Shown one piece after another: positions 1 to 57,343 of a stretch of DNA of 57,343 bases. How positions within the stretch are numbered: position 1 is the first letter of the stretch; every line of letters starts with the position of its first letter. The notes beneath the pieces were generated by a model. The model worked only from the letters and a program-made list of their open reading frames with translations. It was not told the origin of the DNA and did not search any database. Source of the DNA: Armatimonadota bacterium (GTDB taxonomy: Bacteria; Armatimonadota; Fimbriimonadia; Fimbriimonadales; Fimbriimonadaceae); contig JAGQUX010000007.1 in the NCBI GenBank assembly GCA_020438215.1, positions 29,275 through 86,617 of the forward strand. Reading direction: 5' to 3'. Position numbers and translations under genes: made by a program.

Positions 1-201
1 TTTGGTGGCCCGAATAACTACACCGCTCGAGACATGAAGGAAGCTCATGCTCACCTGGATGGCTTGAACGACGATCACTTCGATGCCATCGTTGAAAATC
101 TCGGCGCAACACTGAAAGATATGAGCGTAGGCGACGACCTAATCGGTGAAGTTGCCGCAGTTGCAGAAACAACTCGCGAAGCTGTTCTTGGTCGCATCTA
201 A
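1..201 (+). CDS. glbN: Group I truncated haemoglobin, C-terminal part (5' end outside window)
   Basis: The frame is open from base 1 and ends at TAA 199-201, giving the last 66 residues. The fragment matches the C-terminal half of group I (2/2) truncated globins: a GGPNNY segment, then RDMKEAH, whose His (fragment residue 16) aligns with the proximal haem-ligating F8 histidine, then helix G/H sequence ending in a GEVAAVAETTRE-like stretch typical of the family. Such globins bind O2 or NO and often dioxygenate NO when a reductase supplies electrons. A ferredoxin-type flavin reductase starts 3 bases downstream, so a globin-reductase pair is likely. The distal-pocket residues lie outside the window and cannot be checked. 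Confidence 0.88.
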   Translation, partial: FGGPNNYTARDMKEAHAHLDGLNDDHFDAIVENLGATLKDMSVGDDLIGEVAAVAETTREAVLGRI

Positions 202-203
202 GC

Positions 204-1169
204 GTGCCGGAATTTCTTTTTGAAGATCAAACCGTAGAATTCGAGGATGGGCAAACCATCCTCGATTCTCTTCTTGCCGCTGGTCTATCCATAGCGAGTG
301 GATGCAAAGCTGGGGCTTGCCAATCGTGTTTGCTCCGCGCAAAAACAAATGCTCCTGCGAGCGGACAAAAGAGCCTCGATCAATCCACTATTGATGCGGG
401 AGGATTCCTCTCCTGCCAAGCAAAACCGGTTGAGAATCTGGAAGTCACGCGCTTTGATCCATCGTTCTTTCCGACCTACAAGGGAACGGTTCGGACAAAG
501 GAAATGCTGACCGATGATGTCTGCCAGCTCGTGCTTGATGCACCAGATTTCGCATTCTCGCCGGGACGATTTATCCAACTACAACACTCTAGCGGAATCA
601 AGCGACCTTACAGCATTGCAACCTCGGCTTTGGAAGATAAAAGCAAGGTGGAGTTGCATATTCGCCTCTTACCGGGTGGAGCAATGAGCGAAATCATCCG
701 TGCAACAGAACCCGGAGATGAATTCGATTTTCAAGGCCCATTCGGTAAGTGCGCCTACCCTAACGATAAAAGCGATCGGCCAATTCTCCTAATTGGATCG
801 GGAACCGGGCTCGCTCCCCTCTACGCAATTCTCTGCGATGCACTGGCGCAAGGTCACCAAGCTCCCATCTCGCTCTTTCACGGAGCCGCTCAAGCAGATG
901 GTCTCTACTTCCAAGACCGACTCCTCCAGCATGCCTCAGAATTCCCAAACTTCCATTACGCGCCGTGTTGCGACACAGACGCGGGAGAAGGCATCGTGCT
1001 GGGCTCGCCGCTAGAAGTCGCTTTGACCCAGCATTCCGATCTGGATAACACTCTCGTTTACTTGTGCGGACACCCGGAATTGGTGAAAGCAGGACACAAA
1101 AAATGCTTCCTTGCTGGAGCCAGCCTCAAAGAGATTTTTGCCGATCCGTTTGAGCCTTCCGCTTCGTAG
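204..1169 (+). CDS. Ferredoxin-NAD(P)H flavin reductase ([2Fe-2S] + FAD + NAD domains)
   Basis: This 321-residue protein starts at GTG 204, two bases after the globin stop, so translation is probably coupled. Residues 1-80 form a plant-type [2Fe-2S] ferredoxin domain with Cys34, Cys39, Cys42 and Cys71 in the Cx4Cx2C...C spacing. Residues 90-185 resemble the FAD-binding domain with RPYS at 134-137. Residues 190-321 form the NAD-binding domain with GSGTG at 198-202 and CGH at 288-290. This is the architecture of phenol hydroxylase or methane monooxygenase reductase components. It should pass electrons from NAD(P)H through FAD to the iron-sulphur cluster and on to a partner. The adjacent globin is the obvious partner, by inference only. 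An oxygenase elsewhere is the alternative. Confidence 0.9.
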   Translation: MPEFLFEDQTVEFEDGQTILDSLLAAGLSIASGCKAGACQSCLLRAKTNAPASGQKSLDQSTIDAGGFLSCQAKPVENLEVTRFDPSFFPTYKGTVRTKEMLTDDVCQLVLDAPDFAFSPGRFIQLQHSSGIKRPYSIATSALEDKSKVELHIRLLPGGAMSEIIRATEPGDEFDFQGPFGKCAYPNDKSDRPILLIGSGTGLAPLYAILCDALAQGHQAPISLFHGAAQADGLYFQDRLLQHASEFPNFHYAPCCDTDAGEGIVLGSPLEVALTQHSDLDNTLVYLCGHPELVKAGHKKCFLAGASLKEIFADPFEPSAS

Positions 1170-1203
1170 ATTCCAGTTCTTAACGTAAACTACCTGGCAT
1201 CGT

Positions 1204-1902
1204 ATGCCCAAGCTTTCCGAAGCACCTTCGCATATCCAAGTTTTGCGAGCCAGCCACCTGATGGCGAGTCTCTCCGAAGAGCATCTTTTGGGCATTGCCG
1301 GGGATTCCAAACTCGCTCATGCCGAACGTGGCGAGTTGATCTGGCTCAACGGCACGGAAACCAACTTTTTCGGAGTGGTGGGGACAGGCTTTGTCAAAAT
1401 GATGCGCTCTACACCCACCGGTCAGGACGTCACTACCGAACTCATGGGGCCGGGGCAGGTGTTTGGCCTGCTTGGGGTGATTGATGGTTCCGGCTGTCCG
1501 CAATCCGCGCAGGCAGTCTGTGCAACCTGGTATTTGCAAGTTCCCAAAGCACGCTTCTTAGAGGTCTACGATCAGAACCTCATTCTCAAAGAGAAGCTCC
1601 TCAAGCGCACAACCCACCGCCTGAGAAACAGCTACGCCATGTTCGCCCGGATGAGCGCAGGCAAAGTCGAACAGCGCATCGCATCTATCCTCTTGATTCT
1701 TGCCGAATCGTATGGGATTGAGCAGGGAGCCGAAGTTCTGATTGATGTCCCACTCACCCGCCAGGACATTTCCGAAATGGCGGGCACCACGGTCGAGACA
1801 ACAATCCGTATCCTCAGCAAATGGCAGAAATCAGGGTTGGTTGCGACCCAGAAGCATCGGATCATATTGCAGAAGCCTGAGTTGCTGGCAGAGATGGTTT
1901 AG
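1204..1902 (+). CDS. Crp/Fnr-family transcriptional regulator
   Basis: The 232-residue protein has a cyclic-nucleotide-binding-like beta barrel (about residues 20-130) and a C-terminal winged helix. LTRQDISEMAGTTVETTIR (184-202) is the typical helix-turn-helix of this family. It lacks the N-terminal Cys cluster of Fnr (only Cys98 and Cys106 are present), so it is not an Fe-S oxygen sensor of the Fnr kind. NO- or haem-responsive members such as DNR also lack it. The gene lies 34 bases after the globin/reductase genes in the same direction, which suggests it regulates them, perhaps in response to NO or O2. That role is inferred; no operator palindrome was identified in the short gap. Confidence 0.9.
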   Translation: MPKLSEAPSHIQVLRASHLMASLSEEHLLGIAGDSKLAHAERGELIWLNGTETNFFGVVGTGFVKMMRSTPTGQDVTTELMGPGQVFGLLGVIDGSGCPQSAQAVCATWYLQVPKARFLEVYDQNLILKEKLLKRTTHRLRNSYAMFARMSAGKVEQRIASILLILAESYGIEQGAEVLIDVPLTRQDISEMAGTTVETTIRILSKWQKSGLVATQKHRIILQKPELLAEMV

Positions 1903-1906
1903 CGTT

Positions 1907-2224
1907 TTAATAGGTTGTGTTGCAGAGCTTCTTCTCAATTCTGTTTGTGATTTGAAAATAAACGCCAAGAGAAATTGCCCCGCAAACAAACAGGCAGGTT
2001 ATGAAGATTATCTCCTGAATTGCACGATGAAGACTGTCGCTTTTGTAAAGACCAAGTTCAGTCAAAACGACAACACAAAATGGCGCAGATGTCGCAAGCC
2101 CATGAAGCGGAGGAAGCGGCGACATGGCTTTCTTGCCTGCCATCCGCTTCTTTACGTAGCTGATTCTCCAGGTGATGAAGCCGACATCCATCAGTATCCA
2201 AAGAAGCAAAAGTGAAAGAATCAT
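1907..2224 (-). CDS. Small hypothetical membrane protein
   Basis: A 105-residue reading frame with hydrophobic stretches near residues 1-19, about 43-58 and 70-91 and basic loops, consistent with two or three membrane helices. No family was recognised. It lies 27 bases downstream of the DUF4304-like gene on the same strand and may be cotranscribed with it. It converges with the Crp/Fnr gene, ending 5 bases from that stop. Length and hydrophobic pattern argue for a real gene, but conservation could not be tested. Confidence 0.5.
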   Translation of the reverse strand: MILSLLLLWILMDVGFITWRISYVKKRMAGKKAMSPLPPLHGLATSAPFCVVVLTELGLYKSDSLHRAIQEIIFITCLFVCGAISLGVYFQITNRIEKKLCNTTY

Positions 2225-2251
2225 ACGAATTTCTAAATAGGTGACCTCTCA

Positions 2252-2728
2252 CTAGTCCTCATATTCGCCAAGCATGGCCTTTTGGAAGAAGCCGTTTACA
2301 TTCACGTCTTTACCGGTGGGTAATTTCCCTCGCTCAAATACCCATTCTTCGTCTGACCACCTATTCTTAAGAATCTCGTCCATATTTGAAATCGCATTGT
2401 CAATGACTTGAATTCGTTCTTCAACTGTCATTGATTTTTCAAGGTCGAGCGCCTTCATAACCAGTCGTGCATCCTCCTCTGTATTGAGGAGCCATGGCAA
2501 AGACTTGCTCAAGTGCCAGCCAATAGTTGACGTGCGAGGCTTATTGTCAAAATCCTTGTGCACGACGCCACAAGTAACAATATAGATCGGGCCAAATCGT
2601 GACTTAATGAACTCCACGAGATGTATAAATTTCCCGTAATCTCGCGTGAATATCACTCCCTTTTTCTTGAAACCCAGATCCTTGAGTTTTGTCGTGACAT
2701 GTTTTCGCAGATCAAATTGCTCGCTCAT
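2252..2728 (-). CDS. DUF4304-like protein
   Basis: A soluble 158-residue protein. The N-terminal half (a GFKKKG turn, then F-R-D-Y-G and strands around the phrase YIVTCGVVHKDF) resembles the DUF4304 family, whose function is unknown. The middle part contains a WHL...LPWLL segment followed by a helical region. No signal peptide, membrane helix or catalytic motif is visible. The upstream sequence contains a GAGGGA stretch as a ribosome site before the ATG at 2728. The family assignment comes from recalled pattern similarity only. Confidence 0.6.
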   Translation of the reverse strand: MSEQFDLRKHVTTKLKDLGFKKKGVIFTRDYGKFIHLVEFIKSRFGPIYIVTCGVVHKDFDNKPRTSTIGWHLSKSLPWLLNTEEDARLVMKALDLEKSMTVEERIQVIDNAISNMDEILKNRWSDEEWVFERGKLPTGKDVNVNGFFQKAMLGEYED

Positions 2729-2754
2729 ATTTCTCCCTCAACTTGGATCAATAT

Positions 2755-3522
2755 TTAGCTCCCGCAACCACCACATCCGCCGCCACAGCCACTGCATCCA
2801 GATCCGCATCCCGACGAGCCACATCCAGAATCTCCACCACAAGTAGAGCTACAGCCAGAGCCGTTACCTCCTCCGCCTCCTCCCGGGTTCTTTATGGCCT
2901 TCCAAATTGCAAAACCTACGACTCCTGCAACCACAAGAAAAATAAATATTGTTGTCCCATCCCCCGATGAATTGACCTGAGCCAAACAACCGGCAGTCGT
3001 CAAAAGGGCAATCAAGACCGCGGGCATCGCAAGCTTCCGACCCGCGCTTTTCGGAATCACCCAGTTCTCCGCCAGATTCACCCGTTGAAAATGCGGAGCC
3101 ATTCCAAACCGGACTTCGCTCGGCGGCCAAATGTCGGTTGGCGCATCGGCACCGAATTCTTCGCGATAAAGCCGCTTCGTTCGCTCGTACCAATCTTCGA
3201 ATTTGCTTCCCTCCGCTTTTCCGCCTTTCGTTGGCCCGTGAGTCAGCCGCCGCCCCAAAACCTCGCGGCAAAAATCATCGAGATACGACTCCACATAAAG
3301 CATGTGCAGGTGCCACGCTTGATCCACCTCATCGCTGGGCGTGCATGGCTGATCCGATACCATGCAAAGGTAAGCAAACCGCTTGTATTCCTCAAACACC
3401 CTCTGGCTAAACTCGATAGACCAGCCGTTCTCTCTCGCCAAACGCTTGATGAACGAAAGTGCTTCGATCCCCGAGTCCACCTGGAACGCCATGATGCGGT
3501 CGTGTAGTTCACGATTTCTCAT
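2755..3522 (-). CDS. GRDP-like membrane protein with Gly/Cys-rich C-terminal tail
   Basis: The 255-residue protein has three parts. Residues 1-150 resemble the glycine-rich-domain-protein (GRDP/DUF1399-like) fold, with DEVDQAWHLHML at 64-75. Two hydrophobic segments (about 164-181 and 190-210) are likely membrane helices. Residues 214-255 are almost only Gly, Ser and Cys, with eight Cys at 224, 228, 234, 239, 243, 246, 250 and 253. Similar Gly-Cys tails occur on bacterial proteins of unknown role such as the TIGR04222 group. The tail could bind metal, be modified, or form disulphides; nothing in the sequence decides. It is transcribed toward the DUF4304-like gene, 26 bases away. Confidence 0.7.
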   Translation of the reverse strand: MRNRELHDRIMAFQVDSGIEALSFIKRLARENGWSIEFSQRVFEEYKRFAYLCMVSDQPCTPSDEVDQAWHLHMLYVESYLDDFCREVLGRRLTHGPTKGGKAEGSKFEDWYERTKRLYREEFGADAPTDIWPPSEVRFGMAPHFQRVNLAENWVIPKSAGRKLAMPAVLIALLTTAGCLAQVNSSGDGTTIFIFLVVAGVVGFAIWKAIKNPGGGGGGNGSGCSSTCGGDSGCGSSGCGSGCSGCGGGCGGCGS

Positions 3523-3787
3523 AATCCTTCCCTTTCAACCAATGATACTGCCCGGCTCTGCGTTTCGATTCAGAAACTACGCTTGAAAAGCCGACCTTCG
3601 AATCAGTGATTTTTATCGCAATTCCGCAGATCACAATTGCCAAAGCAAATTCAAACCCAGAAATAATATGAATTATTCAAAAGCATTTGCATAATTTTCT
3701 TTCCGAACTGTTGCTTTTCCCCTCCCACTCTGAAATATCATTCGCTTCTCAGTGAAATCATTCACTGAATATTTATTCAGAGGCAAC

Positions 3788-4729
3788 ATGTCCATCACCC
3801 TTTCCCCACGGTCAAAAATCTTGGCCTTTTCCATCGTGAGCCTTGCTGTCGTCGGTTGTGCCGGCACTGTCTCGAACGGCATTAGTCGCGGTCCGTCTGG
3901 TAACGAAGTCGCCGCCGGAAGTTCCTCTTCCAACGGCACGACGATCGACCAACGCCTGTGCGGTACCCCCGACCCTGATCTTGCGACGGCGGCAAAAGCA
4001 CAAGCGGTCATCGATTCCACCAAGCCGGCAATCTCCCGCGCACCTGGTGTCATCAATGTTTATTGGCACGTCATTCGTAGCGGTACGGCGACCAGTCAAG
4101 GCAACATCACTGATGCCCAAATTCAAAACCAAATCACGGTTCTCAACCAAGCCTATGCTGGTCAAACCGGCGGCGTGAATACCGGCGTTGTGTTCAATCT
4201 GGTCAGCATCGACCGAACTACCAATTCAAGCTGGTATACGATGGGCTACGGCACCACCGCCGAAACCCAAGCCAAAAATGCACTCCGACAAGGTGGCAAG
4301 GGAGACCTGAACATCTATTCAGCAAACATTGGTGGTGGCCTCCTGGGATGGGCAACGTTCCCGTGGGATTACAACTCCGCTCCTTCACGCGATGGTGTTG
4401 TCATTCTCTACTCATCGCTCCCAGGCGGCTCGGCAGCACCGTATAACGAAGGCGATACCGCAACCCACGAAGTCGGTCACTGGATGGGCCTATATCACAC
4501 CTTCCAAGGTGGATGCTCCACTAACAACGACTATGTGAGCGACACCCCAGCAGAGCGATCTCCAGCTTACGGGTGCCCCATAAATCGCAACACTTGTAGC
4601 GGCAAGAAATTCCCTGGCAATGACCCCACTACCAACTTCATGGACTACACCGATGATGCGTGTATGTTCGTGTTCACGGCGGGGCAAGCTTCTCGGATGG
4701 ATGCGGCGTTTACCGCTTACCGCAAGTAA
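3788..4729 (+). CDS. Secreted zinc metalloprotease lipoprotein, M43 (pappalysin/cytophagalysin)-like
   Basis: ATG 3788, preceded by AGAGG, is preferred over the in-frame ATG at 3752 because it places a lipoprotein signal peptide at the N-terminus (lipobox ending VVGC). The 313-residue product carries the metzincin zinc motif [11 protein letters not shown] (227-237 from this start), with three zinc-binding His and the catalytic Glu, followed by the Met-turn NFMDY (283-287). Both are typical of family M43. Four Cys between the motif and the Met-turn suggest disulphides and an extracytoplasmic location. A strong terminator follows. It is a stand-alone gene, probably for degradation of extracellular protein. 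Confidence 0.88.
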
Positions 4730-4750
4730 GTTCCCAGTGAGCTTGATGAG

Positions 4751-4788
4751 AATCCCGCGCTTCGTTTTGAAGCGCGGGATTCTATTAT
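4751..4788 (+). terminator. Rho-independent terminator after the M43-like gene
   Basis: A perfect 13-bp inverted repeat (4751-4763 and 4769-4781) with a 5-base loop is followed by a T-rich stretch, CTATTATCTT. It lies 22 bases after the protease stop. The stem would also work on the opposite strand for the convergent gene at 4805. Confidence 0.85.
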
Positions 4789-4804
4789 CTTGACTACGCA
4801 AGCG

Positions 4805-5239
4805 TTACTTCATCAAACGAGGTGTATAGCTAGCTTCCTGCAATACTTCCTCATCCCAACCAAAAAAATCTTCGTTTGCTATGCTGTGGACAAGGCTTAT
4901 TTTGTCACCGCTAACATCTACACACACTGATTCCTTGAATTCATGAGGTGTTGCATAAGGGCTGTGGTCTAAAACGCAATATCCAGGGATCTCTTCAAAC
5001 CCTAGATTTTCTGAGGTGTATTGATTGTGTTTTTGGGCGACAGACTTCACGAGACTCTTCAGAAGAGGTAAGGCATCATCACTTTGTATCTGGTACTTGC
5101 CACTCGTAATCTTTCTAATCTCTGCGTCTAGCTCGACATAGATTTTTCCAAAAGCAGGATCTTTTGGTTTATGCCACATGATTCTGATTGAGAGGATCAC
5201 TAGGAGCAAGATCGCAACGACAAAAGGTACTTGCTTCAC
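4805..5239 (-). CDS. Hypothetical single-span membrane-anchored protein
   Basis: The frame is open from TTG 5281, but GTG 5239 is preferred: it has GAGG nine bases upstream and gives MKQVPFVVAIL..., a clean N-terminal hydrophobic anchor (about residues 4-21). The remaining ~120 residues are polar and probably lie outside the membrane. No family was recognised. The gene is isolated, convergent with the metalloprotease and followed on its left by the shared hairpin. Confidence 0.55.
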   Translation of the reverse strand: MKQVPFVVAILLLVILSIRIMWHKPKDPAFGKIYVELDAEIRKITSGKYQIQSDDALPLLKSLVKSVAQKHNQYTSENLGFEEIPGYCVLDHSPYATPHEFKESVCVDVSGDKISLVHSIANEDFFGWDEEVLQEASYTPRLMK

Positions 5240-5361
5240 ATTAAATGCCCTCAAAATTAAACGCCTGAACAACAAAGTCAAGTTCCCGATTACATGTCAA
5301 TCGCAATGTCCTGATAACACTCAGTGATCTGCCTGCGTCTCTTATGCAATGTTGGAGTTGG

Positions 5362-6627
5362 CTACTTCCGACGAGCTTTGCGTTTCCGTTTCGCCGCCTT
5401 CTTGACCTTATCCTTATGGTGGACGCTATGACTGAGTTGCGACTTCGTGCCTTTGTAGAACCGCTCTTTACCCGGACGCTCCGGCTCTTTTTTAGCGATT
5501 GCCTTCATCACTTTGGCGGTCTCTTTGCTCGGTTTACCCAGAACCAGCGCATCCCCGACCAACTTCTCAATCGCCCGAACTAACTTTCGCTGGGCGGGAA
5601 TTGCTAAAGTGATCGCCTTCCCACGCGCACCAGCGCGTCCCGTTCGCCCGATGCGGTGGATGTAATCCTCCGCCACTTCCGGGATATCAAAGTTGACGAC
5701 GAGGGAGATGTCCTTAACATCAATCCCGCGTGAGGCAACGTCAGTGGCAACTAGGACGCGGTACTTGCCGCTCTTGAATCCGCCGAGTGCCTCCCGCCGC
5801 TGAGCAAGAGTCCGATCTGCATGGATTTCGGCGGCCGTTTCTCCTTCATCTGTTCGGAGCCGCTTCGCGAGTTTCCGTGCCCCGTGCCGCGTGCGCGTGA
5901 AAACCAGAACGGTGCCTTCCGTCCGGCGGAGAATCCGGCAAAGTTCAGGGAATTTCTCCTCGTGCGGCAACACGATCAGCTCCTGATCAACAAGATCACT
6001 TGCTGTACCCGGCGGGACAACTTCCACTCGCTCGGGGTTGGTTAAAAACTTGTTTGCCAGCGACTCAATTTCTGGCGGCATTGTCGCGGAAAAAAGAAGC
6101 GTTTGTCGTTTCTTTGGACAGGCGGCAATGATCTTCTCAATCGCGGGGGCAAACCCCATATCGAGCATCCGGTCGGCTTCATCCAAAACGACAATGGAGA
6201 TGCGATTCAGCTTGTATGTCCGCTGTTGCATGTGATCCATCAACCGCCCGGGCGTCGCAATCACAACCTCGTGTGGCTTGCGGAGTTGCTTGACCTGCAT
6301 GTGCATGGACTCTCCACCCACAACAAGAACCCTTCTCAACCCGAGAAGATCAAGCGTCTCAGCGATCTGGTGGGCGAGTTCGCGGGTAGGAGCCAGGATC
6401 AAAGCAACTTGACCAGTAGCCAAACGCTCAGTAATTGGGAGCCCAAACGCAAGGGTCTTCCCGGTTCCGGTTTGAGCAAGACCAATCAGGTCTTTGCCTT
6501 GCATCCCAAGGGGAATCGCACCCGCCTGGATGGGTGTGGGGTCGATAATATTTTTCACTCGGAGACGACTACAAACATCATCCGAAACACCGAGCGCGAG
6601 AAAGCCTGATTTCATTTTCTTTTCCAT
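5362..6627 (-). CDS. DEAD-box ATP-dependent RNA helicase (RhlE-like)
   Basis: A 421-residue protein with the full set of DEAD-box motifs: Q-motif PTPIQ (30-34), Walker A AQTGTGKT (51-58), PTREL (80-84), TPGR (125-128), DEAD (149-152), SAT (180-182), and HRIGRTGRAG near residue 325 in the second RecA domain. The C-terminal ~60 residues are strongly basic and end in a run of Lys/Arg, a common RNA-binding tail in RhlE-type helicases. It should unwind RNA or remodel ribonucleoprotein using ATP, for example in ribosome assembly or RNA decay. ATG 6627 is used; an in-frame ATG four codons later is an alternative. Confidence 0.95.
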   Translation of the reverse strand: MEKKMKSGFLALGVSDDVCSRLRVKNIIDPTPIQAGAIPLGMQGKDLIGLAQTGTGKTLAFGLPITERLATGQVALILAPTRELAHQIAETLDLLGLRRVLVVGGESMHMQVKQLRKPHEVVIATPGRLMDHMQQRTYKLNRISIVVLDEADRMLDMGFAPAIEKIIAACPKKRQTLLFSATMPPEIESLANKFLTNPERVEVVPPGTASDLVDQELIVLPHEEKFPELCRILRRTEGTVLVFTRTRHGARKLAKRLRTDEGETAAEIHADRTLAQRREALGGFKSGKYRVLVATDVASRGIDVKDISLVVNFDIPEVAEDYIHRIGRTGRAGARGKAITLAIPAQRKLVRAIEKLVGDALVLGKPSKETAKVMKAIAKKEPERPGKERFYKGTKSQLSHSVHHKDKVKKAAKRKRKARRK

Positions 6628-6759
6628 TCAGGCATCACCCCAAAGTCGTCCGTATTGTGACGGACTTACCCCTGGGTCACGAGCCGTTTGGCAATTCGTC
6701 CCAATATTTCACGATAAGAAAATTTGATTCTCTCGGAATTATTCCCGTATGATTCCACT

Positions 6760-8310
6760 ATGAAATCATTCTTGTTGTTTGGCCTACTTGTCATGGCCAC
6801 TTTGACGTTGGGACAAACCCCTCCGAGCAAATACGCAAAGGCAACATCAGATCAGCGCATTCGATCTGAACGCGTTGGTAATGAGCTACTTGAGATGATT
6901 CGACAAAGCGAGGACAACCCCGACGTCATCCTTTCGGTTGGGAAACGCTATGTATCCGAAATGGATCGGGCAATCGCAGTTGTGATCAACTACCGAGAGG
7001 CAAAAACCCGCTTTGGATTACAGTCTGAAATCGACGATTTCCTCGAAATGTATCTTGCAATGCAGATTGGGTTGAATTCCCTCTCCGAGCTAACAAAAGA
7101 GAGTGCTTCTGAGCCTGTCACACCTGCTGAAATTGCACAAGCGAAAAAGTATTTTGAATCGGAGATTCTCCCGACTCTAGACAACGCGATCCGAAACCAG
7201 CTTGAGGCACAGGGGGCAGCAGATCAACTCACAGACAAAGGGTTTGATGAATTGACAATCCTTGTCAAAAGCCAGATGGTTTCAAGGCTCAAGAGCCACA
7301 TTGAGATGCAGATTCAAAAGGTGACAAAGCTGCCTCTCAAACTTGATTACAGTCTCAGAGATCATGTAGAGGTTGCTGCTCGAACCTGGATCAGTCGTAA
7401 CGTTGGAAGTATGGTGTTGCAGTTCGCTGCGAACCAGATCATTGTCAATATCGTTGGTCAAAAAATCCTTGACTGGATTGGCCCCAAAGTTAAAGAGGCG
7501 TTCCGGAGCAAAGGTGATTTAGAGGCAAGGGTTAAGCGTGCTAATTCGGGCATGAAAAAACGAGAGATCAAGCTGAACAAGATGGACGGCGAAGAAGACT
7601 TACGAACTGTTCGACTAGAGATTGAGGCAGCGGAAAAACACATTGACGTTTCAAACCAGTATCTCTGGAAAGATCTCACTCGCTCAGGCAAAGAGGATAT
7701 TGCCCAAGATCTGCTAATCGGAGAACTCAGCCTCAAGAACGCAATCAAAAACACAAGAACTCGCTTCTTAATGAACAGCAAGATGGCCGAGTTTGCTTTT
7801 GATTCCATCTATGATGTCTTTACTGAGTTCAAGGTGAAAGCGGAAAAGATGCTGACCAAATTCGAGGCCAAGCATCAAAAAACAGAATCAGGCAGCATGT
7901 CCGTCTATGTTGGCTATGGAATTGATGACCTGACTACCCGAAAGGATCGCTTTACCCTCCACCTCTCGGGAGGAGGATCAACGATTAATCTTCGAATCGT
8001 CGATCCCTCAGGTCAAGTCATTGCAAATCACACACTGAAAAAATGGGATGCGTACCCGGATGCTTACATGAAGGAAAACGTACCGTGGATTGACGGATCG
8101 AATTGTCCCAAAATTAGCGTTAGCCCTGTCGGCCCACGTAATCCAGGTTGGCCAAAACCTACTGAGCTAGCACTCAGCTTCTGGGAGAAAAGGTCATTCC
8201 GATTCAAACGAAGCGATATCGCGGATTGGATTCCGTTGAACTTAATCTCAAATCAACAGAAAGCATTGCTCTTTGACGTAAAATACGCTCAGCCAGCGGT
8301 CTGCTGGTGA
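6760..8310 (+). CDS. Large exported protein of unknown function
   Basis: The ATG at 6760 is chosen because it starts directly with a signal peptide (MKSFLLFGLLVMATLTLGQ); the upstream in-frame TTG 6724 would bury it. The mature ~498 residues fall into a long, mainly helical charged region (to about residue 385), then a compact C-terminal part rich in Gly, Pro and Trp with a predicted beta character and few Cys. No enzyme motif or known family was recognised. It is followed 16 bases later by the DUF4332 gene, so cotranscription is possible. It could be a periplasmic or surface structural protein, but nothing beyond export is supported. Confidence 0.7.
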   Translation: MKSFLLFGLLVMATLTLGQTPPSKYAKATSDQRIRSERVGNELLEMIRQSEDNPDVILSVGKRYVSEMDRAIAVVINYREAKTRFGLQSEIDDFLEMYLAMQIGLNSLSELTKESASEPVTPAEIAQAKKYFESEILPTLDNAIRNQLEAQGAADQLTDKGFDELTILVKSQMVSRLKSHIEMQIQKVTKLPLKLDYSLRDHVEVAARTWISRNVGSMVLQFAANQIIVNIVGQKILDWIGPKVKEAFRSKGDLEARVKRANSGMKKREIKLNKMDGEEDLRTVRLEIEAAEKHIDVSNQYLWKDLTRSGKEDIAQDLLIGELSLKNAIKNTRTRFLMNSKMAEFAFDSIYDVFTEFKVKAEKMLTKFEAKHQKTESGSMSVYVGYGIDDLTTRKDRFTLHLSGGGSTINLRIVDPSGQVIANHTLKKWDAYPDAYMKENVPWIDGSNCPKISVSPVGPRNPGWPKPTELALSFWEKRSFRFKRSDIADWIPLNLISNQQKALLFDVKYAQPAVCW

Positions 8311-8326
8311 ATAGGAAAGTAACGCA

Positions 8327-8731
8327 ATGGCGAAAATTACTGAAATTGAAGGGATCGGAGAGGTCTATGGCAACAAGCTGATTGAAGCCGGTGTGACGAC
8401 CCAAGAAAAATTGTTGGAAATGGGTGCGACCAAAAAGGGCCGAGCAGATATCTCGGAAAATTCCGGGCTCAGCGAAAAGCAAATTCTGAACTGGGTGAAC
8501 CGCGCTGACCTCGCACGTGTCAAAGGCATCGGTTCTGAATACGCCGACCTTCTTGAAGAAGCGGGTGTGGACACAGTTCCGGAACTGGCTCAACGCAATG
8601 CCGCTAACCTCACCGCAAAGATGGAAGAAGTCAATGAAGCGAAGAATCTCGTTCGACGTGTGCCTTCTGAAAAAGAAGTCACCGACTGGATCGAGCAAGC
8701 CAAGGGCCTCGACCGAGTTGTGACCTATTAA
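8327..8731 (+). CDS. DUF4332 protein with two helix-hairpin-helix repeats
   Basis: The 134-residue protein has a ribosome site (AGGAAAG) and two related helix-hairpin-helix units: IEGIGEVYGNKLIEAGV near the N-terminus and VKGIGSEYADLLEEAGVDT in the middle. This is the hallmark of DUF4332, whose members are small and of unknown function. The HhH fold usually contacts nucleic acid backbone or mediates protein contacts. Its stop is four bases before the start of the next small gene, so the two are probably translationally coupled. Confidence 0.85.
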   Translation: MAKITEIEGIGEVYGNKLIEAGVTTQEKLLEMGATKKGRADISENSGLSEKQILNWVNRADLARVKGIGSEYADLLEEAGVDTVPELAQRNAANLTAKMEEVNEAKNLVRRVPSEKEVTDWIEQAKGLDRVVTY

Positions 8732-8735
8732 TTAG

Positions 8736-8954
8736 GTGAGCGAAGTGGATCAACTCGTTAACCTCTTGAAGGAAAAAACTGGTCTTGATGATGCGATGGC
8801 TGAAAAGGTCGTTGGGTTCATCAAGGATCACATGCACGAAATCCCGAAGATGCTGGGCGGCGACCTTGGTGACAAAGCCAAAGGACTGCTCGGCGGCGCG
8901 GGCGGCGGATTAATGGATCAAGCTAAGGGGCTCCTTGGCGGCGGCGACGATTAA
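8736..8954 (+). CDS. Small protein with helical N-terminus and Gly-rich AKGLLGG repeats
   Basis: A 72-residue product starting at GTG 8736, just after the DUF4332 stop. The first ~40 residues look like a compact helical domain (VDQLVNLLKEKTGLD... then GFIKDHM). The last ~30 contain two copies of AKGLLGG separated by a Gly-rich linker and end in Asp. No family could be assigned with certainty. A terminator follows, so it closes the short operon that begins at 8327 or 6760. Confidence 0.65.
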   Translation: MSEVDQLVNLLKEKTGLDDAMAEKVVGFIKDHMHEIPKMLGGDLGDKAKGLLGGAGGGLMDQAKGLLGGGDD

Positions 8955-9002
8955 TCTAAACATCTGAGACGATTAAGTCAAGAATCGCGTCTCATCGAAT
9001 AC

Positions 9003-9041
9003 AAGGGTGGTGAAATTTCGATTTCGTCACCCTTCGTTTTT
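9003..9041 (+). terminator. Rho-independent terminator before mscL
   Basis: A 13-bp stem (9003-9015 with 9022-9034, including two G-U pairs) and a 6-base loop is followed by CGTTTTT. It lies between the 72-residue gene and the mscL ribosome site, so it separates the two transcription units or attenuates readthrough. Confidence 0.75.
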
Positions 9042-9055
9042 GAGGAAATTCTGTT

Positions 9056-9502
9056 ATGTCTATGATGTCTGAATTCAAAGAGTTCATCGCAAAAGGGAAT
9101 GTGATGGATCTCGCCGTTGGTGTGATTATTGGGGGTGCATTTGGCAAAATCGTTGACTCGCTGGTCAACGACGTCATCATGCCGCCCGTTGGGATGATCC
9201 TTGGCGGTATTGACTTCTCGAATATGCACCTTGTTATCAAAGCTGGTGCCGATGGAGCCCGCGATTTCCCGACCGTTGCTGCTGCTCAGGAGGCGGGCGC
9301 GGTCACCCTCAATTACGGGAACTTTATCAACAATGCAATCACGTTTCTGATTCTCGCATTTGTGATCTTCCAGATCGTACGAGCCTATAACAAGATGCGC
9401 TCAGCGATGGAAAAGCCGAAGGTAGAGGAAGAAGCGGCTCCAGCTGGCCCAACTCAAGAAGAGCTACTCACCGAAATCCGCGATTTGCTCAAAAAAGCTT
9501 AA
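9056..9502 (+). CDS. mscL: Large-conductance mechanosensitive channel MscL
   Basis: The 148-residue protein starts at ATG 9056 with GAGGA at a good distance. The N-terminus ([25 protein letters not shown]...) is the conserved MscL amphipathic helix and pore-lining first membrane segment; NDVIMPPVG closes the segment. A periplasmic loop is followed by the second membrane helix (about residues 93-113) and a charged C-terminal bundle helix ending [12 protein letters not shown]. MscL forms a homopentamer that opens under membrane tension to release solutes on hypo-osmotic shock. Length and motifs are normal for the family. Confidence 0.97.
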
Positions 9503-9517
9503 TCAACCCAGTCCTCC

Positions 9518-9556
9518 AATCCCCCTTTTCGCTCCGGCGAATGGGGGGATTTTTTT
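9518..9556 (+). terminator. Rho-independent terminator after mscL
   Basis: AATCCCCC (9518-9525) pairs with GGGGGATT (ending 9551), with an inner TTCGC/GCGAA stem (9528-9541) and TCCG loop, then a run of seven T. It starts 15 bases after the mscL stop. Confidence 0.9.
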
Positions 9557-9574
9557 GTCGCATAATCAAATCCA

Positions 9575-9718
9575 ATGAAGCCAGATTCTTCCAAAATCAT
9601 CGCCGTCCTGATTGCCTGCTTCGCCGCGATCGGTGCTCTGGCTTACATCACTTCGACTTCCATTGCTCCAAAAGCTGCCTCGAATGAATCGGTCGAATCT
9701 GATCAACAAACCCCGTAA
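9575..9718 (+). CDS. 47-residue single-span membrane protein
   Basis: ATG 9575 to TAA 9718 encodes a short protein with a polar N-terminus (MKPDSSK), one hydrophobic helix (about residues 8-24, including AVLIACFAAIGALAY) and a polar, acidic tail. It sits between the mscL terminator and the HDOD gene. No family was recognised. The clean N-in/C-out topology supports a real small membrane protein, but no strong ribosome site is visible. Confidence 0.45.
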   Translation: MKPDSSKIIAVLIACFAAIGALAYITSTSIAPKAASNESVESDQQTP

Positions 9719-9781
9719 CTTCGCCATCTAACCAAACCGCATCCCTGCCGAATATCAAACTTAAGATTCCGTTTCGGAGGG

Positions 9782-10651
9782 ATGATGTATTCGCGACCTA
9801 CTTACGATGAACTTTGGAGCTACTTTGGCTCCGCCGACAAGCTTCCCCAAGCCTCTGCTTCCCCACTACAACTTTCCAGCTTGCTTGATTCATCAGAAGC
9901 ATCGAATACAGAGATCGAAGCTCTGATCCAGAGTGATCCTGCTCTCACCGCCAGTATCCTGAAAGCGGCAAGCAGCGCGGCATATGGGCGTACCAAGCCG
10001 GTCACTACCATCCGCGAAGCGGTGATGGTCCTTGGCTTTCGAGCAATCCGTTATCTAGCGGTGGCTCTTTGGACGACTGCTCTCCTCACTGAAACTCAGC
10101 ACGACTCCCACTTTGATCCAAAGCGATTTGCTAACAATGGTGTGTTCATCGGCACGCTGGCTGCGAAGTTATTCAATCAAAGCGACGAAGCCAAAGCATC
10201 TGGTTGGACCACCGAAGAAATGTACGCCGCCGGAATCTTGAGCAATATTCCCATCGGACTGATTTCGCTCATGGCACCAGGGCTTTACAACGAACTTTAC
10301 ACCGTGGCGCAAGCAAAAGAATGCTCGCTGGAAGTAGTTTTCAATGCCATGTATGGCAAACCACTGAATAGTCTTGGCGTCCATGCAATGACTGTGCTCG
10401 GCATTCCCGAAGCATTCATTCATGCGCAAGGGCACCTAGATCATCCGGAATCCGCGGAAGAGATTGCCGCCCCGGTTCATATCTTGGCGTACTCCAAGCT
10501 CCAGGCGGATTATTGCGGCTTTGGCGTCAGCGATTGGGAGATCGAATTCAGTTCCAGCGATCCACTTTGGACAGACGATACAGATGTGCTGAGCACAGTG
10601 GATGCAATTGCTAAAAGCTTGAACCCAAAAGAACTGGAGAAGTCGGCGTAA
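9782..10651 (+). CDS. HDOD domain protein
   Basis: The 289-residue protein is covered over about residues 18-215 by an HDOD domain: LPQASASPLQLSSLLD at the start, then IEALIQSDPALTASILKAASSAAYG and IREAVMVLGFRAIRYLAV, the classic HDOD helices. HDOD proteins are relatives of HD phosphohydrolases that lack the catalytic HD residues and act as signalling adaptors, often linked to c-di-GMP, motility or stress. A GGAGG lies directly before two tandem ATGs (9782 and 9785); the second has the better spacing. No second domain such as EAL is attached. The gene appears to be a single transcription unit. Confidence 0.88.
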   Translation: MMYSRPTYDELWSYFGSADKLPQASASPLQLSSLLDSSEASNTEIEALIQSDPALTASILKAASSAAYGRTKPVTTIREAVMVLGFRAIRYLAVALWTTALLTETQHDSHFDPKRFANNGVFIGTLAAKLFNQSDEAKASGWTTEEMYAAGILSNIPIGLISLMAPGLYNELYTVAQAKECSLEVVFNAMYGKPLNSLGVHAMTVLGIPEAFIHAQGHLDHPESAEEIAAPVHILAYSKLQADYCGFGVSDWEIEFSSSDPLWTDDTDVLSTVDAIAKSLNPKELEKSA

Positions 10652-10685
10652 GAAAAAGAGCCTCCCGATTTCTCGGAAGACTCTT
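10651..10685 (-). terminator. Terminator for the subtilase gene (possibly bidirectional)
   Basis: An interrupted hairpin (10656-10667 with about 10672-10685, two internal mismatches, TTTC loop) lies between the convergent HDOD and subtilase genes. Read on the minus strand it is followed by TTTTT (10653-10657), so it most likely serves the subtilase transcript. Confidence 0.55.
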
Positions 10686-10706
10686 CATGTTAGGGCTCAA
10701 TCAGGC

Positions 10707-13700
10707 TTAGTCGCCGACCGCACCCATGTTCAGGGCAACAGCACGAACATCTCGGAAGTCGACCACAAGGTCGCCGTTGATGTCGGCACGTGCATCCCAT
10801 CGCGGGCTACCCGGTGTGGAACCAAGAGCCAATCGCGTGATGATCAGGTCATTACCAGTAACAGCATTATCGCCGTCGGCATCGCCAGGTGTGAGAATGT
10901 GACTCACTTGCCCCATGTTCTGGGCGATCACAACGCCATTGACGCGCTTCGCCAGATAGCCGTCGCACTTCACACGAACGTCGTATGTTCCGACTGTATC
11001 GGTAACGAACATGTAGGTTCCGGTTGCAACGGAGCCAGCAACTGTTGGGTTCACCGAGAAGTTCGCTGCAACGTTGTTGGTACCTGCATCTAGCACGTCT
11101 ACGTTCAGTGCACGGGTGCTGATATCACCGAGGAAGTTGTTGAGACCCACGTATCCTGGGAATGCAACGACTTCTTCACACGGCTCACCAAAGATGGTGA
11201 GGTCATCCAGATAGACACCATCGCGAACGACGGATCCATCGGAAGTGAGGCGGAACTTCACGCGGGCAAAGTCCACATTCGGCATACCGAAGGATTGAGC
11301 CACCCAGTTCGAACTAGATGAACCGTTGAGTGAGCCGAGCACGTTATAGTTCGCGCCAGCATCACCAGAAGCCATGACATACATGTAGTCATAGCCGCTT
11401 TCCAGGTTGTAATTCGCCATGAAGCTCATGGTTGGGTTGATGATGTTTCGGAGATCGTAATCTACCGTTCCCTCCAAGGAGGCATCTTCGTTATTCGCGT
11501 AGTTGCCACCGGGGCTATCAGACCAAGCTCGCGTTGGGCTGAAGGCATTCTCGCTTGAGAGCGCCCATGGGCTATCCGGAGCGAAGTCAGACGAACCTTC
11601 CATATCGTCGAACAAGACTTGCGCCATGCTCACAACACGGAAGTCATCCAGATAAACGCCATCGCGGTTGACGGAGCCATCGGATGTGAGTCGGAAGCGG
11701 AACTGCAGGGAGTCACCGTTGCTGGCATTAACGGCAACGTTTTGTTGTGACCAAGCCGTAGCAGAACCTGTCCAAGTCTTGACTTCGGAGTAAGTACCAC
11801 CATTGATAGATACTTCGAGTCGAAGATAGTCGTATCCGCTTTCCAGATCCATGGAAGCCATGAAGGTCAAGCTGACAGGGCCGGTAACAACCACAGGAGT
11901 GGATTGCACCAGGGCTTCATCAGCATTGCTTGCATAGTTTCCGCCTGGCGAGTCAGTCCAGCTGTTTGCTGGGCTGAACGAATTGCTATTAGTCACCGCC
12001 CATGTGGACGAACTTGCGAAGAGCGAACTGCCTTCGACATCGTCGTTCAGGACAGCTGGATTCGTGGCAAACGGTCCAAACGACTTCACGTTGGATCGGT
12101 TGCCAAGATTGTCAACCGCGCGTACGCCGATGTACTTCGGTGCCGCTGGCTCAACTCCATTAACAACGAAGTTGAATTCAGTGCCTGCAGGAGTAGAAGA
12201 GAAGACGTGCGGCATTGCTTGAGCAGAGCCGAAGTTTCCGTTATCGATTGGGCTGTCGCTCAATCGGACTTCGTAGTGAGAAGCTACGCCGCTCATTCCG
12301 TCGTCACCAGATGCGGTCATCCGGAATCCAGCCGCAGTCACACCGCGCTTGTTCACTGTGAGATTAGCGATGTCAGCCGGAGGAGTGTTGTCAATCTCTA
12401 ACGCATTGTTGAGATTGATTCGACCACCGGGAACAGTTGCCAAAAGGTTGGATGGCTTATCGGCTGTACTCACCATCAGGTCAATAACTTGCCGGGCAGA
12501 GAGCCCTGGATTCATCGATCGGACTACAGCAATTGTCGAAGCAGCATGCGGGCATGCCATCGAAGTGCCGCTGAACACCGAATATGTATTGCTCGGAGTC
12601 GTACTCAAAATATCCACACCCGGAGCAGCGATTTCCACTAGCGAACCGTAGTTCGAAAAACTTGCTTTGCCATCGTTGTGATCGGATGCAGCAACGAGAA
12701 CAACGTTATCGTGTGCCGCGCGCAAGCCTTGTCGTGGAGGGTTTTGAGCTCCGTTGTTTCCTGCAGAGTTACAGTAAACAACATCCGCCGCTTTTGCACG
12801 ACCTATAGCATCGGAAACAGCTTGAGTGTAGCCATCCAAGTTATAGCTAACCGAGATGACACTTGCGCCGTTTGCCCACGCATAGTCGATTGCATTTGCA
12901 AGAGCGGTCATCCATGCGGTTGCGCCACCATAAATTCGGAGACCCATGATGCGAACGTTCGGGCCAACACCAGTAATGCCGACGTTGTTATCGAATTCCG
13001 CACCAATCGTTCCTGCGGTGTGAGTCCCGTGGGAATCACCGGATGCAGGGAGCGGGCTGCTATCGCCGTCGCTGAAGTCCCAGCCAAGTACGTCATCAAT
13101 GAATCCATTGCTGTCGTCGTCGATGCCGTTACCTGGGATTTCGCCCGGGTTTTGCCACATACCACCAGCAAGATCGGGGTGATTGTAGTCAAATCCGTCG
13201 TCGCAGTCAGCAACTACGACTTCCGGGTGATTGAGAACGATGTCCCAAGCTTCGGGAGCATCAATATCTGCATCGAACGTTCCGCCCGTCTGACCCGTGT
13301 TGTTCAGACCCCAAAGCTCACTAAAACGAGTGTCGTTCGGGATGTAATCTCTTTCGAGCTTGACATCAAATTCTGCGTAGCGAATGGCCGGATTGCGTAA
13401 CAATGCACGCACGGCACTTTCGACAGTCAAACCCATGCGTTCAGACGCAGGAGTGATGTCGAGAATCATATGACGAGTTGGGTCTTGGCCTGGTCGGAGC
13501 GAAAGTCCGACTTGACGAGCTGCGAGTTCCCGAACCGCCGCTGTAGAGTTGGAATAGAAACCAACCACAACGTGGTCTTTGGAATAAACGGTCTTTGCTG
13601 GAAGCTTAAAAGGATCAACAATCCCTGGCCGAGCAGGAATATCAAGAGCACGTGTACCCGTGAAGTCCTGCGCCAGTGCTTGCCCACCCAGCATCGCTAC

Positions 13701-13754
13701 TGCGATAGCTGACAGCAAAATCCGGAATCGTCCGGATCGACACACACCTAGCAT
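10707..13754 (-). CDS. Secreted subtilisin-like serine protease with two MAM-like repeats and a C-terminal dockerin
   Basis: The 1015-residue protein has GGGAG eight bases before ATG 13754 and a signal peptide to about residue 29. A propeptide-like region precedes the S8 catalytic domain (about 145-440) with Asp185 (in DCDDGFD), His242 (in SHGTH), Asn333 and Ser398 (in GTSMACPH). A fibronectin-like segment follows. Two homologous ~140-residue beta modules (about 565-705 and 706-845) both carry SDSPGGNYA-, LESGYDY- and RLTSDGSV-like motifs, resembling MAM or immune-inhibitor-A C-terminal domains. The last 60 residues form a type I dockerin with two calcium loops (958-969 and 991-1002). It probably degrades extracellular protein, with the dockerin acting as an anchor or stabiliser. 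Confidence 0.92.
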   Translation of the reverse strand: MLGVCRSGRFRILLSAIAVAMLGGQALAQDFTGTRALDIPARPGIVDPFKLPAKTVYSKDHVVVGFYSNSTAAVRELAARQVGLSLRPGQDPTRHMILDITPASERMGLTVESAVRALLRNPAIRYAEFDVKLERDYIPNDTRFSELWGLNNTGQTGGTFDADIDAPEAWDIVLNHPEVVVADCDDGFDYNHPDLAGGMWQNPGEIPGNGIDDDSNGFIDDVLGWDFSDGDSSPLPASGDSHGTHTAGTIGAEFDNNVGITGVGPNVRIMGLRIYGGATAWMTALANAIDYAWANGASVISVSYNLDGYTQAVSDAIGRAKAADVVYCNSAGNNGAQNPPRQGLRAAHDNVVLVAASDHNDGKASFSNYGSLVEIAAPGVDILSTTPSNTYSVFSGTSMACPHAASTIAVVRSMNPGLSARQVIDLMVSTADKPSNLLATVPGGRINLNNALEIDNTPPADIANLTVNKRGVTAAGFRMTASGDDGMSGVASHYEVRLSDSPIDNGNFGSAQAMPHVFSSTPAGTEFNFVVNGVEPAAPKYIGVRAVDNLGNRSNVKSFGPFATNPAVLNDDVEGSSLFASSSTWAVTNSNSFSPANSWTDSPGGNYASNADEALVQSTPVVVTGPVSLTFMASMDLESGYDYLRLEVSINGGTYSEVKTWTGSATAWSQQNVAVNASNGDSLQFRFRLTSDGSVNRDGVYLDDFRVVSMAQVLFDDMEGSSDFAPDSPWALSSENAFSPTRAWSDSPGGNYANNEDASLEGTVDYDLRNIINPTMSFMANYNLESGYDYMYVMASGDAGANYNVLGSLNGSSSSNWVAQSFGMPNVDFARVKFRLTSDGSVVRDGVYLDDLTIFGEPCEEVVAFPGYVGLNNFLGDISTRALNVDVLDAGTNNVAANFSVNPTVAGSVATGTYMFVTDTVGTYDVRVKCDGYLAKRVNGVVIAQNMGQVSHILTPGDADGDNAVTGNDLIITRLALGSTPGSPRWDARADINGDLVVDFRDVRAVALNMGAVGD

Positions 13755-13941
13755 AAGTAAATCTCCCGACCAACAATTGGCCGAACTTTACTAGGCTACC
13801 AATTCTTGCTACTGCCAGGCAAATTATTTAGTATCAACCCGCAAAATTGGCAGGTGAGCAAAAACCTCTCAATATTCGTGAGCATTGTTCCAACAATTGA
13901 ACCAGGCCACTTCTGCACTGACCACGGCCAGGATCATAGCT

Positions 13942-14550
13942 ATGACGGAATACAAAAAGGTTGGCGATCTTCTCGTTGAAGCCGAGATCATCACCACGGA
14001 ACAGCGAGACGAAGCACTTCTCGCACAAAAAGAAAGTAAAAGCCGATTCGGTGAGATCATCGTCGCGCTGGGCTACGCATCAGAAGAACAAGTGGTTGAA
14101 TGTCTGGCAGCGCAGTACGACTTCCCATTGGCAGACCTTGAGAATCTGAATCCTTCGGATGAAGCGCTCAAGCTCATTTCCCCAACATTCGCGCTTTCTC
14201 GGCTCGTTTTGCCGTTCAAAGTCACCGAATCCTTCCTTTTCTGCGTGATCTCCGATCCGCTGGATATTGAAGGGACTGACTTCCTCACCAAAGCGCTCGA
14301 CAAACGAATTTCTCTTCAACTTGCTCCCGCGAGCCAGCTTTTCGAAGCAATCATGATTCACTACGGTCTGCCCGGCGCAGCGCAACGTGAAAAGCGACAG
14401 CAAGAACTGAAGAAGGCCCTTACCGCCGTTGAAAAGTCGACCGGAACCACCAAGAAGCGAGTGATCAAGGTGCACGATCAAAACGATCGTGCTGAGCTTC
14501 TTGATTCAATTGACACTTTCGACGAACCCAATTACAAAACAGGAACCTAA
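13942..14550 (+). CDS. GspE N-terminal-domain (MshEN-like) protein without ATPase domain
   Basis: ATG 13942 is preferred over 13885 because family homology begins at KKVGDLLVEAEI. Residues 5-57 hold two tandem 24-residue motifs of the MshEN c-di-GMP-binding type. The second (from RFGEIIVALG, 36-45) fits the consensus; the first has Lys for Arg and Glu for the motif glycine. Residues 60-142 form the second GspE-N subdomain (LISPTFALSRLVLPF...). The final 60 residues are charged. Normally this domain heads a type II secretion or pilus ATPase; here it stands alone and is coupled, three bases apart, to a MinD/FlhG-like ATPase. A c-di-GMP sensor controlling that ATPase is an inference. Confidence 0.82.
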   Translation: MTEYKKVGDLLVEAEIITTEQRDEALLAQKESKSRFGEIIVALGYASEEQVVECLAAQYDFPLADLENLNPSDEALKLISPTFALSRLVLPFKVTESFLFCVISDPLDIEGTDFLTKALDKRISLQLAPASQLFEAIMIHYGLPGAAQREKRQQELKKALTAVEKSTGTTKKRVIKVHDQNDRAELLDSIDTFDEPNYKTGT

Positions 14551-14553
14551 TCA

Positions 14554-15312
14554 ATGCTGACCGTAGCCATTACCAGTGGAAAAGGAGGCGTTGGCAAGAC
14601 AACGTTTTCAGCGAATCTTGCCGCCGCGCTCAAACAAATGGGCGAGCGAACGCTCGTGTTCGATGCCGATTTGCAGCTCGCCAACCTCGATGTTGTGCTT
14701 GGCATCAACCCAGAATTCACACTGCAACATGTGGTTGCGGGCAAAAAAGGTCTCCGCGATATCATTACCACTGGCCCGGGAGGCGTTGATGCCGTCGCAG
14801 GTGCCAGCGGAATCCCGGCTTTGATGTCGGCTGGCCCCAAGCGCATGGGAACCTTTATTCCGGAACTTGTGCGCTTGGAGCGAGACTACGATGTTCTCAT
14901 GTTTGACACCGCGGCTGGGCTGGACAATCGCGTGATTACCTTCATGAAATTGAGTCATGAAGTGATCATCGTTTGCACGCCTGACCCGACTAGCATCACC
15001 GACGCTTACGCAACGATCAAGACGATCTGCCGCCGCGATCCGGATGCACGAGTTCGCATCGTCTTCAACATGGCGCATCCGCTGGAAGCCGAAAAGCTCT
15101 TTGCTAAGCTTGAAAAAATTGTTTGGCAGTATCTGAACAAGAATATTGAGCTCCTGGGCTCAGTCCGATACGACCGTGAGGCGATCGCTTGTGGACGTAA
15201 GCGAAAACTCTTTGTTCTCGAACATCCAGACAGTGAAGCCACCGAGGATATCATCGCGATTGGGCGACGATTGAAAGCCGGCGTGCAAAAGACTGCCCTC
15301 TGGGCAAGCTAA
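14554..15312 (+). CDS. MinD/FlhG-like P-loop ATPase
   Basis: The 252-residue protein has the deviant Walker [11 protein letters not shown] (8-17), the switch I-like VFDADLQLANLDVVLG and Walker B VLMFDTAAGL, all typical of the MinD/ParA/FlhG group. An AGGA sequence precedes ATG 14554. No C-terminal amphipathic membrane helix of the MinD kind is evident, and no FlhF or min partner is nearby, so FlhG/YlxH-like is a better label than MinD. It probably dimerises on ATP and positions or counts a surface machine. The upstream GspE-N gene suggests a pilus or secretion link. A paralogue with the same type of partner lies at 41886-42737. Confidence 0.88.
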   Translation: MLTVAITSGKGGVGKTTFSANLAAALKQMGERTLVFDADLQLANLDVVLGINPEFTLQHVVAGKKGLRDIITTGPGGVDAVAGASGIPALMSAGPKRMGTFIPELVRLERDYDVLMFDTAAGLDNRVITFMKLSHEVIIVCTPDPTSITDAYATIKTICRRDPDARVRIVFNMAHPLEAEKLFAKLEKIVWQYLNKNIELLGSVRYDREAIACGRKRKLFVLEHPDSEATEDIIAIGRRLKAGVQKTALWAS

Positions 15313-15544
15313 CCAACCAGACTTTAGGGCCCAGTAAATTGACCAGGTCATTGCCAAGTCAAGAACTGCGGCCCATATTTTGTACTTCGTTAACAGTGAT
15401 CGCGTACGTTTTAGGTAGCCGATTCCCGGTATCATTGAACTGGTGGGGAAAACTCCATCATCTGTTTTTCTTTGGTGACTCTGTTTCACCAGTTGAGCAA
15501 GAACCGGACAAGATCGCAAAGGACAAAACGATCAGGAGACGGAC

Positions 15545-16243
15545 TTGAAACAAGGACTAACCCAAGGCAAGCTATTGCAGGCTCAGATTCAAGAACAAAG
15601 CGAAACAAAAGAGCCGAATCAACGCAAGCCACGATACGAAGATCGCTCATACAAAGTGATGAAGCGCATTTTTGATATTGTGCTCGCGTCCGTTGGGTTG
15701 CTTGTCCTCTTCCCTGTTTATCTCATCATCGCCATTCTCGTAATGGTTGATAACGGCTTCCCGATCTTCTTCAAGCACGAGCGGGTTGGTCAGCATAACA
15801 GCCGCTTTTATGTCTTCAAATTCCGGAGCATGCGCCGTGATGCTGAAAAGATTCTCCACGAGAACCCAGAGCTTTTGAAGCAGTACAAGGAAGGTTTCAA
15901 GATCACAGATGATCCGCGACTTCTCCGCATTGGGAAGTTCATCCGGGAAACCAGCCTCGACGAACTCCCGCAACTTCTGAACGTTGTTCGCGGTGAGATG
16001 AGCCTGGTCGGACCGCGCCCAATCATTGAAATGGAAATCGATCGATACAACGGAATCGAAACATATTTCCGAATGAAGCCCGGTTGTGCCGGAATCTGGC
16101 AGTGCAGTGGCCGATCTGAAGTCGATTATGAAACCCGACTTGCCATGAATCAGCAATACTATGAAACAGCGTCGATTCGACGTGACATCGTAATTCTCGC
16201 GAAAACCGTCTGGTCGGTTCTCAAGCGCGAAGGGGCGATGTAA
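15545..16243 (+). CDS. Bacterial sugar transferase (polyprenyl-phosphate glycosyl-1-phosphate transferase)
   Basis: AGGAG lies seven bases before TTG 15545, which supports this non-ATG start; the 232-residue product then has a polar 38-residue leader. A membrane hairpin (about 42-67) is followed by the conserved catalytic core: RVGQHNSRFYVFKFRSM, then SLDELPQLLNVVRGEMSLVGPRP and the PGCAGIWQCSGRS region. This is a minimal WcaJ/WbaP C-terminal-type enzyme without the large N-terminal membrane domain. It should start exopolysaccharide or O-antigen units by moving a sugar-1-phosphate to undecaprenyl phosphate. It heads an operon with two nucleotide-sugar enzymes. Confidence 0.93.
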   Translation: MKQGLTQGKLLQAQIQEQSETKEPNQRKPRYEDRSYKVMKRIFDIVLASVGLLVLFPVYLIIAILVMVDNGFPIFFKHERVGQHNSRFYVFKFRSMRRDAEKILHENPELLKQYKEGFKITDDPRLLRIGKFIRETSLDELPQLLNVVRGEMSLVGPRPIIEMEIDRYNGIETYFRMKPGCAGIWQCSGRSEVDYETRLAMNQQYYETASIRRDIVILAKTVWSVLKREGAM

Positions 16244-16254
16244 CCACACCACCT

Positions 16255-17082
16255 ATGTCACTCACACCAGAACGAGCTCGCCAAATCTTAGTAGTTGGGC
16301 GAAACAGTTTCATCGCGAACGCTTTGTTCGATACAGATCGGAGCCTTCCTTGGCGAACTATTGGTCACTCTGATCCCATTGACGATTCCACACTTGAAGG
16401 GATTGATACGGTGATCAACTTTGCTCTCCACCCGGATCTTCGTCGCGGTGAGTACGATAGTGCAAAGGATCTGGATTTCCAAATCGCCATGAAAATCCGC
16501 GATAAGGACATCCGGTACGTTCTTGTTTCCAGCCGAAAGGTCTACGATGCCGAGCACCAGTGGAATGTCAAAGAAGGAGACAATCTGGAACCCGACGCTC
16601 CTTACGGCATGAACAAAGCAATCACCGAGAAAAAGCTCTCCGCAATCCTCCACGATAAGCTTTCCATCCTCCGTGTGGCAAACATCGTAGGATACGAGGT
16701 GCCTCGATCGAGGGGCTCGTTTATGGCGATGATGCTCGGTGGCCTGAAGGAAGAAGATACGATCACGCTGGATGTCAATCCGAGCGTGAGACGCGATTTT
16801 GTCAGTGCTCCCAAAGCAGGCGAAGCACTGGCACGATTCTTGAACAATCCCCAACCAGGAATCTTCAATTTTGGTTCAGGACATGCTGTAGCGATGGGGG
16901 ACATCGCTCATGCTTTGATCGAAGGATTCGGTCGCGGCAAAATCAATGTCATCAACGATCGCGTACACGATGAGTTCGTTTTGAATACTGAAAAGTTTTC
17001 GGGAACTTACGGCGAAGTTGAAACGCCTGAATCACTGTTGACCTATTGCAAGGAACTAGGAAAGAGACATGCAACCCAATAA
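16255..17082 (+). CDS. NAD-dependent epimerase/dehydratase (extended SDR)
   Basis: The 275-residue protein has a Rossmann start ILVVGRNSFIANAL (11-24), an NFAL segment, VSSRKVYD (91-98) and the catalytic-type YGMNK (117-121, Tyr and Lys spaced as in the SDR YxxxK pair). The usual GxxGxxG is altered to G-x-x-S-x-x-A, so the cofactor grip differs from the norm. It lies 12 bases after the sugar transferase and overlaps the next gene by 14 bases, so it acts in the same nucleotide-sugar pathway, perhaps as a reductase or epimerase after the RfbB step. The exact substrate cannot be read from sequence. Confidence 0.85.
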   Translation: MSLTPERARQILVVGRNSFIANALFDTDRSLPWRTIGHSDPIDDSTLEGIDTVINFALHPDLRRGEYDSAKDLDFQIAMKIRDKDIRYVLVSSRKVYDAEHQWNVKEGDNLEPDAPYGMNKAITEKKLSAILHDKLSILRVANIVGYEVPRSRGSFMAMMLGGLKEEDTITLDVNPSVRRDFVSAPKAGEALARFLNNPQPGIFNFGSGHAVAMGDIAHALIEGFGRGKINVINDRVHDEFVLNTEKFSGTYGEVETPESLLTYCKELGKRHATQ

Positions 17083-18085
17083 GATCGTCGTAACCGGTGC
17101 TGCCGGATTCATTGGCTCCCACGTCGCGGATGCCGTCGCAGAAAAATATCCAAACGCCACTCTTGTTCTTTTCGACAAGATGACTTATGCCGCTCACGCG
17201 GATAACGTCCTTGGCCTTCTCAATCGACCGAATGTCCACTTGGAACTCGCCGATCTGATTGATTTGGACGCCTGCGACCGCGCAACTCGAGATGCCGATC
17301 TCGTTATCCACCTTGCCGCAGAAAGCCACGTCGATAACTCTTTTGGGAACAGTCTTCTTTTCACGAAATCCAACGTCCTTGGCACACACACCCTTGCCGA
17401 AGCCGCCCGCATGAACAATGTCGGTCGCTTCCTCCATGTCAGTACCGACGAAGTGTACGGTCAAATCCTGGAAGGCTTGGTTGATGAAGATGGCAAATTG
17501 AACCCAACCAACCCGTACTCCGCATCCAAAGCAGCGGCGGAAATGGTCATCAATGGGTACCTCCTTAGCTACAAGATGCCGATCCAAATGGTTCGCGCCA
17601 ACAACATCTTTGGCATCCGCCAGTATCCAGAAAAGATCCTTCCGAACTTCATTCTTCGCATGCACCACGGCATGAAGCTGGAAATCCATGGAAACGGTCT
17701 AAACCGACGCCGTTATCTGGCCGCTACAGACTTTGCTCAAGGCGTGCTTCGAGTCATTGAACATGGCAAGATCGGCGAAATCTATAACATTGGCTCTGAC
17801 GAAGAATACAACAACAACGAAATCGCACAAATGATTTGCGAGCAGTTCGGTCGTGACCCCAAAGAATGGGTCACCTATGTCAATGACCGACCGTTCAACG
17901 ATGCTCGGTACGCAATTTCCTACGATAAGATTGCCACCATCGGCTGGAAGCGCGACGTGAGCCTTGTCAAACGAATTCCGGAAATGATCGAATGGTACAA
18001 GGCCAACATGGATCGATACCCACAGTTCACCGAAGGCAAAAAAGCACCAGGCCAAGAAAAGGTCATGCGCGCAGCCAACAGCTAG
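17069..18085 (+). CDS. rfbB: dTDP-glucose 4,6-dehydratase-like enzyme
   Basis: The 338-residue protein has the NAD motif TGAAGFIGSH (9-18), VIHLAAESHVD (79-89), the RfbB signature STDEVYG (125-131, with the catalytic Thr-Asp-Glu) and YSASK (150-154). The later segments (NNIFGIRQYPEK and HGNGLNRRRYL) also follow RfbB. It converts dTDP-glucose to the 4-keto-6-deoxy sugar that feeds rhamnose and other deoxysugars. It overlaps the preceding SDR gene by 14 bases and is followed by a terminator, so it closes the operon. No rfbA, rfbC or rfbD is in the window. Confidence 0.92.
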   Translation: MQPNKIVVTGAAGFIGSHVADAVAEKYPNATLVLFDKMTYAAHADNVLGLLNRPNVHLELADLIDLDACDRATRDADLVIHLAAESHVDNSFGNSLLFTKSNVLGTHTLAEAARMNNVGRFLHVSTDEVYGQILEGLVDEDGKLNPTNPYSASKAAAEMVINGYLLSYKMPIQMVRANNIFGIRQYPEKILPNFILRMHHGMKLEIHGNGLNRRRYLAATDFAQGVLRVIEHGKIGEIYNIGSDEEYNNNEIAQMICEQFGRDPKEWVTYVNDRPFNDARYAISYDKIATIGWKRDVSLVKRIPEMIEWYKANMDRYPQFTEGKKAPGQEKVMRAANS

Positions 18086-18096
18086 GACTCAAATTG

Positions 18097-18138
18097 AATC
18101 GCCTGAATGGATAAAAACAGTCAGGCGATTCTTTTTTT
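18097..18138 (+). terminator. Rho-independent terminator after rfbB-like gene
   Basis: A perfect 10-bp stem (18097-18106 with 18121-18130) and 14-base loop is followed by CTTTTTTT. It ends the sugar transferase-SDR-RfbB operon. Confidence 0.92.
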
Positions 18139-18159
18139 GCCGGAGTGATTGTACGAAAC

Positions 18160-18179
18160 AGAAAGGTATCCCCCTTTCT
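18160..18179 (+). promoter_or_regulatory. Leader hairpin just upstream of a PEP-CTERM gene
   Basis: AGAAAGG (18160-18166) and CCTTTCT (18173-18179) form a perfect 7-bp hairpin with a 6-base loop, ending 6 bases before ATG 18186. The only Shine-Dalgarno-like sequence (AAAGG) is inside the stem. It could therefore control translation, but a chance inverted repeat is not excluded. Confidence 0.35.
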
Positions 18180-18185
18180 TTATAT

Positions 18186-19067
18186 ATGGCCATCTCAAAA
18201 AAACTGGCTCTCACGCTCTATTCCCTCACGCTCTTTTCGTGTGCTCAAGCACAGAATTTGCAGTATTTCACCAACGTGCGTTCGCATGTGGATGACCAAA
18301 GTCAAGAAATCTGGGTTGAAAATGATCCCACTTTGCAAACCGTTGCTGTCAACACCGATTTTGGTCTCTCAACAGCGAGTGCTCAAACATCTCCTGGCAT
18401 CCAACGAGTTTTCTCCCACTTTGATTCGCCAAACAGCAGTTTGCCCGCCATGTCGATGATTGCCGATGCTTGGACACATTGGACAGATACGGTTGTCATC
18501 AGCGATCCAAATCTTAACGGCACAATTGGGCACTTCACTGCCAGTTTATTGGTTCATGGCAACGCTACTTTCGCACTTTCAGGAGGATATGCCAGCGGAG
18601 ACATTTTCGATTACGCATCCATTTATGGGTTTTGGGATTCTTGGATCGGTACGAGCACTGATGGAGGAGGAAGTTTTCTTGTTGGTGGCTGGTTTGGCGA
18701 TTGGACAAGCGATGAATTCGGAAATGTCTGGTACTCCGGCGATGACCTCAACCAACCCCTAACTGAGGTGGAATTAGAATTCATTTACGGCGAGCCATTT
18801 TTGCTGAGAACCAACATGGAAGCCTACATGGACGCCACAAACATGACCTTGCTTCCAGGAACTGTTGACGCAACGCTCGATTTCTCGCACACAACGTATT
18901 GGAACGGAATCAGCGGGTTTACCGATAGTAACGGCAATTCTGTAACGCCAGAATTCCAATCTGTATCGGGAATCGACTGGCGATTGAGCGCGGTTCCAGA
19001 ACCAGCAACCTTGTCTCTGTTTGGAGTTGCAGTACTCACACTTCTGAGAAAACGAAAGAGAACCTGA
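18186..19067 (+). CDS. PEP-CTERM sorted exported protein
   Basis: The 293-residue protein has a signal peptide (cleavage likely after CAQA, about residue 22), a beta-rich Gly/Asp/Trp/Ser body without recognised catalytic motif, and a C-terminal PEP-CTERM signal: VPEPATLSLF, a short hydrophobic helix and the basic end RKRKRT. PEP-CTERM proteins are processed by an exosortase at the cytoplasmic membrane and are usually linked to exopolysaccharide or biofilm. No exosortase gene is in the window. It has its own terminator and is probably monocistronic. Confidence 0.88.
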   Translation: MAISKKLALTLYSLTLFSCAQAQNLQYFTNVRSHVDDQSQEIWVENDPTLQTVAVNTDFGLSTASAQTSPGIQRVFSHFDSPNSSLPAMSMIADAWTHWTDTVVISDPNLNGTIGHFTASLLVHGNATFALSGGYASGDIFDYASIYGFWDSWIGTSTDGGGSFLVGGWFGDWTSDEFGNVWYSGDDLNQPLTEVELEFIYGEPFLLRTNMEAYMDATNMTLLPGTVDATLDFSHTTYWNGISGFTDSNGNSVTPEFQSVSGIDWRLSAVPEPATLSLFGVAVLTLLRKRKRT

Positions 19068-19080
19068 CCCAAACTCACAG

Positions 19081-19126
19081 GATTTCGCCGCTACACTAGA
19101 GATGTGGAGCGGCGAAATCTCTTTTT
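19081..19126 (+). terminator. Rho-independent terminator after PEP-CTERM gene, overlapping the next ORF start
   Basis: A perfect 12-bp inverted repeat (19081-19092 and 19108-19119), 15-base loop, then TCTTTTT. The possible GTG start of the following gene (19104) lies inside the loop, an unusual arrangement. Confidence 0.85.
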
Positions 19127-19634
19127 AAGAATCGTGGGGTTCAGCATCTTGGCGTCGGTGGTGTACGGCATTGTCCACGACATGATCACCGCGCATTATT
19201 GTCCTGCATATTTCCTCCCACCACACCACGTCATCATCATCGACACAGAAGTCCCCTTCTTTCTCGCCCTGATATGGGGTGTTGTGGCGACGTTTTGGAT
19301 GGGAGCAATTTTCGGGGCAATGGTGGGGACTTGCGCCGTTGCTGGACGCCTTCCGCTACTTCCTTTCCCACGATTCAAGAAAATGTTGATCCGCTGCTTG
19401 GTCATCACGTTTATCCTAGCGATGGTCGCATTGATCGGTGTCCACCTGATTGGTGACATCGCAAAAGCTCAAAGTACAAGCGTCATCGAGGAAGATCGCA
19501 GACTCGTGGTTGCAGCGGTTACCCACGGAGTGAGCTATTTCGTTTCTGCGGTGTCTGGAATATTCCTCTGCATCTGGGCAGTCGTAGTGCGGTTCAAGCT
19601 GGCTCGTTCAAATGAAACTGCTGAATCCCGCTAA
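19104..19634 (+). CDS. Hypothetical four-helix membrane protein
   Basis: A 176-residue frame with hydrophobic segments at about 8-24, 50-80, 95-117 and 140-165, so about four membrane helices. No family was recognised. The start is uncertain: GTG 19104 lies in the loop of the preceding terminator, and GTG 19134 just after the hairpin is a plausible alternative giving 166 residues. If transcription stops at the hairpin, the gene needs its own promoter inside the PEP-CTERM gene or must be read as a leaderless transcript. No good ribosome site is visible for either start. Confidence 0.55.
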   Translation: MERRNLFLRIVGFSILASVVYGIVHDMITAHYCPAYFLPPHHVIIIDTEVPFFLALIWGVVATFWMGAIFGAMVGTCAVAGRLPLLPFPRFKKMLIRCLVITFILAMVALIGVHLIGDIAKAQSTSVIEEDRRLVVAAVTHGVSYFVSAVSGIFLCIWAVVVRFKLARSNETAESR

Positions 19635-19698
19635 GCTCAGATTTCCTAGTAATTTCTGCACCTAAGTGCGCCGACAAATCGTGGAATCAAACTCTTCG

Positions 19699-20466
19699 AT
19701 GAAACGACAACTTGCGCTACTTGCTGGAATTTTGATTGCCGCATTTTCACAAGCAATTGCCATCGGTCCAATCGGTGGTGGTGGAGGAAATGGTGGCGGT
19801 GATGGAGACTGCGTTCCGGTCTCGGCAAACCTCTACGTCAACGAAATGGTCACGATGACCAGCCAAGTCAATCCATTTTCCGGAATTGACGAAGTACATC
19901 TTGAAATCCTGACTGTTGATGAGAGCATGGTAGCTGAATTCGATCTGGTTCCCGATGTAAACGGTCAAGTTTCCGTTACTTGGTTCCCACCCGTCGATCA
20001 AAGCTATGTGATCAAAGCGCACGGCTACTCCAATGGAATCGAAGTTTCCTGCGAAACAGTTGCTCTGATTCAAGCAGTGCGACCAGATTCTCACGGTTTC
20101 ATCACTGGCGGCGGCTGGTATAAGCAGAACGTCGGCAAAGACACATTCGGCTTCGTTGCTCAGGTTCTTGGCAATGGCAACATCAAAGGCAACTTTGAAT
20201 TCCAAGATCACGAGAATCTGTTCAACTTCAAGAGCACCTCTATCGACTGGGTTTACTCACCCGACTGCGTGGAAGGCTTCTTTAGCGGCTTCTGCAAGCT
20301 GAATGGCGGCGGTAACTATCGATTCTTCGTGCATGTTTTCGATAACGGCGAACCTGGCAACAACGATACGCTTGAGTTCCGAGTGTACGACCCGGTGAGC
20401 GGCGCGCTGATCTACGATTACAGCCAAACGCTGAGCCACGGAAACATTCAAATTCACTGCCGCTAA
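19699..20466 (+). CDS. Exported protein with Post-COAP-1-like C-terminal domain
   Basis: ATG 19699 gives a signal peptide (MKRQLALLAGILIAAFSQAIA) followed by a Gly-rich linker. Residues about 40-120 form an Ig-like beta region. The C-terminal half starts HGFITGGGWY and continues FGFVAQ, NGNIKGNFEFQDH, and a final GNIQIHC block, matching the Post-COAP-1 domain found at the end of extracellular proteins. The product has 255 residues. Cys pairs around the linker and tail suggest disulphides. Function unknown; a surface or matrix protein is likely. Confidence 0.72.
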   Translation: MKRQLALLAGILIAAFSQAIAIGPIGGGGGNGGGDGDCVPVSANLYVNEMVTMTSQVNPFSGIDEVHLEILTVDESMVAEFDLVPDVNGQVSVTWFPPVDQSYVIKAHGYSNGIEVSCETVALIQAVRPDSHGFITGGGWYKQNVGKDTFGFVAQVLGNGNIKGNFEFQDHENLFNFKSTSIDWVYSPDCVEGFFSGFCKLNGGGNYRFFVHVFDNGEPGNNDTLEFRVYDPVSGALIYDYSQTLSHGNIQIHCR

Positions 20467-20487
20467 GAAATCAACGGCAATTTCCAG

Positions 20488-20523
20488 AATCCTCCCACTG
20501 ATTTCGGTTGGGGGGATTTTTTT
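20488..20523 (+). terminator. Rho-independent terminator after the Post-COAP-1-like gene
   Basis: AATCCTCCCAC (20488-20498) pairs, with one mismatch or wobble, with GTTGGGGGGATT, followed by seven T. It lies 21 bases after the stop codon. Confidence 0.8.
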
Positions 20524-20555
20524 GTTGGAACCTATTCGCGGCATAATTGAATGCA

Positions 20556-21416
20556 ATGGTGCCGCTCATCTTTACGACTCTCGTCCTACAAACTTCTGGC
20601 CCGCAACCGCCAGTCATAGAGCCACGCACGATCGGCCCGGCAAGCGAGATCAAAGGCGGCACAGTTCATCAACTCCAGGTCGGCGATCTGACTGCTGACC
20701 TTTTCATCCCTGAAGGTTATAAGGCAAGTAAGACACTCAACCTCTGGTGCCATTTCCATTCCCCTGCTTGGTATGTGGTTGGGGAATACCAGCGGCTGGA
20801 ACCAGTCATTGACCCGATCATCGTTTTCAATTTCGGACAAGGCTCCAGCGTCTACGGGAAGCCGTTTACAGAAGTCGGGAGTTTCCAACCTTGGCTGGAA
20901 GCCGCTCTCAACCATCTGGATAAAAAACCGGAAGAGATCAAGCTGAACTTCACCAGCTTTTCAGCGGGATACGGTGCTGTTCGTAACCTCATCGGTGATC
21001 CGGCAGTGTTGAGTCGCTTGAAAACTGTCATTCTCAACGATTCCAGTTACGCATCGCTTGATCCCGATCAACCCAACCGGAGAGTTCTCAAAGCCCATCT
21101 GGATGTTTGGCAACCACTGGTAGATCGCGCCATCAAAGGAGAAACGACGTTCGTGATGTGTACCTCGCAGATCACGCCTGAACCCTATGCCGGAACATGG
21201 GAAGTCGTCATGCAACTCGTCGAAGCAAACGGCGGGAAGATGAAAGAGATCGAGCCAAATTCTATGCCCGCCGCGAGTGAGAAACTCGAACAGCGGCTCC
21301 TGCGCACGTATAATAAAGGTCGCTGGTTTGTGTGGAGCTACGATGGCATCACCCCCGAAGCGCACATGACGCAAGCGCGGCGACTCGCCGAGTGCTTGCG
21401 AGAGATCAAGAAGTAG
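20556..21416 (+). CDS. Alpha/beta-hydrolase-like protein
   Basis: ATG 20556 is preferred over in-frame TTG 20547. The 286-residue protein starts with a short hydrophobic stretch, perhaps a weak export signal. It has an alpha/beta-hydrolase layout: strand LNLWCHFHSP, a nucleophile elbow FTSFSAGYGAVRN with Ser136 (S-x-S-x-G instead of the usual GxSxG), an acidic candidate at Asp162 in LNDSSYASLD, and a His in PEAHMTQA near the C-terminus. Substrate unknown. A weak hairpin follows at 21419-21440. Confidence 0.68.
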   Translation: MVPLIFTTLVLQTSGPQPPVIEPRTIGPASEIKGGTVHQLQVGDLTADLFIPEGYKASKTLNLWCHFHSPAWYVVGEYQRLEPVIDPIIVFNFGQGSSVYGKPFTEVGSFQPWLEAALNHLDKKPEEIKLNFTSFSAGYGAVRNLIGDPAVLSRLKTVILNDSSYASLDPDQPNRRVLKAHLDVWQPLVDRAIKGETTFVMCTSQITPEPYAGTWEVVMQLVEANGGKMKEIEPNSMPAASEKLEQRLLRTYNKGRWFVWSYDGITPEAHMTQARRLAECLREIKK

Positions 21417-21418
21417 AT

Positions 21419-21440
21419 GATCCCGTATTTTTACGGTATC
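21419..21440 (+). terminator. Weak hairpin after hydrolase gene
   Basis: GATcCCGTA / TACGGtATC form a 9-position stem with one mismatch around a TTTT loop, two bases after the stop. There is no clear T-run after it (AGAAATCTTT), so termination is uncertain. Confidence 0.35.
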
Positions 21441-21500
21441 AGAAATCTTTATCACTCAAAACAAATATTGTGTTGCAGAATATGTTTTTAGGGTAGTTCA

Positions 21501-22202
21501 ATGAAATATTCCCCTCTGATTCTTACTTTTTGTGCAACAACGTGCGTTTCTCAGGCAGCAATCTTGATTGACGATTTTACGTCGGGGTTCAACTCCCTCA
21601 CCTCAGGGCAAAACGTTTACTACGTCACTCAAGCAAACAATGCTCTGGGCGGCTGGCGATACGTTGACCACCGTTTTGCTTTCCCTTCAAACCCGCCGGT
21701 TACGACATCTCTTTCAGGCTCAAATCCTGGCGCATTTTCCATTAGTGCTGACCCGAGCGCATTTGGATTTGCGGCACTCCGATGGGGCGGTTCGACTTCC
21801 AGTTCTTCCGGTTCAAACCAACTTGCGATCTCCGGTTTCGGTGGGCTAGGAGGAATCGACTTTGCTACAGACGGGGCATTTCGCGTGAGTTATGCAAATA
21901 ACAGTTTCCCTTCCGGCCCTCCAAGTTTTGAGATGCGGGCTTGGGATACCTCTGGCAACTTGAGCGCTACTGGCTTCAAATTTGCCAATAGTCAAAGCGG
22001 CTCAATCCAGTTCGATGTGAGTGAGTTTGCGGGTACAGCCAACTTCAGTCAGATCAATGTTTTGCAGTTGATGGTTCAAGCTCCTGGCACTAGCACGATT
22101 GACATCACTCGGGTTGAAACAGTACCGGAGCCAGCAACATTGGCCATCATTGGCAGCGGTGCTTTGCTTGCACTCCGAAAGCGACGGCGAAAAAGCAGCT
22201 AA
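21501..22202 (+). CDS. PEP-CTERM sorted exported protein
   Basis: A 233-residue protein with a signal peptide (MKYSPLILTFCATTCVSQA) and a beta-rich, Ser/Gly/Asn-rich body that starts ILIDDFTSGFNS, a common opening in lectin-like PEP-CTERM proteins. It ends with VPEPATLAII, a hydrophobic helix and the basic tail RKRRRKSS. No catalytic motif is visible. It is monocistronic with its own terminator. The sorting signal closely matches that of the protein at 18186-19067. Confidence 0.9.
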   Translation: MKYSPLILTFCATTCVSQAAILIDDFTSGFNSLTSGQNVYYVTQANNALGGWRYVDHRFAFPSNPPVTTSLSGSNPGAFSISADPSAFGFAALRWGGSTSSSSGSNQLAISGFGGLGGIDFATDGAFRVSYANNSFPSGPPSFEMRAWDTSGNLSATGFKFANSQSGSIQFDVSEFAGTANFSQINVLQLMVQAPGTSTIDITRVETVPEPATLAIIGSGALLALRKRRRKSS

Positions 22203-22215
22203 TTGCTGAATTTTT

Positions 22216-22262
22216 AAGATGCCTCTACTTTGACCAATTCAAGGTATGGGCATCTTATTTTT
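22216..22262 (+). terminator. Rho-independent terminator after PEP-CTERM gene
   Basis: AAGATGCC (22216-22223) pairs with GGCATCTT (22249-22256), followed by ATTTTT. The loop is long (25 bases), with additional weak pairing inside. Confidence 0.7.
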
Positions 22263-22281
22263 CCGGCCATACTAATTAGCA

Positions 22282-22641
22282 ATGAACGATAAAACCACCC
22301 AACGCATCTACGCCATGAGAGTCGGCGGCGTGTACCCGATGTACATCCAAAAAGCGGAGAAGAAAGGGCGTACCAAGGACGAAGTTGATGAAGTGATGCG
22401 GTGGCACACGGGCTACGACCAAGCAAGCCTTGATTCAATCTTTGAAAGTGAGATGAACTTCGAGCAGTTCTTCAACGAAGCTCCCAATCTCAACCCAAAT
22501 CGTAGCCTCATCACCGGCACTGTTTGCGGTGTGCGAGTGGAAGATATCGAAGACTCAATTGTCCGAGAAGTGCGCTACCTGGATAAGCTCATTGATGAAC
22601 TTGCCAAGGGCCGCCCGATGGAAAAAATCTTGCGAAGCTGA
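22282..22641 (+). CDS. DUF2200 family protein
   Basis: The 119-residue protein matches DUF2200: [38 protein letters not shown]-type sequence in the first 45 residues, then a conserved middle ([15 protein letters not shown]) and a helical end. Members are small soluble bacterial proteins of unknown function. The gene ends one base before the stop of the convergent HD-GYP gene and has no operon partner. Confidence 0.93.
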
Positions 22642-22642
22642 A

Positions 22643-23998
22643 TCAGGCAGCGACCGGAACAGATTGTAGATAAAGGGACTTTGCGGCATCAACGCAATCC
22701 GCATCGAATGCCGTACCCACATCGCTATCCATAATAGAAAAAGCCTTGTCGAAAGACATCGCATCACGATACGGGCGCTTTGCCGTTAGAGCATCCAATA
22801 CATCAGCGACGGTTAGGATTCGCATTTCAAGGGTGAGTTGCTCGGCCCCAAGTCCACGCCAATAGCCTTTGCCATCAAGTCGCTCATGGTGCGCAGAAGC
22901 GATATCCGCCATCTCGGAAAAAGCCGGGATTCGGCGAAGAATTTCATCGGAAAACTTGGGATGCAAGCGAATCATTTCGAATTCGCGGTCTTCCAGTTTT
23001 CCTGGCTTTTCCAAAATGCTGGTCGGAACACCCAACTTCCCGATATCGTGCATCAAGCCCGCGCGGCGAAGAGTGGTTCGACGTTCATCAGAAAGACCGA
23101 GGCAATTTGCGATTTCACACGCATATTCCGTGACTCGCTTACTGTGCTCCGCCGTAAAACTTGATTTGGCATCGATGATCAATGCAAATGCCTCGCACAC
23201 GACATCAACATCAGATTCGATGTCGGAAATTTCAAAAAACGCGTGAGATTCCTCTAGTCCGGTAATGGTATTGAGAGTCTCTAAGAAATCAGAATCGCAG
23301 CAGATCGCAAGGCACACTTCAACAAGATCAGGATTGAACCAAGTTCCGGATCGCGCCCGCAACATGTCTTCCGCTTCCGTCATCCCAAAGGAGCGCACGA
23401 ACACTTCAACGGTTTGCGATAAACAAAGAATCTGAGCAAAAAGAGGAATCTCATCACGTTGCTTACGATACGGAGCGCCCTTCCCATCCCAGTGTTCATC
23501 GATGTATTGGATGGCATCCGAAACCTCAGCATCAAAACCAAGCATAGTGGCGATGGCCGCCCCGCGTGTGCATCGCGCTTCCGTGACCTCGCTCATGATC
23601 TTTGTGGGAGACCCCAAGGCACCGAGCATGGTCTTCAACTTCTTCGGAAGTGGTTCGCCGAATTCTGTGTAGTGCATTGCAAACTTCAGAGATTCAACAA
23701 AGCTCGTCCAGTCAATCGTTTTGACTTCGCGCTTGACCAGGAAATCATCCCCACCAAAAAGCTTACTGATCCTTACCGAGTTGTTTGAACAACCCGCGTC
23801 CTTCAAAACCCCAGCAAAATAGAGTTTCGAGAGTTGTTCGTCTCTAAGCTCAATCAACTTCCCTATTTCTGTGGCGATATAGGCTGACTTCAAAGCATGG
23901 CCCGCCGGTTGCCCTTCGACCATATCAAGCGCGAAGCTCAAACTTCCGAGCACTTCCGACAATTGGGGATTCGCCACCTTCAAATTATCGGGTGGCAA
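22643..23998 (-). CDS. HD-GYP-type protein with degenerate N-terminal HD half and GYW variant motif
   Basis: The 451-residue protein contains two HD-like units. The N-terminal one (about 30-200) has lost the HD pair but keeps EHWDGKG (168-174). The C-terminal one (about 280-430) keeps HDIGKLGVP (His317-Asp318), KPGKL, HH (370-371) and VADVLDAL. Its signature is DGKGYW instead of DGxGYP, and the HPxxG glycine is Ser. HD-GYP enzymes hydrolyse c-di-GMP; metal ligands are retained, so activity remains possible, but the GYP change could alter partner or substrate binding. The start used is TTG 23998, which lacks a strong ribosome site; a GTG a few codons later is possible. A cupin gene lies 11 bases upstream. 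Confidence 0.85.
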   Translation of the reverse strand: MPPDNLKVANPQLSEVLGSLSFALDMVEGQPAGHALKSAYIATEIGKLIELRDEQLSKLYFAGVLKDAGCSNNSVRISKLFGGDDFLVKREVKTIDWTSFVESLKFAMHYTEFGEPLPKKLKTMLGALGSPTKIMSEVTEARCTRGAAIATMLGFDAEVSDAIQYIDEHWDGKGAPYRKQRDEIPLFAQILCLSQTVEVFVRSFGMTEAEDMLRARSGTWFNPDLVEVCLAICCDSDFLETLNTITGLEESHAFFEISDIESDVDVVCEAFALIIDAKSSFTAEHSKRVTEYACEIANCLGLSDERRTTLRRAGLMHDIGKLGVPTSILEKPGKLEDREFEMIRLHPKFSDEILRRIPAFSEMADIASAHHERLDGKGYWRGLGAEQLTLEMRILTVADVLDALTAKRPYRDAMSFDKAFSIMDSDVGTAFDADCVDAAKSLYLQSVPVAA

Positions 23999-24009
23999 TG
24001 TCTCAGAAC

Positions 24010-24357
24010 TTACGAATTCTGTGAGTCCACGCCCATCGCCCCTTTCGGAGCAAGGATGTCAATGATGTGGGTTTCCTCAATCGCCACAACCCCATGCGGA
24101 TAGAAGGAAGGGAGATGAACAACTGAGCCGCCCTCAACGATCACCTCTTCCCCCTCGTCGCCTAGAATCCATTTCACTTTGCCAGAGAGGATCACAGCGA
24201 TCTGCTCACTTCGGTGGGAGTGCACCGCAACCTCGCATCCTGGATGCAGGGTCACGCGAGCAACAAGCATCTCTTCGCCTTCAACTTTTTTGCGATCAAG
24301 AAACGGAATCGGTTGATCCATTGGCGTGTCTAACCAGTTGGTAATGCTGGCTTTCAT
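24010..24357 (-). CDS. Cupin domain protein
   Basis: A single-domain 115-residue cupin. Motif 1 gives HSHRSEQ (His46, His48, Gln52) and motif 2 gives HLPSFYPHGV (His88), a normal metal-binding set. Such small cupins bind a metal or act as sugar or metabolite sensors. It precedes the HD-GYP gene by 11 bases on the same strand, so the two are probably cotranscribed, though a functional link is not evident. Confidence 0.88.
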   Translation of the reverse strand: MKASITNWLDTPMDQPIPFLDRKKVEGEEMLVARVTLHPGCEVAVHSHRSEQIAVILSGKVKWILGDEGEEVIVEGGSVVHLPSFYPHGVVAIEETHIIDILAPKGAMGVDSQNS

Positions 24358-24449
24358 AACACCATCTTACTGACTCACTGGTTTGGCCGATGAATTTCAT
24401 CAAGAGAATTCAAATTTGGCAACAGAAATTCAAGCGATCGGCGACAGCA

Positions 24450-24833
24450 CTAGAACCACAAGTCTGGCGTGGCAAACTCTAAGATATTTCCTGCCGGATC
24501 GTTAAAGTAGATCGACTTTGCCCCATTCTTCCAAGTGATTGATTGAATGATCTTTATCCCCGTGGCATTCAACTTTTTCTCCCATGCATCCAACTCTTCA
24601 TGGCTCGCTCGGAACGCAATATGCCCTTGTCCCGTCGTTCCATGTGGGGGCACTCCCGCATCGGGAATCAGCGTTTTACTCGCCTTGAAAATGATCAAAA
24701 CTGAATCGTCAAGCTTTAAGAAAATGTCGCGAGCCTCATCGTACGAAATCACCTCTAACCCTAGAATGCCGCTGTAGAAATCAAGGCATTCTGCCAAGTT
24801 TTCGCCGTACAAAACCGTTTCTAAAATTTTCAT
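24450..24833 (-). CDS. VOC/glyoxalase-family protein
   Basis: The frame is open to 24962, but ATG 24833 is preferred because the vicinal-oxygen-chelate fold starts at MKILETVLYGENL. The 127-residue product has LAECLDFYSGILGLEV, GHIAFRA (with a likely metal His) and the terminal SIYFNDPAGNILEFA (with the metal-type Glu). This is one VOC module pair and should act as a homodimer. Members include glyoxalases, dioxygenases and antibiotic-modifying or -binding proteins; the substrate cannot be inferred. Confidence 0.85.
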   Translation of the reverse strand: MKILETVLYGENLAECLDFYSGILGLEVISYDEARDIFLKLDDSVLIIFKASKTLIPDAGVPPHGTTGQGHIAFRASHEELDAWEKKLNATGIKIIQSITWKNGAKSIYFNDPAGNILEFATPDLWF

Positions 24834-25037
24834 CACACTGATTCCTACGGTTTTCCGTACTGCCCGTCCGCAAGCAATTGCATTGATCCCAGCTATGCTC
24901 ATTGGGCCGACAACAAAGCTCAGAACTCCAATTCCCAGACACATTTCGTTAATCAAGCGCAAATTTCGGCTGCATCGTCGGAAGACTCCCGAATTACCGG
25001 TTCCAAATTGCGGCTGAGCCTCTGTACTCTTGTTTGC

Positions 25038-25964
25038 ATGAGAAAAGGTCTACTTGCTTTTGCTTTTGCAGTCAGCCTCGGGCTCTTGGGATGCGGTGGC
25101 GGCGGCGGCACAATCATTGTTCCGCCTGGTCTTGCTGACAACGTCATTCTCTACTATGTTTTTGATAGCGGCGGCGCGCTCTACACCATCAAGAGTGATG
25201 GCACCGATAAAGCGCTTGTTTCAAACGGAGAATTCGCTTCCCTAGTCGTCAATCCAGCCCGAACAGCGATCGCCTTTACTCGCAAAGTCGGCAACTTCAA
25301 TCACATCTTCACTATGAATGTGAACGGAACCGGCCTAACTCAAGTAACTACCGACGATCACAATCACGACAACCCGAGCTTCGACCAAACCGGCTCGATC
25401 CTGTATTTCGATCGCGATATGGACGGCACAGGCATCAATGACCGCAAGATCGTTCGCTGGGGACTGATTTCAGGAGTGATGACTCAGCTGACTTTTGCTG
25501 ATTCTCCACCTGACACTCTTCCCCATGATTTCGAACCCGCGATCAGTCCAAATGGGCAGATTGTAGCTTTCTTCCGGAGTCCGGCTGGTGGCAATGGCTA
25601 CATCTGCACTATGTCATCGGATGGCAACGGCATCACCCAGATTGCCCCTCTCGGCACTGAAGATCCCAAGTGGAGCCCGGACGGAACCAAGATTGCTTAC
25701 ATTGACAATCAAAGTGCACTGACCAGCAAGATCATGATCATGGATGCTGATGGCGGAAACAAAACCCAAGTGACTTCAGATTCATCGCGCTTTGCGGATA
25801 TCAGCTGGTCGCCGGACGGAACACAGATTGGTTACACCCACAGATCGGCGGCAACAAGCTTTATTGCTCAGCTTTACACGATCAACATCGATGGTACTAA
25901 CAAAACTAAGATTTCTGTCGACGCCAACCTTGATCACGGCTTCCTGGCTTGGTCTACGCAGTAA
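25038..25964 (+). CDS. TolB-like beta-propeller lipoprotein
   Basis: ATG 25038 gives a lipoprotein signal (MRKGLLAFAFAVSLGLLGC, lipobox LLGC), followed by a Gly-rich linker. The remaining ~280 residues contain repeated PD40/TolB-type blades: phrases such as WSPDGTKIAYI, ISWSPDGTQIGYT and GTGLTQVTTD recur. Most substrates of such propellers are protein partners; in the envelope they often scaffold or bind ligands. The upstream in-frame TTG 25008 would bury the signal and was rejected. Monocistronic. Confidence 0.85.
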   Translation: MRKGLLAFAFAVSLGLLGCGGGGGTIIVPPGLADNVILYYVFDSGGALYTIKSDGTDKALVSNGEFASLVVNPARTAIAFTRKVGNFNHIFTMNVNGTGLTQVTTDDHNHDNPSFDQTGSILYFDRDMDGTGINDRKIVRWGLISGVMTQLTFADSPPDTLPHDFEPAISPNGQIVAFFRSPAGGNGYICTMSSDGNGITQIAPLGTEDPKWSPDGTKIAYIDNQSALTSKIMIMDADGGNKTQVTSDSSRFADISWSPDGTQIGYTHRSAATSFIAQLYTINIDGTNKTKISVDANLDHGFLAWSTQ

Positions 25965-26332
25965 CTGTTTCGCCAAATAAGAAATCTAATCGTCAAAATA
26001 TGTCCTCAAAGGCACTTTGAATCGAGAGTTTTTGGGGACAAACGTTAATTTACCGTAAATAATTCACGTTTTAAGCGAAAATCGCTGATTTCAGGGTGGA
26101 TTTCTGGAATCTGGTGCTGTAACCTGATTTCAACAGAGAGAGAAGTGTTATCACTATACCTCTTTGCCACTACAAAAAGACATACAGTTTCAAGCCGTTG
26201 TTCCACCCATTTTCTTTTTGTAGTCATAACTAGGTGAGGAGGTGATAACTTTCTAAATTCAATTTTTAGACTGGTGGCCCTCTTTTTAACTCTAGTTAGT
26301 GTTTCCTGGCTTGGGAAATGAGAGGAAAAGAA
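25965..26332 (+). other. Non-coding stretch upstream of a PEP-CTERM gene
   Basis: About 370 AT-rich bases without a convincing gene. A 60-codon minus-strand frame (26045-26227) shows no family features. AGGAGGTGAT (26237-26246), a near-perfect anti-16S Shine-Dalgarno, lies here with no start codon at a usable distance. The real ribosome site of the next gene (GAGG, 26322-26325) is separate. A long leader or a promoter region is the likely content. Confidence 0.4.
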
Positions 26333-26986
26333 ATGAAATTAGTTCTTACAGGAATCATGTTACTCGGCGTCCAAAGTGCATTTGCTGGCGTCACCTTCTT
26401 CAATTCCACATCTGCAGCTGGAAACACTGCGGAACGCGATGCATGGCTTGCGGCGGCTGGCATTACCAGCGGCTCGTCATTTATCGACTTTGAAGGGTTT
26501 ACCGACGGTACAAATGTGGATGGAGTAGATCTTGGCGGTCTAACCATCACCCATACTACTGGCAACTCGTTGATCCAAAGCTCTCCCACATTCTTTGGCG
26601 GGTCAAACCCAATCGACATGCGAGCCGTTGCATTCTCTGGTGCAGGTGGCATCGTGATCACCTTCGACACTGCTGTCGATTACATCGGTGGCTTCGACAT
26701 TGATAACGTAGGCGGCACGCTTCAAGTCACGCTCACTGATAATACAACCGCTTCGATTAGTCTTGACAACACCGCAGTTGGTGGAGATTCTGCCGAGTTC
26801 TGGGGCGTCTGGAGAAATGATGCGGCAGCAATTTCGCGAATCGACTGGACGGGCGTCAGCGGTGGCGACGGAGAATGGGGACTCGATAACTTGGAGTACG
26901 GGGTTGTCCCTGAGCCAGGCACCATGATCCTTCTCGGTTTGGGCGCATCTGCACTTGCGGCACGACGACGCAAAAAACAATCCTAA
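26333..26986 (+). CDS. PEP-CTERM sorted exported protein
   Basis: ATG 26333 is favoured over ATG 26318 because GAGG lies seven bases before it and it begins directly with a signal peptide (MKLVLTGIMLLGVQSAFA). The 217-residue product is beta-rich with a FIDFEGF opening and Gly/Thr/Asp-rich body, and ends VVPEPGTMILL with a hydrophobic helix and RRRKKQS. No catalytic motif was seen. It is followed by its own terminator. Confidence 0.88.
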   Translation: MKLVLTGIMLLGVQSAFAGVTFFNSTSAAGNTAERDAWLAAAGITSGSSFIDFEGFTDGTNVDGVDLGGLTITHTTGNSLIQSSPTFFGGSNPIDMRAVAFSGAGGIVITFDTAVDYIGGFDIDNVGGTLQVTLTDNTTASISLDNTAVGGDSAEFWGVWRNDAAAISRIDWTGVSGGDGEWGLDNLEYGVVPEPGTMILLGLGASALAARRRKKQS

Positions 26987-27007
26987 ACACAATCTGCGCA
27001 GCAGTCG

Positions 27008-27044
27008 AACTCCCGGATGCAATTTGCACCGGGAGTTTCGTTTT
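27008..27044 (+). terminator. Rho-independent terminator after PEP-CTERM gene
   Basis: AACTCCCGG (27008-27016) pairs perfectly with CCGGGAGTT (27029-27037) with an inner TGCA/TGCA pairing, then TCGTTTTC. It lies 21 bases after the stop. Confidence 0.85.
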
Positions 27045-27074
27045 CATCACGCCCCTCAAGGAATACTGTAGTGA

Positions 27075-29318
27075 GTGAGCACATCACCAGCATCTCCGCA
27101 AGTTCGATCGCACCTCAAAGCGATGAATCTGGACGAAAAAATCGCCCAGATTTCTGCGCCGCTTGGCTGGCTTGCATACGAGAAAACAGGAGATGAAGTC
27201 ACTCTTTCAGAACGCGGTCAAGAGTGGCTGCGCAAAGGTGTGGGAGGGCTCTATGGCGTGCTCCGCGCCGACCCCTGGACAGGCGTCACGGCAATTACCG
27301 GCTTGACTCCCGAGCGAGGGCGTAATCTTGCCGATCAAATCTTCAAGTACGCTCAAAACAATAGCCCGCATGGCCTCCCCCCCTTCCTCATTGCGGAGGC
27401 AAATCATGGGTACATGGCACTCGACGCCACCATTGCCCCCAGCTCCCTAATGGCTTCCTGCACATGGAACCCAGCCCTCTGGAAAAAGATGATGGAATGT
27501 GCGTCAGCCGAGGCGATTTCTCAAGGAAACCACGTCGTGTTTTGCCCGAACATTGACCTGCTCCGAGATCCGCGATGGGGACGCTGCGAAGAAACACTCG
27601 GCGAAGACCCCTATCTTGCTGGTGAATTTGCACGTGCGGCGGTGGAAGGGTTACAAGGCGAAAACCTGCAACTTGCCGCTGTTGCTAAACACTTCGTCCA
27701 CGGCTCACCGCAACGCGGGCTCAACACAAACGGGGCGAGCATGGGGCGGCACGATCTTTTCAATCTCTATGTGCGCGTGTTCCGAAAAGCGATTGATGCT
27801 GGCGTCGCGGGAATCATGCCGTCTTACAACGAGATTGATGGCGTTCCGTGCAGTGGAAATCGGTGGCTACTCACTGAAATCTTGCGCGACAAACTCGAGT
27901 TCGATGGCGTCACGTTCTCCGATGTGGGGGCACTGGGAATGTTGAGCGATGTCTATCGGATTTGCCAAGATCACCCTTCTGCCGCCGCAACCTCCCTCGC
28001 CGCCGGGATGGATTTCGAGACTTCGTACAAACTCCTTTTCGATTCACCTCTCAAATCTGCTATCAAAGCAGGGGCATTAGATGAAGCTGTCTTGGATCAG
28101 GCGGTAATCCGTGTGCTGATGCTCAAGGAACGGCTAGGAATGCTAGAGCCACAAGCGCGATCCCTTCCGAAACCCGAAATTATGGGATGCTTGGCGCACC
28201 AAGAAGTCTCCTACCAAGTTGCGGTTGAAGGTGCCGTGCTTCTCAAGAACGAGAACTCGGCACTGCCGCTAGGCACGGGGATGAAGATTGCTGTTGTGGG
28301 CCCGCAAGGAGATTCGGCTTATGGGCAACTCGGGGATTACACGCCCCCACAGCGGCCGGGACAAACAATCACTTTGCTCGCAGGGATGCGTTCAGTTTTT
28401 GGGGAAGAGAATGTTCTGGATGGATGCTTCTCTGGCATCCGGAACCCTGCGTATGATGTTGCTTTGAGGGCCGCGGAGCAAGCTGACACTGTCGTACTTG
28501 CCATCGGTGGTTCCTCGGCAAGGGACTTTGACGACCAGTTCAGCCAACCAAACGCACCCGATCAAGGTGCAATGACCAGCGAATCCATGTCCGCACACAG
28601 CGACTGCGGGGAAGGGGTAGACCGCTGCACGCTAGAACCGCTGGGATATCAGATCGAACTCACCAAACGGTTAGCCGAACTTGGAAAGCCCATAATCTGC
28701 GTTCTGACCTCCGGTCGGCCGCTGGTTTTGGATCAAATTCTGTCTCATGTTGATGCCTTGCTCTTTGCGCCATACATCGGGCAACAAGGGGGGCGTGCCC
28801 TCGCCGATCTGATCGCCGGAAACCAGTCTCCGAGCGGACGACTTTCTTTCTCTTGGCCGAGATCCATCGGGCAACTCCCTATTGCCTACAACATGCGCCC
28901 CACGGCTGCTCCTGGCTACATTGACGGCTCCGCCGAGCCAAAATTTGAATTCGGATTTGGCCTTTCTTACACGGAGGTCCAGCATTCAGAACCCGAGGTT
29001 GTGGAGATTTCAGAAGCAGGCGTTTTGATTGAGGTGACAGTTGAAAACTGCGGAGAACGTGCGGGGTCATGCGTGACGCAGGTGTATCTGCAAGACAAAG
29101 TTTGCTCAATAGTCCGCCCAGAAAAGGAGCTTTGCGGGTTTGCGAAAACTTGCTTGGAACCTGGAGCATCGAAGCGCGTGCAGATTTTGATTGAGCGTGA
29201 GTGCTTTGGGTTTTACAACGCAAACGGCGATTGGGTTTTTGAACCAGGTGAGTTCATAATGTTTGTAGGGCAATCGAGCTTGCAATTGCTTCAGCCTATT
29301 CACATTGAGTTACGATAA
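27075..29318 (+). CDS. Glycoside hydrolase family 3 (beta-glucosidase-like), cytoplasmic
   Basis: The 747-residue protein has the GH3 two-domain core: DPRWGR (165-170), KHF (205-207) and FSDVGALGML with the nucleophile Asp283 in the first domain. The second domain (about 385-600) begins GAVLLKNENSALPL. The last ~85 residues form the fibronectin-III-like domain. No signal peptide is present, so it should act on imported oligosaccharides, probably as a beta-glucosidase or beta-xylosidase. The SDV at the nucleophile replaces the usual SDW, a small departure. GTG 27075 is used as the start; the region upstream lacks a strong ribosome site. Confidence 0.94.
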   Translation: MSTSPASPQVRSHLKAMNLDEKIAQISAPLGWLAYEKTGDEVTLSERGQEWLRKGVGGLYGVLRADPWTGVTAITGLTPERGRNLADQIFKYAQNNSPHGLPPFLIAEANHGYMALDATIAPSSLMASCTWNPALWKKMMECASAEAISQGNHVVFCPNIDLLRDPRWGRCEETLGEDPYLAGEFARAAVEGLQGENLQLAAVAKHFVHGSPQRGLNTNGASMGRHDLFNLYVRVFRKAIDAGVAGIMPSYNEIDGVPCSGNRWLLTEILRDKLEFDGVTFSDVGALGMLSDVYRICQDHPSAAATSLAAGMDFETSYKLLFDSPLKSAIKAGALDEAVLDQAVIRVLMLKERLGMLEPQARSLPKPEIMGCLAHQEVSYQVAVEGAVLLKNENSALPLGTGMKIAVVGPQGDSAYGQLGDYTPPQRPGQTITLLAGMRSVFGEENVLDGCFSGIRNPAYDVALRAAEQADTVVLAIGGSSARDFDDQFSQPNAPDQGAMTSESMSAHSDCGEGVDRCTLEPLGYQIELTKRLAELGKPIICVLTSGRPLVLDQILSHVDALLFAPYIGQQGGRALADLIAGNQSPSGRLSFSWPRSIGQLPIAYNMRPTAAPGYIDGSAEPKFEFGFGLSYTEVQHSEPEVVEISEAGVLIEVTVENCGERAGSCVTQVYLQDKVCSIVRPEKELCGFAKTCLEPGASKRVQILIERECFGFYNANGDWVFEPGEFIMFVGQSSLQLLQPIHIELR

Positions 29319-29341
29319 TCAAGCACTAAACTACAAATTTA

Positions 29342-29698
29342 TTACTCGGAGTAATCGATAGATTCCCGAACTAACTGAACCTGTTCACGAACCTCTTCAT
29401 TTTCTTCAGCTAAGTACTGGACTTCTCGTAGAATTACTTCAAAAAGCTCGAAGGCACTGTCTGCCCGCGATGACTCATTAAGCTTCACGACTGCTCCTAA
29501 TAGCGCCGGAAGGAAATGCACGAGCGCATCATCTTTCAAATACGAAATATAATCGCGATAGTGAAAGAGGTGTTGAGGATCCACAGTTAGCATGTCCCAA
29601 GAGGGAAATGCCATCAATACAGAGAGGATTTCCGGATACACGAGCTTATCAGGAAACGACAGATCTTCAATACTTGTTGCCCCAACCTTTTGAATCAT
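29342..29698 (-). CDS. DUF6714-like small protein
   Basis: ATG 29698 is preferred over TTG 29758 because GGGAAGG precedes it at a good distance. The 118-residue product is acidic and helical. Its middle (a YPEILSVL helix, then HYRDYISYL and HFLPALLGAVV) resembles the DUF6714/SMI1-adjacent group of small immunity-like or accessory proteins. This resemblance is by pattern only. It is convergent with the GH3 gene. Confidence 0.55.
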   Translation of the reverse strand: MIQKVGATSIEDLSFPDKLVYPEILSVLMAFPSWDMLTVDPQHLFHYRDYISYLKDDALVHFLPALLGAVVKLNESSRADSAFELFEVILREVQYLAEENEEVREQVQLVRESIDYSE

Positions 29699-29727
29699 TG
29701 CTACCTTCCCTACTTTTTTATTGAGAG

Positions 29728-29771
29728 AAAACACATACTCACCGCCCGGAAAATTCAACCAGACGGTGAGT
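29728..29771 (-). terminator. Terminator for the PEP-CTERM protease gene (minus strand)
   Basis: ACTCACCG (29737-29744) and CGGTGAGT (29764-29771) form an 8-bp stem just after the stop at 29782. Reading on the minus strand, GTGTTTTCTC follows. It sits between the protease gene and the start of the DUF6714-like gene. Confidence 0.65.
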
Positions 29772-29781
29772 CATATCTTAT

Positions 29782-30621
29782 TTAGGCGCGTCGCCGTCGA
29801 CGAGCAACCAACCCAGCCAAACCAGCAATAGCAAACAAGGTCATTGGCTCAGGAACCGGATCAATGCCGGTCACATTGTAAATGGACTGCGCCAGAGTTG
29901 GAGTAATCGCCGCGTAATAGTTGAAAGCGCCGTATTGCTCAAACTGCCCGCCCGAAAGCACGCCCCAAATCTGACCACTATCGGTGAGCAGCATGGAACC
30001 GCTATCGCCTGGAGCACCGAATCCTTCAACTGGTCGTGCGCCATTAGTTGGTGAATTAAAGAGGTCAACAAGTTGAAGCTGCGACTCACCACCAAACGAT
30101 GCCGTTCGAGTGCTGTGCAAAGCAGTTTGCATTCCTCGGCGGCGCTCATCGAATCCGTAGCCACCACCCAATGAACCTTCAGCACCATGTCCACCATATC
30201 CGGCAGAATCCAGGTTTGCACCAACCGTAAAGATCCCCGTCGTGCTAAGCGTCGGAGTGAATACGCTTCGATTCCACCCATTGATTTTGAAAACAGAAAC
30301 ATCCGCACCCGCAAAGCCGATGGCTTGCGAAATCGCATAGCTCCCTCCATCCTCAAAAGTGAAAGAACCAGTCTCGCCGGAAGTAATCACGTGCTTGGCA
30401 GAAATACCCCACGCCTGACCTCCCGTTCCAATTCCAAGAAATGTCCCTGTCCCAAAACCGCCACCGACATTGACTTTGCCGACACCTTGGAAACGAGCTC
30501 CAGCTCCGTAGTTGAGCACCGTGGTCTCAGAAATGTCGTTGCGCCAAACAATGGCAGAGCTGGTAACCGGCAGAACCGCCAATAAGCCAACCCCAAACAA
30601 TAGCTTTTTATTCAAATTCAT
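29782..30621 (-). CDS. Trypsin-like serine protease with PEP-CTERM sorting signal
   Basis: The 279-residue protein has a signal peptide (MNLNKKLLFGVGLLAVLPVTSSA). A chymotrypsin-fold triad is visible: His77 in GISAKHVIT (AKH in place of AAH), Asp107 in GADVSVFKI and Ser207 in GAPGDSGSM. After the protease domain comes DPVPEPMTLF, a hydrophobic helix and the tail ARRRRRA, the PEP-CTERM signal. It would be an exosortase-processed, envelope-anchored or matrix-released protease. The domain is short (~190 residues), typical of bacterial trypsin-like proteases. It may cleave surface or matrix proteins; substrate unknown. Confidence 0.82.
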   Translation of the reverse strand: MNLNKKLLFGVGLLAVLPVTSSAIVWRNDISETTVLNYGAGARFQGVGKVNVGGGFGTGTFLGIGTGGQAWGISAKHVITSGETGSFTFEDGGSYAISQAIGFAGADVSVFKINGWNRSVFTPTLSTTGIFTVGANLDSAGYGGHGAEGSLGGGYGFDERRRGMQTALHSTRTASFGGESQLQLVDLFNSPTNGARPVEGFGAPGDSGSMLLTDSGQIWGVLSGGQFEQYGAFNYYAAITPTLAQSIYNVTGIDPVPEPMTLFAIAGLAGLVARRRRRA

Positions 30622-30727
30622 CTCCTAAACAAAACTTCTTGCAAGAAAGTCCCTGTAAGAAGTAAGCGGATTTTACTTGGTAATGCAATTGATTTTGACC
30701 CAGTATTTTTCCCGGGCGAAGTGCTTT

Positions 30728-30982
30728 TCATCTCGGGAATTTGTGAGAATAGAAACGCCATGCAAAACCGATATGGCTCAGAACCAGCAGGGCGACGCCG
30801 ATTCGAACCCACACCTGGCTCGTTAGGAAGAAGGCAACGATAAATAAGAGCCATTCCAGCACATGGATGGGGCTAATAAAGCGGTTCGACTTGATCGCCC
30901 GAATCTCAATGATGCGATTGTAGACATACCAAAAAATGAGAATCCCGAGCGCTACATAACTGTAATACTCCTGCATTCCCAT
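30728..30982 (-). CDS. Small hypothetical membrane protein
   Basis: An 84-residue protein with hydrophobic helices at about 8-23, 42-57 and 59-74 and a short basic end. ATG 30982 lies two bases after the stop of the 125-residue gene, so the two are almost certainly cotranscribed. No family was recognised. Confidence 0.6.
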   Translation of the reverse strand: MGMQEYYSYVALGILIFWYVYNRIIEIRAIKSNRFISPIHVLEWLLFIVAFFLTSQVWVRIGVALLVLSHIGFAWRFYSHKFPR

Positions 30983-30984
30983 TG

Positions 30985-31362
30985 CTACAAAGCCCTCGTG
31001 ATCAATTTGTAGGTCACTTCTTCCAGTTCACCGTCCTTGAAGATCAAATACCCGATGATTTCGTTGCGGAAAGTCGTAAACCCTTTACTGGGAGCGGTCA
31101 CATCAAAGCTGTAATATATTTCATTACCGCGATCTTCTTTGGAGAGTCCCAGGTCAATTTGCTTTGCAGAAGCCAAAACCTCGTCTTCGTGAAGTTTTTT
31201 ACCTGCATCAAGCCCTGACTCCAAGTCTAGGATGTAATGATATTCCTTATGCAATTCCCTGAGGCTTTGCTTCCAAGAAGTAATCAGCATGTAACTGAGC
31301 ATGGCAACGCCGAACATCAGCGTCATGGAAACAAATATTTTCTGTACTGGTGTAATCCTCAT
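30985..31362 (-). CDS. Hypothetical membrane-anchored protein
   Basis: 125 residues, with one N-terminal membrane helix (about 9-28) and a polar remainder that mixes helix and beta strands (KQIDLGL, YYSFDVTAP, IIGYLIFKDGELEEVTYKL). The rest probably lies in the periplasm. ATG 31362 has no strong ribosome site. It forms a two-gene unit with the small membrane protein downstream. Function unknown. Confidence 0.6.
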   Translation of the reverse strand: MRITPVQKIFVSMTLMFGVAMLSYMLITSWKQSLRELHKEYHYILDLESGLDAGKKLHEDEVLASAKQIDLGLSKEDRGNEIYYSFDVTAPSKGFTTFRNEIIGYLIFKDGELEEVTYKLITRAL

Positions 31363-31415
31363 ATATAAATCAATTTACATAGAAGTCTCCTTAGATGCAA
31401 TGCATCTTGTATTGG

Positions 31416-31769
31416 CTAGTAATACTTCATTATCCTGTAAGCAATAGGAACGTCCTTGTAATAGTAGATCGACCCTCCTGCAATCCTGCGAAAAACGCCC
31501 CATGCTCTTGGGAGTTCCTTTTCAAAGCCTAACGTATATAAATCCCCATCTGCAGATCCACCATATTCATACTCACCGACTAGGACATCCTCAGCAAACC
31601 GAGGATCTAATCCTTTTTTGATAATGCTCTCACAAATTTGTCTCGTGTGCTCCACCTCTCCTAAGTTCTGCGAAACCGCATACTGCCCAATGCAAATAAA
31701 GCTCAGTATCGCTATGCAAGCCCCCTGAATCGCAATGACAGCAGACTGTTTTTTCGACTTCTCACTCAT
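31416..31769 (-). CDS. Hypothetical membrane-anchored protein
   Basis: ATG 31769 (GGAG upstream) is preferred over the in-frame start at 31802. The 117-residue product has one N-terminal membrane helix (about 10-33) and a polar domain with Cys, Tyr and Gly in an extended region (YEYGGSADGDLYTLGFEKEL). It lies 53 bases upstream of the 125-residue gene and resembles it in layout, so the two may be distant relatives. Function unknown. Confidence 0.55.
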   Translation of the reverse strand: MSEKSKKQSAVIAIQGACIAILSFICIGQYAVSQNLGEVEHTRQICESIIKKGLDPRFAEDVLVGEYEYGGSADGDLYTLGFEKELPRAWGVFRRIAGGSIYYYKDVPIAYRIMKYY

Positions 31770-32100
31770 TTCCACACTCCATTTTTTACTTGGACTGAGC
31801 ATACTGCTGTCCTCATATATAGTCAGCTGACCACTCTCTAATTTTGTTTCGATCCAAGTGTACAGTTTTGTTTACGCTACAAAGTAGAAAATTGTTTACT
31901 GTGGTGAATCTATTTGCGCCACCTATTCCTGCAAATAGGACATCCCAAATGTAATTGCTTCAAAAAGGAATCCCGGCTTGAGTCTGTTTTCACGAGATTT
32001 ATATACACAAGTTGCTATGACACAAAATGGACTGTACTCACCGTATTTGATGTCATAGGTGAGTGTTGGGATTTGCCAGACAATGTATCTCTGCTTACGT
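31770..32100. other. AT-rich stretch without a supported gene
   Basis: About 330 AT-rich bases. Short frames on both strands (31914-32108 plus, 31923-32126 minus) show no family features and overlap each other. It may hold promoter sequence for the gene at 31416-31769 or decayed sequence. Nothing else is supported. Confidence 0.4.
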
Positions 32101-32475
32101 TTACCTGATAACAGAAACCAATTCATTTTTTGGATCCATGATTCGGATTACGGCACCAAGGAGTAAACCTAAAATCATGAATTCATGAAATGTGTTTGTT
32201 GAGAAGGCACTGTCAGTATCAGCATGGAAGTATATCTGCTGATCAACTTCACTCTTGGATCGCAGGACAATCCGATCGATTTCAGACTCGATCGTTGCAC
32301 AAAGTAGAGATGCACTCTCTAAATTTGGTTCACACTTAGCCACATGATCGCAATAATGGTGAAGGACTAAGAGCTCGTTCTCCTTAAATCAGTTGAAGAA
32401 TTTTCGTGCTTCTTTTGGCTCAAGTGCCCGAAAGGGCTTGGTCAAAGGAACTTCAAAGTTGCTGGCATTTGACAT
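32101..32475 (-). pseudogene. Small gene interrupted by an in-frame TGA
   Basis: ATG 32475 is preceded by AGGTGAG at a good distance and opens MSNASNFEVPL... After 28 codons an in-frame TGA (32391-32389) stops it. The same frame continues with codon-like sequence (FKENELLVLHHYCDHVAKCE...) to the stop at 32101, so the full frame has 124 codons including the TGA. The surrounding residues (ARKFFN-stop-FKENE) suggest that the TGA replaced TGG (Trp). The second half ends with a hydrophobic EFMILGLLLGAVIRIM. Possible explanations are a nonsense mutation, a sequencing error, or readthrough. It lies 42 bases outside the tRNA-Val repeat. No family was recognised. Confidence 0.55.
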
Positions 32476-32516
32476 CAGTCTCACCTATTGCTACAGAAAC
32501 GCCAAAGCTCATAGAT

Positions 32517-32605
32517 TCTCCCCCAGAAAATGAATGGTGCTCGGTACTGGATTTGAACCAGTGACCCCTTCGGTGTGAACGAAGTGCTCTACCACTGAGC
32601 TAACC
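32517..32605. repeat. Left 89-bp direct repeat (attachment-site copy)
   Basis: Identical to 38047-38135 except for four bases. It contains the tRNA-Val sequence from the 3' CCA up to about tRNA position 6, plus 18 bases beyond the tRNA 3' end. Its right end diverges exactly where the tRNA 5' acceptor strand would begin. Confidence 0.85.
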
Positions 32606-32609
32606 TGGG
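32535..32609 (-). pseudogene. tRNA-Val(CAC) remnant with broken acceptor stem
   Basis: The D, anticodon and T arms match the intact tRNA-Val at 38065-38139, with one base change in the D loop. The first seven bases read CCCAGGT instead of GCTCGGT, so only about four of seven acceptor pairs with the 3' strand ACCGAGC can form. It is the duplicated 3' part of the tRNA left by element integration and is not expected to work as a tRNA. Confidence 0.85.
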
Positions 32610-32651
32610 AATATTGAGTTCAAATGTCTCTTCTGATTTGCTCTCAAATCG

Positions 32652-32666
32652 TCGAACGAAGTGCTG
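32652..32666. repeat. Inner left core repeat (15 bp)
   Basis: GAACGAAGTGCTGTT is identical to 37953-37967. Its first 12 bases equal the tRNA-Val anticodon-arm core found in both outer repeats. Likely a secondary attachment or integrase-binding site. Confidence 0.55.
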
Positions 32667-32781
32667 TTAGACGCGTCAACACTATTGTACTCGCAAAAAC
32701 AGAACTTTAAAAAGAAATTGCCCTGATGAAAGTATGTGATAAGAGTCCAGACATTGAGCGTACTTATCCTGAACCCAAGTT

Positions 32782-33588
32782 TCACACCTCAGCTTCAATA
32801 CGCATTCTGATCATATGATCAATATCCGAAGGGTTTAGTCCCAGCACGCTTTGGATGGCTCTCCGGAAATGTACTTGAGTATTGAACCCAAACTCCAAAA
32901 ACCGATGCCTGAGTTCGGTTCCTTCTTGCAGCGAAACCATGACTACTTTACGCACTCTGCAGTTCAAAACATATTCCGGAAAACCCATTCCCATTTCAGA
33001 TTTGAAGAGCCTTGAAAAGTGAAATGGTGAATACTGCAACTGTGATGAAGCTACTGCTATGGTCCACTCCCTTTCAGGATTTTTCCATACTGCCAGACAA
33101 AGCTGTTCGAGTCCACCTAAATGCCGAGCTTGTAATGGCATATAAGAACTTTCTGGGGAAACAGCTGGTAGAAGGAGTGAGTTTAACACCGTCACCAAAG
33201 ACTCCAGCGAGCTAGGAGCACTTGTACTTGAGTAATGATCGATCACTTGATTGATTTGAAGCATCTTATATCTTTCTGGCATGGCTTCAGCCACCTCTTC
33301 CCTAAATGGCATTGGCATACATGATATATCAACAGCGTGCTCCCAAAATTCAAATTCATTCTTTCCAAGGAGCATTTGGAATTTTTCATTTCCCTTGCAC
33401 AGGAATGCTTTGCCTTGTTCGATGATGTAAGAGCTACGGCTGCTTCGGATTACGGCCCTGCCTACACTAGGCTGAATAAGACAAAGGATATCTCGATTGA
33501 CTTGCAATTGCTGCAAGCAGGACTCTCCGCTACTTTTTCGCCTACAAACGCTATTAGCGCCAATTTGCCTGACTTCCGCAATCTTCAT
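32782..33588 (-). CDS. AraC/XylS-family transcriptional regulator
   Basis: A 268-residue protein. The C-terminal ~95 residues hold the double helix-turn-helix: WTIAVASSQLQYSPFHFSRLFKSEMGMG-type first HTH and an FLEFGFNTQVHFRRAIQSVLGLNP second HTH, as in AraC proteins. The N-terminal ~165 residues are a divergent sensor part with scattered Cys and no clear cupin motif. It is encoded in the tRNA-Val element and is transcribed away from the large STAND regulator. It may control element genes, but no operator was identified. Confidence 0.9.
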   Translation of the reverse strand: MKIAEVRQIGANSVCRRKSSGESCLQQLQVNRDILCLIQPSVGRAVIRSSRSSYIIEQGKAFLCKGNEKFQMLLGKNEFEFWEHAVDISCMPMPFREEVAEAMPERYKMLQINQVIDHYSSTSAPSSLESLVTVLNSLLLPAVSPESSYMPLQARHLGGLEQLCLAVWKNPEREWTIAVASSQLQYSPFHFSRLFKSEMGMGFPEYVLNCRVRKVVMVSLQEGTELRHRFLEFGFNTQVHFRRAIQSVLGLNPSDIDHMIRMRIEAEV

Positions 33589-33700
33589 CTCTCATAGTCC
33601 CCAATTTGAAAGGTGCACCAAGAAGTGCAGCTCAACTAATCAAAGTCGCTCTCTCCCTTGCACTCTTGGGCACCTTGTAGGAACTCATAAGAAAGATGAT

Positions 33701-34075
33701 TTAGGGACTAATGACGACATCTTCAAGGATGTTCGCAGCATACAGGGCATCTGCATGAGAGGAAAAAACTATTACATTGGGTGTCCCTGGCCATCCCAGT
33801 TTTCCGCTCTCAGTTGCATTGACTGGCCCCGTGAGTTCCAAAATCCAGGTTGGGCTTCCCGAAAGTAAGTCTGCTTTCAGGGCTTCAATCGAACTGCTGG
33901 AGTAATTTTCTGCATTGGCTTCCACGAAGGCAACGAAAGCTCCCCATGTTGCAGGCACAGAACTCACCTGTCGAAGGCTTGTATCTAATCGAATGGCCGT
34001 ATTGCTGTCATGCGACGCAAGCGCACTAGCCGCTGGGACATTGACCAAAGTCAGTGCAAAGAGGATGTTTCTCAC
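33701..34075 (-). CDS. Small exported protein of unknown function
   Basis: A 124-residue product with a signal peptide (MRNILFALTLVNVPAASALA, cleavage about residue 20) starting at GTG 34075. The mature ~104 residues have no Cys and an ALKADLLSGSPTWILELTG segment of alternating helix and strand. It shares direction with the AraC gene, 112 bases upstream of it, and is divergent to the STAND regulator with an 85-base shared promoter region. No family was recognised. It could be a secreted signal sensed by the neighbouring regulators, which is speculation. Confidence 0.6.
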   Translation of the reverse strand: MRNILFALTLVNVPAASALASHDSNTAIRLDTSLRQVSSVPATWGAFVAFVEANAENYSSSSIEALKADLLSGSPTWILELTGPVNATESGKLGWPGTPNVIVFSSHADALYAANILEDVVISP

Positions 34076-34160
34076 GTCGATCAGGATTGCGCAGGTGATT
34101 TTTCACTTAGGTTTCACTTCGAGCAGCTAAGCACTTCACATTGGAATCTGTCAAAATAGT

Positions 34161-37058
34161 GTGTTGAAAACTTTCCGGGAAGAACCCACTTGGAATCTTA
34201 GGCTCTTTTCAGGCTATAGGCTGTGTAGCCCAGGTGGAGACGATGTTCATTCACGAAGTAAGGATCTGGAGCTGCTTTTATCCTTGCTTGCTTTTTCACG
34301 TGATCACGTCCAATCTCGTGAGCAAATCGCTACCGCCATCTATGGTGAACCAGGATCAACAACAGAAAGACGCCTTGCAGTTCTTCTCTCAAGAACAAAA
34401 AAAAAGCTAGTGAAGCATGGAAATTGCTTCATTCGCTTTAATCCAGATCATGTGTGGCTCGATCTCAACCTAATCAAAGTTGATCTAGCCAGAATTTTTG
34501 ACTGTATCGATGACATTTGTGAAAATAGCGACGATTTTTGTCGTACAAACGAACTCATTGATGAGATTGGGGAACTGAGTGGGACGATAAATGCAAGCAA
34601 TGCTACAACTGGCGTTGCTCGCACAATCGAAGGCTTCCAAGAAAGATTGGCTCGACGTATTCGCGAAAAACTGACTCCGAGCCTTGGGCCCGGCTACTCT
34701 ACTTCACTATGTGCACTCTTAGACACGCTTAACATCCCCTGTGAGTTACCGTCAATAGTTTGTCACTTATTGGAAATTTATGGCGAGCTTGGCGAATCAA
34801 CGATGGCGCACCATGTGCTATGCGCCCATGAAGACTATCTAGAATCCGAGTTTGGTGAGGCAGTTTCAAAAAAGGTGCTAGAAACCTATGAGAGCACGAT
34901 CAAAAAGAGTGCTGCCGATGAGGTAATTGCATGTAAGGCCTACGAGCCGCAGAAAAAAAATTTCTCAATTGGCTTCAACACTGCAATCAGCAACATTACT
35001 GATCAGATAGTCACTGGTGGCAAGAACCAATCTATTTGCGTTTATGGCCCAAGTGGCTCTGGAAAGAGTCACTTCCTATCCGATTTGTATCATGGCCTCA
35101 AACCGTTGTGTACAGTTCTCTGCGTAGATTTAGCGACAGGATTGTCAGGGAAAACAGCGATGCTTGGAAGTATTTCGGACACGGACGTGCTTCTTGTCGA
35201 CAACTTTTGTGCTGATAACTTAGCCGACTTCAGAGCATTACTGCAGATTTCTCAACCCAAACATCTGATTTTCACCTCATACAAAAAGGATGAGTTGTTC
35301 AACGCTGTGAACACCCCAATTCCATTGCTTTCTATAGGAAACAGACTCAATGAGGGGCCCGCGGTCAAGCTTTTTGAGCATTACTTCGGCACCAATTTTG
35401 ATGATCTCCCAACTCTTAGCAAACGGAAAATAGTCGAAATCATTGACTATTGTAATCAAACTCCATCTTCTATCAAAGCCACCGCTATAAAGTGCCGTGA
35501 AGTTGGCTTAGACATCGCACTAAATTCGATCAAACTTCAGCCCGGCTCTTGGAATCATAACCAATCGGATCAACATTTTGAAGATTTGTTAGATCAAAAC
35601 CTAACAGCACAACAAGTCAAGGTTTGTCAATGTATCCTTCGAAGTTCCAATAAACTCATTCCGACGATGATTGATTCACTCCCAGAAATCCCCTCGGAGT
35701 CTGTCATCGAGTTAGTCCAACTTAGGGTTCTCAAGTCGACTGAGTCGGGAATTGTCTCTGTGAACCCTAGTTACCGAATGTACTTCGAAAACGACTTTAG
35801 ATTCCAAGTTGATCCCACTGTTTGGCAGATTCATTTTCGTGATCTAGCACATTGGGCTTCAAGACTTTCGATAAGCGCTAACAAAGATCCGCTGATTTAT
35901 GAGCACTTAGACGTATTCTGGAGCCCAATAGAATGGCTTTTGGACGATGATGATCGGTTGTTGGCGGTGAGGCTGTTTTCGGATATATCCACCTGGTTCG
36001 GATCAATGCCGGTGCCAGATCGCTTGACTAGCCGCTTTCAGTTGATTCTGCACAAAACTGAAATTAAATCTCACGCAGACTGGGGGCAACTTGCATTAGC
36101 CGTAGGAAGAGCTCTGTTTGCATCTGGAAAATACAATGAAATGGGTTCACTCTACGATTTCGTGCAATCTTCAGACCGATTCAAACATTTGCCAACTGAA
36201 GTCTTGTGCAGTCTAAGTGTTATCGGTTCAATTGCACACACTTGGCTCAATGAATTCGAAATCGCAGAAACAATTCTTCTTGGGATCAAGGACAAAGTTC
36301 AACGAAAAGATCTCTTACTTAGAATTTACTTTAATTTAGGATGTGTTGCCGAACGTGCCGATAACCTTGAAGAAGCACTGAAGTATTACGAATTGGCTTT
36401 CACGCACTACGACGAAAGTCACGATCCAAGATTAATGGCTTTCAATTCAATTGGGGCATTAAGAAATCGATATAAATTACATGGCCAAAGTGAAACCACT
36501 CTTAAAAGTTGCAAGAGCCTTCTTACTGACGCTAGACTACTCAAAGGAAACGAAATTCGATCCATGATCTTGGGTGATATTGGCATAATCCAGATTGAAG
36601 CCAATCAAAGCTTGGAGGCGATTGGCTACCTATCAATGAGTCTTCTTTACCTGTTCAGCGTCAGCACAACCGGTGAAGTAACTGGAAGATCCAGGCTCTA
36701 TATTATTGGGCTAATTGAGGCTCTCGATAGTGTCAAAGACACTGCGTATCGTGATTTGCTTTCTACGATCAAGGATTGCTTTGATTTGCTGTTGAGCTCC
36801 AAACAAGACGAAGCATATAAGGATCTGGAGTATCTCAGGAAACTCATTGCTGAAGTTTCGCTTCAGCTACTAAAAAGCTATCCAGAAAGCGAAATTGTTA
36901 GCTCAGAATCGTTTAAGTATCTTCAAAATGACTGCCCTTTACTCAATCACTCCTCGCTCCTGGACAGCCCATTAGAAGTATGTGTCGACATGTTCAAAGG
37001 ACATTGTCGAAAGTACGCAGATGTATCAGAATCAATAGCAAATGAGATTCGGTCTTAA
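34161..37058 (+). CDS. AfsR/SARP-like STAND ATPase regulator with TPR repeats
   Basis: This 965-residue protein starts at GTG 34161. Residues about 12-105 form an OmpR/SARP-type winged helix (AFSRDHVQSREQIATAIYGE then RRLAVLLSRTKKKL). Residues about 107-255 resemble the helical BTAD region. A STAND-type ATPase follows, with Walker A GPSGSGKS (296-303) and Walker B DVLLVDN (342-348). The C-terminal ~300 residues are helical repeats of the TPR kind (NLGCVAERADNLEEALKYYELAF). Such proteins switch transcription after ligand binding to the repeat region. Codon use is AT-richer than in flanking genes, consistent with transfer. Target genes are unknown. Confidence 0.82.
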   Translation: MLKTFREEPTWNLRLFSGYRLCSPGGDDVHSRSKDLELLLSLLAFSRDHVQSREQIATAIYGEPGSTTERRLAVLLSRTKKKLVKHGNCFIRFNPDHVWLDLNLIKVDLARIFDCIDDICENSDDFCRTNELIDEIGELSGTINASNATTGVARTIEGFQERLARRIREKLTPSLGPGYSTSLCALLDTLNIPCELPSIVCHLLEIYGELGESTMAHHVLCAHEDYLESEFGEAVSKKVLETYESTIKKSAADEVIACKAYEPQKKNFSIGFNTAISNITDQIVTGGKNQSICVYGPSGSGKSHFLSDLYHGLKPLCTVLCVDLATGLSGKTAMLGSISDTDVLLVDNFCADNLADFRALLQISQPKHLIFTSYKKDELFNAVNTPIPLLSIGNRLNEGPAVKLFEHYFGTNFDDLPTLSKRKIVEIIDYCNQTPSSIKATAIKCREVGLDIALNSIKLQPGSWNHNQSDQHFEDLLDQNLTAQQVKVCQCILRSSNKLIPTMIDSLPEIPSESVIELVQLRVLKSTESGIVSVNPSYRMYFENDFRFQVDPTVWQIHFRDLAHWASRLSISANKDPLIYEHLDVFWSPIEWLLDDDDRLLAVRLFSDISTWFGSMPVPDRLTSRFQLILHKTEIKSHADWGQLALAVGRALFASGKYNEMGSLYDFVQSSDRFKHLPTEVLCSLSVIGSIAHTWLNEFEIAETILLGIKDKVQRKDLLLRIYFNLGCVAERADNLEEALKYYELAFTHYDESHDPRLMAFNSIGALRNRYKLHGQSETTLKSCKSLLTDARLLKGNEIRSMILGDIGIIQIEANQSLEAIGYLSMSLLYLFSVSTTGEVTGRSRLYIIGLIEALDSVKDTAYRDLLSTIKDCFDLLLSSKQDEAYKDLEYLRKLIAEVSLQLLKSYPESEIVSSESFKYLQNDCPLLNHSSLLDSPLEVCVDMFKGHCRKYADVSESIANEIRS

Positions 37059-37116
37059 TTCAAGGTCAATCTAAACGCTAAATCAGTAGTTAGTTCATAC
37101 AGCACACAAATAATGA

Positions 37117-37491
37117 TTAGCTGTGGGGTTCAGACTTGTCGATACCCAGTTGCCCCATCTTCTCGATCGCCAAAGCCAGGTCATTAAGTATGTCTGCTAC
37201 AAGGTCATTTGGATCTGGAAGATTCTCGCTGTCTCCCAGGCTTGCGTCCTTGAGCCATGTGATGTCGAGGTATGCCTTATCTCGCTCAATAACTTCGTCA
37301 TATGTGAACTCCCTCCTTCGCCCTTCAGGATTGCCCTCAGACCAAAGCGGCTTGCGGTCAGGTCGATTCTTGGGGTTGTAACACTCGACAAACTCATCTA
37401 AATCTTCTCTTTTCAGTTGCCTGGTGTTGAGAGTGAACTCCTTGTTTGTCCTAAGGTCGTAAATCCAAATCGAGTTCGTCCAGGGCTTCAT
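37117..37491 (-). pseudogene. hsdM: Remnant of HsdM (type I restriction-modification methyltransferase), C-terminal part
   Basis: The ~124-residue frame from ATG 37491 (MKPWTNSIWIYDLRTNKEF...) matches the conserved C-terminal segment of N-6 DNA methylases of type I systems: IWIYDLRTN, EDLDEFVECYNP, RDKAYLDITWLKD, LPDPNDLVADI. The catalytic NPPF domain is absent and no hsdS or hsdR follows. It is therefore a 3' fragment. Its upstream end merges into the truncated recombinase reading frame, so a deletion joined the two genes. It shows that the element once carried a restriction-modification system. Confidence 0.75.
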
Positions 37492-37972
37492 CCCTAAGCG
37501 GTTGTCTCGACTTTCTCGCCGCAACAATCAGTGCCGTAATCTGTTCTTCTGTGAGAGGCTGGATTTGGTCTGCACGATGAACGGGTGAGCGAAGCTTTTC
37601 CATTGGTGAAGCATCTATGTGTCCTTCTTCTTCAAGGAAACGAAAGAACGTGCGCAGAATGCCAAATATGTCTTTGACTGTGCGGCTACTCACTGGGGAA
37701 TTGAGCGAGGGGTTACCCCATCGACCATTTGGTGAATTATGGCTTGCACCGACATACACAAAGAACCGCCTCATCACTTGAGGATCTATGTCAGTGATTC
37801 CTTCTTGTTCAATCCACCAAAGGAATTTGCCGGTGAAGTGTTGTCGCAATTCTATCGTGCGAGGACTCAGCTGACGATATTCGCAGTCAATGATCCACGC
37901 ATCCAAGAGTTCTGGAAGGTTTTGTGTCGAAAATGTAGGGTCAGTTTTTTCTGAACGAAGTGCTGTTGACAA
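37451..37972 (-). pseudogene. Truncated tyrosine recombinase (integrase), N-terminal part only
   Basis: The first ~165 residues are a typical SAM-like core-binding domain of phage/XerD-type integrases: LLDAWIIDCEYRQLSPRTIELRQHFTGKFL, then VSSRTVKDIFGILRTFFRFLEEEG and LTEEQITALIVAARK, where the catalytic domain should begin. After RDEAL the frame runs into the hsdM remnant and stops at 37451. The catalytic R-K-HxxR-H-Y residues are absent, so it is inactive. TTG 37972 is the start; its first codons lie on the 15-bp attachment core (37953-37967). Confidence 0.78.
37953..37967. repeat. Inner right core repeat (15 bp)
   Basis: Identical to 32652-32666 and sharing its 12-bp core with both outer tRNA repeats. 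It overlaps the first codons of the integrase remnant. Confidence 0.55.
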
Positions 37973-38046
37973 AGGATTTGCTCATCTGTAATTCAGTCTT
38001 GGAGAGCCAAAACCAGAAGAGATGTGTAGAATTTGAACCCAAAATC

Positions 38047-38135
38047 TCTCCCCCAGAAAACAGATGGTGCTCGGTACTGGATTTGAACCAGTGACCCCTT
38101 CGGTGTGAACGAAGTGCTCTACCGCTGAGCTAACC
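38047..38135. repeat. Right 89-bp direct repeat (attachment-site copy)
   Basis: Matches 32517-32605 with four differences. It spans the tRNA-Val gene from 18 bases past the 3' end to near its 5' acceptor, so it is the reconstituted attachment site. Confidence 0.85.
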
Positions 38136-38139
38136 GAGC
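38065..38139 (-). tRNA. tRNA-Val(CAC)
   Basis: The minus strand folds into a normal cloverleaf: acceptor GCTCGGT/ACCGAGC, D stem GCTC/GAGC, anticodon stem CTTCG/CGAAG with loop TTCACAC (anticodon CAC), T stem ACTGG/CCAGT with TTCAAAT loop, discriminator A and encoded CCA. It reads GTG codons. It lies 51 bases after the stop of the S41 protease gene on the same strand. The tRNA 3' end is the integration site of the adjacent element. Confidence 0.95.
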
Positions 38140-38190
38140 ACGCAGTGGGGAGATTCTACCTCCCCGCCACGCGCACCATAGCCTACGGAA

Positions 38191-39276
38191 CTACCCTTGA
38201 GCCAGTGTCTTCAATCGCGCTTCCAAAGCAGACTTGTAGTTATCATCTTTTTCCTTCGCAATCAGCTCTTTCAAGATCAAAACCTGTGCTTGTTCCAGAG
38301 ATTTCGCCGGATCGCACTTGATATCGGGAATCACGCCGGAGCCCTCCCAGTTTGTCTTTGTAATCGGGTTGATTGCCCGGCCAACCGGAATAAAGCACGA
38401 GAAGTGGTCATGCAGTCGCACGCTGCCACCCGGGTTCGCACCACCCCAAGTCGGCTCGCCAATGATTGTTGCCCGCTTGAGCTGTTGCAAATTATAAGAG
38501 CACTCTTCTGCACCACTTCCTGTGCGCTTGCTCACTAAGACATAGACTGGCTTGTCCAAAAACCGCGGAGCATCCACTTTTTCCAGTGTCCAAAACTCAT
38601 GAGTTTCGTCCGTGGGACGGAAATAGATAGAGTTCAAATGCACGGGTTTCTCGTCAAAGAAATAGCTGCAAACCACCTGCACTCCGGATGGATCGCCGCC
38701 GCCGTTCTGCCGGAGATCAATAATCATCGCATCGGTATTGGCAAGGAAGTTCATCGCCGCTGCCATTGGGCGGGAAATGTCTTCAGGGCTCTGGAATGAA
38801 TCAAAGGCGAAGTAGCCAATATTTCCTTCCAGCCGCTCAACTTTGCGAAAAGTTGCGTTTTGCCGTCGAACCCAATTCGTCACCTGGTCGATTTCTGCTT
38901 GTGAAGGCTCTCCCGCCTCACGGCGCTCAGGCAAAACATTCGGCGAATAGCGGAATCGAAGGTGTGCATCCGTGACATTGACTTTCAAAACCTCATTCAC
39001 CTTGGTAGCAAATACAATCGGCTCGTTGAGAGATTTGAACTCATCTGACTTCATCCATTTGGTGAGTTCTGACTCAATTTTCTTGGCAATGTCTGGCATG
39101 ACATACCGAGCGTTCATCTGCTTGATCAACTCTCGGATAATCTGCTCTCTCTCGGAAGCAGAGAACTCCCTCTCCTGCTGAGCAACAGCAATCACCGGGA
39201 GCGCGGGCGGAACGTGTGGCACCTTGGATTGGTTGCCCAAAATCGTCAAACTGGCAACAACGAGACTCGTAATCAT
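38191..39276 (-). CDS. S41 family peptidase (C-terminal processing/IRBP type)
   Basis: The 361-residue protein has a hydrophobic N-terminus that may be an export signal (MITSLVVASLTILGN). An N-terminal helical IRBP-like region (about 40-110) precedes the catalytic core. DLRQNGGGDPSGV (187-199) forms the strand-turn typical of S41 and TGSGAEECSY (252-261) contains the nucleophile Ser254. GEPTWGGANPGG follows. No PDZ domain is obvious between the N-region and the core. Such enzymes trim C-termini of envelope proteins or peptides. It is 13 bases downstream of the TetR gene, so the pair is an operon. Confidence 0.9.
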   Translation of the reverse strand: MITSLVVASLTILGNQSKVPHVPPALPVIAVAQQEREFSASEREQIIRELIKQMNARYVMPDIAKKIESELTKWMKSDEFKSLNEPIVFATKVNEVLKVNVTDAHLRFRYSPNVLPERREAGEPSQAEIDQVTNWVRRQNATFRKVERLEGNIGYFAFDSFQSPEDISRPMAAAMNFLANTDAMIIDLRQNGGGDPSGVQVVCSYFFDEKPVHLNSIYFRPTDETHEFWTLEKVDAPRFLDKPVYVLVSKRTGSGAEECSYNLQQLKRATIIGEPTWGGANPGGSVRLHDHFSCFIPVGRAINPITKTNWEGSGVIPDIKCDPAKSLEQAQVLILKELIAKEKDDNYKSALEARLKTLAQG

Positions 39277-39289
39277 TTGCTTTTCCTGT

Positions 39290-39886
39290 TTATGTGTTTC
39301 GCAATGCGGACATCAAAAGATCAACCATTTGGTCAAGCTTCCTTGTGAGCTCGAACTCTTCACCCAGTTCATCAGGGCTGAGAGAGTACGGAATAAACGC
39401 GTTGGTGGCATACAGCATCGATTCCGCAGATTCATCCGTACCTGGTCGGAATTCTCCAGACTCGACGCCATCCCGAATTAGGCTTTCCAAAAGCTCCCGT
39501 TCCCGCGTAAACATGATGCGTCTCCGCTCCATATACGCAGGACGAACCACTTCAAAAAGCTCATCCAGACTGCTTGCGTAGGCACGCACTCGGCTCAATC
39601 GACCCAAGACACGATGCCGAAGCAATTCCCGCAAACGATCAGCATGGGAGCCAGACCGCTTCGAAATCGCCACCATTTCGTCGAACACTTCATCAACAAC
39701 TCGCCCAATTGATGAAAGACCAAGATCTTCCTTACTCTTGAAAAAGTTGTAGATCGTTCGCCGACTCACGCCCGCTTCCCGCGCGACATCATCCATGTTC
39801 ATCTTGCGAAATCCATAACGCGCCATTAGAGTGTCACAGGCATCAAGAATCTCGGATTCAGTCGAATTTACGGTTACTGCGCTCAC
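39290..39886 (-). CDS. TetR-family transcriptional regulator
   Basis: The 198-residue protein has the N-terminal TetR helix-turn-helix (about residues 10-60): ILDACDTLMARYGFRKMNMDDVAREAGVSRRTIYNFFKSKEDL, followed by an all-helical ligand-binding region. It precedes the S41 peptidase by 13 bases on the same strand. The upstream region holds the short repeat TGCAAATGTGCA (39923-39934), a candidate operator. Confidence 0.94.
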   Translation of the reverse strand: MSAVTVNSTESEILDACDTLMARYGFRKMNMDDVAREAGVSRRTIYNFFKSKEDLGLSSIGRVVDEVFDEMVAISKRSGSHADRLRELLRHRVLGRLSRVRAYASSLDELFEVVRPAYMERRRIMFTRERELLESLIRDGVESGEFRPGTDESAESMLYATNAFIPYSLSPDELGEEFELTRKLDQMVDLLMSALRNT

Positions 39887-39945
39887 GATATCACCATCAT
39901 TTTACACAAAAAACAAAAAATGTGCAAATGTGCAGGGCAAAGAAT

Positions 39946-39977
39946 AGGCCCCGTACTTGTGGGAATGTACGGGGCCT
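39946..39977 (-). terminator. Hairpin terminator after glpX
   Basis: AGGCCCCGTAC (39946-39956) and GTACGGGGCCT (39967-39977) are a perfect 11-bp inverted repeat with a 10-base loop, four bases after the glpX stop. On the minus strand ATTCTTT follows, a modest U-tract. Confidence 0.75.
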
Positions 39978-39981
39978 GTCG

Positions 39982-40974
39982 TTAGTTCGATAATTTCCGT
40001 CGTTCTGCCGGAGAAGTTGGCGAAAGCCGGAAAGTCGTCTCAATGCGACGAATCAATCCGGATTCGGATCGCATGACGATCGATTCCGTATAGGCGCATC
40101 CGTGCCGGAATCGGACGCCTTTCAGCAAGTCACCCGAAGTAATTCCAGTCGCGGCGAAAATAACGTTCCCACGTGCCAAGTCAGAAGTCGTAAACACGCG
40201 ATCAAGATCACCATCGACCATCTTTTCTGCTCGTTCGCGCTGGCCGTCAATTGTGAATTTGAGGCGAGCTTGCATTTCCCCGCCGGTACACAGCACGGCA
40301 GCAGCGGTAATGACGCCTTCAGGCGCACCACCAATCCCCATCAGCCCATCAACACCGGAGTCCGGATCTAGGGCCGCAATCGCTACGGAAAGGTCGCCAT
40401 CCGGAACCAAATGGACGCGGCATCCTGCTTCGCGGAGTTCACGAATCAAATCTTCATGGCGAGGGCGATCCAGAACCCCGATGATGCATTCATCTACATC
40501 TTTACCGAGTGCCTTCGCCATCAACCGCACATTGATCCGAGGCGGAACAGTGATATCAACCACGCCCGCGCACTCCGGCCCAACAACCAGCTTTTCCATG
40601 TAGCAGTCGGGAGCGTGCATCAGATAGCCTTCTCCCTCCACACACGCAGCAAGGACGGAAATCGCATTCGGAGTCCCGTTCGCACAAAGGTTCGTGCCTT
40701 CGAGCGGGTCAACCGCGATTTGAACTTCCGGACCATCGCCCAAGCCCATTGTTTCGCCGATATAAAGCATCGGCGCTTCATCACGCTCGCCTTCACCAAT
40801 CACGATGGTGGCGTTCATGTGCATAGCACCCAGTTCAGCTCGCATCGCTTCGCAAGCGGCTTGGTCGGCAGCATCACGTTGTCCCTTCCCGACCCATCGG
40901 GAAGAAGCCAGTGCCGCTGCTTCAGTAACTCTCAAGAAGTCCAAATGCTTTTGTTGATCCACGTTGATCCTCAT
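39982..40974 (-). CDS. glpX: Class II fructose-1,6-bisphosphatase (GlpX)
   Basis: The 330-residue protein shows the class II signature blocks: VGKGQRDAADQAA (28-40), VIGEGERDEAPML (58-70), DPLEGTNL (89-96) and the late GIGGAPEGV motif. GlpX removes the 1-phosphate from fructose-1,6-bisphosphate in gluconeogenesis and, in many lineages, also acts on sedoheptulose-1,7-bisphosphate. Length is normal for the family. The gene is alone on this strand with its own terminator. Confidence 0.96.
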   Translation of the reverse strand: MRINVDQQKHLDFLRVTEAAALASSRWVGKGQRDAADQAACEAMRAELGAMHMNATIVIGEGERDEAPMLYIGETMGLGDGPEVQIAVDPLEGTNLCANGTPNAISVLAACVEGEGYLMHAPDCYMEKLVVGPECAGVVDITVPPRINVRLMAKALGKDVDECIIGVLDRPRHEDLIRELREAGCRVHLVPDGDLSVAIAALDPDSGVDGLMGIGGAPEGVITAAAVLCTGGEMQARLKFTIDGQRERAEKMVDGDLDRVFTTSDLARGNVIFAATGITSGDLLKGVRFRHGCAYTESIVMRSESGLIRRIETTFRLSPTSPAERRKLSN

Positions 40975-41103
40975 AACTCAATTGTTAGGCCAAAGCCGGA
41001 TTTGAACTCAAAATGCCCACGAAAAGCGGGTGAAACCACAAGTTCAGAACCCTGTTCTTTAACTTTGAACCTACCGATAATCTTACTAGGTTAGGAACAC
41101 TTG

Positions 41104-41871
41104 ATGTCGGGGCCGAGAAAACCTATGCGGGAGATACTGCCCGTTCTGCTTGCCGGAACGGTGGTTTTGGGCTGTTCAGCCGCCCTCTTTGTCAGCCATC
41201 TTCAATCACAGTCTGAGCTCAAAGTCGATCCAAGCGAATGGAACCCGGCAACGATCATTTTCAATGTCTCGTTTGCGTGTTTAGCTCTGACAAGCATCAC
41301 GCTTCTCACAGTTCTCAAGCTCCGGAGCACACTCCATCGTGAAGAAGTTGCCCGCTTGAGCAACGAGCTCGCGGAAACAGAATCCCAGCGTGAGCAACTC
41401 AAAAACCGCGTCAACGAACTGAACGGCGAAATCACTTCCCTTCGCTACGATTTTCACTCGATGTCTGCAATCCAAAGTGCAACCCTTGAGAGATTCACCA
41501 CAACATTCCGGAAACTCCCTACCCCTTGCTTCACGCTCAATGAGCTAGGTCGAGTGATGGAATGGAATGATGCCGCAATCGAGCTTTTTGGCCTCCAACC
41601 CCACGAAGTTGTGGACAAAGAACTCATTACGTTATTTGGGCGGGAGTTCGTCGCAACTCCGGCACAAGATTCGGTCTATTCCGTCTTCCTCAACTACCCA
41701 TCAGATCCAGTGGAGTTCAGAGGATCTACTCAGCAGGGAACGCTGGTTACCGGAATGTGGCAATGCAGCCCTGTCCTGAACAATGAAGGTCGTGTTGTTG
41801 GCGCTGTAACAACCCTTTACGATACAAAGAAGATTCAGAAAGATGTGCTCAGTAATGAGCCGGCCGCATAA
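41104..41871 (+). CDS. Membrane PAS-domain protein
   Basis: ATG 41104 (AGGA seven bases upstream) is preferred over TTG 41101. The 255-residue protein has two membrane segments (about 11-30 and 50-70), a coiled coil (about 75-115), and a PAS domain (about 135-245). PAS features are KLPTPCFTLNELGRVMEWNDAAIELFG at its start and the late GRVVGAVTTLYDTK. No histidine kinase, GGDEF or HTH follows, so it must signal to another protein. It ends 15 bases from the convergent MinD-like gene. The neighbourhood (MinD-like ATPase with a GspE-N partner) suggests a place in the same polar or c-di-GMP network. Confidence 0.8.
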   Translation: MSGPRKPMREILPVLLAGTVVLGCSAALFVSHLQSQSELKVDPSEWNPATIIFNVSFACLALTSITLLTVLKLRSTLHREEVARLSNELAETESQREQLKNRVNELNGEITSLRYDFHSMSAIQSATLERFTTTFRKLPTPCFTLNELGRVMEWNDAAIELFGLQPHEVVDKELITLFGREFVATPAQDSVYSVFLNYPSDPVEFRGSTQQGTLVTGMWQCSPVLNNEGRVVGAVTTLYDTKKIQKDVLSNEPAA

Positions 41872-41885
41872 CAATCAGCTAGAAA

Positions 41886-42737
41886 TCAAGCGGCTTCTTC
41901 GTGAGAATCGGTTACTTCAGTCTCTTCCTCTTTCGATTTTGAGAAGTTCGACTTCAGCCGATCCAAGAAACTGAGTTCTTCACCCGTTTCTTCGCCGCTC
42001 GGATCCATCACTTTCTCCGTCAAGGAATAGATATCGACGGCAGCATGGCAGCGAGGTGATGCTTCCACAAATGGATTGCGATTGAATACAGATTTCGCCA
42101 CCGCGGCATCATGCCGAATGGAACCAAAATGCGGAAACTCTTTGCCCAAAAATTGCCCAATGATGGACTGCACTCGGTGGGCTATTTCTTTTCCGTGGAG
42201 GGAGCTCGTTACATCGTTGACAACCAATGCCGCCTCTGTTTCTGGCGATGCTTCCCAAACTGATTTAACCAGCGCATAAACGCTTGTCAAACTCGTTGCA
42301 TCCGGGGTTGTAACGGCGAGCAGAGTGTCCGACGCTTTGATGAAGGGCAGAATCTTCTCACCGACTCCTGGGCCGCAGTCTAAGATGATGTAATCAAACT
42401 CATTTGCGAGCCCTTTCAGGCCATCTACAACCGTTTGCACTGTGCCGGGATCAACGTCAACGAGTTCGGCCCATCCAGAGCCGCCCGTGATAATTGAAAT
42501 CCCATAAGTGGTTTCAAAAATCGCATCTTTGAGTTCTCGATTGTCGCGAATCACGTGCCCGATCGTTGTCGGCACTTCGCATCCGCAAAGAATATCAATG
42601 GAACTCAAACCAAAATCAGCATCAAAAACAAGCACTCTCAGGTCTTCATCCGCCAGGGACAAAGCTAGATTACAGGCGATGATGGATTTTCCAACTCCGC
42701 CCTTTCCGCTTGCGATGGCTATGATTTTCGCGCTCAT
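41886..42737 (-). CDS. MinD/FlhG-like ATPase, second copy
   Basis: ATG 42737 overlaps the previous stop as ATGA (42734-42737), which fixes the start; longer frames are rejected. The 283-residue protein has the deviant Walker [10 protein letters not shown] (10-18), [15 protein letters not shown] and Walker [12 protein letters not shown]. Its C-terminal region contains [15 protein letters not shown], a possible amphipathic membrane-binding helix like that of MinD, followed by an acidic tail. The coupled GspE-N protein just upstream parallels the 13942/14554 pair. It may spatially regulate a surface machine. Confidence 0.87.
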
Positions 42738-44416
42738 GCTGACTTCTTGAATTTGGAAACTAGCTGACTCACCAGCCACACTTTCGTGTGGGAGGTTTCC
42801 AAAATTGCTTTTCGGGCTTGGTCATCGTGAATTTCGATGTAGGCTTCGCGCAATGCAGGCACGACCTGTTCCATCGGAGCTTTCACAACAACAACTCCAA
42901 ACCCTGTTACTTTAGAAATTCGGTCAATTGCTTCTTCATCTACAGGTTCCGCCGCCATCAATTTCAACTTCCCATCCTGGAAACCAAGCGGAAGCGCCAG
43001 CGCGCGCACTGCCATCGGGGCGGGAACTACTCGCAACGCACCGAGATCAGATTCTTCCGTCGAGGTGCTGACCTTAGCCGCCGGAGCTGCTTTTGGAGAC
43101 GCTGTTTGGGCAGGCGCAGCCGCGGCCGGAATATCAACCTCGGGCACATCGCTTGCCTCAACTGGTGCGGAGCTTTGGCCCTGACCAGCTTCCGCTTCAT
43201 CCATCAGCTTCTGCAATTCATCATCGCTCATCGCCGTGGATGCCTGCGGAACAAATTCGGCGTCAGGAGTTCCATCATTGAGAAGTGCTGAAAGTTCTGC
43301 CGCGCTCAAAACCCCAGGTGCGCTCGCAGCGGGTGCAGCTTCAGCAAGCTTGTCTTCGGATGCATTTGCCAACATGGCCGCGATATCATCGTCGCTCATG
43401 TTTCCGCCGCCATCACCGTCATCGCTTGATGCTTCGGCTGCCTGATTGGGCGCGTCTTGTTTATCGATTTCGCCACGAATCAGAGCGGCAAGCTCCTCCT
43501 CGCTCAGATTATCGTCCGCATCGTCAAGGGCCGTTCCTTGCGGAGCATTGGCTTCCACCATTGCCGCGATTTCTGCGTCGCTCAAAACGGTTTCTTCAGC
43601 CGGAGCTTCGGAGTTTGATGCTGCGAGCATCGCCGCAATATCATCCGGAGACATCATTCCGCCATCGTCTTCTTGCGGGGCTTCTCCCGTTTCCGCGTTA
43701 AGAACCGGAGCATCTTGAGACTCAATCTGACCCCGAATTGCCGCTGCTAGCTCCTCCTCGCTCAAACCGTCAGGAAGTTCTTCGACCTCGGCGACTGCCG
43801 GGCCTGATTCTTCGTCAGCTGTCGCTTGAACTTCCAAGGTCTCTTCCAAAAGAACTGCTTCAGCCTCAGCCGCGATATCCGCTTCCAATTCTGCAACTTC
43901 ATGCTCTTCATCTGCCTGAGCTTCAACAAGTTCCAGAGTCACTTCCTGTTCAACTTCCGCGATCTCTTCGGCTAATTCTTCTTCCGCTTCCGCTTGCTCG
44001 ATTTCTTGGTTCGCTTCTTCCAATCCGGCGAGCAAAGCTGCTGTTTCCTCGGCAGTCACTTCGGTGGAATCTGAATCAGGAATGCTTCCGGTTTCCATAA
44101 AATTGTCGAGTTGCGCTTCCATTTCCGCCAACTGGTCAGGCGTGAATGGATCTTCTAGTACTGCATCGGGGAGATACTCGTCAATCTCTGCCGCCGCTGG
44201 CGAAGTTTTGACATTCGCAACTTCTTCGCGAAGCTTCCCAAGTTCTTGGCTCATCTCCTGCATTTGAGCCATCATTTGCATCACCAGATCAGGCGTCAAT
44301 GCCGCCGCTGATGCCTCCGGCTCCGCCTGTTTTTTGGCAGGAGCTTTCTTGCGCGTAGCAGGTTTGCGTGCGGGCTTTGTTGCCTCTTCAACCGATTCTT
44401 TTTTCTTTGCCGGCAT
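42734..44416 (-). CDS. Repeat protein with seven FliM-like EIDALL motifs and a C-terminal GspE-N subdomain
   Basis: The 560-residue protein has a Lys/Ala-rich N-terminus (1-35), a helical segment (40-70), then a long acidic, probably disordered region. Seven motifs of the form (L/M)S-x-x-(D/E)-(I/L)-x-x-(M/L/I) recur at 218, 255, 278, 304, 340, 370 and 396, with a weaker eighth at 120. Examples are [10 protein letters not shown] and [10 protein letters not shown]. They resemble the FliM N-terminal CheY-binding peptide (LSQAEIDALL). Residues 457-530 match the second subdomain of GspE-N; the c-di-GMP-binding first subdomain is missing. The start of the downstream MinD-like gene overlaps it (ATGA). 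A scaffold that recruits several copies of a partner is likely. Confidence 0.8.
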
Positions 44417-44531
44417 GGTGATGCGAAAGGGATACAGCTTCCCTTATCAGACTTATCGGCATGCCCCAGCAAATTTCTTAGGTTCCGGAAGTCGAAAACC
44501 TAAAGTAAGTTGTTGAGTTCTTAGTAAGAAA

Positions 44532-47369
44532 CTATCGTTTTCGCTCTTCATCACGCTGGCGCTTTCTTTCGAGCAATGCCTGACGTGTATTGACTTCTTG
44601 CGGTTCGTCTGGTGCACTTTCCGCTTTTTGATCTGGTGTTTCGAGCGGCTCGTTCAGAGGCACGAACGCGGCTTTCTTCTCGGGTGCAGGTGTTGGAGTT
44701 TCGCGAAGAACTTTCTCCGCTTGACGAACCTTCTTCTTCGTCTCCATTAAGCGACCCTTTGTCGATTCGACTTCTTCCTTCACCTTCCCTTTGCGTCGGA
44801 AGAGAGATGCCAGCTCATTGAACGGGAGCACAAACCGACGGATCGCAACATCAAGCGGCAGTAGTAAAACCGCCGCAAGCAAGAAATACATCCACAAATC
44901 GCGGATCGATTGCCCGCGTTGAATCACCGGGCGTAGAGCTTCTTTTGGCTCCGTCAGGAGTTTTCCGCCGCCCACTTCGACAATCCCATTCAGCAGAGCC
45001 GTGTTGGCTCGGTAGGCACGATATTCCGGCGGATAAGGGATAGCAAAGCCATCGGTCGCGACACGTTGCTCACCGCCTGCGCCTGGCTCACTCACACTCA
45101 CAATGTAGCTACCCAGTTGATCCGTCGGGAATTGCCCCACAAACACACCCGGAGCCTCTTGCAAGACGTCAATGTCCTTGAAATTGCCATCAGGCAAACT
45201 CAGCCGCACTTTGAGTTCGGGATTATCAATCGGTTGACCGGTTGCGGTCTCTCCTTCAATCCGCACTTGGCCCTTACCCCCGTTTGGCGATACTTGAATA
45301 TCGTAGTTGGAACTAGATGCCTTGCGTGTAAGCGTCCGCACCACCTGCGACCAAAACTGATCAAATCCTTCCCAGTTCACCCAGTTGTTTGCCCACCGGC
45401 TCTGCGCATCACTGGTAAACGCAACCGATGTCCCCAAACCGTATTGCCAACTCGCTAAAAGCGGATCATCCTTTTGCGTCAACATCCCAACTTTGGCAAG
45501 AGGGCGTGCCTCTGAAATACAGTAAGCGAGCAAGGGTGGTGTTGAGCCAATCCCGCGGATCATTTCATCACCGCCCACAAGCTTCGGCAAGAAGGCCCCT
45601 TCTTCAATCGCAGAACGGCTGATTTGCGCAACATCCTGAGTGAAGATTGCTGGCAGTTGCCCTGCCTTTTCAGCAAGGAAAAATCGCCCCCCGCCCAGCG
45701 ATGAAATCTGCTTCAAAAACGGGACATCTTTGCCATCACCGATAGCAACACAGGTCAAGGTGATTTTGCCTTTCCGCATTTCATCGGCAAGCATCGCGCT
45801 CACCCCATGCTGATCGCAGTCAGCACCATCGGCAAGCAAGATAAAGTGCCGCACCTTTGAATTCTCACCCTTCAGTTTGTCGTAGCCGAACTTCACCGAG
45901 GGCTCAGCGAAAATTCCACCCCCGCCATCTGCTAATCGTCGAATCTGAGCGATCACTTTTGACTTATCTTTCAACGATTGGAGAGGCGCAATATAGTCGA
46001 TTTTGCTCCCGCTTCCGGCAACCCCCGCTCGATCCTGTGGCCCCATCATCTCGACGGTCTGGCTCGCCGCCTTCATCGCGAGCTGGAGCTTAGTCATCCC
46101 GTCTTCAATCGCCCCCATAGAGCCAGAAGTGTCAATGACGATCATCACTGAGGTACTAGGGAAACTCTTTCGCTGGCGGACATTAAGATCAACGGGAAGC
46201 ACATCAGCGACCGGAGTTCCATACCATCCGCCGGGAAGAAAACTGCCTTCCCCACCAACCATCGCAAAACCAATCCCCGTATCGCGCACCGCAGATTTGA
46301 TCATTTTCATCTGTGGTTCGAGCGCGTTAGCGGCATTGAAATCGTTGAGGATGATCGCGTCGTAAGGCTGGAGTTCTTCCGGGCGTGTGGGGAGCCCTTC
46401 TGAGCCAAACACTTCTGCCGTGATGCCCTGACTCGCCAAAGCTCGGGCCAACTCTGTCTTATTGGGGTTGTCTTGGATGATCAAGATCTTCGGCTTGCCT
46501 TTGACATTGAGGAAGGTCGCGCCGATGTTGTTCCGTCGATCCTGATCTTTCTCAACTTCCAGCGAAACCCGATAACGATAGAAGCCTTGGTCATCAATCT
46601 TTTGAGGGACAAGGAAAGAATTGATGCCCTCTTTCAGCTGAACCGGAACGCGGGTTGCCGTCTTTCCATCGCGATCAATGACGATGTTAGCCGGCTGAGC
46701 GATTGAACTCTCCACCACCACCTTGATATCAAATGGCTCTTCTGTACTCCGAACAGGAGGTGCCTGGACATCAACAACGGCAGCCTCATCTTCAGAGCGA
46801 TTCTCTCCGAGAGCAACAACATCAATCTCAATGCCATCCGATTCCAGAACTTCCGCCGCCTGCATGGCATCGCCGCTTGTCTCGTTCCCATCGCTGAGAA
46901 TGACAATGCGCCGCCCTTTACCGGTTGGAAATGTCGCCGCCGCCACCCGCAATGCCGACGCCAAATCGGAACCTCCACTTTGGATGTTTGCTTCAATCCG
47001 ATTGACCGTCCGCCGACCGCCGGGGATGGATTCGACCATCGGTTTCTCACCAAAAGCTACAATCCCGGCAACGTCATCGCCATCGAGTTCACCGGTTGCT
47101 TGCGAGATGAATTCAATCGCCGCTTTCTTATCCGCTTCACTGATACTGTCAGAGCGGTCGATGACAAAAACAGTCGCTTGCCCTTGATTGCTCCTATAAG
47201 ACTGCGGACCCGCCAAAGCAAGCACCAAAAGTGCTCCCAGTAACGCACGAATGACAAAAGAAAGACGCTTGCGAGGCTTCGCCATTCCACCCACAAACCG
47301 CCAACTCCAGAGCAATCCGGCAATCACCGGGATCAGGAGAAGAAGATAGAGCGGATCGGTAAAGCGCAT
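44532..47369 (-). CDS. Double VWA-domain membrane protein with GATase1-like segment
   Basis: The 945-residue protein has N-terminal membrane helices (about 7-25 and 36-55) and two von Willebrand factor A domains. The first has a MIDAS-like DRSDS (71-75); the second has a canonical DTSGS (413-417). Between them residues ~290-400 resemble the class I glutamine-amidotransferase fold (MVGGEGSFLPGGWYGTP at 370-386). A late membrane helix (about 815-835) and a charged Glu/Lys/Arg-rich tail follow. It overlaps the preceding BatA-VWA gene as TAATG. Proteins of this kind accompany MoxR/DUF58 operons linked to envelope assembly and stress. Exact function unknown. Confidence 0.85.
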   Translation of the reverse strand: MRFTDPLYLLLLIPVIAGLLWSWRFVGGMAKPRKRLSFVIRALLGALLVLALAGPQSYRSNQGQATVFVIDRSDSISEADKKAAIEFISQATGELDGDDVAGIVAFGEKPMVESIPGGRRTVNRIEANIQSGGSDLASALRVAAATFPTGKGRRIVILSDGNETSGDAMQAAEVLESDGIEIDVVALGENRSEDEAAVVDVQAPPVRSTEEPFDIKVVVESSIAQPANIVIDRDGKTATRVPVQLKEGINSFLVPQKIDDQGFYRYRVSLEVEKDQDRRNNIGATFLNVKGKPKILIIQDNPNKTELARALASQGITAEVFGSEGLPTRPEELQPYDAIILNDFNAANALEPQMKMIKSAVRDTGIGFAMVGGEGSFLPGGWYGTPVADVLPVDLNVRQRKSFPSTSVMIVIDTSGSMGAIEDGMTKLQLAMKAASQTVEMMGPQDRAGVAGSGSKIDYIAPLQSLKDKSKVIAQIRRLADGGGGIFAEPSVKFGYDKLKGENSKVRHFILLADGADCDQHGVSAMLADEMRKGKITLTCVAIGDGKDVPFLKQISSLGGGRFFLAEKAGQLPAIFTQDVAQISRSAIEEGAFLPKLVGGDEMIRGIGSTPPLLAYCISEARPLAKVGMLTQKDDPLLASWQYGLGTSVAFTSDAQSRWANNWVNWEGFDQFWSQVVRTLTRKASSSNYDIQVSPNGGKGQVRIEGETATGQPIDNPELKVRLSLPDGNFKDIDVLQEAPGVFVGQFPTDQLGSYIVSVSEPGAGGEQRVATDGFAIPYPPEYRAYRANTALLNGIVEVGGGKLLTEPKEALRPVIQRGQSIRDLWMYFLLAAVLLLPLDVAIRRFVLPFNELASLFRRKGKVKEEVESTKGRLMETKKKVRQAEKVLRETPTPAPEKKAAFVPLNEPLETPDQKAESAPDEPQEVNTRQALLERKRQRDEERKR

Positions 47370-49219
47370 TACGATTTACGGGCAAATAGCCACCACTCCC
47401 CGGCCAAGACTAACAAAGCCAAAAGTAACATCGGACGCCAGAGATCGCCGTAGCGATTTGACTTCCGCTCAGACGCAATTGCCTTGCCCGAAATCTGCAC
47501 CGCATCCTGAGGACGAATGTTTGATTCGCGCTCATCCCTGAGTTGCGCAAAAATGTTTCGCGGTTGCTCCATCCCGCTCAGCTTGTATTGCCCCACGCGA
47601 TCCATCCCTCGCACGGAATACCGTCCTTGCCGCGCCGGAACCGGCATCCAATCTCCTTCCGGGCGATCCAGACGAAGAGATTTGTCCTCTACAGCTGGAA
47701 ACGCAACTGTTTGCCCAGAACGAACAATCAACGGCCCAGTTGTCGATGCGGGAGCCAGGAAATCCATCGTATTCGCCATGAAGATCGGAAAACCGATAGT
47801 CAAAGGAAAATCTGAATCCATGACCGAAAAACCGAGGAAAACGTGCTTCTGCGCACCTTCGCTGGCAATAACTAGCGGCCCCTTATCCGTCCGAGCGAGA
47901 ACTTTGCCACCCCCAGTCGGTTGAACAAGCCGTTGCTTTTCAATGTAAACCGTGGAAAAATCCACCGCTGACATCAGTGGGTGGTTCACCGCGTTTTGAT
48001 AAACGCCGCGTGCTCCCCAGCCTTTATCGCTGACTGGAACGCCCGGCCCGGGAATCCCTAACGTCAAAACTGCCGGCGACTTCACGGCTTCTGCGGCGAC
48101 ATCATCAAAAATAATGAGATCGTATTTGCTCGGTTCAGAGTTCGAGGCTTTCTCCGTTGCCGGTAATGACGCCGCCCGATCCAAGACAATCCTTGGGTCA
48201 AGAGTCAGGACATTCTCAATAAACAGATTTCCTTTCGAAACCAAAAGCGCATTGATCGCCCCAGCGGGGTCACCCGAAGCATAGGCAACATTATCCGCCG
48301 TGAGTTTGTCGTCGTTTTGGAGTTCACAAGTCAGGAGCTTGGCGTCGCCCTTGAACTCGATGGTTTGACCCCAAGTCTTGCCGCCACCAATCTCAACCGT
48401 CTTTGTCCAGAAGGTCTGTCCATCACCGGAAAGTGTCACGCCAGTCTTGGCTGTGTCCAAGCCGTAGTTCTTCACCCCGACATAAACAAACTTTCCATCG
48501 GCAGTCTCTTTGACTCCCAACGCCTGAACCGCGAAGTTCTTTTCGCTCTCTCCAATCGGCTGGAAGACAAGCTCAGCTTTATCCTGACTAAAGTCATCAA
48601 CAGCATCAAAGCAACCATCACTGACAAGAAGGATGCGAGCCGACTCGCTTTCACCCACTAAGGCATTGGCGAGTTGCAACGCCTCCGACATATTGGAAGG
48701 CGTGTCCGATTGTCGTACCGACTTCAATCCATCGCGCATCACCGCCGGATCGGTTGTGAGCGAGAATACGACGCGTGGAACTGTGCCCGCTTCCACTAAG
48801 GCAATCTGATCGTTCGCCCCCGATGATCCGATCAGCTTCTCAATCTGATCAACCGCAGCCGCAAATCGAGATGGCTCCACATCGGTGGCTCCCATGCTCG
48901 CGCTGGAATCCAGCACGATCACCGTCGCTTTTCCGAGCAATCCAGTCTGCTTCCATTGGAATCGCGCCAACCCAAAAACAAGCAGAAGCAAAGCGAGTAA
49001 CTGGAGCACCATCAACCAGTTGAATCGCAACCTTTGGAAAAGACTGTTTGCTCGGACTTCGTCAACACGTTCGGGCCAAAGGAATGTTGCCGGAACCTCA
49101 AACTGCTTCCGGCGCATCCGCAACAGATACAATACAACGATCAGCCCCCCGAGCGGGAGCATCCACCAAAACGCCCCGGGAGCCTGGAAGTTCAAACCAC
49201 CCACCCCTGACGTTTCCAA
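47369..49219 (-). CDS. BatA-type N-terminal membrane domain plus VWA protein
   Basis: The 616-residue protein starts with the aerotolerance-type (BatA) membrane segment (helices about 13-33 and 68-86, with the RRKQFEVPATFLWP region between). The VWA domain follows with MIDAS DSSAS (104-108). A long beta-rich portion, a C-terminal Arg-rich stretch and a final membrane helix (about 595-612) complete it. It overlaps the DUF58 gene by 28 bases and the downstream double-VWA gene by one. In other bacteria BatA-VWA proteins act with MoxR in envelope maintenance. Confidence 0.87.
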   Translation of the reverse strand: METSGVGGLNFQAPGAFWWMLPLGGLIVVLYLLRMRRKQFEVPATFLWPERVDEVRANSLFQRLRFNWLMVLQLLALLLLVFGLARFQWKQTGLLGKATVIVLDSSASMGATDVEPSRFAAAVDQIEKLIGSSGANDQIALVEAGTVPRVVFSLTTDPAVMRDGLKSVRQSDTPSNMSEALQLANALVGESESARILLVSDGCFDAVDDFSQDKAELVFQPIGESEKNFAVQALGVKETADGKFVYVGVKNYGLDTAKTGVTLSGDGQTFWTKTVEIGGGKTWGQTIEFKGDAKLLTCELQNDDKLTADNVAYASGDPAGAINALLVSKGNLFIENVLTLDPRIVLDRAASLPATEKASNSEPSKYDLIIFDDVAAEAVKSPAVLTLGIPGPGVPVSDKGWGARGVYQNAVNHPLMSAVDFSTVYIEKQRLVQPTGGGKVLARTDKGPLVIASEGAQKHVFLGFSVMDSDFPLTIGFPIFMANTMDFLAPASTTGPLIVRSGQTVAFPAVEDKSLRLDRPEGDWMPVPARQGRYSVRGMDRVGQYKLSGMEQPRNIFAQLRDERESNIRPQDAVQISGKAIASERKSNRYGDLWRPMLLLALLVLAGEWWLFARKS

Positions 49220-50058
49220 ACATCTTTGACCACAGATTCCAGCGAATCATCTTGCTTGACCTGGTGGTATCGCGCCCCAATCGCTAGACAAGTCGCCGCA
49301 ATCTCCGCATTGTGGTTGGCTACGTTTTGTTTGTAAGCGACAAGCGTATCGCGATTCGCCGTGATCTCACGCGGCGCACCGCCCTCGGCATCCACCAAGC
49401 GCAGATCGCCTTCCATATCAGGATTCAGCTCACTCGCAGTCAAAACCTGCAAGAAATGAACTTCATGTCCCCGCCCCGCAACCAATCGCAAAGCAGAGCA
49501 AATCTCGGCGTCCCAACCATCCGAAAGCAAAACAACCACACCCGGACGATTCTGTTCTTTCGCGAAAGAACGCAGAACTTCCGTTACCTGATAGTTCTGT
49601 TTTAGAACCATTTGGTTAATAGAACGGGCCAGCTTGGGATAGCCCGCCCTGCTCCGAATCGGAACTGCTTTCTGACCCAATTGCCGGAGATAAACGGCAT
49701 CACCAGCGGCGAGAGCAATATAGCCCAAACTAGCGGCAAGCTTCTTTGCGCTATCCAGTTTTGTTGGATCGCCAAAGTTCATACTCGGCGACAAATCCAC
49801 CAAAAGGTGAACCGCCAAATCTTCTTCATCTTGGTATGTCTTGACGATGGGAGTATCCAGCCTTGCAAGGACGTTCCAATCAAGGTGCCGGAGATCGTCC
49901 CCTTCCGTGTAATCGCGATAATCCGCAAACTCAATGGATATCCCCGTGCGTTTGGTGACACGCTCCCCTCGCACACGACCAAGAAACGACTTCCGGGGGT
50001 TCAAACGCACCCCTTCCAGAAGCCGGAATTCGCGTGGTGAGAGGATCAGGTCGCTCAC
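49192..50058 (-). CDS. DUF58 protein
   Basis: The 288-residue protein has the DUF58 signature: LILSPREFRLLEGVRLNPRKSFLG, then GISIEFADYRDYTEGDDLRHLDWNVLARL (40-68), and a VWA-like fold with VDLSPSMNFGD (MIDAS-like DxSxS, about 92-96). DUF58 proteins are partners of MoxR AAA ATPases and VWA proteins. It overlaps the BatA-VWA gene by 28 bases, so expression is coupled. No membrane helix is seen; it is cytosolic. Confidence 0.92.
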   Translation of the reverse strand: MSDLILSPREFRLLEGVRLNPRKSFLGRVRGERVTKRTGISIEFADYRDYTEGDDLRHLDWNVLARLDTPIVKTYQDEEDLAVHLLVDLSPSMNFGDPTKLDSAKKLAASLGYIALAAGDAVYLRQLGQKAVPIRSRAGYPKLARSINQMVLKQNYQVTEVLRSFAKEQNRPGVVVLLSDGWDAEICSALRLVAGRGHEVHFLQVLTASELNPDMEGDLRLVDAEGGAPREITANRDTLVAYKQNVANHNAEIAATCLAIGARYHQVKQDDSLESVVKDVWKRQGWVV

Positions 50059-50077
50059 TGATGCTGCCTAATTGCGA

Positions 50078-51097
50078 TCAAGCGCCGACCGGATCACGCC
50101 CTTGGGATTCTACGAATTGGACAATGCCATCCACCACTTGGTCAGCTCCAATGCCGTCCGCCTCTGCCTCAAAGTTGAGGAGTAAGCGATGTCGCAGAGC
50201 CGGCTTCGCGGCTTTCTTCACATCGTCACGGCTCACATTGAACCGACCATTCATTAATGCATAAACCTTGCTGGCATTGATGATCGTCTGGGCGCCACGT
50301 GGCGATGCTCCGTAGCGGCAATACTGCTCCGAAATCGGTGCTGCTTCCCCACCAGGGTGAGTAGCCACCACGATTTGCAGAGCGTAATTCAACACATCTT
50401 CGGCAACCTTCACATGACCAATCAACTTGCGTGCGCGCAGAACATCGGCTCCGCTCGCGACCTTGCCAGCTTCGCTGGTAACTGTTCCCGTTGTTCGCTT
50501 GACTACTTCTGCCAGATCTTTTTTGGTGGGATACGGAACGTTGATCTTATAAAAGAAGCGATCCATCTGCGCTTCGGGAAGCGGGTAGGTACCTTCTTGT
50601 TCAATCGGGTTTTGCGTTGCCATAATCAGGAACGGCTCAGGAAGCGAGTAATGCGCCCCTCCAACCGTGACCTGTCGCTCTTGCATCGCTTCCAAAAGTG
50701 CCGACTGAGTTTTGGGCGTCGCCCGGTTGATTTCATCCGCAAGAACGAGGTGAGCAAACACCGGCCCCTTACGAAAAGCGAACTCGCGTTTCCCCGAGGC
50801 ATCTTCGCTCAAAACGTTCGTTCCCGTCACATCAGCGGGCATCATGTCTGGTGTGAACTGGAGACGAGAAAAGCTCAAATCCAAGGCTTGAGAAAGCGTG
50901 CGAATGAGAAGCGTTTTTCCGAGTCCTGGCATCCCTTCCAGCAGAACGTGACCGTTTGCGGCTAAACAAACAAGAACACCTTCAACAACCTCATCCTGAC
51001 CAACAATCACCTTGCCGATTTCATCGCGGAGCTTGGCCCAAGTGTCGCGAAACCACTGGGCTTCTTGCTCGGCATTGATTGACGCGTTTTCGCTCAT
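50078..51097 (-). CDS. moxR: MoxR-family AAA+ ATPase
   Basis: The 339-residue protein has Walker A GMPGLGKT (55-62), Walker B LVLADEIN (117-124), the sensor-1 type ATQNP and the MoxR phrase PEAQMDRFFY. MoxR proteins act as chaperone-like motors with VWA partners, here the DUF58 and VWA products encoded downstream. Its ATG (51097) overlaps the stop of the coiled-coil protein gene (ATGA), a sign of translational coupling. Confidence 0.95.
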   Translation of the reverse strand: MSENASINAEQEAQWFRDTWAKLRDEIGKVIVGQDEVVEGVLVCLAANGHVLLEGMPGLGKTLLIRTLSQALDLSFSRLQFTPDMMPADVTGTNVLSEDASGKREFAFRKGPVFAHLVLADEINRATPKTQSALLEAMQERQVTVGGAHYSLPEPFLIMATQNPIEQEGTYPLPEAQMDRFFYKINVPYPTKKDLAEVVKRTTGTVTSEAGKVASGADVLRARKLIGHVKVAEDVLNYALQIVVATHPGGEAAPISEQYCRYGASPRGAQTIINASKVYALMNGRFNVSRDDVKKAAKPALRHRLLLNFEAEADGIGADQVVDGIVQFVESQGRDPVGA

Positions 51098-52827
51098 TTC
51101 TTTCCACCCAGCGAGTTGAAGTAGTCCTTGACTCGCTTTTCATGCTTCTTTGGAATCGACTTATCACTCATAGCTTTCTCAGCTTTGTCTTTGTATTGCG
51201 GCAAAACCTTGTCGTACGGCACGGAAGTCTTTGTTCCGAGCGTCGTTGGAGCCTTGATCTCCACATAGGATTCAGTGCCTTTGGTTGGATCGCGTTGCCC
51301 TTTCACCGCTTTTGTATCGGTTTGACCTTTGAGTTCTTGTGGATCTTGGTTTTTGCGATTTTCACCTTCACCTTGATATGCTCCACCCGGAGTAGGTGCT
51401 GGCATCCCCATACTCATACCAGGCATCAAGCCCAAGCAGGTCTTGCAAGCCTCTGCAGAGAGTTCCCCGCGCTTCATCGCATCAATCATCTCTTGCATTT
51501 GCTTGCGCATTTGCTCCCGGAATTCGGGGTCTTGCATTTGTTTGGCAAATTCTTCCATTTGCTCTTCAAGCTGAGCGATTTTCTGTTTGAGTTGCTCCAT
51601 TTCCTCATCTGTGAGTTCTTGGGCGTTTTGCATTTGCTCACTCGCTTGCTGCATTTCCGACATGAGTTTGGAAAGCTCTTGATACTCCTCCATGCTCTGT
51701 AAATCTTGAAGTGCTTTCAAAACTTCTTCCGAATACTGAACTTTGGAGAGCAAGTCCTGAAGTTCCTTCATCTTCTCGCTGAGTTCTTTCCGTGCCTGCT
51801 CGCTCAGATTCGGATCTTCGAGCATCTTCTCAATGTCATTGATCTGCTGCTCGAGCGATTCCTTCATCGCATCCCGCTCTTTCTGGGACATCTTCAGCAT
51901 CTCTTGAGTTGCCTGATCCAAGTTCAAAGAATCCAGCATTTGCTGATCCAATTGCTCGCCCTGTTGGAAGTCACCGTCCAATCCATCGCGAGTCTCTTGC
52001 ATCAAATCTTGCAGTTCTTGGCTGAGTTTCATCGACTCTAGTTGCTCGGGAGTGATGTTCGCCTTTTGTAGCTGTTCTTGCGCGTATTTCTGTTGCATCG
52101 ATTGCATCTGCGCGCGAGCTTGCTCCATCCGTTTGTCAGTGAGTTCTTGCGCTTGACGGCCCAACTCTTCGGCTTTTGCCTTCGCTTCCTCTGGGTCAAG
52201 CCGGTTACGCTCCAACTGCTTTGCCATTTTCTGGAGCTCGTTGGCGAGACGTTGCTCATCTTTGCCGCCAAGCTCGTCCACTTTGACTTCGCTGAGAGGC
52301 TTGGCGACTCTTTCCACCTTCGCGACCGCCTCCTTCATCTTCTCCGCTTCCGGGGAGTTCTTAGATGCGAGTGCAGTGCTGTTCCCTAGCCAAAAAACTG
52401 CCCCCGCCAGCAAAATGCTCCCGAACGCCGCTCCGGGCCACGGACCAAATCGGAAAGGATAGGCTTTCTTCGGTTCCACGTCGTTCAGATGCGCCTCTGC
52501 ATCTTCACGAACTTTCCGTTGAAAATCGTCATCATCTTCGCTTTGAAGTGCCGTAACAAGCCGATCTTTGAGCCCTGCACGCGAGTCCACACTACGGGCC
52601 ACGTCTAATGGGTTCAAATTTCTGAAGTAGCCGATCGCCGCGCCAATTAGCCCGAGTCCAACAACCAAGGTAATCAGGAACGGGATTTCGGTGAAAACCA
52701 CAGAGAAATAGTCCAGCCCGACCCAAATCAGGGCAAGAACCGCACCTACCATCAGCCCGATACTCAGCGATTTCCAGCTTCGCAATAGGCGGATGCGTCG
52801 TGCAACAGATTTCAGCTTATTTTCCAT
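51094..52827 (-). CDS. Membrane protein with long Gln/Glu/Met-rich coiled coil (DUF4175-like)
   Basis: The 577-residue protein has two N-terminal membrane helices (about 20-40 and 48-66) and a third at about 133-150. Residues ~180-460 are a continuous helical region rich in Gln, Glu, Met and Lys, so coiled coil. A Cys pair (ACKTC) with a Met/Gly/Pro-rich linker follows, and the C-terminal 60 residues form a small conserved-looking block ending DYFNSLGGKK. The layout resembles DUF4175 proteins found in MoxR/VWA operons. It overlaps the MoxR gene by four bases and lies three bases after the permease gene. A structural scaffold is suggested. Confidence 0.75.
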   Translation of the reverse strand: MENKLKSVARRIRLLRSWKSLSIGLMVGAVLALIWVGLDYFSVVFTEIPFLITLVVGLGLIGAAIGYFRNLNPLDVARSVDSRAGLKDRLVTALQSEDDDDFQRKVREDAEAHLNDVEPKKAYPFRFGPWPGAAFGSILLAGAVFWLGNSTALASKNSPEAEKMKEAVAKVERVAKPLSEVKVDELGGKDEQRLANELQKMAKQLERNRLDPEEAKAKAEELGRQAQELTDKRMEQARAQMQSMQQKYAQEQLQKANITPEQLESMKLSQELQDLMQETRDGLDGDFQQGEQLDQQMLDSLNLDQATQEMLKMSQKERDAMKESLEQQINDIEKMLEDPNLSEQARKELSEKMKELQDLLSKVQYSEEVLKALQDLQSMEEYQELSKLMSEMQQASEQMQNAQELTDEEMEQLKQKIAQLEEQMEEFAKQMQDPEFREQMRKQMQEMIDAMKRGELSAEACKTCLGLMPGMSMGMPAPTPGGAYQGEGENRKNQDPQELKGQTDTKAVKGQRDPTKGTESYVEIKAPTTLGTKTSVPYDKVLPQYKDKAEKAMSDKSIPKKHEKRVKDYFNSLGGKK

Positions 52828-52830
52828 GGT

Positions 52831-54417
52831 TTAAGCGGTCTCCCGACCTTTGATTTTCATCAGCGGATGCTTGATTCTACGTTCCTCGGAGCGATTCACC
52901 AAAATGCCGCCTACGATAGCTAGGACTATGCCTTTTGCAATCACTCCTTCAGGTGTCTCTGCGAAAGGATGCATAGGGTTGATGATCGATAAGGTTCCAG
53001 GTGTTTTGAAGGCTAAATCAACCATTGCAAGCAGCATGCCTGCCCCGACATTCAATCCCACAATAAACAAGACGCCGATGCGCCGCGCCGATTTCACCGA
53101 ACCATTCCACGGAGAAGTGAAACGGAAAATCCCAAAGTAGAGGAACGCCGCGCAGAGAAACCAGAACATCACCGCGAAAGCTTCCAAAGCAGTGTACGTA
53201 GACACAAACATTCCTCGGAACAAGTAGTAGCCAGACGGGCCAAAAAGACAAGCAAATGCGAAAAGTGCATAAGTCATGCCACCGGCAGGCTTACCTTTGA
53301 GCGCGTCTTTAACAGAAAACATCCCGTTCGGAAAATACTTCTCACCATCACGGAAAGCGTATGGAACAACGTTAGCGACAATGATCAGCATGATAAACCC
53401 AGACAGCATAAAACCACTGAGCGCCGTTGTGATCATGAAGCTTGTTCCGGCAGACGTGCCGCTCGCCCCACCAATTCCAAAAATAGTTGAAAACATCTGC
53501 GATGTTAACAGCCCAATTAAAAGTGAAATAATTAGTCCAACGATCCGAGTCGCAATAACTGCCGGAGAACCAGCGCGAGACATTTGCGAAGCCGAACCCA
53601 ACATACAAATTGCTACTCCAAGCGTGCTCATCAAGATCGTGGCCGCCCATGTGGGAATCAAAAACGTCGGTGTAACGGCCGTCATCGGGGCATTCACGAT
53701 AATGTGCCAGTACGGAGTTAGCACCGAAAATAAAGGCATTGTTGGTGTCGATGTCGTTGGCCCACCCATCATTCCCGAGAGCATCGCCGGAGACATGATT
53801 GCGTTCATTAAAGCCAATATTCCGGAGCCAACCGCAATAGCAACGTAAGAACCGATCACCGTCGGTACCATCTTGCGTGAACTGACCGCCACAGGTACAC
53901 CGAGGCACATATAGAACAGTCCTTGGAACAAGAAAATCGTGAAGGAACGAAGGACATCCGTCCAAGTTGCGCCCCCCATGATGACCCCCAGCGATGCCAC
54001 CGGAATCGAGAGAGCAAGTAAGAAAATGAGCTGTCGCATCCCACTCATAACGAGGCCAGCAAAGTAATAAGTGGATGACTTTGGTGCCATCAAAACTAGG
54101 TCAATTGAACCTCGCTCATCATCCGCAACAATAGATGCGCTGGCCAAAACCGGTGCAATCAAAATGATCGCGGTTTGGAGCAAGTACATGAGCGTGTTGT
54201 AAAAGCTTTGAAGGCGACTCTGCATTTCTGCCGCCGACATCCCCGCTCGCATTTGGCTGGCAACCCCACCATAGGTAAACATCGCAAAAAGAACCAGGAG
54301 AACCAGATACAAACTCCAAAGGATCAGAGCTTTGTTCCCCCGCATCTGGATGCGGAAATCTTTCACGCTATGCGCGTTACCGAAAAAGTGGCCAAAAAAC
54401 GAGCGGATCGCCTGCAT
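52831..54417 (-). CDS. ABC-2 type transporter permease
   Basis: The 528-residue protein has about twelve hydrophobic segments. The first ~200 residues show a typical ABC-2 permease opening (a long cytosolic start, then ILWSLYLVLLVLFAMF and the IVADDERGSIDLVLMAPKS phrase common in ABC-2 family exporters). It starts directly after the ATPase stop (no gap), so the permease and ATPase form one exporter. Substrate not determinable; the following envelope genes suggest a polymer, lipid or protein component. Confidence 0.88.
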   Translation of the reverse strand: MQAIRSFFGHFFGNAHSVKDFRIQMRGNKALILWSLYLVLLVLFAMFTYGGVASQMRAGMSAAEMQSRLQSFYNTLMYLLQTAIILIAPVLASASIVADDERGSIDLVLMAPKSSTYYFAGLVMSGMRQLIFLLALSIPVASLGVIMGGATWTDVLRSFTIFLFQGLFYMCLGVPVAVSSRKMVPTVIGSYVAIAVGSGILALMNAIMSPAMLSGMMGGPTTSTPTMPLFSVLTPYWHIIVNAPMTAVTPTFLIPTWAATILMSTLGVAICMLGSASQMSRAGSPAVIATRIVGLIISLLIGLLTSQMFSTIFGIGGASGTSAGTSFMITTALSGFMLSGFIMLIIVANVVPYAFRDGEKYFPNGMFSVKDALKGKPAGGMTYALFAFACLFGPSGYYLFRGMFVSTYTALEAFAVMFWFLCAAFLYFGIFRFTSPWNGSVKSARRIGVLFIVGLNVGAGMLLAMVDLAFKTPGTLSIINPMHPFAETPEGVIAKGIVLAIVGGILVNRSEERRIKHPLMKIKGRETA

Positions 54418-55347
54418 TTAGTTGAGAGCCCCCGTAGTCACCTTCATAAAGAGGTCTTCAAGGTCAGCCGCATCCACCCGGAATTCGGTAATCAAAAAGC
54501 CACCCTGGATCATTTCGGCGAGAAGCTGCGCTTGGCTCTCCATTGATCCTTCAAATTCCACTTTGAGAGTGCTTGCGCCCATCAAAAAGGTGCTGACAAC
54601 ACCTTCTTTCCCGTGAAGGAACATACTCGCTTCGTTTGCTCGCTCAAGCACTTTCACTTCGATCATGCGCCGCTGCTCAATTCCCGAGATGATCTCTTCA
54701 ACTGAGCCAAAAGCAAGGAGTTGTCCGCGCTCAATAATGCCAACAACATTACAGAAATCAGCCAGCTCCGGCAAGATGTGCGAGCTAACAATCACGATCT
54801 TGCCCATACGACCAAGTTCGGCAACAAGCTCCTTCAGCTCAGCACGGGCGCGCGGATCAAGACCACTGGCTGGCTCATCGAGCAGAAGCAGATCAGGATC
54901 GTGAACAAGGCACCGGGCCAAACAGAGCCGTTGCTGCATCCCCCGACTGAGGGATTTTGCAAAAGCGTCTTTCTTGAATCCAAGATCGGTAAGCTCCAGA
55001 ACTTCATCAATGACTCCCGGGCGCTCGGTTTTTGGAACTCCATAAATCGAGGCAAACAGTTCGAGATACTCCCACACGCGGATATCTTCGTAGAGCCCAA
55101 AGAAGTCCGGCATGTAGCCAATCAATTTACGGGCGTCAATCAATCCTTCGGTCAGCGGTACATCATTGAGAGTCGCGCGTCCGAGTGTGGGCTCAAGCAA
55201 GGTCGCCAGCATCTTGATCGTCGTCGTTTTGCCCGCCCCGTTCGAGCCAATAAAACCCATGATGTCGCCGGGTTTGAGCTGGAAGCTCACCCCATCTACT
55301 GCCGTAAACTGACCGTATTCCTTTCTCAATCCATCAACAACCAGCAT
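54418..55347 (-). CDS. ABC transporter ATP-binding protein
   Basis: The 309-residue protein has Walker A GSNGAGKT (34-41), the signature LSRGMQQ (133-139) and Walker B LLLLDEPASGLDP (153-165), followed by a C-terminal regulatory extension of ~100 residues. It is an exporter-type ATPase of the CcmA/DrrA group, the partner of the permeases at 52831-54417 and 55350-56156. It adjoins both genes with gaps of two and zero bases. Confidence 0.95.
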   Translation of the reverse strand: MLVVDGLRKEYGQFTAVDGVSFQLKPGDIMGFIGSNGAGKTTTIKMLATLLEPTLGRATLNDVPLTEGLIDARKLIGYMPDFFGLYEDIRVWEYLELFASIYGVPKTERPGVIDEVLELTDLGFKKDAFAKSLSRGMQQRLCLARCLVHDPDLLLLDEPASGLDPRARAELKELVAELGRMGKIVIVSSHILPELADFCNVVGIIERGQLLAFGSVEEIISGIEQRRMIEVKVLERANEASMFLHGKEGVVSTFLMGASTLKVEFEGSMESQAQLLAEMIQGGFLITEFRVDAADLEDLFMKVTTGALN

Positions 55348-55349
55348 CC

Positions 55350-56156
55350 TTATTCACCTCCTCCTTCACTGCGCAACTTCGCCAAACGATTTGTTGCCAG
55401 CCACAATCCTATACATCCCATTGCGAACCAAACTAGTGGGGTTGCAACAAGCTTCCAAACTGGTACGGCTGTTCCCACCCCGGCAAACAATTGCATCAAG
55501 AAAGAAGTGGGTTGCCAATAAGCTGTTTCGTAGTCGAATCCTGGAATTGCCGATGTCACCAAGAGTGGTACGAGCACCAAAACAACGATGAAAAAGCCGA
55601 TGCATGTTAGCAATGCCTGCCCCGAGGATTTGCTCAAGGCGGAAATCCACATCGTCCAACCCACCATAAAAAACGACATTCCAAACCAGCCAAGAATCCC
55701 TAGCGGAAAAGCGACCATCGGGCTCCGATCTATGTCCATCGGAACATTGAGAAAAAGTCGTGTCCCCGCTAGAATCCCGAAAATCATCAGCATCAAAACC
55801 GCGATGACCAGCATTAGCATCATCGCGCGGATAGCCCGCATCGCCACAATCTGACCAACTGTGGCGGGAACGGTAAACAGCATTGGAAGTGAACGGTTCT
55901 GACGTTCTAACGAGATCATTCCATGTCCGATGATGGGCACGGCTAGCGCAGAAACCAAGTACATGATAAAAATCGGAGCGGACGGAGGAATGCTTCGCGC
56001 TCCTTGCACCATGATGAAGAACATATAGCAGTAGATCAGTCCAACCACCGCCACAGATATCCCGGTCTTGGTATCCCAGTTCTTGGGAACCGAGCGATGA
56101 CGCATCATCTCGAGTTCTGCCTTCATCGGATTGTTTGTGAAAAAGTGGCGGATCAT
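55350..56156 (-). CDS. ABC-2 type transporter permease (second subunit)
   Basis: The 268-residue protein has six predicted membrane helices (for example about 33-50, 60-80, 105-130, 148-170, 182-202 and 238-255) and the polar start of ABC-2 permeases. The ISLERQNRSLPMLFTVPA phrase parallels the coupling-helix motif seen in its paired permease (DDERGSIDLVLMAPKS). ATG 56156 overlaps the preceding stop (ATGA). It should pair with the larger permease and the ATPase. Confidence 0.9.
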   Translation of the reverse strand: MIRHFFTNNPMKAELEMMRHRSVPKNWDTKTGISVAVVGLIYCYMFFIMVQGARSIPPSAPIFIMYLVSALAVPIIGHGMISLERQNRSLPMLFTVPATVGQIVAMRAIRAMMLMLVIAVLMLMIFGILAGTRLFLNVPMDIDRSPMVAFPLGILGWFGMSFFMVGWTMWISALSKSSGQALLTCIGFFIVVLVLVPLLVTSAIPGFDYETAYWQPTSFLMQLFAGVGTAVPVWKLVATPLVWFAMGCIGLWLATNRLAKLRSEGGGE

Positions 56157-57343
56157 GGCTGACCTCGCAATGCGGTGACATCAACATTGAGGCTCATGTG
56201 AACTTGAACATCCGGCACTTTTTCGCCGATTTTTGCGCCGATCCCCGGTAAAGCGGCGGTGAATGTCAACGGGAAAATCCCATCCGTTTGTTGAAGGATT
56301 ATTTCTGGAAAATCAGCATCCACATTCCAAACATCACCGGGTTCCAAGGTGGCTTTCAATCCACTTGCGCTGGACGGCGAACCAGCCAAACTGGAGAGCA
56401 ACATGATCCCCTTCCATGATGTATTTGTAGGGTTCTTAATGGTGCCGATCACCTTAACTCTTGCACCATCTATAGGCACCGCCTTCAAATCACTGACCTT
56501 CTGCGAATTCCACGGATACTGCTGAACCATGCTGAACTCAACAAAATCCAGGTTGGTCGCCTTGTACGATGGGATGATCATCTCTCCGACATCCATTGTT
56601 TCAATGTCGTCTGTCATCTGTGGCTCATAATAATTGTTCCCGCCACTCGACTCCACCAACTCAACCCCTTGGAGCCCGAAGTCATAGGTGCCTGCACGAG
56701 GAATGAACAGTTCCTGATCCCCGTTAAACATCGCCAGATTGCTACCCTCGGCCGCATAGAGGGTTCCGCTCGTTGACTTGGCCGACTTTGCCGAGTAGAG
56801 TTCCCTTGAATAATTGAACAGGATGCCTGCAAATGCAAGGCTGATCACGGGCGCAGTAATCCAGGCAAGCTCTCCTTTGCCAAGCTTCCGCATCAAGAGC
56901 AAGTTCAACGGCACCACAAGCAAAACATAAAGCCCTAAAACGCCAAGGACAGTGAGCGTGCTAGGAAGTTCCGGCTTTGGCAAGGAGTTCTGCTGAAACG
57001 ATTCTGCAGTTGTGCTGTAGCTAGTGTATCCATAAGGGTTGTAGCCTTGTGCTCCCTGAAAGCGCATGTATTGGTGCATATTGCTGGACGGCAAAGACTT
57101 CGATAAACCAAGAATCAGCCCCTTTTTGCCCCGCCACTTGCGTAGTACGCCATCGGCCAAATCAAAGGCAATGAAGCTAGCAGTTCCGATCCCGTAGCCG
57201 CGGGTCGCCATGAGTACGTTTCCGTCTTGCTGACGAACGACTTGAGATCCAGTAGTTGGCCGCGCTTGGCTGATCAAAACTGAACCTGAAGCCGGTTCCG
57301 AGTAAGGGTCTAACCACTTCACTCGCGAGATCGAGCTTTGCCC
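56153..57343 (-). CDS. Envelope protein of the ABC/MoxR operon (5' end outside window)
   Basis: The frame is open past the right edge: upstream of the internal GTG at 57322 the codons GQSSISR continue to base 57343, so the true start lies outside. The visible 396 residues hold an exposed N-terminal part, two closely spaced membrane helices (about 122-142 and 155-172 from the internal GTG), and a C-terminal beta-rich domain of ~200 residues. A Tyr/Gly/Gln-rich linker precedes the first helix. The layout resembles membrane proteins with an N-terminal GATase-like or DUF4350-like domain. Function unknown; it overlaps the permease gene by four bases and is cotranscribed. Confidence 0.7.
   Translation of the reverse strand, partial: GQSSISRVKWLDPYSEPASGSVLISQARPTTGSQVVRQQDGNVLMATRGYGIGTASFIAFDLADGVLRKWRGKKGLILGLSKSLPSSNMHQYMRFQGAQGYNPYGYTSYSTTAESFQQNSLPKPELPSTLTVLGVLGLYVLLVVPLNLLLMRKLGKGELAWITAPVISLAFAGILFNYSRELYSAKSAKSTSGTLYAAEGSNLAMFNGDQELFIPRAGTYDFGLQGVELVESSGGNNYYEPQMTDDIETMDVGEMIIPSYKATNLDFVEFSMVQQYPWNSQKVSDLKAVPIDGARVKVIGTIKNPTNTSWKGIMLLSSLAGSPSSASGLKATLEPGDVWNVDADFPEIILQQTDGIFPLTFTAALPGIGAKIGEKVPDVQVHMSLNVDVTALRGQP

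Follow-up and report, generated by a model that had tools for sequence, protein, structure and literature searches.

A decayed tyrosine-integrase genomic island very probably occupies a tRNA-Val(CAC) locus of an Armatimonadota bacterium

Genomic islands that target tRNA genes with the help of a tyrosine integrase are collected in the Islander set, in which island lengths range from 2 to 200 kb (PMC4383910). In the literature on Armatimonadota and Fimbriimonas we found no description of tRNA islands in this bacterial order, which we take only as a lead. Here we analysed a 57,343-nt stretch of DNA from an Armatimonadota bacterium (referred to as the window), in which a 5.5-kb element targeted to tRNA-Val had been predicted from the sequence. 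The prediction is supported by a direct repeat, a foreign interior, an integrase fragment and relatives at the same tRNA, and we are highly confident that a tyrosine-integrase genomic island inserted into tRNA-Val(CAC) here and has since decayed to a remnant. The coordinates of its features are collected in Table 1.

The element is bordered by an 89-nt direct repeat, the copies of which are spaced by 5530 bp and are 96% identical with 4 differences, in line with the borders that had been predicted. ARAGORN recognised a tRNA-Val(CAC) in both copies: a normal one of 75 nt at the integrase-proximal end and an odd one of 70 nt (32539-32608) at the distal end. According to an alignment with relatives, the distal tRNA retains 4 of the 7 acceptor pairs, such that the expected combination of one intact and one acceptor-damaged tRNA was indeed obtained. 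The displaced copy and the intact tRNA have the same orientation and the intervening DNA lies between them, which is the arrangement of an island. The repeat block comprises tRNA positions 5-75 together with 18 bp of 3' flank and thus exceeds a bare tRNA gene. Elsewhere in the genome the repeat sequence matched only tRNA-Val(GAC), at 87%, and a tRNA-Thr; this tRNA-Val(GAC), the one further tRNA-Val of the genome, is located on a separate contig.

Table 1. Features of the element, given in positions of the window.
Feature	Position	Strand	Basis
Left att repeat copy, distal; pseudo-tRNA-Val with 3 of 7 acceptor pairs gone	32517..32605	(-)	ARAGORN, repeat alignment and alignment with relatives
Distal-end copy of the 12-mer GCACTTCGTTCA, 1 mismatch, 77 bp from core copy	32653..32664	(-)	
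AraC-family regulator	32782..33588	(-)	Pfam HTH_18, E 2.6e-11
Small protein, divergent from STAND gene; signal-like N-terminus, conserved GxGWP motif	33701..34075	(-)	
STAND-like regulator: OmpR-type DNA-binding domain, P-loop ATPase, TPR	34161..37058	(+)	
HsdM C-terminal part, ~120 of ~490 residues, joined to int across ~4-bp microhomology	37117..37485	(-)	
Tyrosine integrase (int) N-terminal part, ~164 residues, SAM-like domain, without catalytic domain	37481..37972	(-)	Domain search; alignment with relatives
Exact copy of the anticodon-arm 12-mer GCACTTCGTTCA in int codons 4-7, 154 bp from core copy	37952..37963	(-)	
Right att repeat copy, integrase-proximal	38047..38135	(-)	Repeat alignment
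Intact tRNA-Val(CAC), regenerated target at integrase-proximal end	38065..38139	(-)	ARAGORN; alignment with relatives

The integrase fragment starts 92 bp 3' of the intact tRNA. It can be aligned gap-free with the first 164 residues of intact tyrosine integrases from other genera of the family, with identities of 55%, 54% and 51% for the related genomes G028, G009 and G075, respectively. In these relatives none of the catalytic motifs (R, K, HxxR, H, Y) begins before position 172. They thus lie past the end of the fragment, which contains none of them. The broken integrase that had been predicted beside the intact tRNA is therefore found in its place, but it is more than broken, since the entire catalytic domain is absent. 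Of an intact tyrosine integrase the element holds only the N-terminal 164 residues, for which reason we file it as a remnant rather than as an active island. With the whole catalytic domain missing, one would not expect a 5,530-bp circle to form. The other recombinases of the genome are distant and only Xer-like.

At 37481-37485 the integrase reading continues as the C-terminal ~120 residues of HsdM, a type I methyltransferase (PADLOC MTase_I, E 1.5e-28); these residues are 61% identical to HsdM of Desulfobulbaceae and related genomes. Both sides of the joint have ~4 bp in common, and to judge from the sequence the joint looks as would be expected for a deletion by illegitimate recombination. 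The hsd genes considered in the original prediction are thus represented by a remnant, but by just this C-terminus, which is all that the element contains of a type I restriction-modification set (hsdR, hsdM, hsdS). None of the five genes between the repeats matched conjugation or virion genes, such that the element has the hallmarks of neither an ICE nor a prophage.

Full-length relatives of the element with an intact integrase, which the prediction had suggested to look for, occupy this tRNA in other genera (G028, G009 and G075). Their integrases, as well as the frameshifted one at the tRNA-Val of G008, are 51-56% identical relatives of the window integrase, and each is located 3' of a tRNA-Val(CAC), from which its int start is separated by 92-93 bp. 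The G028 island (L142) measures 11.7 kb and is flanked by two tRNA-Val(CAC) copies. The intact integrase adjoins one of them and a DUF3854 gene the other, and a ThyX-domain gene, a C5 methylase gene and a trio of CARF, ORC-CDC6-like and HD-CE genes are situated between these ends. The genes of the trio are consecutive (L142 10731-14646) next to the C5 methylase gene, and the row looks like a defence system. A third tRNA-Val(CAC) is found directly outside the island. G075 carries a 15.0-kb island (L180) with the same ends, which contains a type III restriction-modification-like pair and a DUF2130 gene. For G009 both island ends are present, on two contigs, and the distal flank matches that of G028 over 40 bp. 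The cargo of the intact relatives looks like putative defence genes. In both intact islands the DUF3854 (Toprim-like) gene is situated just inside the distal tRNA copy (L142 6015-8264, L180 2761-5010); it is possibly a replication gene of this island family and is missing from the window element. A 48% identical relative of the G028 integrase was furthermore found in G079 beside a tRNA-Ala, of which a 3' fragment lies 5.5 kb off; the 5.5-kb island-like interval at this tRNA-Ala(GGC) extends over L181 3580-9147, and the element may represent a sister clade with a different target tRNA. Plasmid records contained no integrase more than 60% identical to that of G028.

An empty tRNA-Val site was found in congeners, as had been anticipated for relatives. 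G002-G006 possess a single syntenic tRNA-Val(CAC) without an integrase, and its neighbours on one side, or on both, are shared with the window. Three sister species of G028 likewise have one syntenic tRNA-Val, with no integrase beside it. The comparison covered congeners and the sister species of G028, i.e. genomes of other species, and from the genus-mates of G075 no empty site was obtained. Since the local gene order of the congeners differs from that of the window, the empty site is syntenic rather than base-for-base. A trypsin-like gene separates the S41 peptidase gene from the tRNA in G002-G004; it is located beyond the tRNA in the window and directly follows the S41 gene, without a tRNA, in G007. 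By eye, the 3' flanks of the congeners did not align with the left flank of the element. In the window the trypsin-like protein (29782-30621) carries a PEP-CTERM tail, and its location relative to tRNA-Val varies among the congeners.

The DNA between the repeats is compositionally foreign. Its GC content of 44.3% is lower than that of all 82 other, overlapping 5.4-kb segments (48.9-53.6%), and its tetranucleotide distance is 0.295 compared to no more than 0.185 in the rest of the window. A stretch at 30621-32517, to the left of the distal tRNA copy, has a GC content of 42.4% and contains four small ORFs, for which no family matches were obtained where scanned. This stretch is missing between the trypsin-like gene and the S41 gene in G007 and is possibly an older insertion. 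An island that is larger than 5.5 kb, in which these low-GC small genes at 30.6-32.5 kb would stem from an earlier or a tandem integration into this tRNA, is conceivable though rather unlikely. In addition to the GC content it would agree with the adjacent position of the trypsin-like and S41 peptidase genes in G007, ~140 bp apart and without a tRNA. However, no third att copy was found, with only a 9-base match near 30.71 kb, and the same genes are otherwise arranged in G002-G004.

The ends of the 5.5-kb island share a short motif with the target tRNA. In five related elements an exact copy of the anticodon-arm 12-mer GCACTTCGTTCA is found at int codons 4-7, at a distance of 154-155 bp from the core. 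At the distal end the 12-mer occurs with mismatches 77-79 bp from the core; for G028 and G075 a similar motif, read from the sequence, is positioned at ~79 bp. The middle 12-mer of G028, G009, G008 and G075 is absent from the window element. The 15-mer ACAGCACTTCGTTCA was present in only 4 of 61 genomes, always at int. Outside of this 15-mer the conserved residues have an identical codon in 22%, and from this background (0.22) the chance of five identical codons in a row amounts to ~5e-4. The 12-mers near both ends are probably additional, putative integrase-binding sites. We do not propose the match between int start and target tRNA as a general rule: in the sole other case, the tRNA-Ala of G079, only six bases are shared. 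A plausible core site would be the anticodon stem CTTCG/CGAAG around its 7-base loop. One D-arm base distinguishes the two copies in the window, G028 and G009, being C proximally and T distally; the third, outside copy of G028 likewise has C. This pattern would place the exchange 3' of the D-arm. The 12-mer within the opening int codons provides a testable prediction on site recognition by this integrase family.

The predicted regulator cargo, an AraC regulator, a STAND protein and a small exported protein, is present but constitutes a separate conserved cassette that also occurs elsewhere in related genomes. The small protein has 124 aa, its signal-like N-terminus being judged by eye. In the 965-aa STAND-like protein the P-loop GPSGSGKSH can be read in the sequence; Trans_reg_C (E 1.4e-4) and TPR (E 1.3e-4) matches are both below the Pfam cut-offs, and there is no BTAD match. 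The order of the AraC, exported-protein and STAND genes is the same at four other loci within the genus (twice in G005, and in G006 and G007). The exported-protein/STAND pair, always divergent, is also found in G018, G019, G023, G030, G073, G085 and G086, and the divergent pair thus occupies 12 loci in 11 genomes. At the cassette and pair loci of other genomes no tRNA-Val was found, which shows that the cassette is independent of the island and not a marker of it. In G075 and G026 the exported protein occurs alone.

Due to its OmpR-type DNA-binding stretch, the P-loop ATPase and the TPRs, the STAND protein would most likely control transcription of the divergent exported-protein gene, a role that we favour with moderate confidence. 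It does not belong to the RRNPP peptide receptors, as its DNA-binding domain is OmpR-type and not an XRE-type HTH. The similarity of its TPR region to peptide receptors is weak (E 0.003-0.009 only with NprR chains) and is only a lead. A search for relatives of the exported protein among solved structures gave none (best E 0.69), and phage records gave no match for the STAND protein. We consider it quite improbable that the cassette is an undescribed signalling module of this order, in which the exported protein or a peptide derived from it is sensed by the STAND TPRs and which was picked up by the tRNA-Val island. It is very improbable that the STAND protein acts as an Avs-like anti-phage protein in a still working defence island. 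This would match the restriction, methylase and CARF genes of the intact relatives as well as a weak Avs2 hit of the STAND protein (E 0.0085), but the hit is limited to 72 residues of the ATPase stretch, short of a full-length Avs, the N-terminus is an OmpR-type DNA-binding domain, and outside tRNA-Val islands the gene is paired with the AraC and exported-protein genes. The exported-protein/STAND pair represents a conserved, unstudied regulator-target candidate.

A simple tRNA-Val duplication with drift of one copy and unrelated genes in between, which the original prediction had named as the refuting alternative, is extremely unlikely: tRNA duplications are common and the G028 island has a third tRNA-Val(CAC) just outside, but duplication fails on the 18 bp of non-tRNA 3' flank in the repeat, on the foreign interior and on the integrase fragment 92 bp from the tRNA, an arrangement that intact relatives build elsewhere.

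For the decayed island we propose the following course. The integrase would have recombined the tRNA copy of the island with the chromosomal gene at the anticodon arm, with the CTTCG/CGAAG stem as site and the loop as overlap, assisted by putative extra binding sites at the GCACTTCGTTCA copies near both ends, one of them in the first int codons. Such an exchange would leave an intact tRNA next to int and move the old 3' part to the far end, where it would be joined to the island-borne 5' part. A later deletion across the ~4 bp of shared sequence would then have removed the catalytic domain of the integrase and most of hsdM, together with any genes that lay between them, after which self-excision would no longer be possible. 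The AraC/exported-protein/STAND cassette is probably still expressed, with the regulators most likely controlling the divergent exported-protein gene.

These results define, for this bacterial order, a tRNA-Val island family whose cargo is putatively defensive, and the window presents one island that died by deletion with its regulator cassette kept. The G028 island resembles the window element in its integrase (55% identity), the tRNA, the distance to it, the 12-mers and the two tRNA copies. It differs by the intact integrase and its ThyX-like, CARF/ORC-CDC6-like/HD-CE, C5 methylase and DUF3854 genes, and it lacks the AraC/STAND cassette. The G075 island (integrase 51% identical) has a distal tRNA copy that likewise retains 4 of 7 acceptor pairs, but its integrase is intact and its genes are of the type III restriction-modification-like, DUF2130 and DUF3854 types. 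With the SARP regulator AfsR (PMC10936776), the STAND protein has in common the DNA-binding N-terminus, the nucleotide-binding domain and the TPR region; it differs in lacking a BTAD match, in Trans_reg_C and TPR matches below cut-off and in the pairing with a divergent exported-protein gene. Compared to the Islander islands (PMC4383910), the element has the same intact tRNA, the displaced copy in the same orientation, the island in between, the integrase at the regenerated tRNA and a length within their range, whereas its integrase lacks the catalytic domain and its tRNA block spans positions 5-75 instead of the 3' half only. The window element belongs to a known type of mobile element and is inactive.

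Follow-up and report, generated by a model that had tools for sequence, protein, structure and literature searches.

A GspE-N protein bearing an array of FliM-like peptides is paired with an FlhG-like ATPase in one bacterial family

The 36 N-terminal residues of the flagellar protein FliY contain the EIDALL peptide. In FliM and FliY, this peptide is the binding site for phosphorylated CheY (PMC9126983). The ATPase FlhG is a known second receptor of the FliM/FliY N-termini. Specifically, the first 36 residues of FliY are both necessary and sufficient for binding to FlhG via K177, R207, and F215, and substitution at R207 abolishes FliY binding in Geobacillus FlhG (PMC12327844, in which the arginine is given both as R207 and as 277). 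FlhG also binds the N-terminus of FliM, and FlrA has a site in common with FliM (PMC11236974). Finally, a short basic N-terminus is the pattern of proteins that activate ParA/MinD ATPases (PMC7993993).

Here, we describe a gene pair that lies in a 57,343-nucleotide stretch of DNA from an Armatimonadota bacterium of the family Fimbriimonadaceae, which we call the window. The two genes are co-conserved. One encodes an FlhG-like ATPase, and the other encodes a partner protein that possesses a GspE-N domain, an array of FliM-like peptides, and a basic N-terminus. An earlier note on this DNA suggested that the array could recruit a response regulator, or another partner, to the ATPase. What that note lacked is the point that FlhG is a second receptor of FliM/FliY N-termini and that the coupled gene is itself FlhG-like.

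Each of the closest described systems shares some features with the pair. Like FlhG/FleN/YlxH and the FliM/FliY peptide, the pair combines an ATPase of related sequence, the K/R/F residues, and a C-terminal amphipathic helix with an EIDALL-type peptide on the partner. Unlike that system, the window's ATPase lacks the DQAxxLR helix, no FlhF scores above cut-off in the genome, and the partner, with its many peptides, is no component of the C-ring. PomX, ParB, MinE, McdB, and TlpT resemble the partner in their short basic N-terminus, in the position of their gene beside that of the ATPase, and in their coiled-coil-like or disordered scaffold, but the GspE-N domain and the FliM-like array set the partner apart, and ATPase activation is putative here. 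The partner shares with the MshE/PilB MshEN proteins the second subdomain of PF05157, which is closest to that of PilB, whereas it possesses neither the c-di-GMP-binding first subdomain nor the T2SSE motor domain. Its peptides follow the S-x-x-[ED]-[IL]-x-x-[LM]-[LIM] helix of the FliM N-terminus. However, they lack two features of the local FliM, Q3 and the NSL extension, they occur in up to eight copies, and no FliM or SpoA domain accompanies them. The earlier note knew of no described protein with this layout, and we found none in Pfam, NCBIfam, PDB sequences, or open-access papers. Nor did the open-access literature yield a description of a GspE-N/MinD pairing or of a FliM-mimic array.

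Anatomy of the gene pair

Both genes occupy the coordinates given in the earlier note, on the minus strand (Table 1), and they are coupled as it claimed: the ATG start codon of the ATPase gene, at 42737, and the TGA of the partner gene share the four bases ATGA. The genes surrounding the pair are syntenic at the genus level, with MoxR-DUF58-vWA-vWA genes upstream and, downstream, glpX and a PAS gene in convergent orientation. The pair resides outside the genome's flagellar gene cluster.

Table 1. Features of the array-type gene pair and of the sister module in the window
Feature	Coordinates	Strand	Basis
Array-type partner gene, 560 aa	42734..44416	minus	ORF, translation, Pfam, orthologues in 24 genomes
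Basic N-terminus, 35 residues, 11 K/R; resembles ParA/MinD ATPase-activating peptides	44312..44416	minus	Composition test and literature pattern (PMC7993993)
Coiled-coil-like stretch	44213..44299	minus	Read by eye; orthologues with similar hydrophobic spacing
FliM-like motif 1, residue 218	43736..43765	minus	FliM-profile score
FliM-like motif 2, residue 255	43625..43654	minus	FliM-profile score
FliM-like motif 3, residue 278	43556..43585	minus	FliM-profile score
FliM-like motif 4, residue 304, near duplicate of motif 1	43478..43507	minus	FliM-profile score
FliM-like motif 5, residue 340	43370..43399	minus	FliM-profile score
FliM-like motif 6, residue 370	43280..43309	minus	FliM-profile score; MSAAEIAALL in four sister species
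FliM-like motif 7, residue 396, below 8 bits here	43202..43231	minus	MSDEELRALL or close in sister species
GspE-N/MshEN second subdomain, residues 453-526	42839..43060	minus	PF05157 E=2.4e-11; phmmer match to PilB 5zfr
C-terminal amphipathic basic tail, possible membrane anchor	42737..42796	minus	Hydrophobic moment 0.54, net charge +3
FlhG/MinD-like ATPase gene, Walker motif present	41886..42737	minus	ORF, PDB sequence match, orthologues
ATPase region with K172, R202, F210 (P0002 numbering, from upstream GTG)	42150..42266	minus	Alignment to 4rz2
Membrane-targeting helix near ATPase C-terminus, MinD/FlhG-like by pattern	41940..41975	minus	Conserved in genus
Sister MshEN-only partner	13942..14550 (13885-14550 in domain search)	plus	NF053729 E=5.6e-15
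DRAELLDSI tail end of sister partner, conserved DRxxLLxx[IL]-like	14485-14511	plus	
Sister FlhG/MinD-like ATPase, pocket K/K/Y	14554..15312	plus	Alignment

From its N-terminus onward, the partner consists of the basic segment, the coiled-coil-like stretch, an acidic disordered region that houses the motifs, the second GspE-N subdomain, and the amphipathic C-terminus. The 11 K/R present in the first 35 residues were matched in none of 20,000 random draws; K+R make up 2.0% of the acidic body. Most orthologues share the basic N-terminus, which is weak or absent in G022, G150, and G151. PF05157 (MshEN/GspE-N) is the sole Pfam domain, and the closest solved sequences by phmmer, at the level of a weak match, are the GspE-N domains of PilB (5zfr). 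The c-di-GMP-motif model NF053729 has no match in the array partner. Thus, only the second GspE-N subdomain is present and the first is missing, consistent with the original description of a protein that ends in the second subdomain. Pfam detects neither a T2SSE motor domain nor the FliM middle domain, PF02154, in the partner. Most orthologues also possess tails like its basic amphipathic C-terminus, for example, GLMEKIAAMWKKSA and SLLDKVKLLFRRSS.

The seven FliM-like motifs that the earlier note listed, at residues 218, 255, 278, 304, 340, 370, and 396, are all present at those residues, and residues 218-237 and 304-323, called near duplicates, are identical at 16 of 20 positions. We scored the motifs with a 10-residue profile which, to avoid circularity, was built exclusively from the FliM N-termini of related genomes (17 identified by pattern plus one included manually, with LSQAEIEALL as the local consensus). 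Seven sites in the partner reach at least 8 bits, namely those at 218, 255, 278, 304, 340, and 370, plus an additional, weak site at 120. Composition-preserving shuffles of the partner contain 0.34 such sites on average and three at most (n=300), and the background in other ORFs of the same loci is 27 sites in 95,827 aa. A degenerate DNA pattern specifying L/M-S-x-x-E-I-x-A-L-L, loose at its first two positions, was also run over 41 genomes. It returned 63 matches, versus 8 for the reversed pattern. Assigned by coordinates and by eye, 29 of the 63 lie just upstream of a FliM domain, and 10, from nine genomes, lie in the array partner. The same excess over shuffles exists in most orthologues, in which the motifs persist while the linkers diverge. 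Thus, the FliM-like peptide array is genuine and conserved in related bacteria, and its multivalent character is upheld.

The ATPase is nearer to FlhG and FleN than to MinD. Among PDB sequences, its nearest match is Geobacillus FlhG (4rz2, E=1.6e-40), with FleN at 4.7e-37 (5j1j) and E. coli MinD at 2.7e-11 (3q9l). K172, R202, and F210 are the equivalents of K177, R207, and F215 of GtFlhG. Twelve array-type ATPases retain the K and the F (or Y) of this FliY-binding site, as do all 18 that we compared from the two sister layouts, MshEN-only and MshEN plus a kinase-like domain; E. coli MinD lacks both. The N-terminal DQAxxLR helix that activates FlhF is absent from the window's ATPase, and the CbiA/MinD-type matches read in the same genome include no canonical FlhG with such a helix.

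Distribution of motifs, pockets, and flagellar partners

The partner is encoded in all seven other genomes of the genus and, overall, in 24 genomes that represent nine genera of one family. In 24 of 24, a MinD-like ATPase gene adjoins it, shortened and divergent in several; within the genus, the ATPase orthologues are 40-47% identical. Searching the genome contigs with the window's ATPase returned only distant relatives from Legionella and Chloroflexi. The G007 partner is interrupted by a contig end, and that of G006 (L048 9815-11610) is split over two overlapping ORFs, reflecting a frameshift or a sequencing error.

The earlier note named variable or absent motifs among orthologues as grounds for abandoning its idea. 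Variability is real, with motif number ranging from 0 to 8. General absence is not: 22 of the 24 orthologues carry at least one motif of at least 9 bits. G029 has no motifs and G148 has one weak, chance-level site, and in both the ATPase pocket is kept despite the near lack of motifs in the partner. Distant members often come closer to FliM than near ones do, with peptides such as LSEDEIAALL, LSEDEIKALL, LSEDEIEALF, and MSEDEIQALL. The first two of these, which score 24.4 and 23.0 bits, respectively, belong to pairs whose ATPase has lost pocket residues. Specifically, pocket residues are lost from the cognate ATPases of G017, G151, G150, G014, G162, G010, G158, G159, and G149. In addition, each of the seven sister species of the genus has E or Q where Geobacillus FlhG has R207. 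The Walker A lysine is lost in G014 and replaced by R in G022. The Walker A sequences there read GKGGVGQS (L148 4328-5023) and QKGGVGRT (L053 about 10250-10908), and the partners keep their motifs; judged by these residues, both cognate ATPases are probably inactive. Motif and cognate pocket show no positive covariation, which lowered our confidence that the cognate ATPase is the sole receptor. A genome search of G010 revealed no second FlhG-like ATPase.

The bacterium that carries the window is flagellated, as read by eye from its FliM, FliP/Q/R-like, and FlhB-like genes, with the true FliM on contig C31, and it possesses CheA/CheW. No match to FlhF (TIGR03499) exceeds the cut-off of 174 bits in this genome or in 12 others of the family, G001-G012; the best match here scores 84 bits. 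The FlhG-like ATPases of this family seem to operate via GspE-N partners. Within the order, FlhF is present in sister families, only outside this family, and no FlhG was seen beside FlhF in the two loci opened.

FliM exists in 53 of 53 good-quality relatives, so its co-occurrence with the pair has no discriminating power. Among the FliM N-termini (loci L282-L301, L057, and L073-L101), the EIEALL peptide is kept in at least 11 genomes without CheA/CheW (G016, G018, G021, G027, G030, G034, G037, G042, G044, G046, and G051). Thus, a non-chemotactic receptor probably exists for the FliM N-terminal peptide in this order.

Candidate receptors of the array

The explanation that we tentatively prefer, with somewhat less than even confidence, is that the pair consists of an adaptor/activator displaying FliM-mimic peptides and its FlhG-branch ParA/MinD ATPase. 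Support comes from the closer relationship of the ATPase to FlhG/FleN than to MinD, the 24/24 adjacency, the specificity of the motif, the basic N-terminus, the lack of an FlhF above cut-off in 13 family genomes, and a natural fusion of GspE-N with an ATPase (below). The array would most likely serve as a docking scaffold for an ATPase of the FlhG/MinD kind. The gene coupling, the intact K/R/F site, and the preservation of the FliM peptide in genomes without CheA/CheW favor an FlhG-type receptor. The notion is that the partner's peptides would mimic FliM and collect or titrate the FlhG-type ATPase, while the basic N-terminus would stimulate it, as in ParB, MinE, and PomX. The coiled coil and the amphipathic tails could generate a membrane-bound oligomer, and the GspE-N domain could connect it with a machine of the type IV pilus/type II secretion kind or with the cell pole. 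If so, the likely outcome would be control over where flagella and/or pili form, or how many, in flagellated bacteria that have no recognisable FlhF.

Several observations weaken this adaptor/activator explanation. Nine or ten divergent cognate ATPases have lost the pocket or the Walker lysine and their partners mostly keep the motifs, R207 is replaced in the seven sister species, G029 and G148 have a pocket without motifs, array genera all possess CheA/CheW, and a search of G010 revealed no second FlhG-like ATPase. An FlhG-type ATPase, whether cognate or acting in trans, ranks first as receptor, but not firmly.

Persistence of good motifs where the cognate pocket is lost would suit a sink or relay for CheY, in which phosphorylated CheY, or a different protein with a receiver domain, docks on the array as on FliM and chemotaxis signals thereby reach the ATPase and the pilus-type machine. 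The motif does match the CheY-binding FliM/FliY peptide (PMC9126983), and CheA/CheW exist in at least one member of 9/9 array genera versus 11/21 family genera without the array (hypergeometric p about 0.012, calculated by hand and ignoring kinship). Moreover, two motifs are altered in the CheA-less array species G002 and G004 (MSADHIASLL or MSVDHIASLL; MDDDEISRLL). However, G002 and G004 still carry 5-6 motifs, similar changes occur in CheA-bearing G001, CheA-less relatives keep the FliM peptide, and we recognised no che gene in the vicinity of the pair. Recruitment of CheY by the array, as a sink or relay, is possible but rather unlikely. The array could alternatively be a generic multivalent scaffold, whose N-capped helices bind PilB/PilM, GspE-N itself, their own copies, or some other protein, the likeness to FliM being convergent. 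The core, S-x-x-E-I-x-x-L-L, is also that of a plain N-capped amphipathic helix, a common way for a helix to start, and a helix within the ATPase fold (MSEQEVESLI in G002) attains 12.5 bits on the FliM profile. Furthermore, tandem duplication within the array, visible in G001 and G005, provides a route to its growth, and two other motif types, hPxLxxxIxxFN, matched by regex in 10 genomes, and one resembling FAxxhxxALANPE, recur in the orthologues' disordered region (loci L043-L055 and L144-L154), although neither is clearly seen in the window's own partner. Against convergence, the strict DNA pattern finds mainly FliM and the partner, and distant members are often the ones nearer to FliM. We regard such a scaffold, too, as rather unlikely. 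That an acidic, Ala/Glu/Asp/Leu-rich disordered region (27% D+E, Ala-rich) yields look-alike peptides by chance is, by contrast, highly implausible: the shuffle test, the same excess among orthologues, the conservation of motifs amid diverging linkers, and the strict genome-wide pattern refute it.

Returning to FlhG-type receptors, a more specific proposal, which we hold to be doubtful, is that the partner is a C-ring mimic. A disordered, membrane-bound scaffold would present many FliM peptides to FlhG-type ATPases, competing with or counting against C-rings, and, in flagellated bacteria without FlhF, the number of flagella or where they are placed would thereby be tied to a GspE-N docking domain of the pilus type. 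If true, the interaction between FlhG and the FliM peptide would have moved from the motor into a separate, multivalent adaptor, offering a route to setting flagella, pili, and cell polarity without FlhF. More generally, the retention of the FliM peptide without CheA/CheW makes a second, non-chemotactic duty of that peptide testable.

Related modules in the window and the order

The window does contain two versions of one module type, as the earlier note stated, the second being the pair at 13942-15312. This sister module likewise has a GspE-N partner followed by an FlhG-like ATPase; unlike the array type, its partner has no array but possesses the full MshEN, c-di-GMP motif included, and a single DRxxLLxx[IL] peptide in the tail. 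In this bacterial order, a GspE-N partner with an FlhG-like ATPase exists in three layouts: array, MshEN-only, and MshEN plus a kinase-like domain. The MshEN-only layout is that of the sister module and 13 relatives (L159 and L162-L173), in which the disordered tail ends in a DRxxLLxx[IL]-like sequence. We consider this tail peptide a candidate ATPase-binding peptide. AlphaFold was used to predict the in-frame sister module as a single polypeptide, together with 25 related ATPases. The ATPase is for the most part predicted with pLDDT >90, and the tail helix, 180-190, with about 42-51; the model thus gives the tail peptide no confident position, which counts against the adaptor/activator explanation.

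The partners at L155-L158 combine full MshEN, a kinase-like domain, and a DRDxLLxSL-like tail, and they are encoded beside FlhG-like ATPases. The kinase-like domain is a Pkinase match in L155 (8.8e-11) and was judged by eye in L156, L157, and L158. The genome that carries the window also encodes a single-ORF fusion in which a MinD/ParA-type ATPase is joined to a GspE-N subdomain (L067 6269-7663, contig C53). Finally, at L072 3519-7142 (contig C64), the same genome specifies a T2SSE-family motor ATPase of 1207 aa, in which the N-terminal part preceding the MshEN domain is unusually long.
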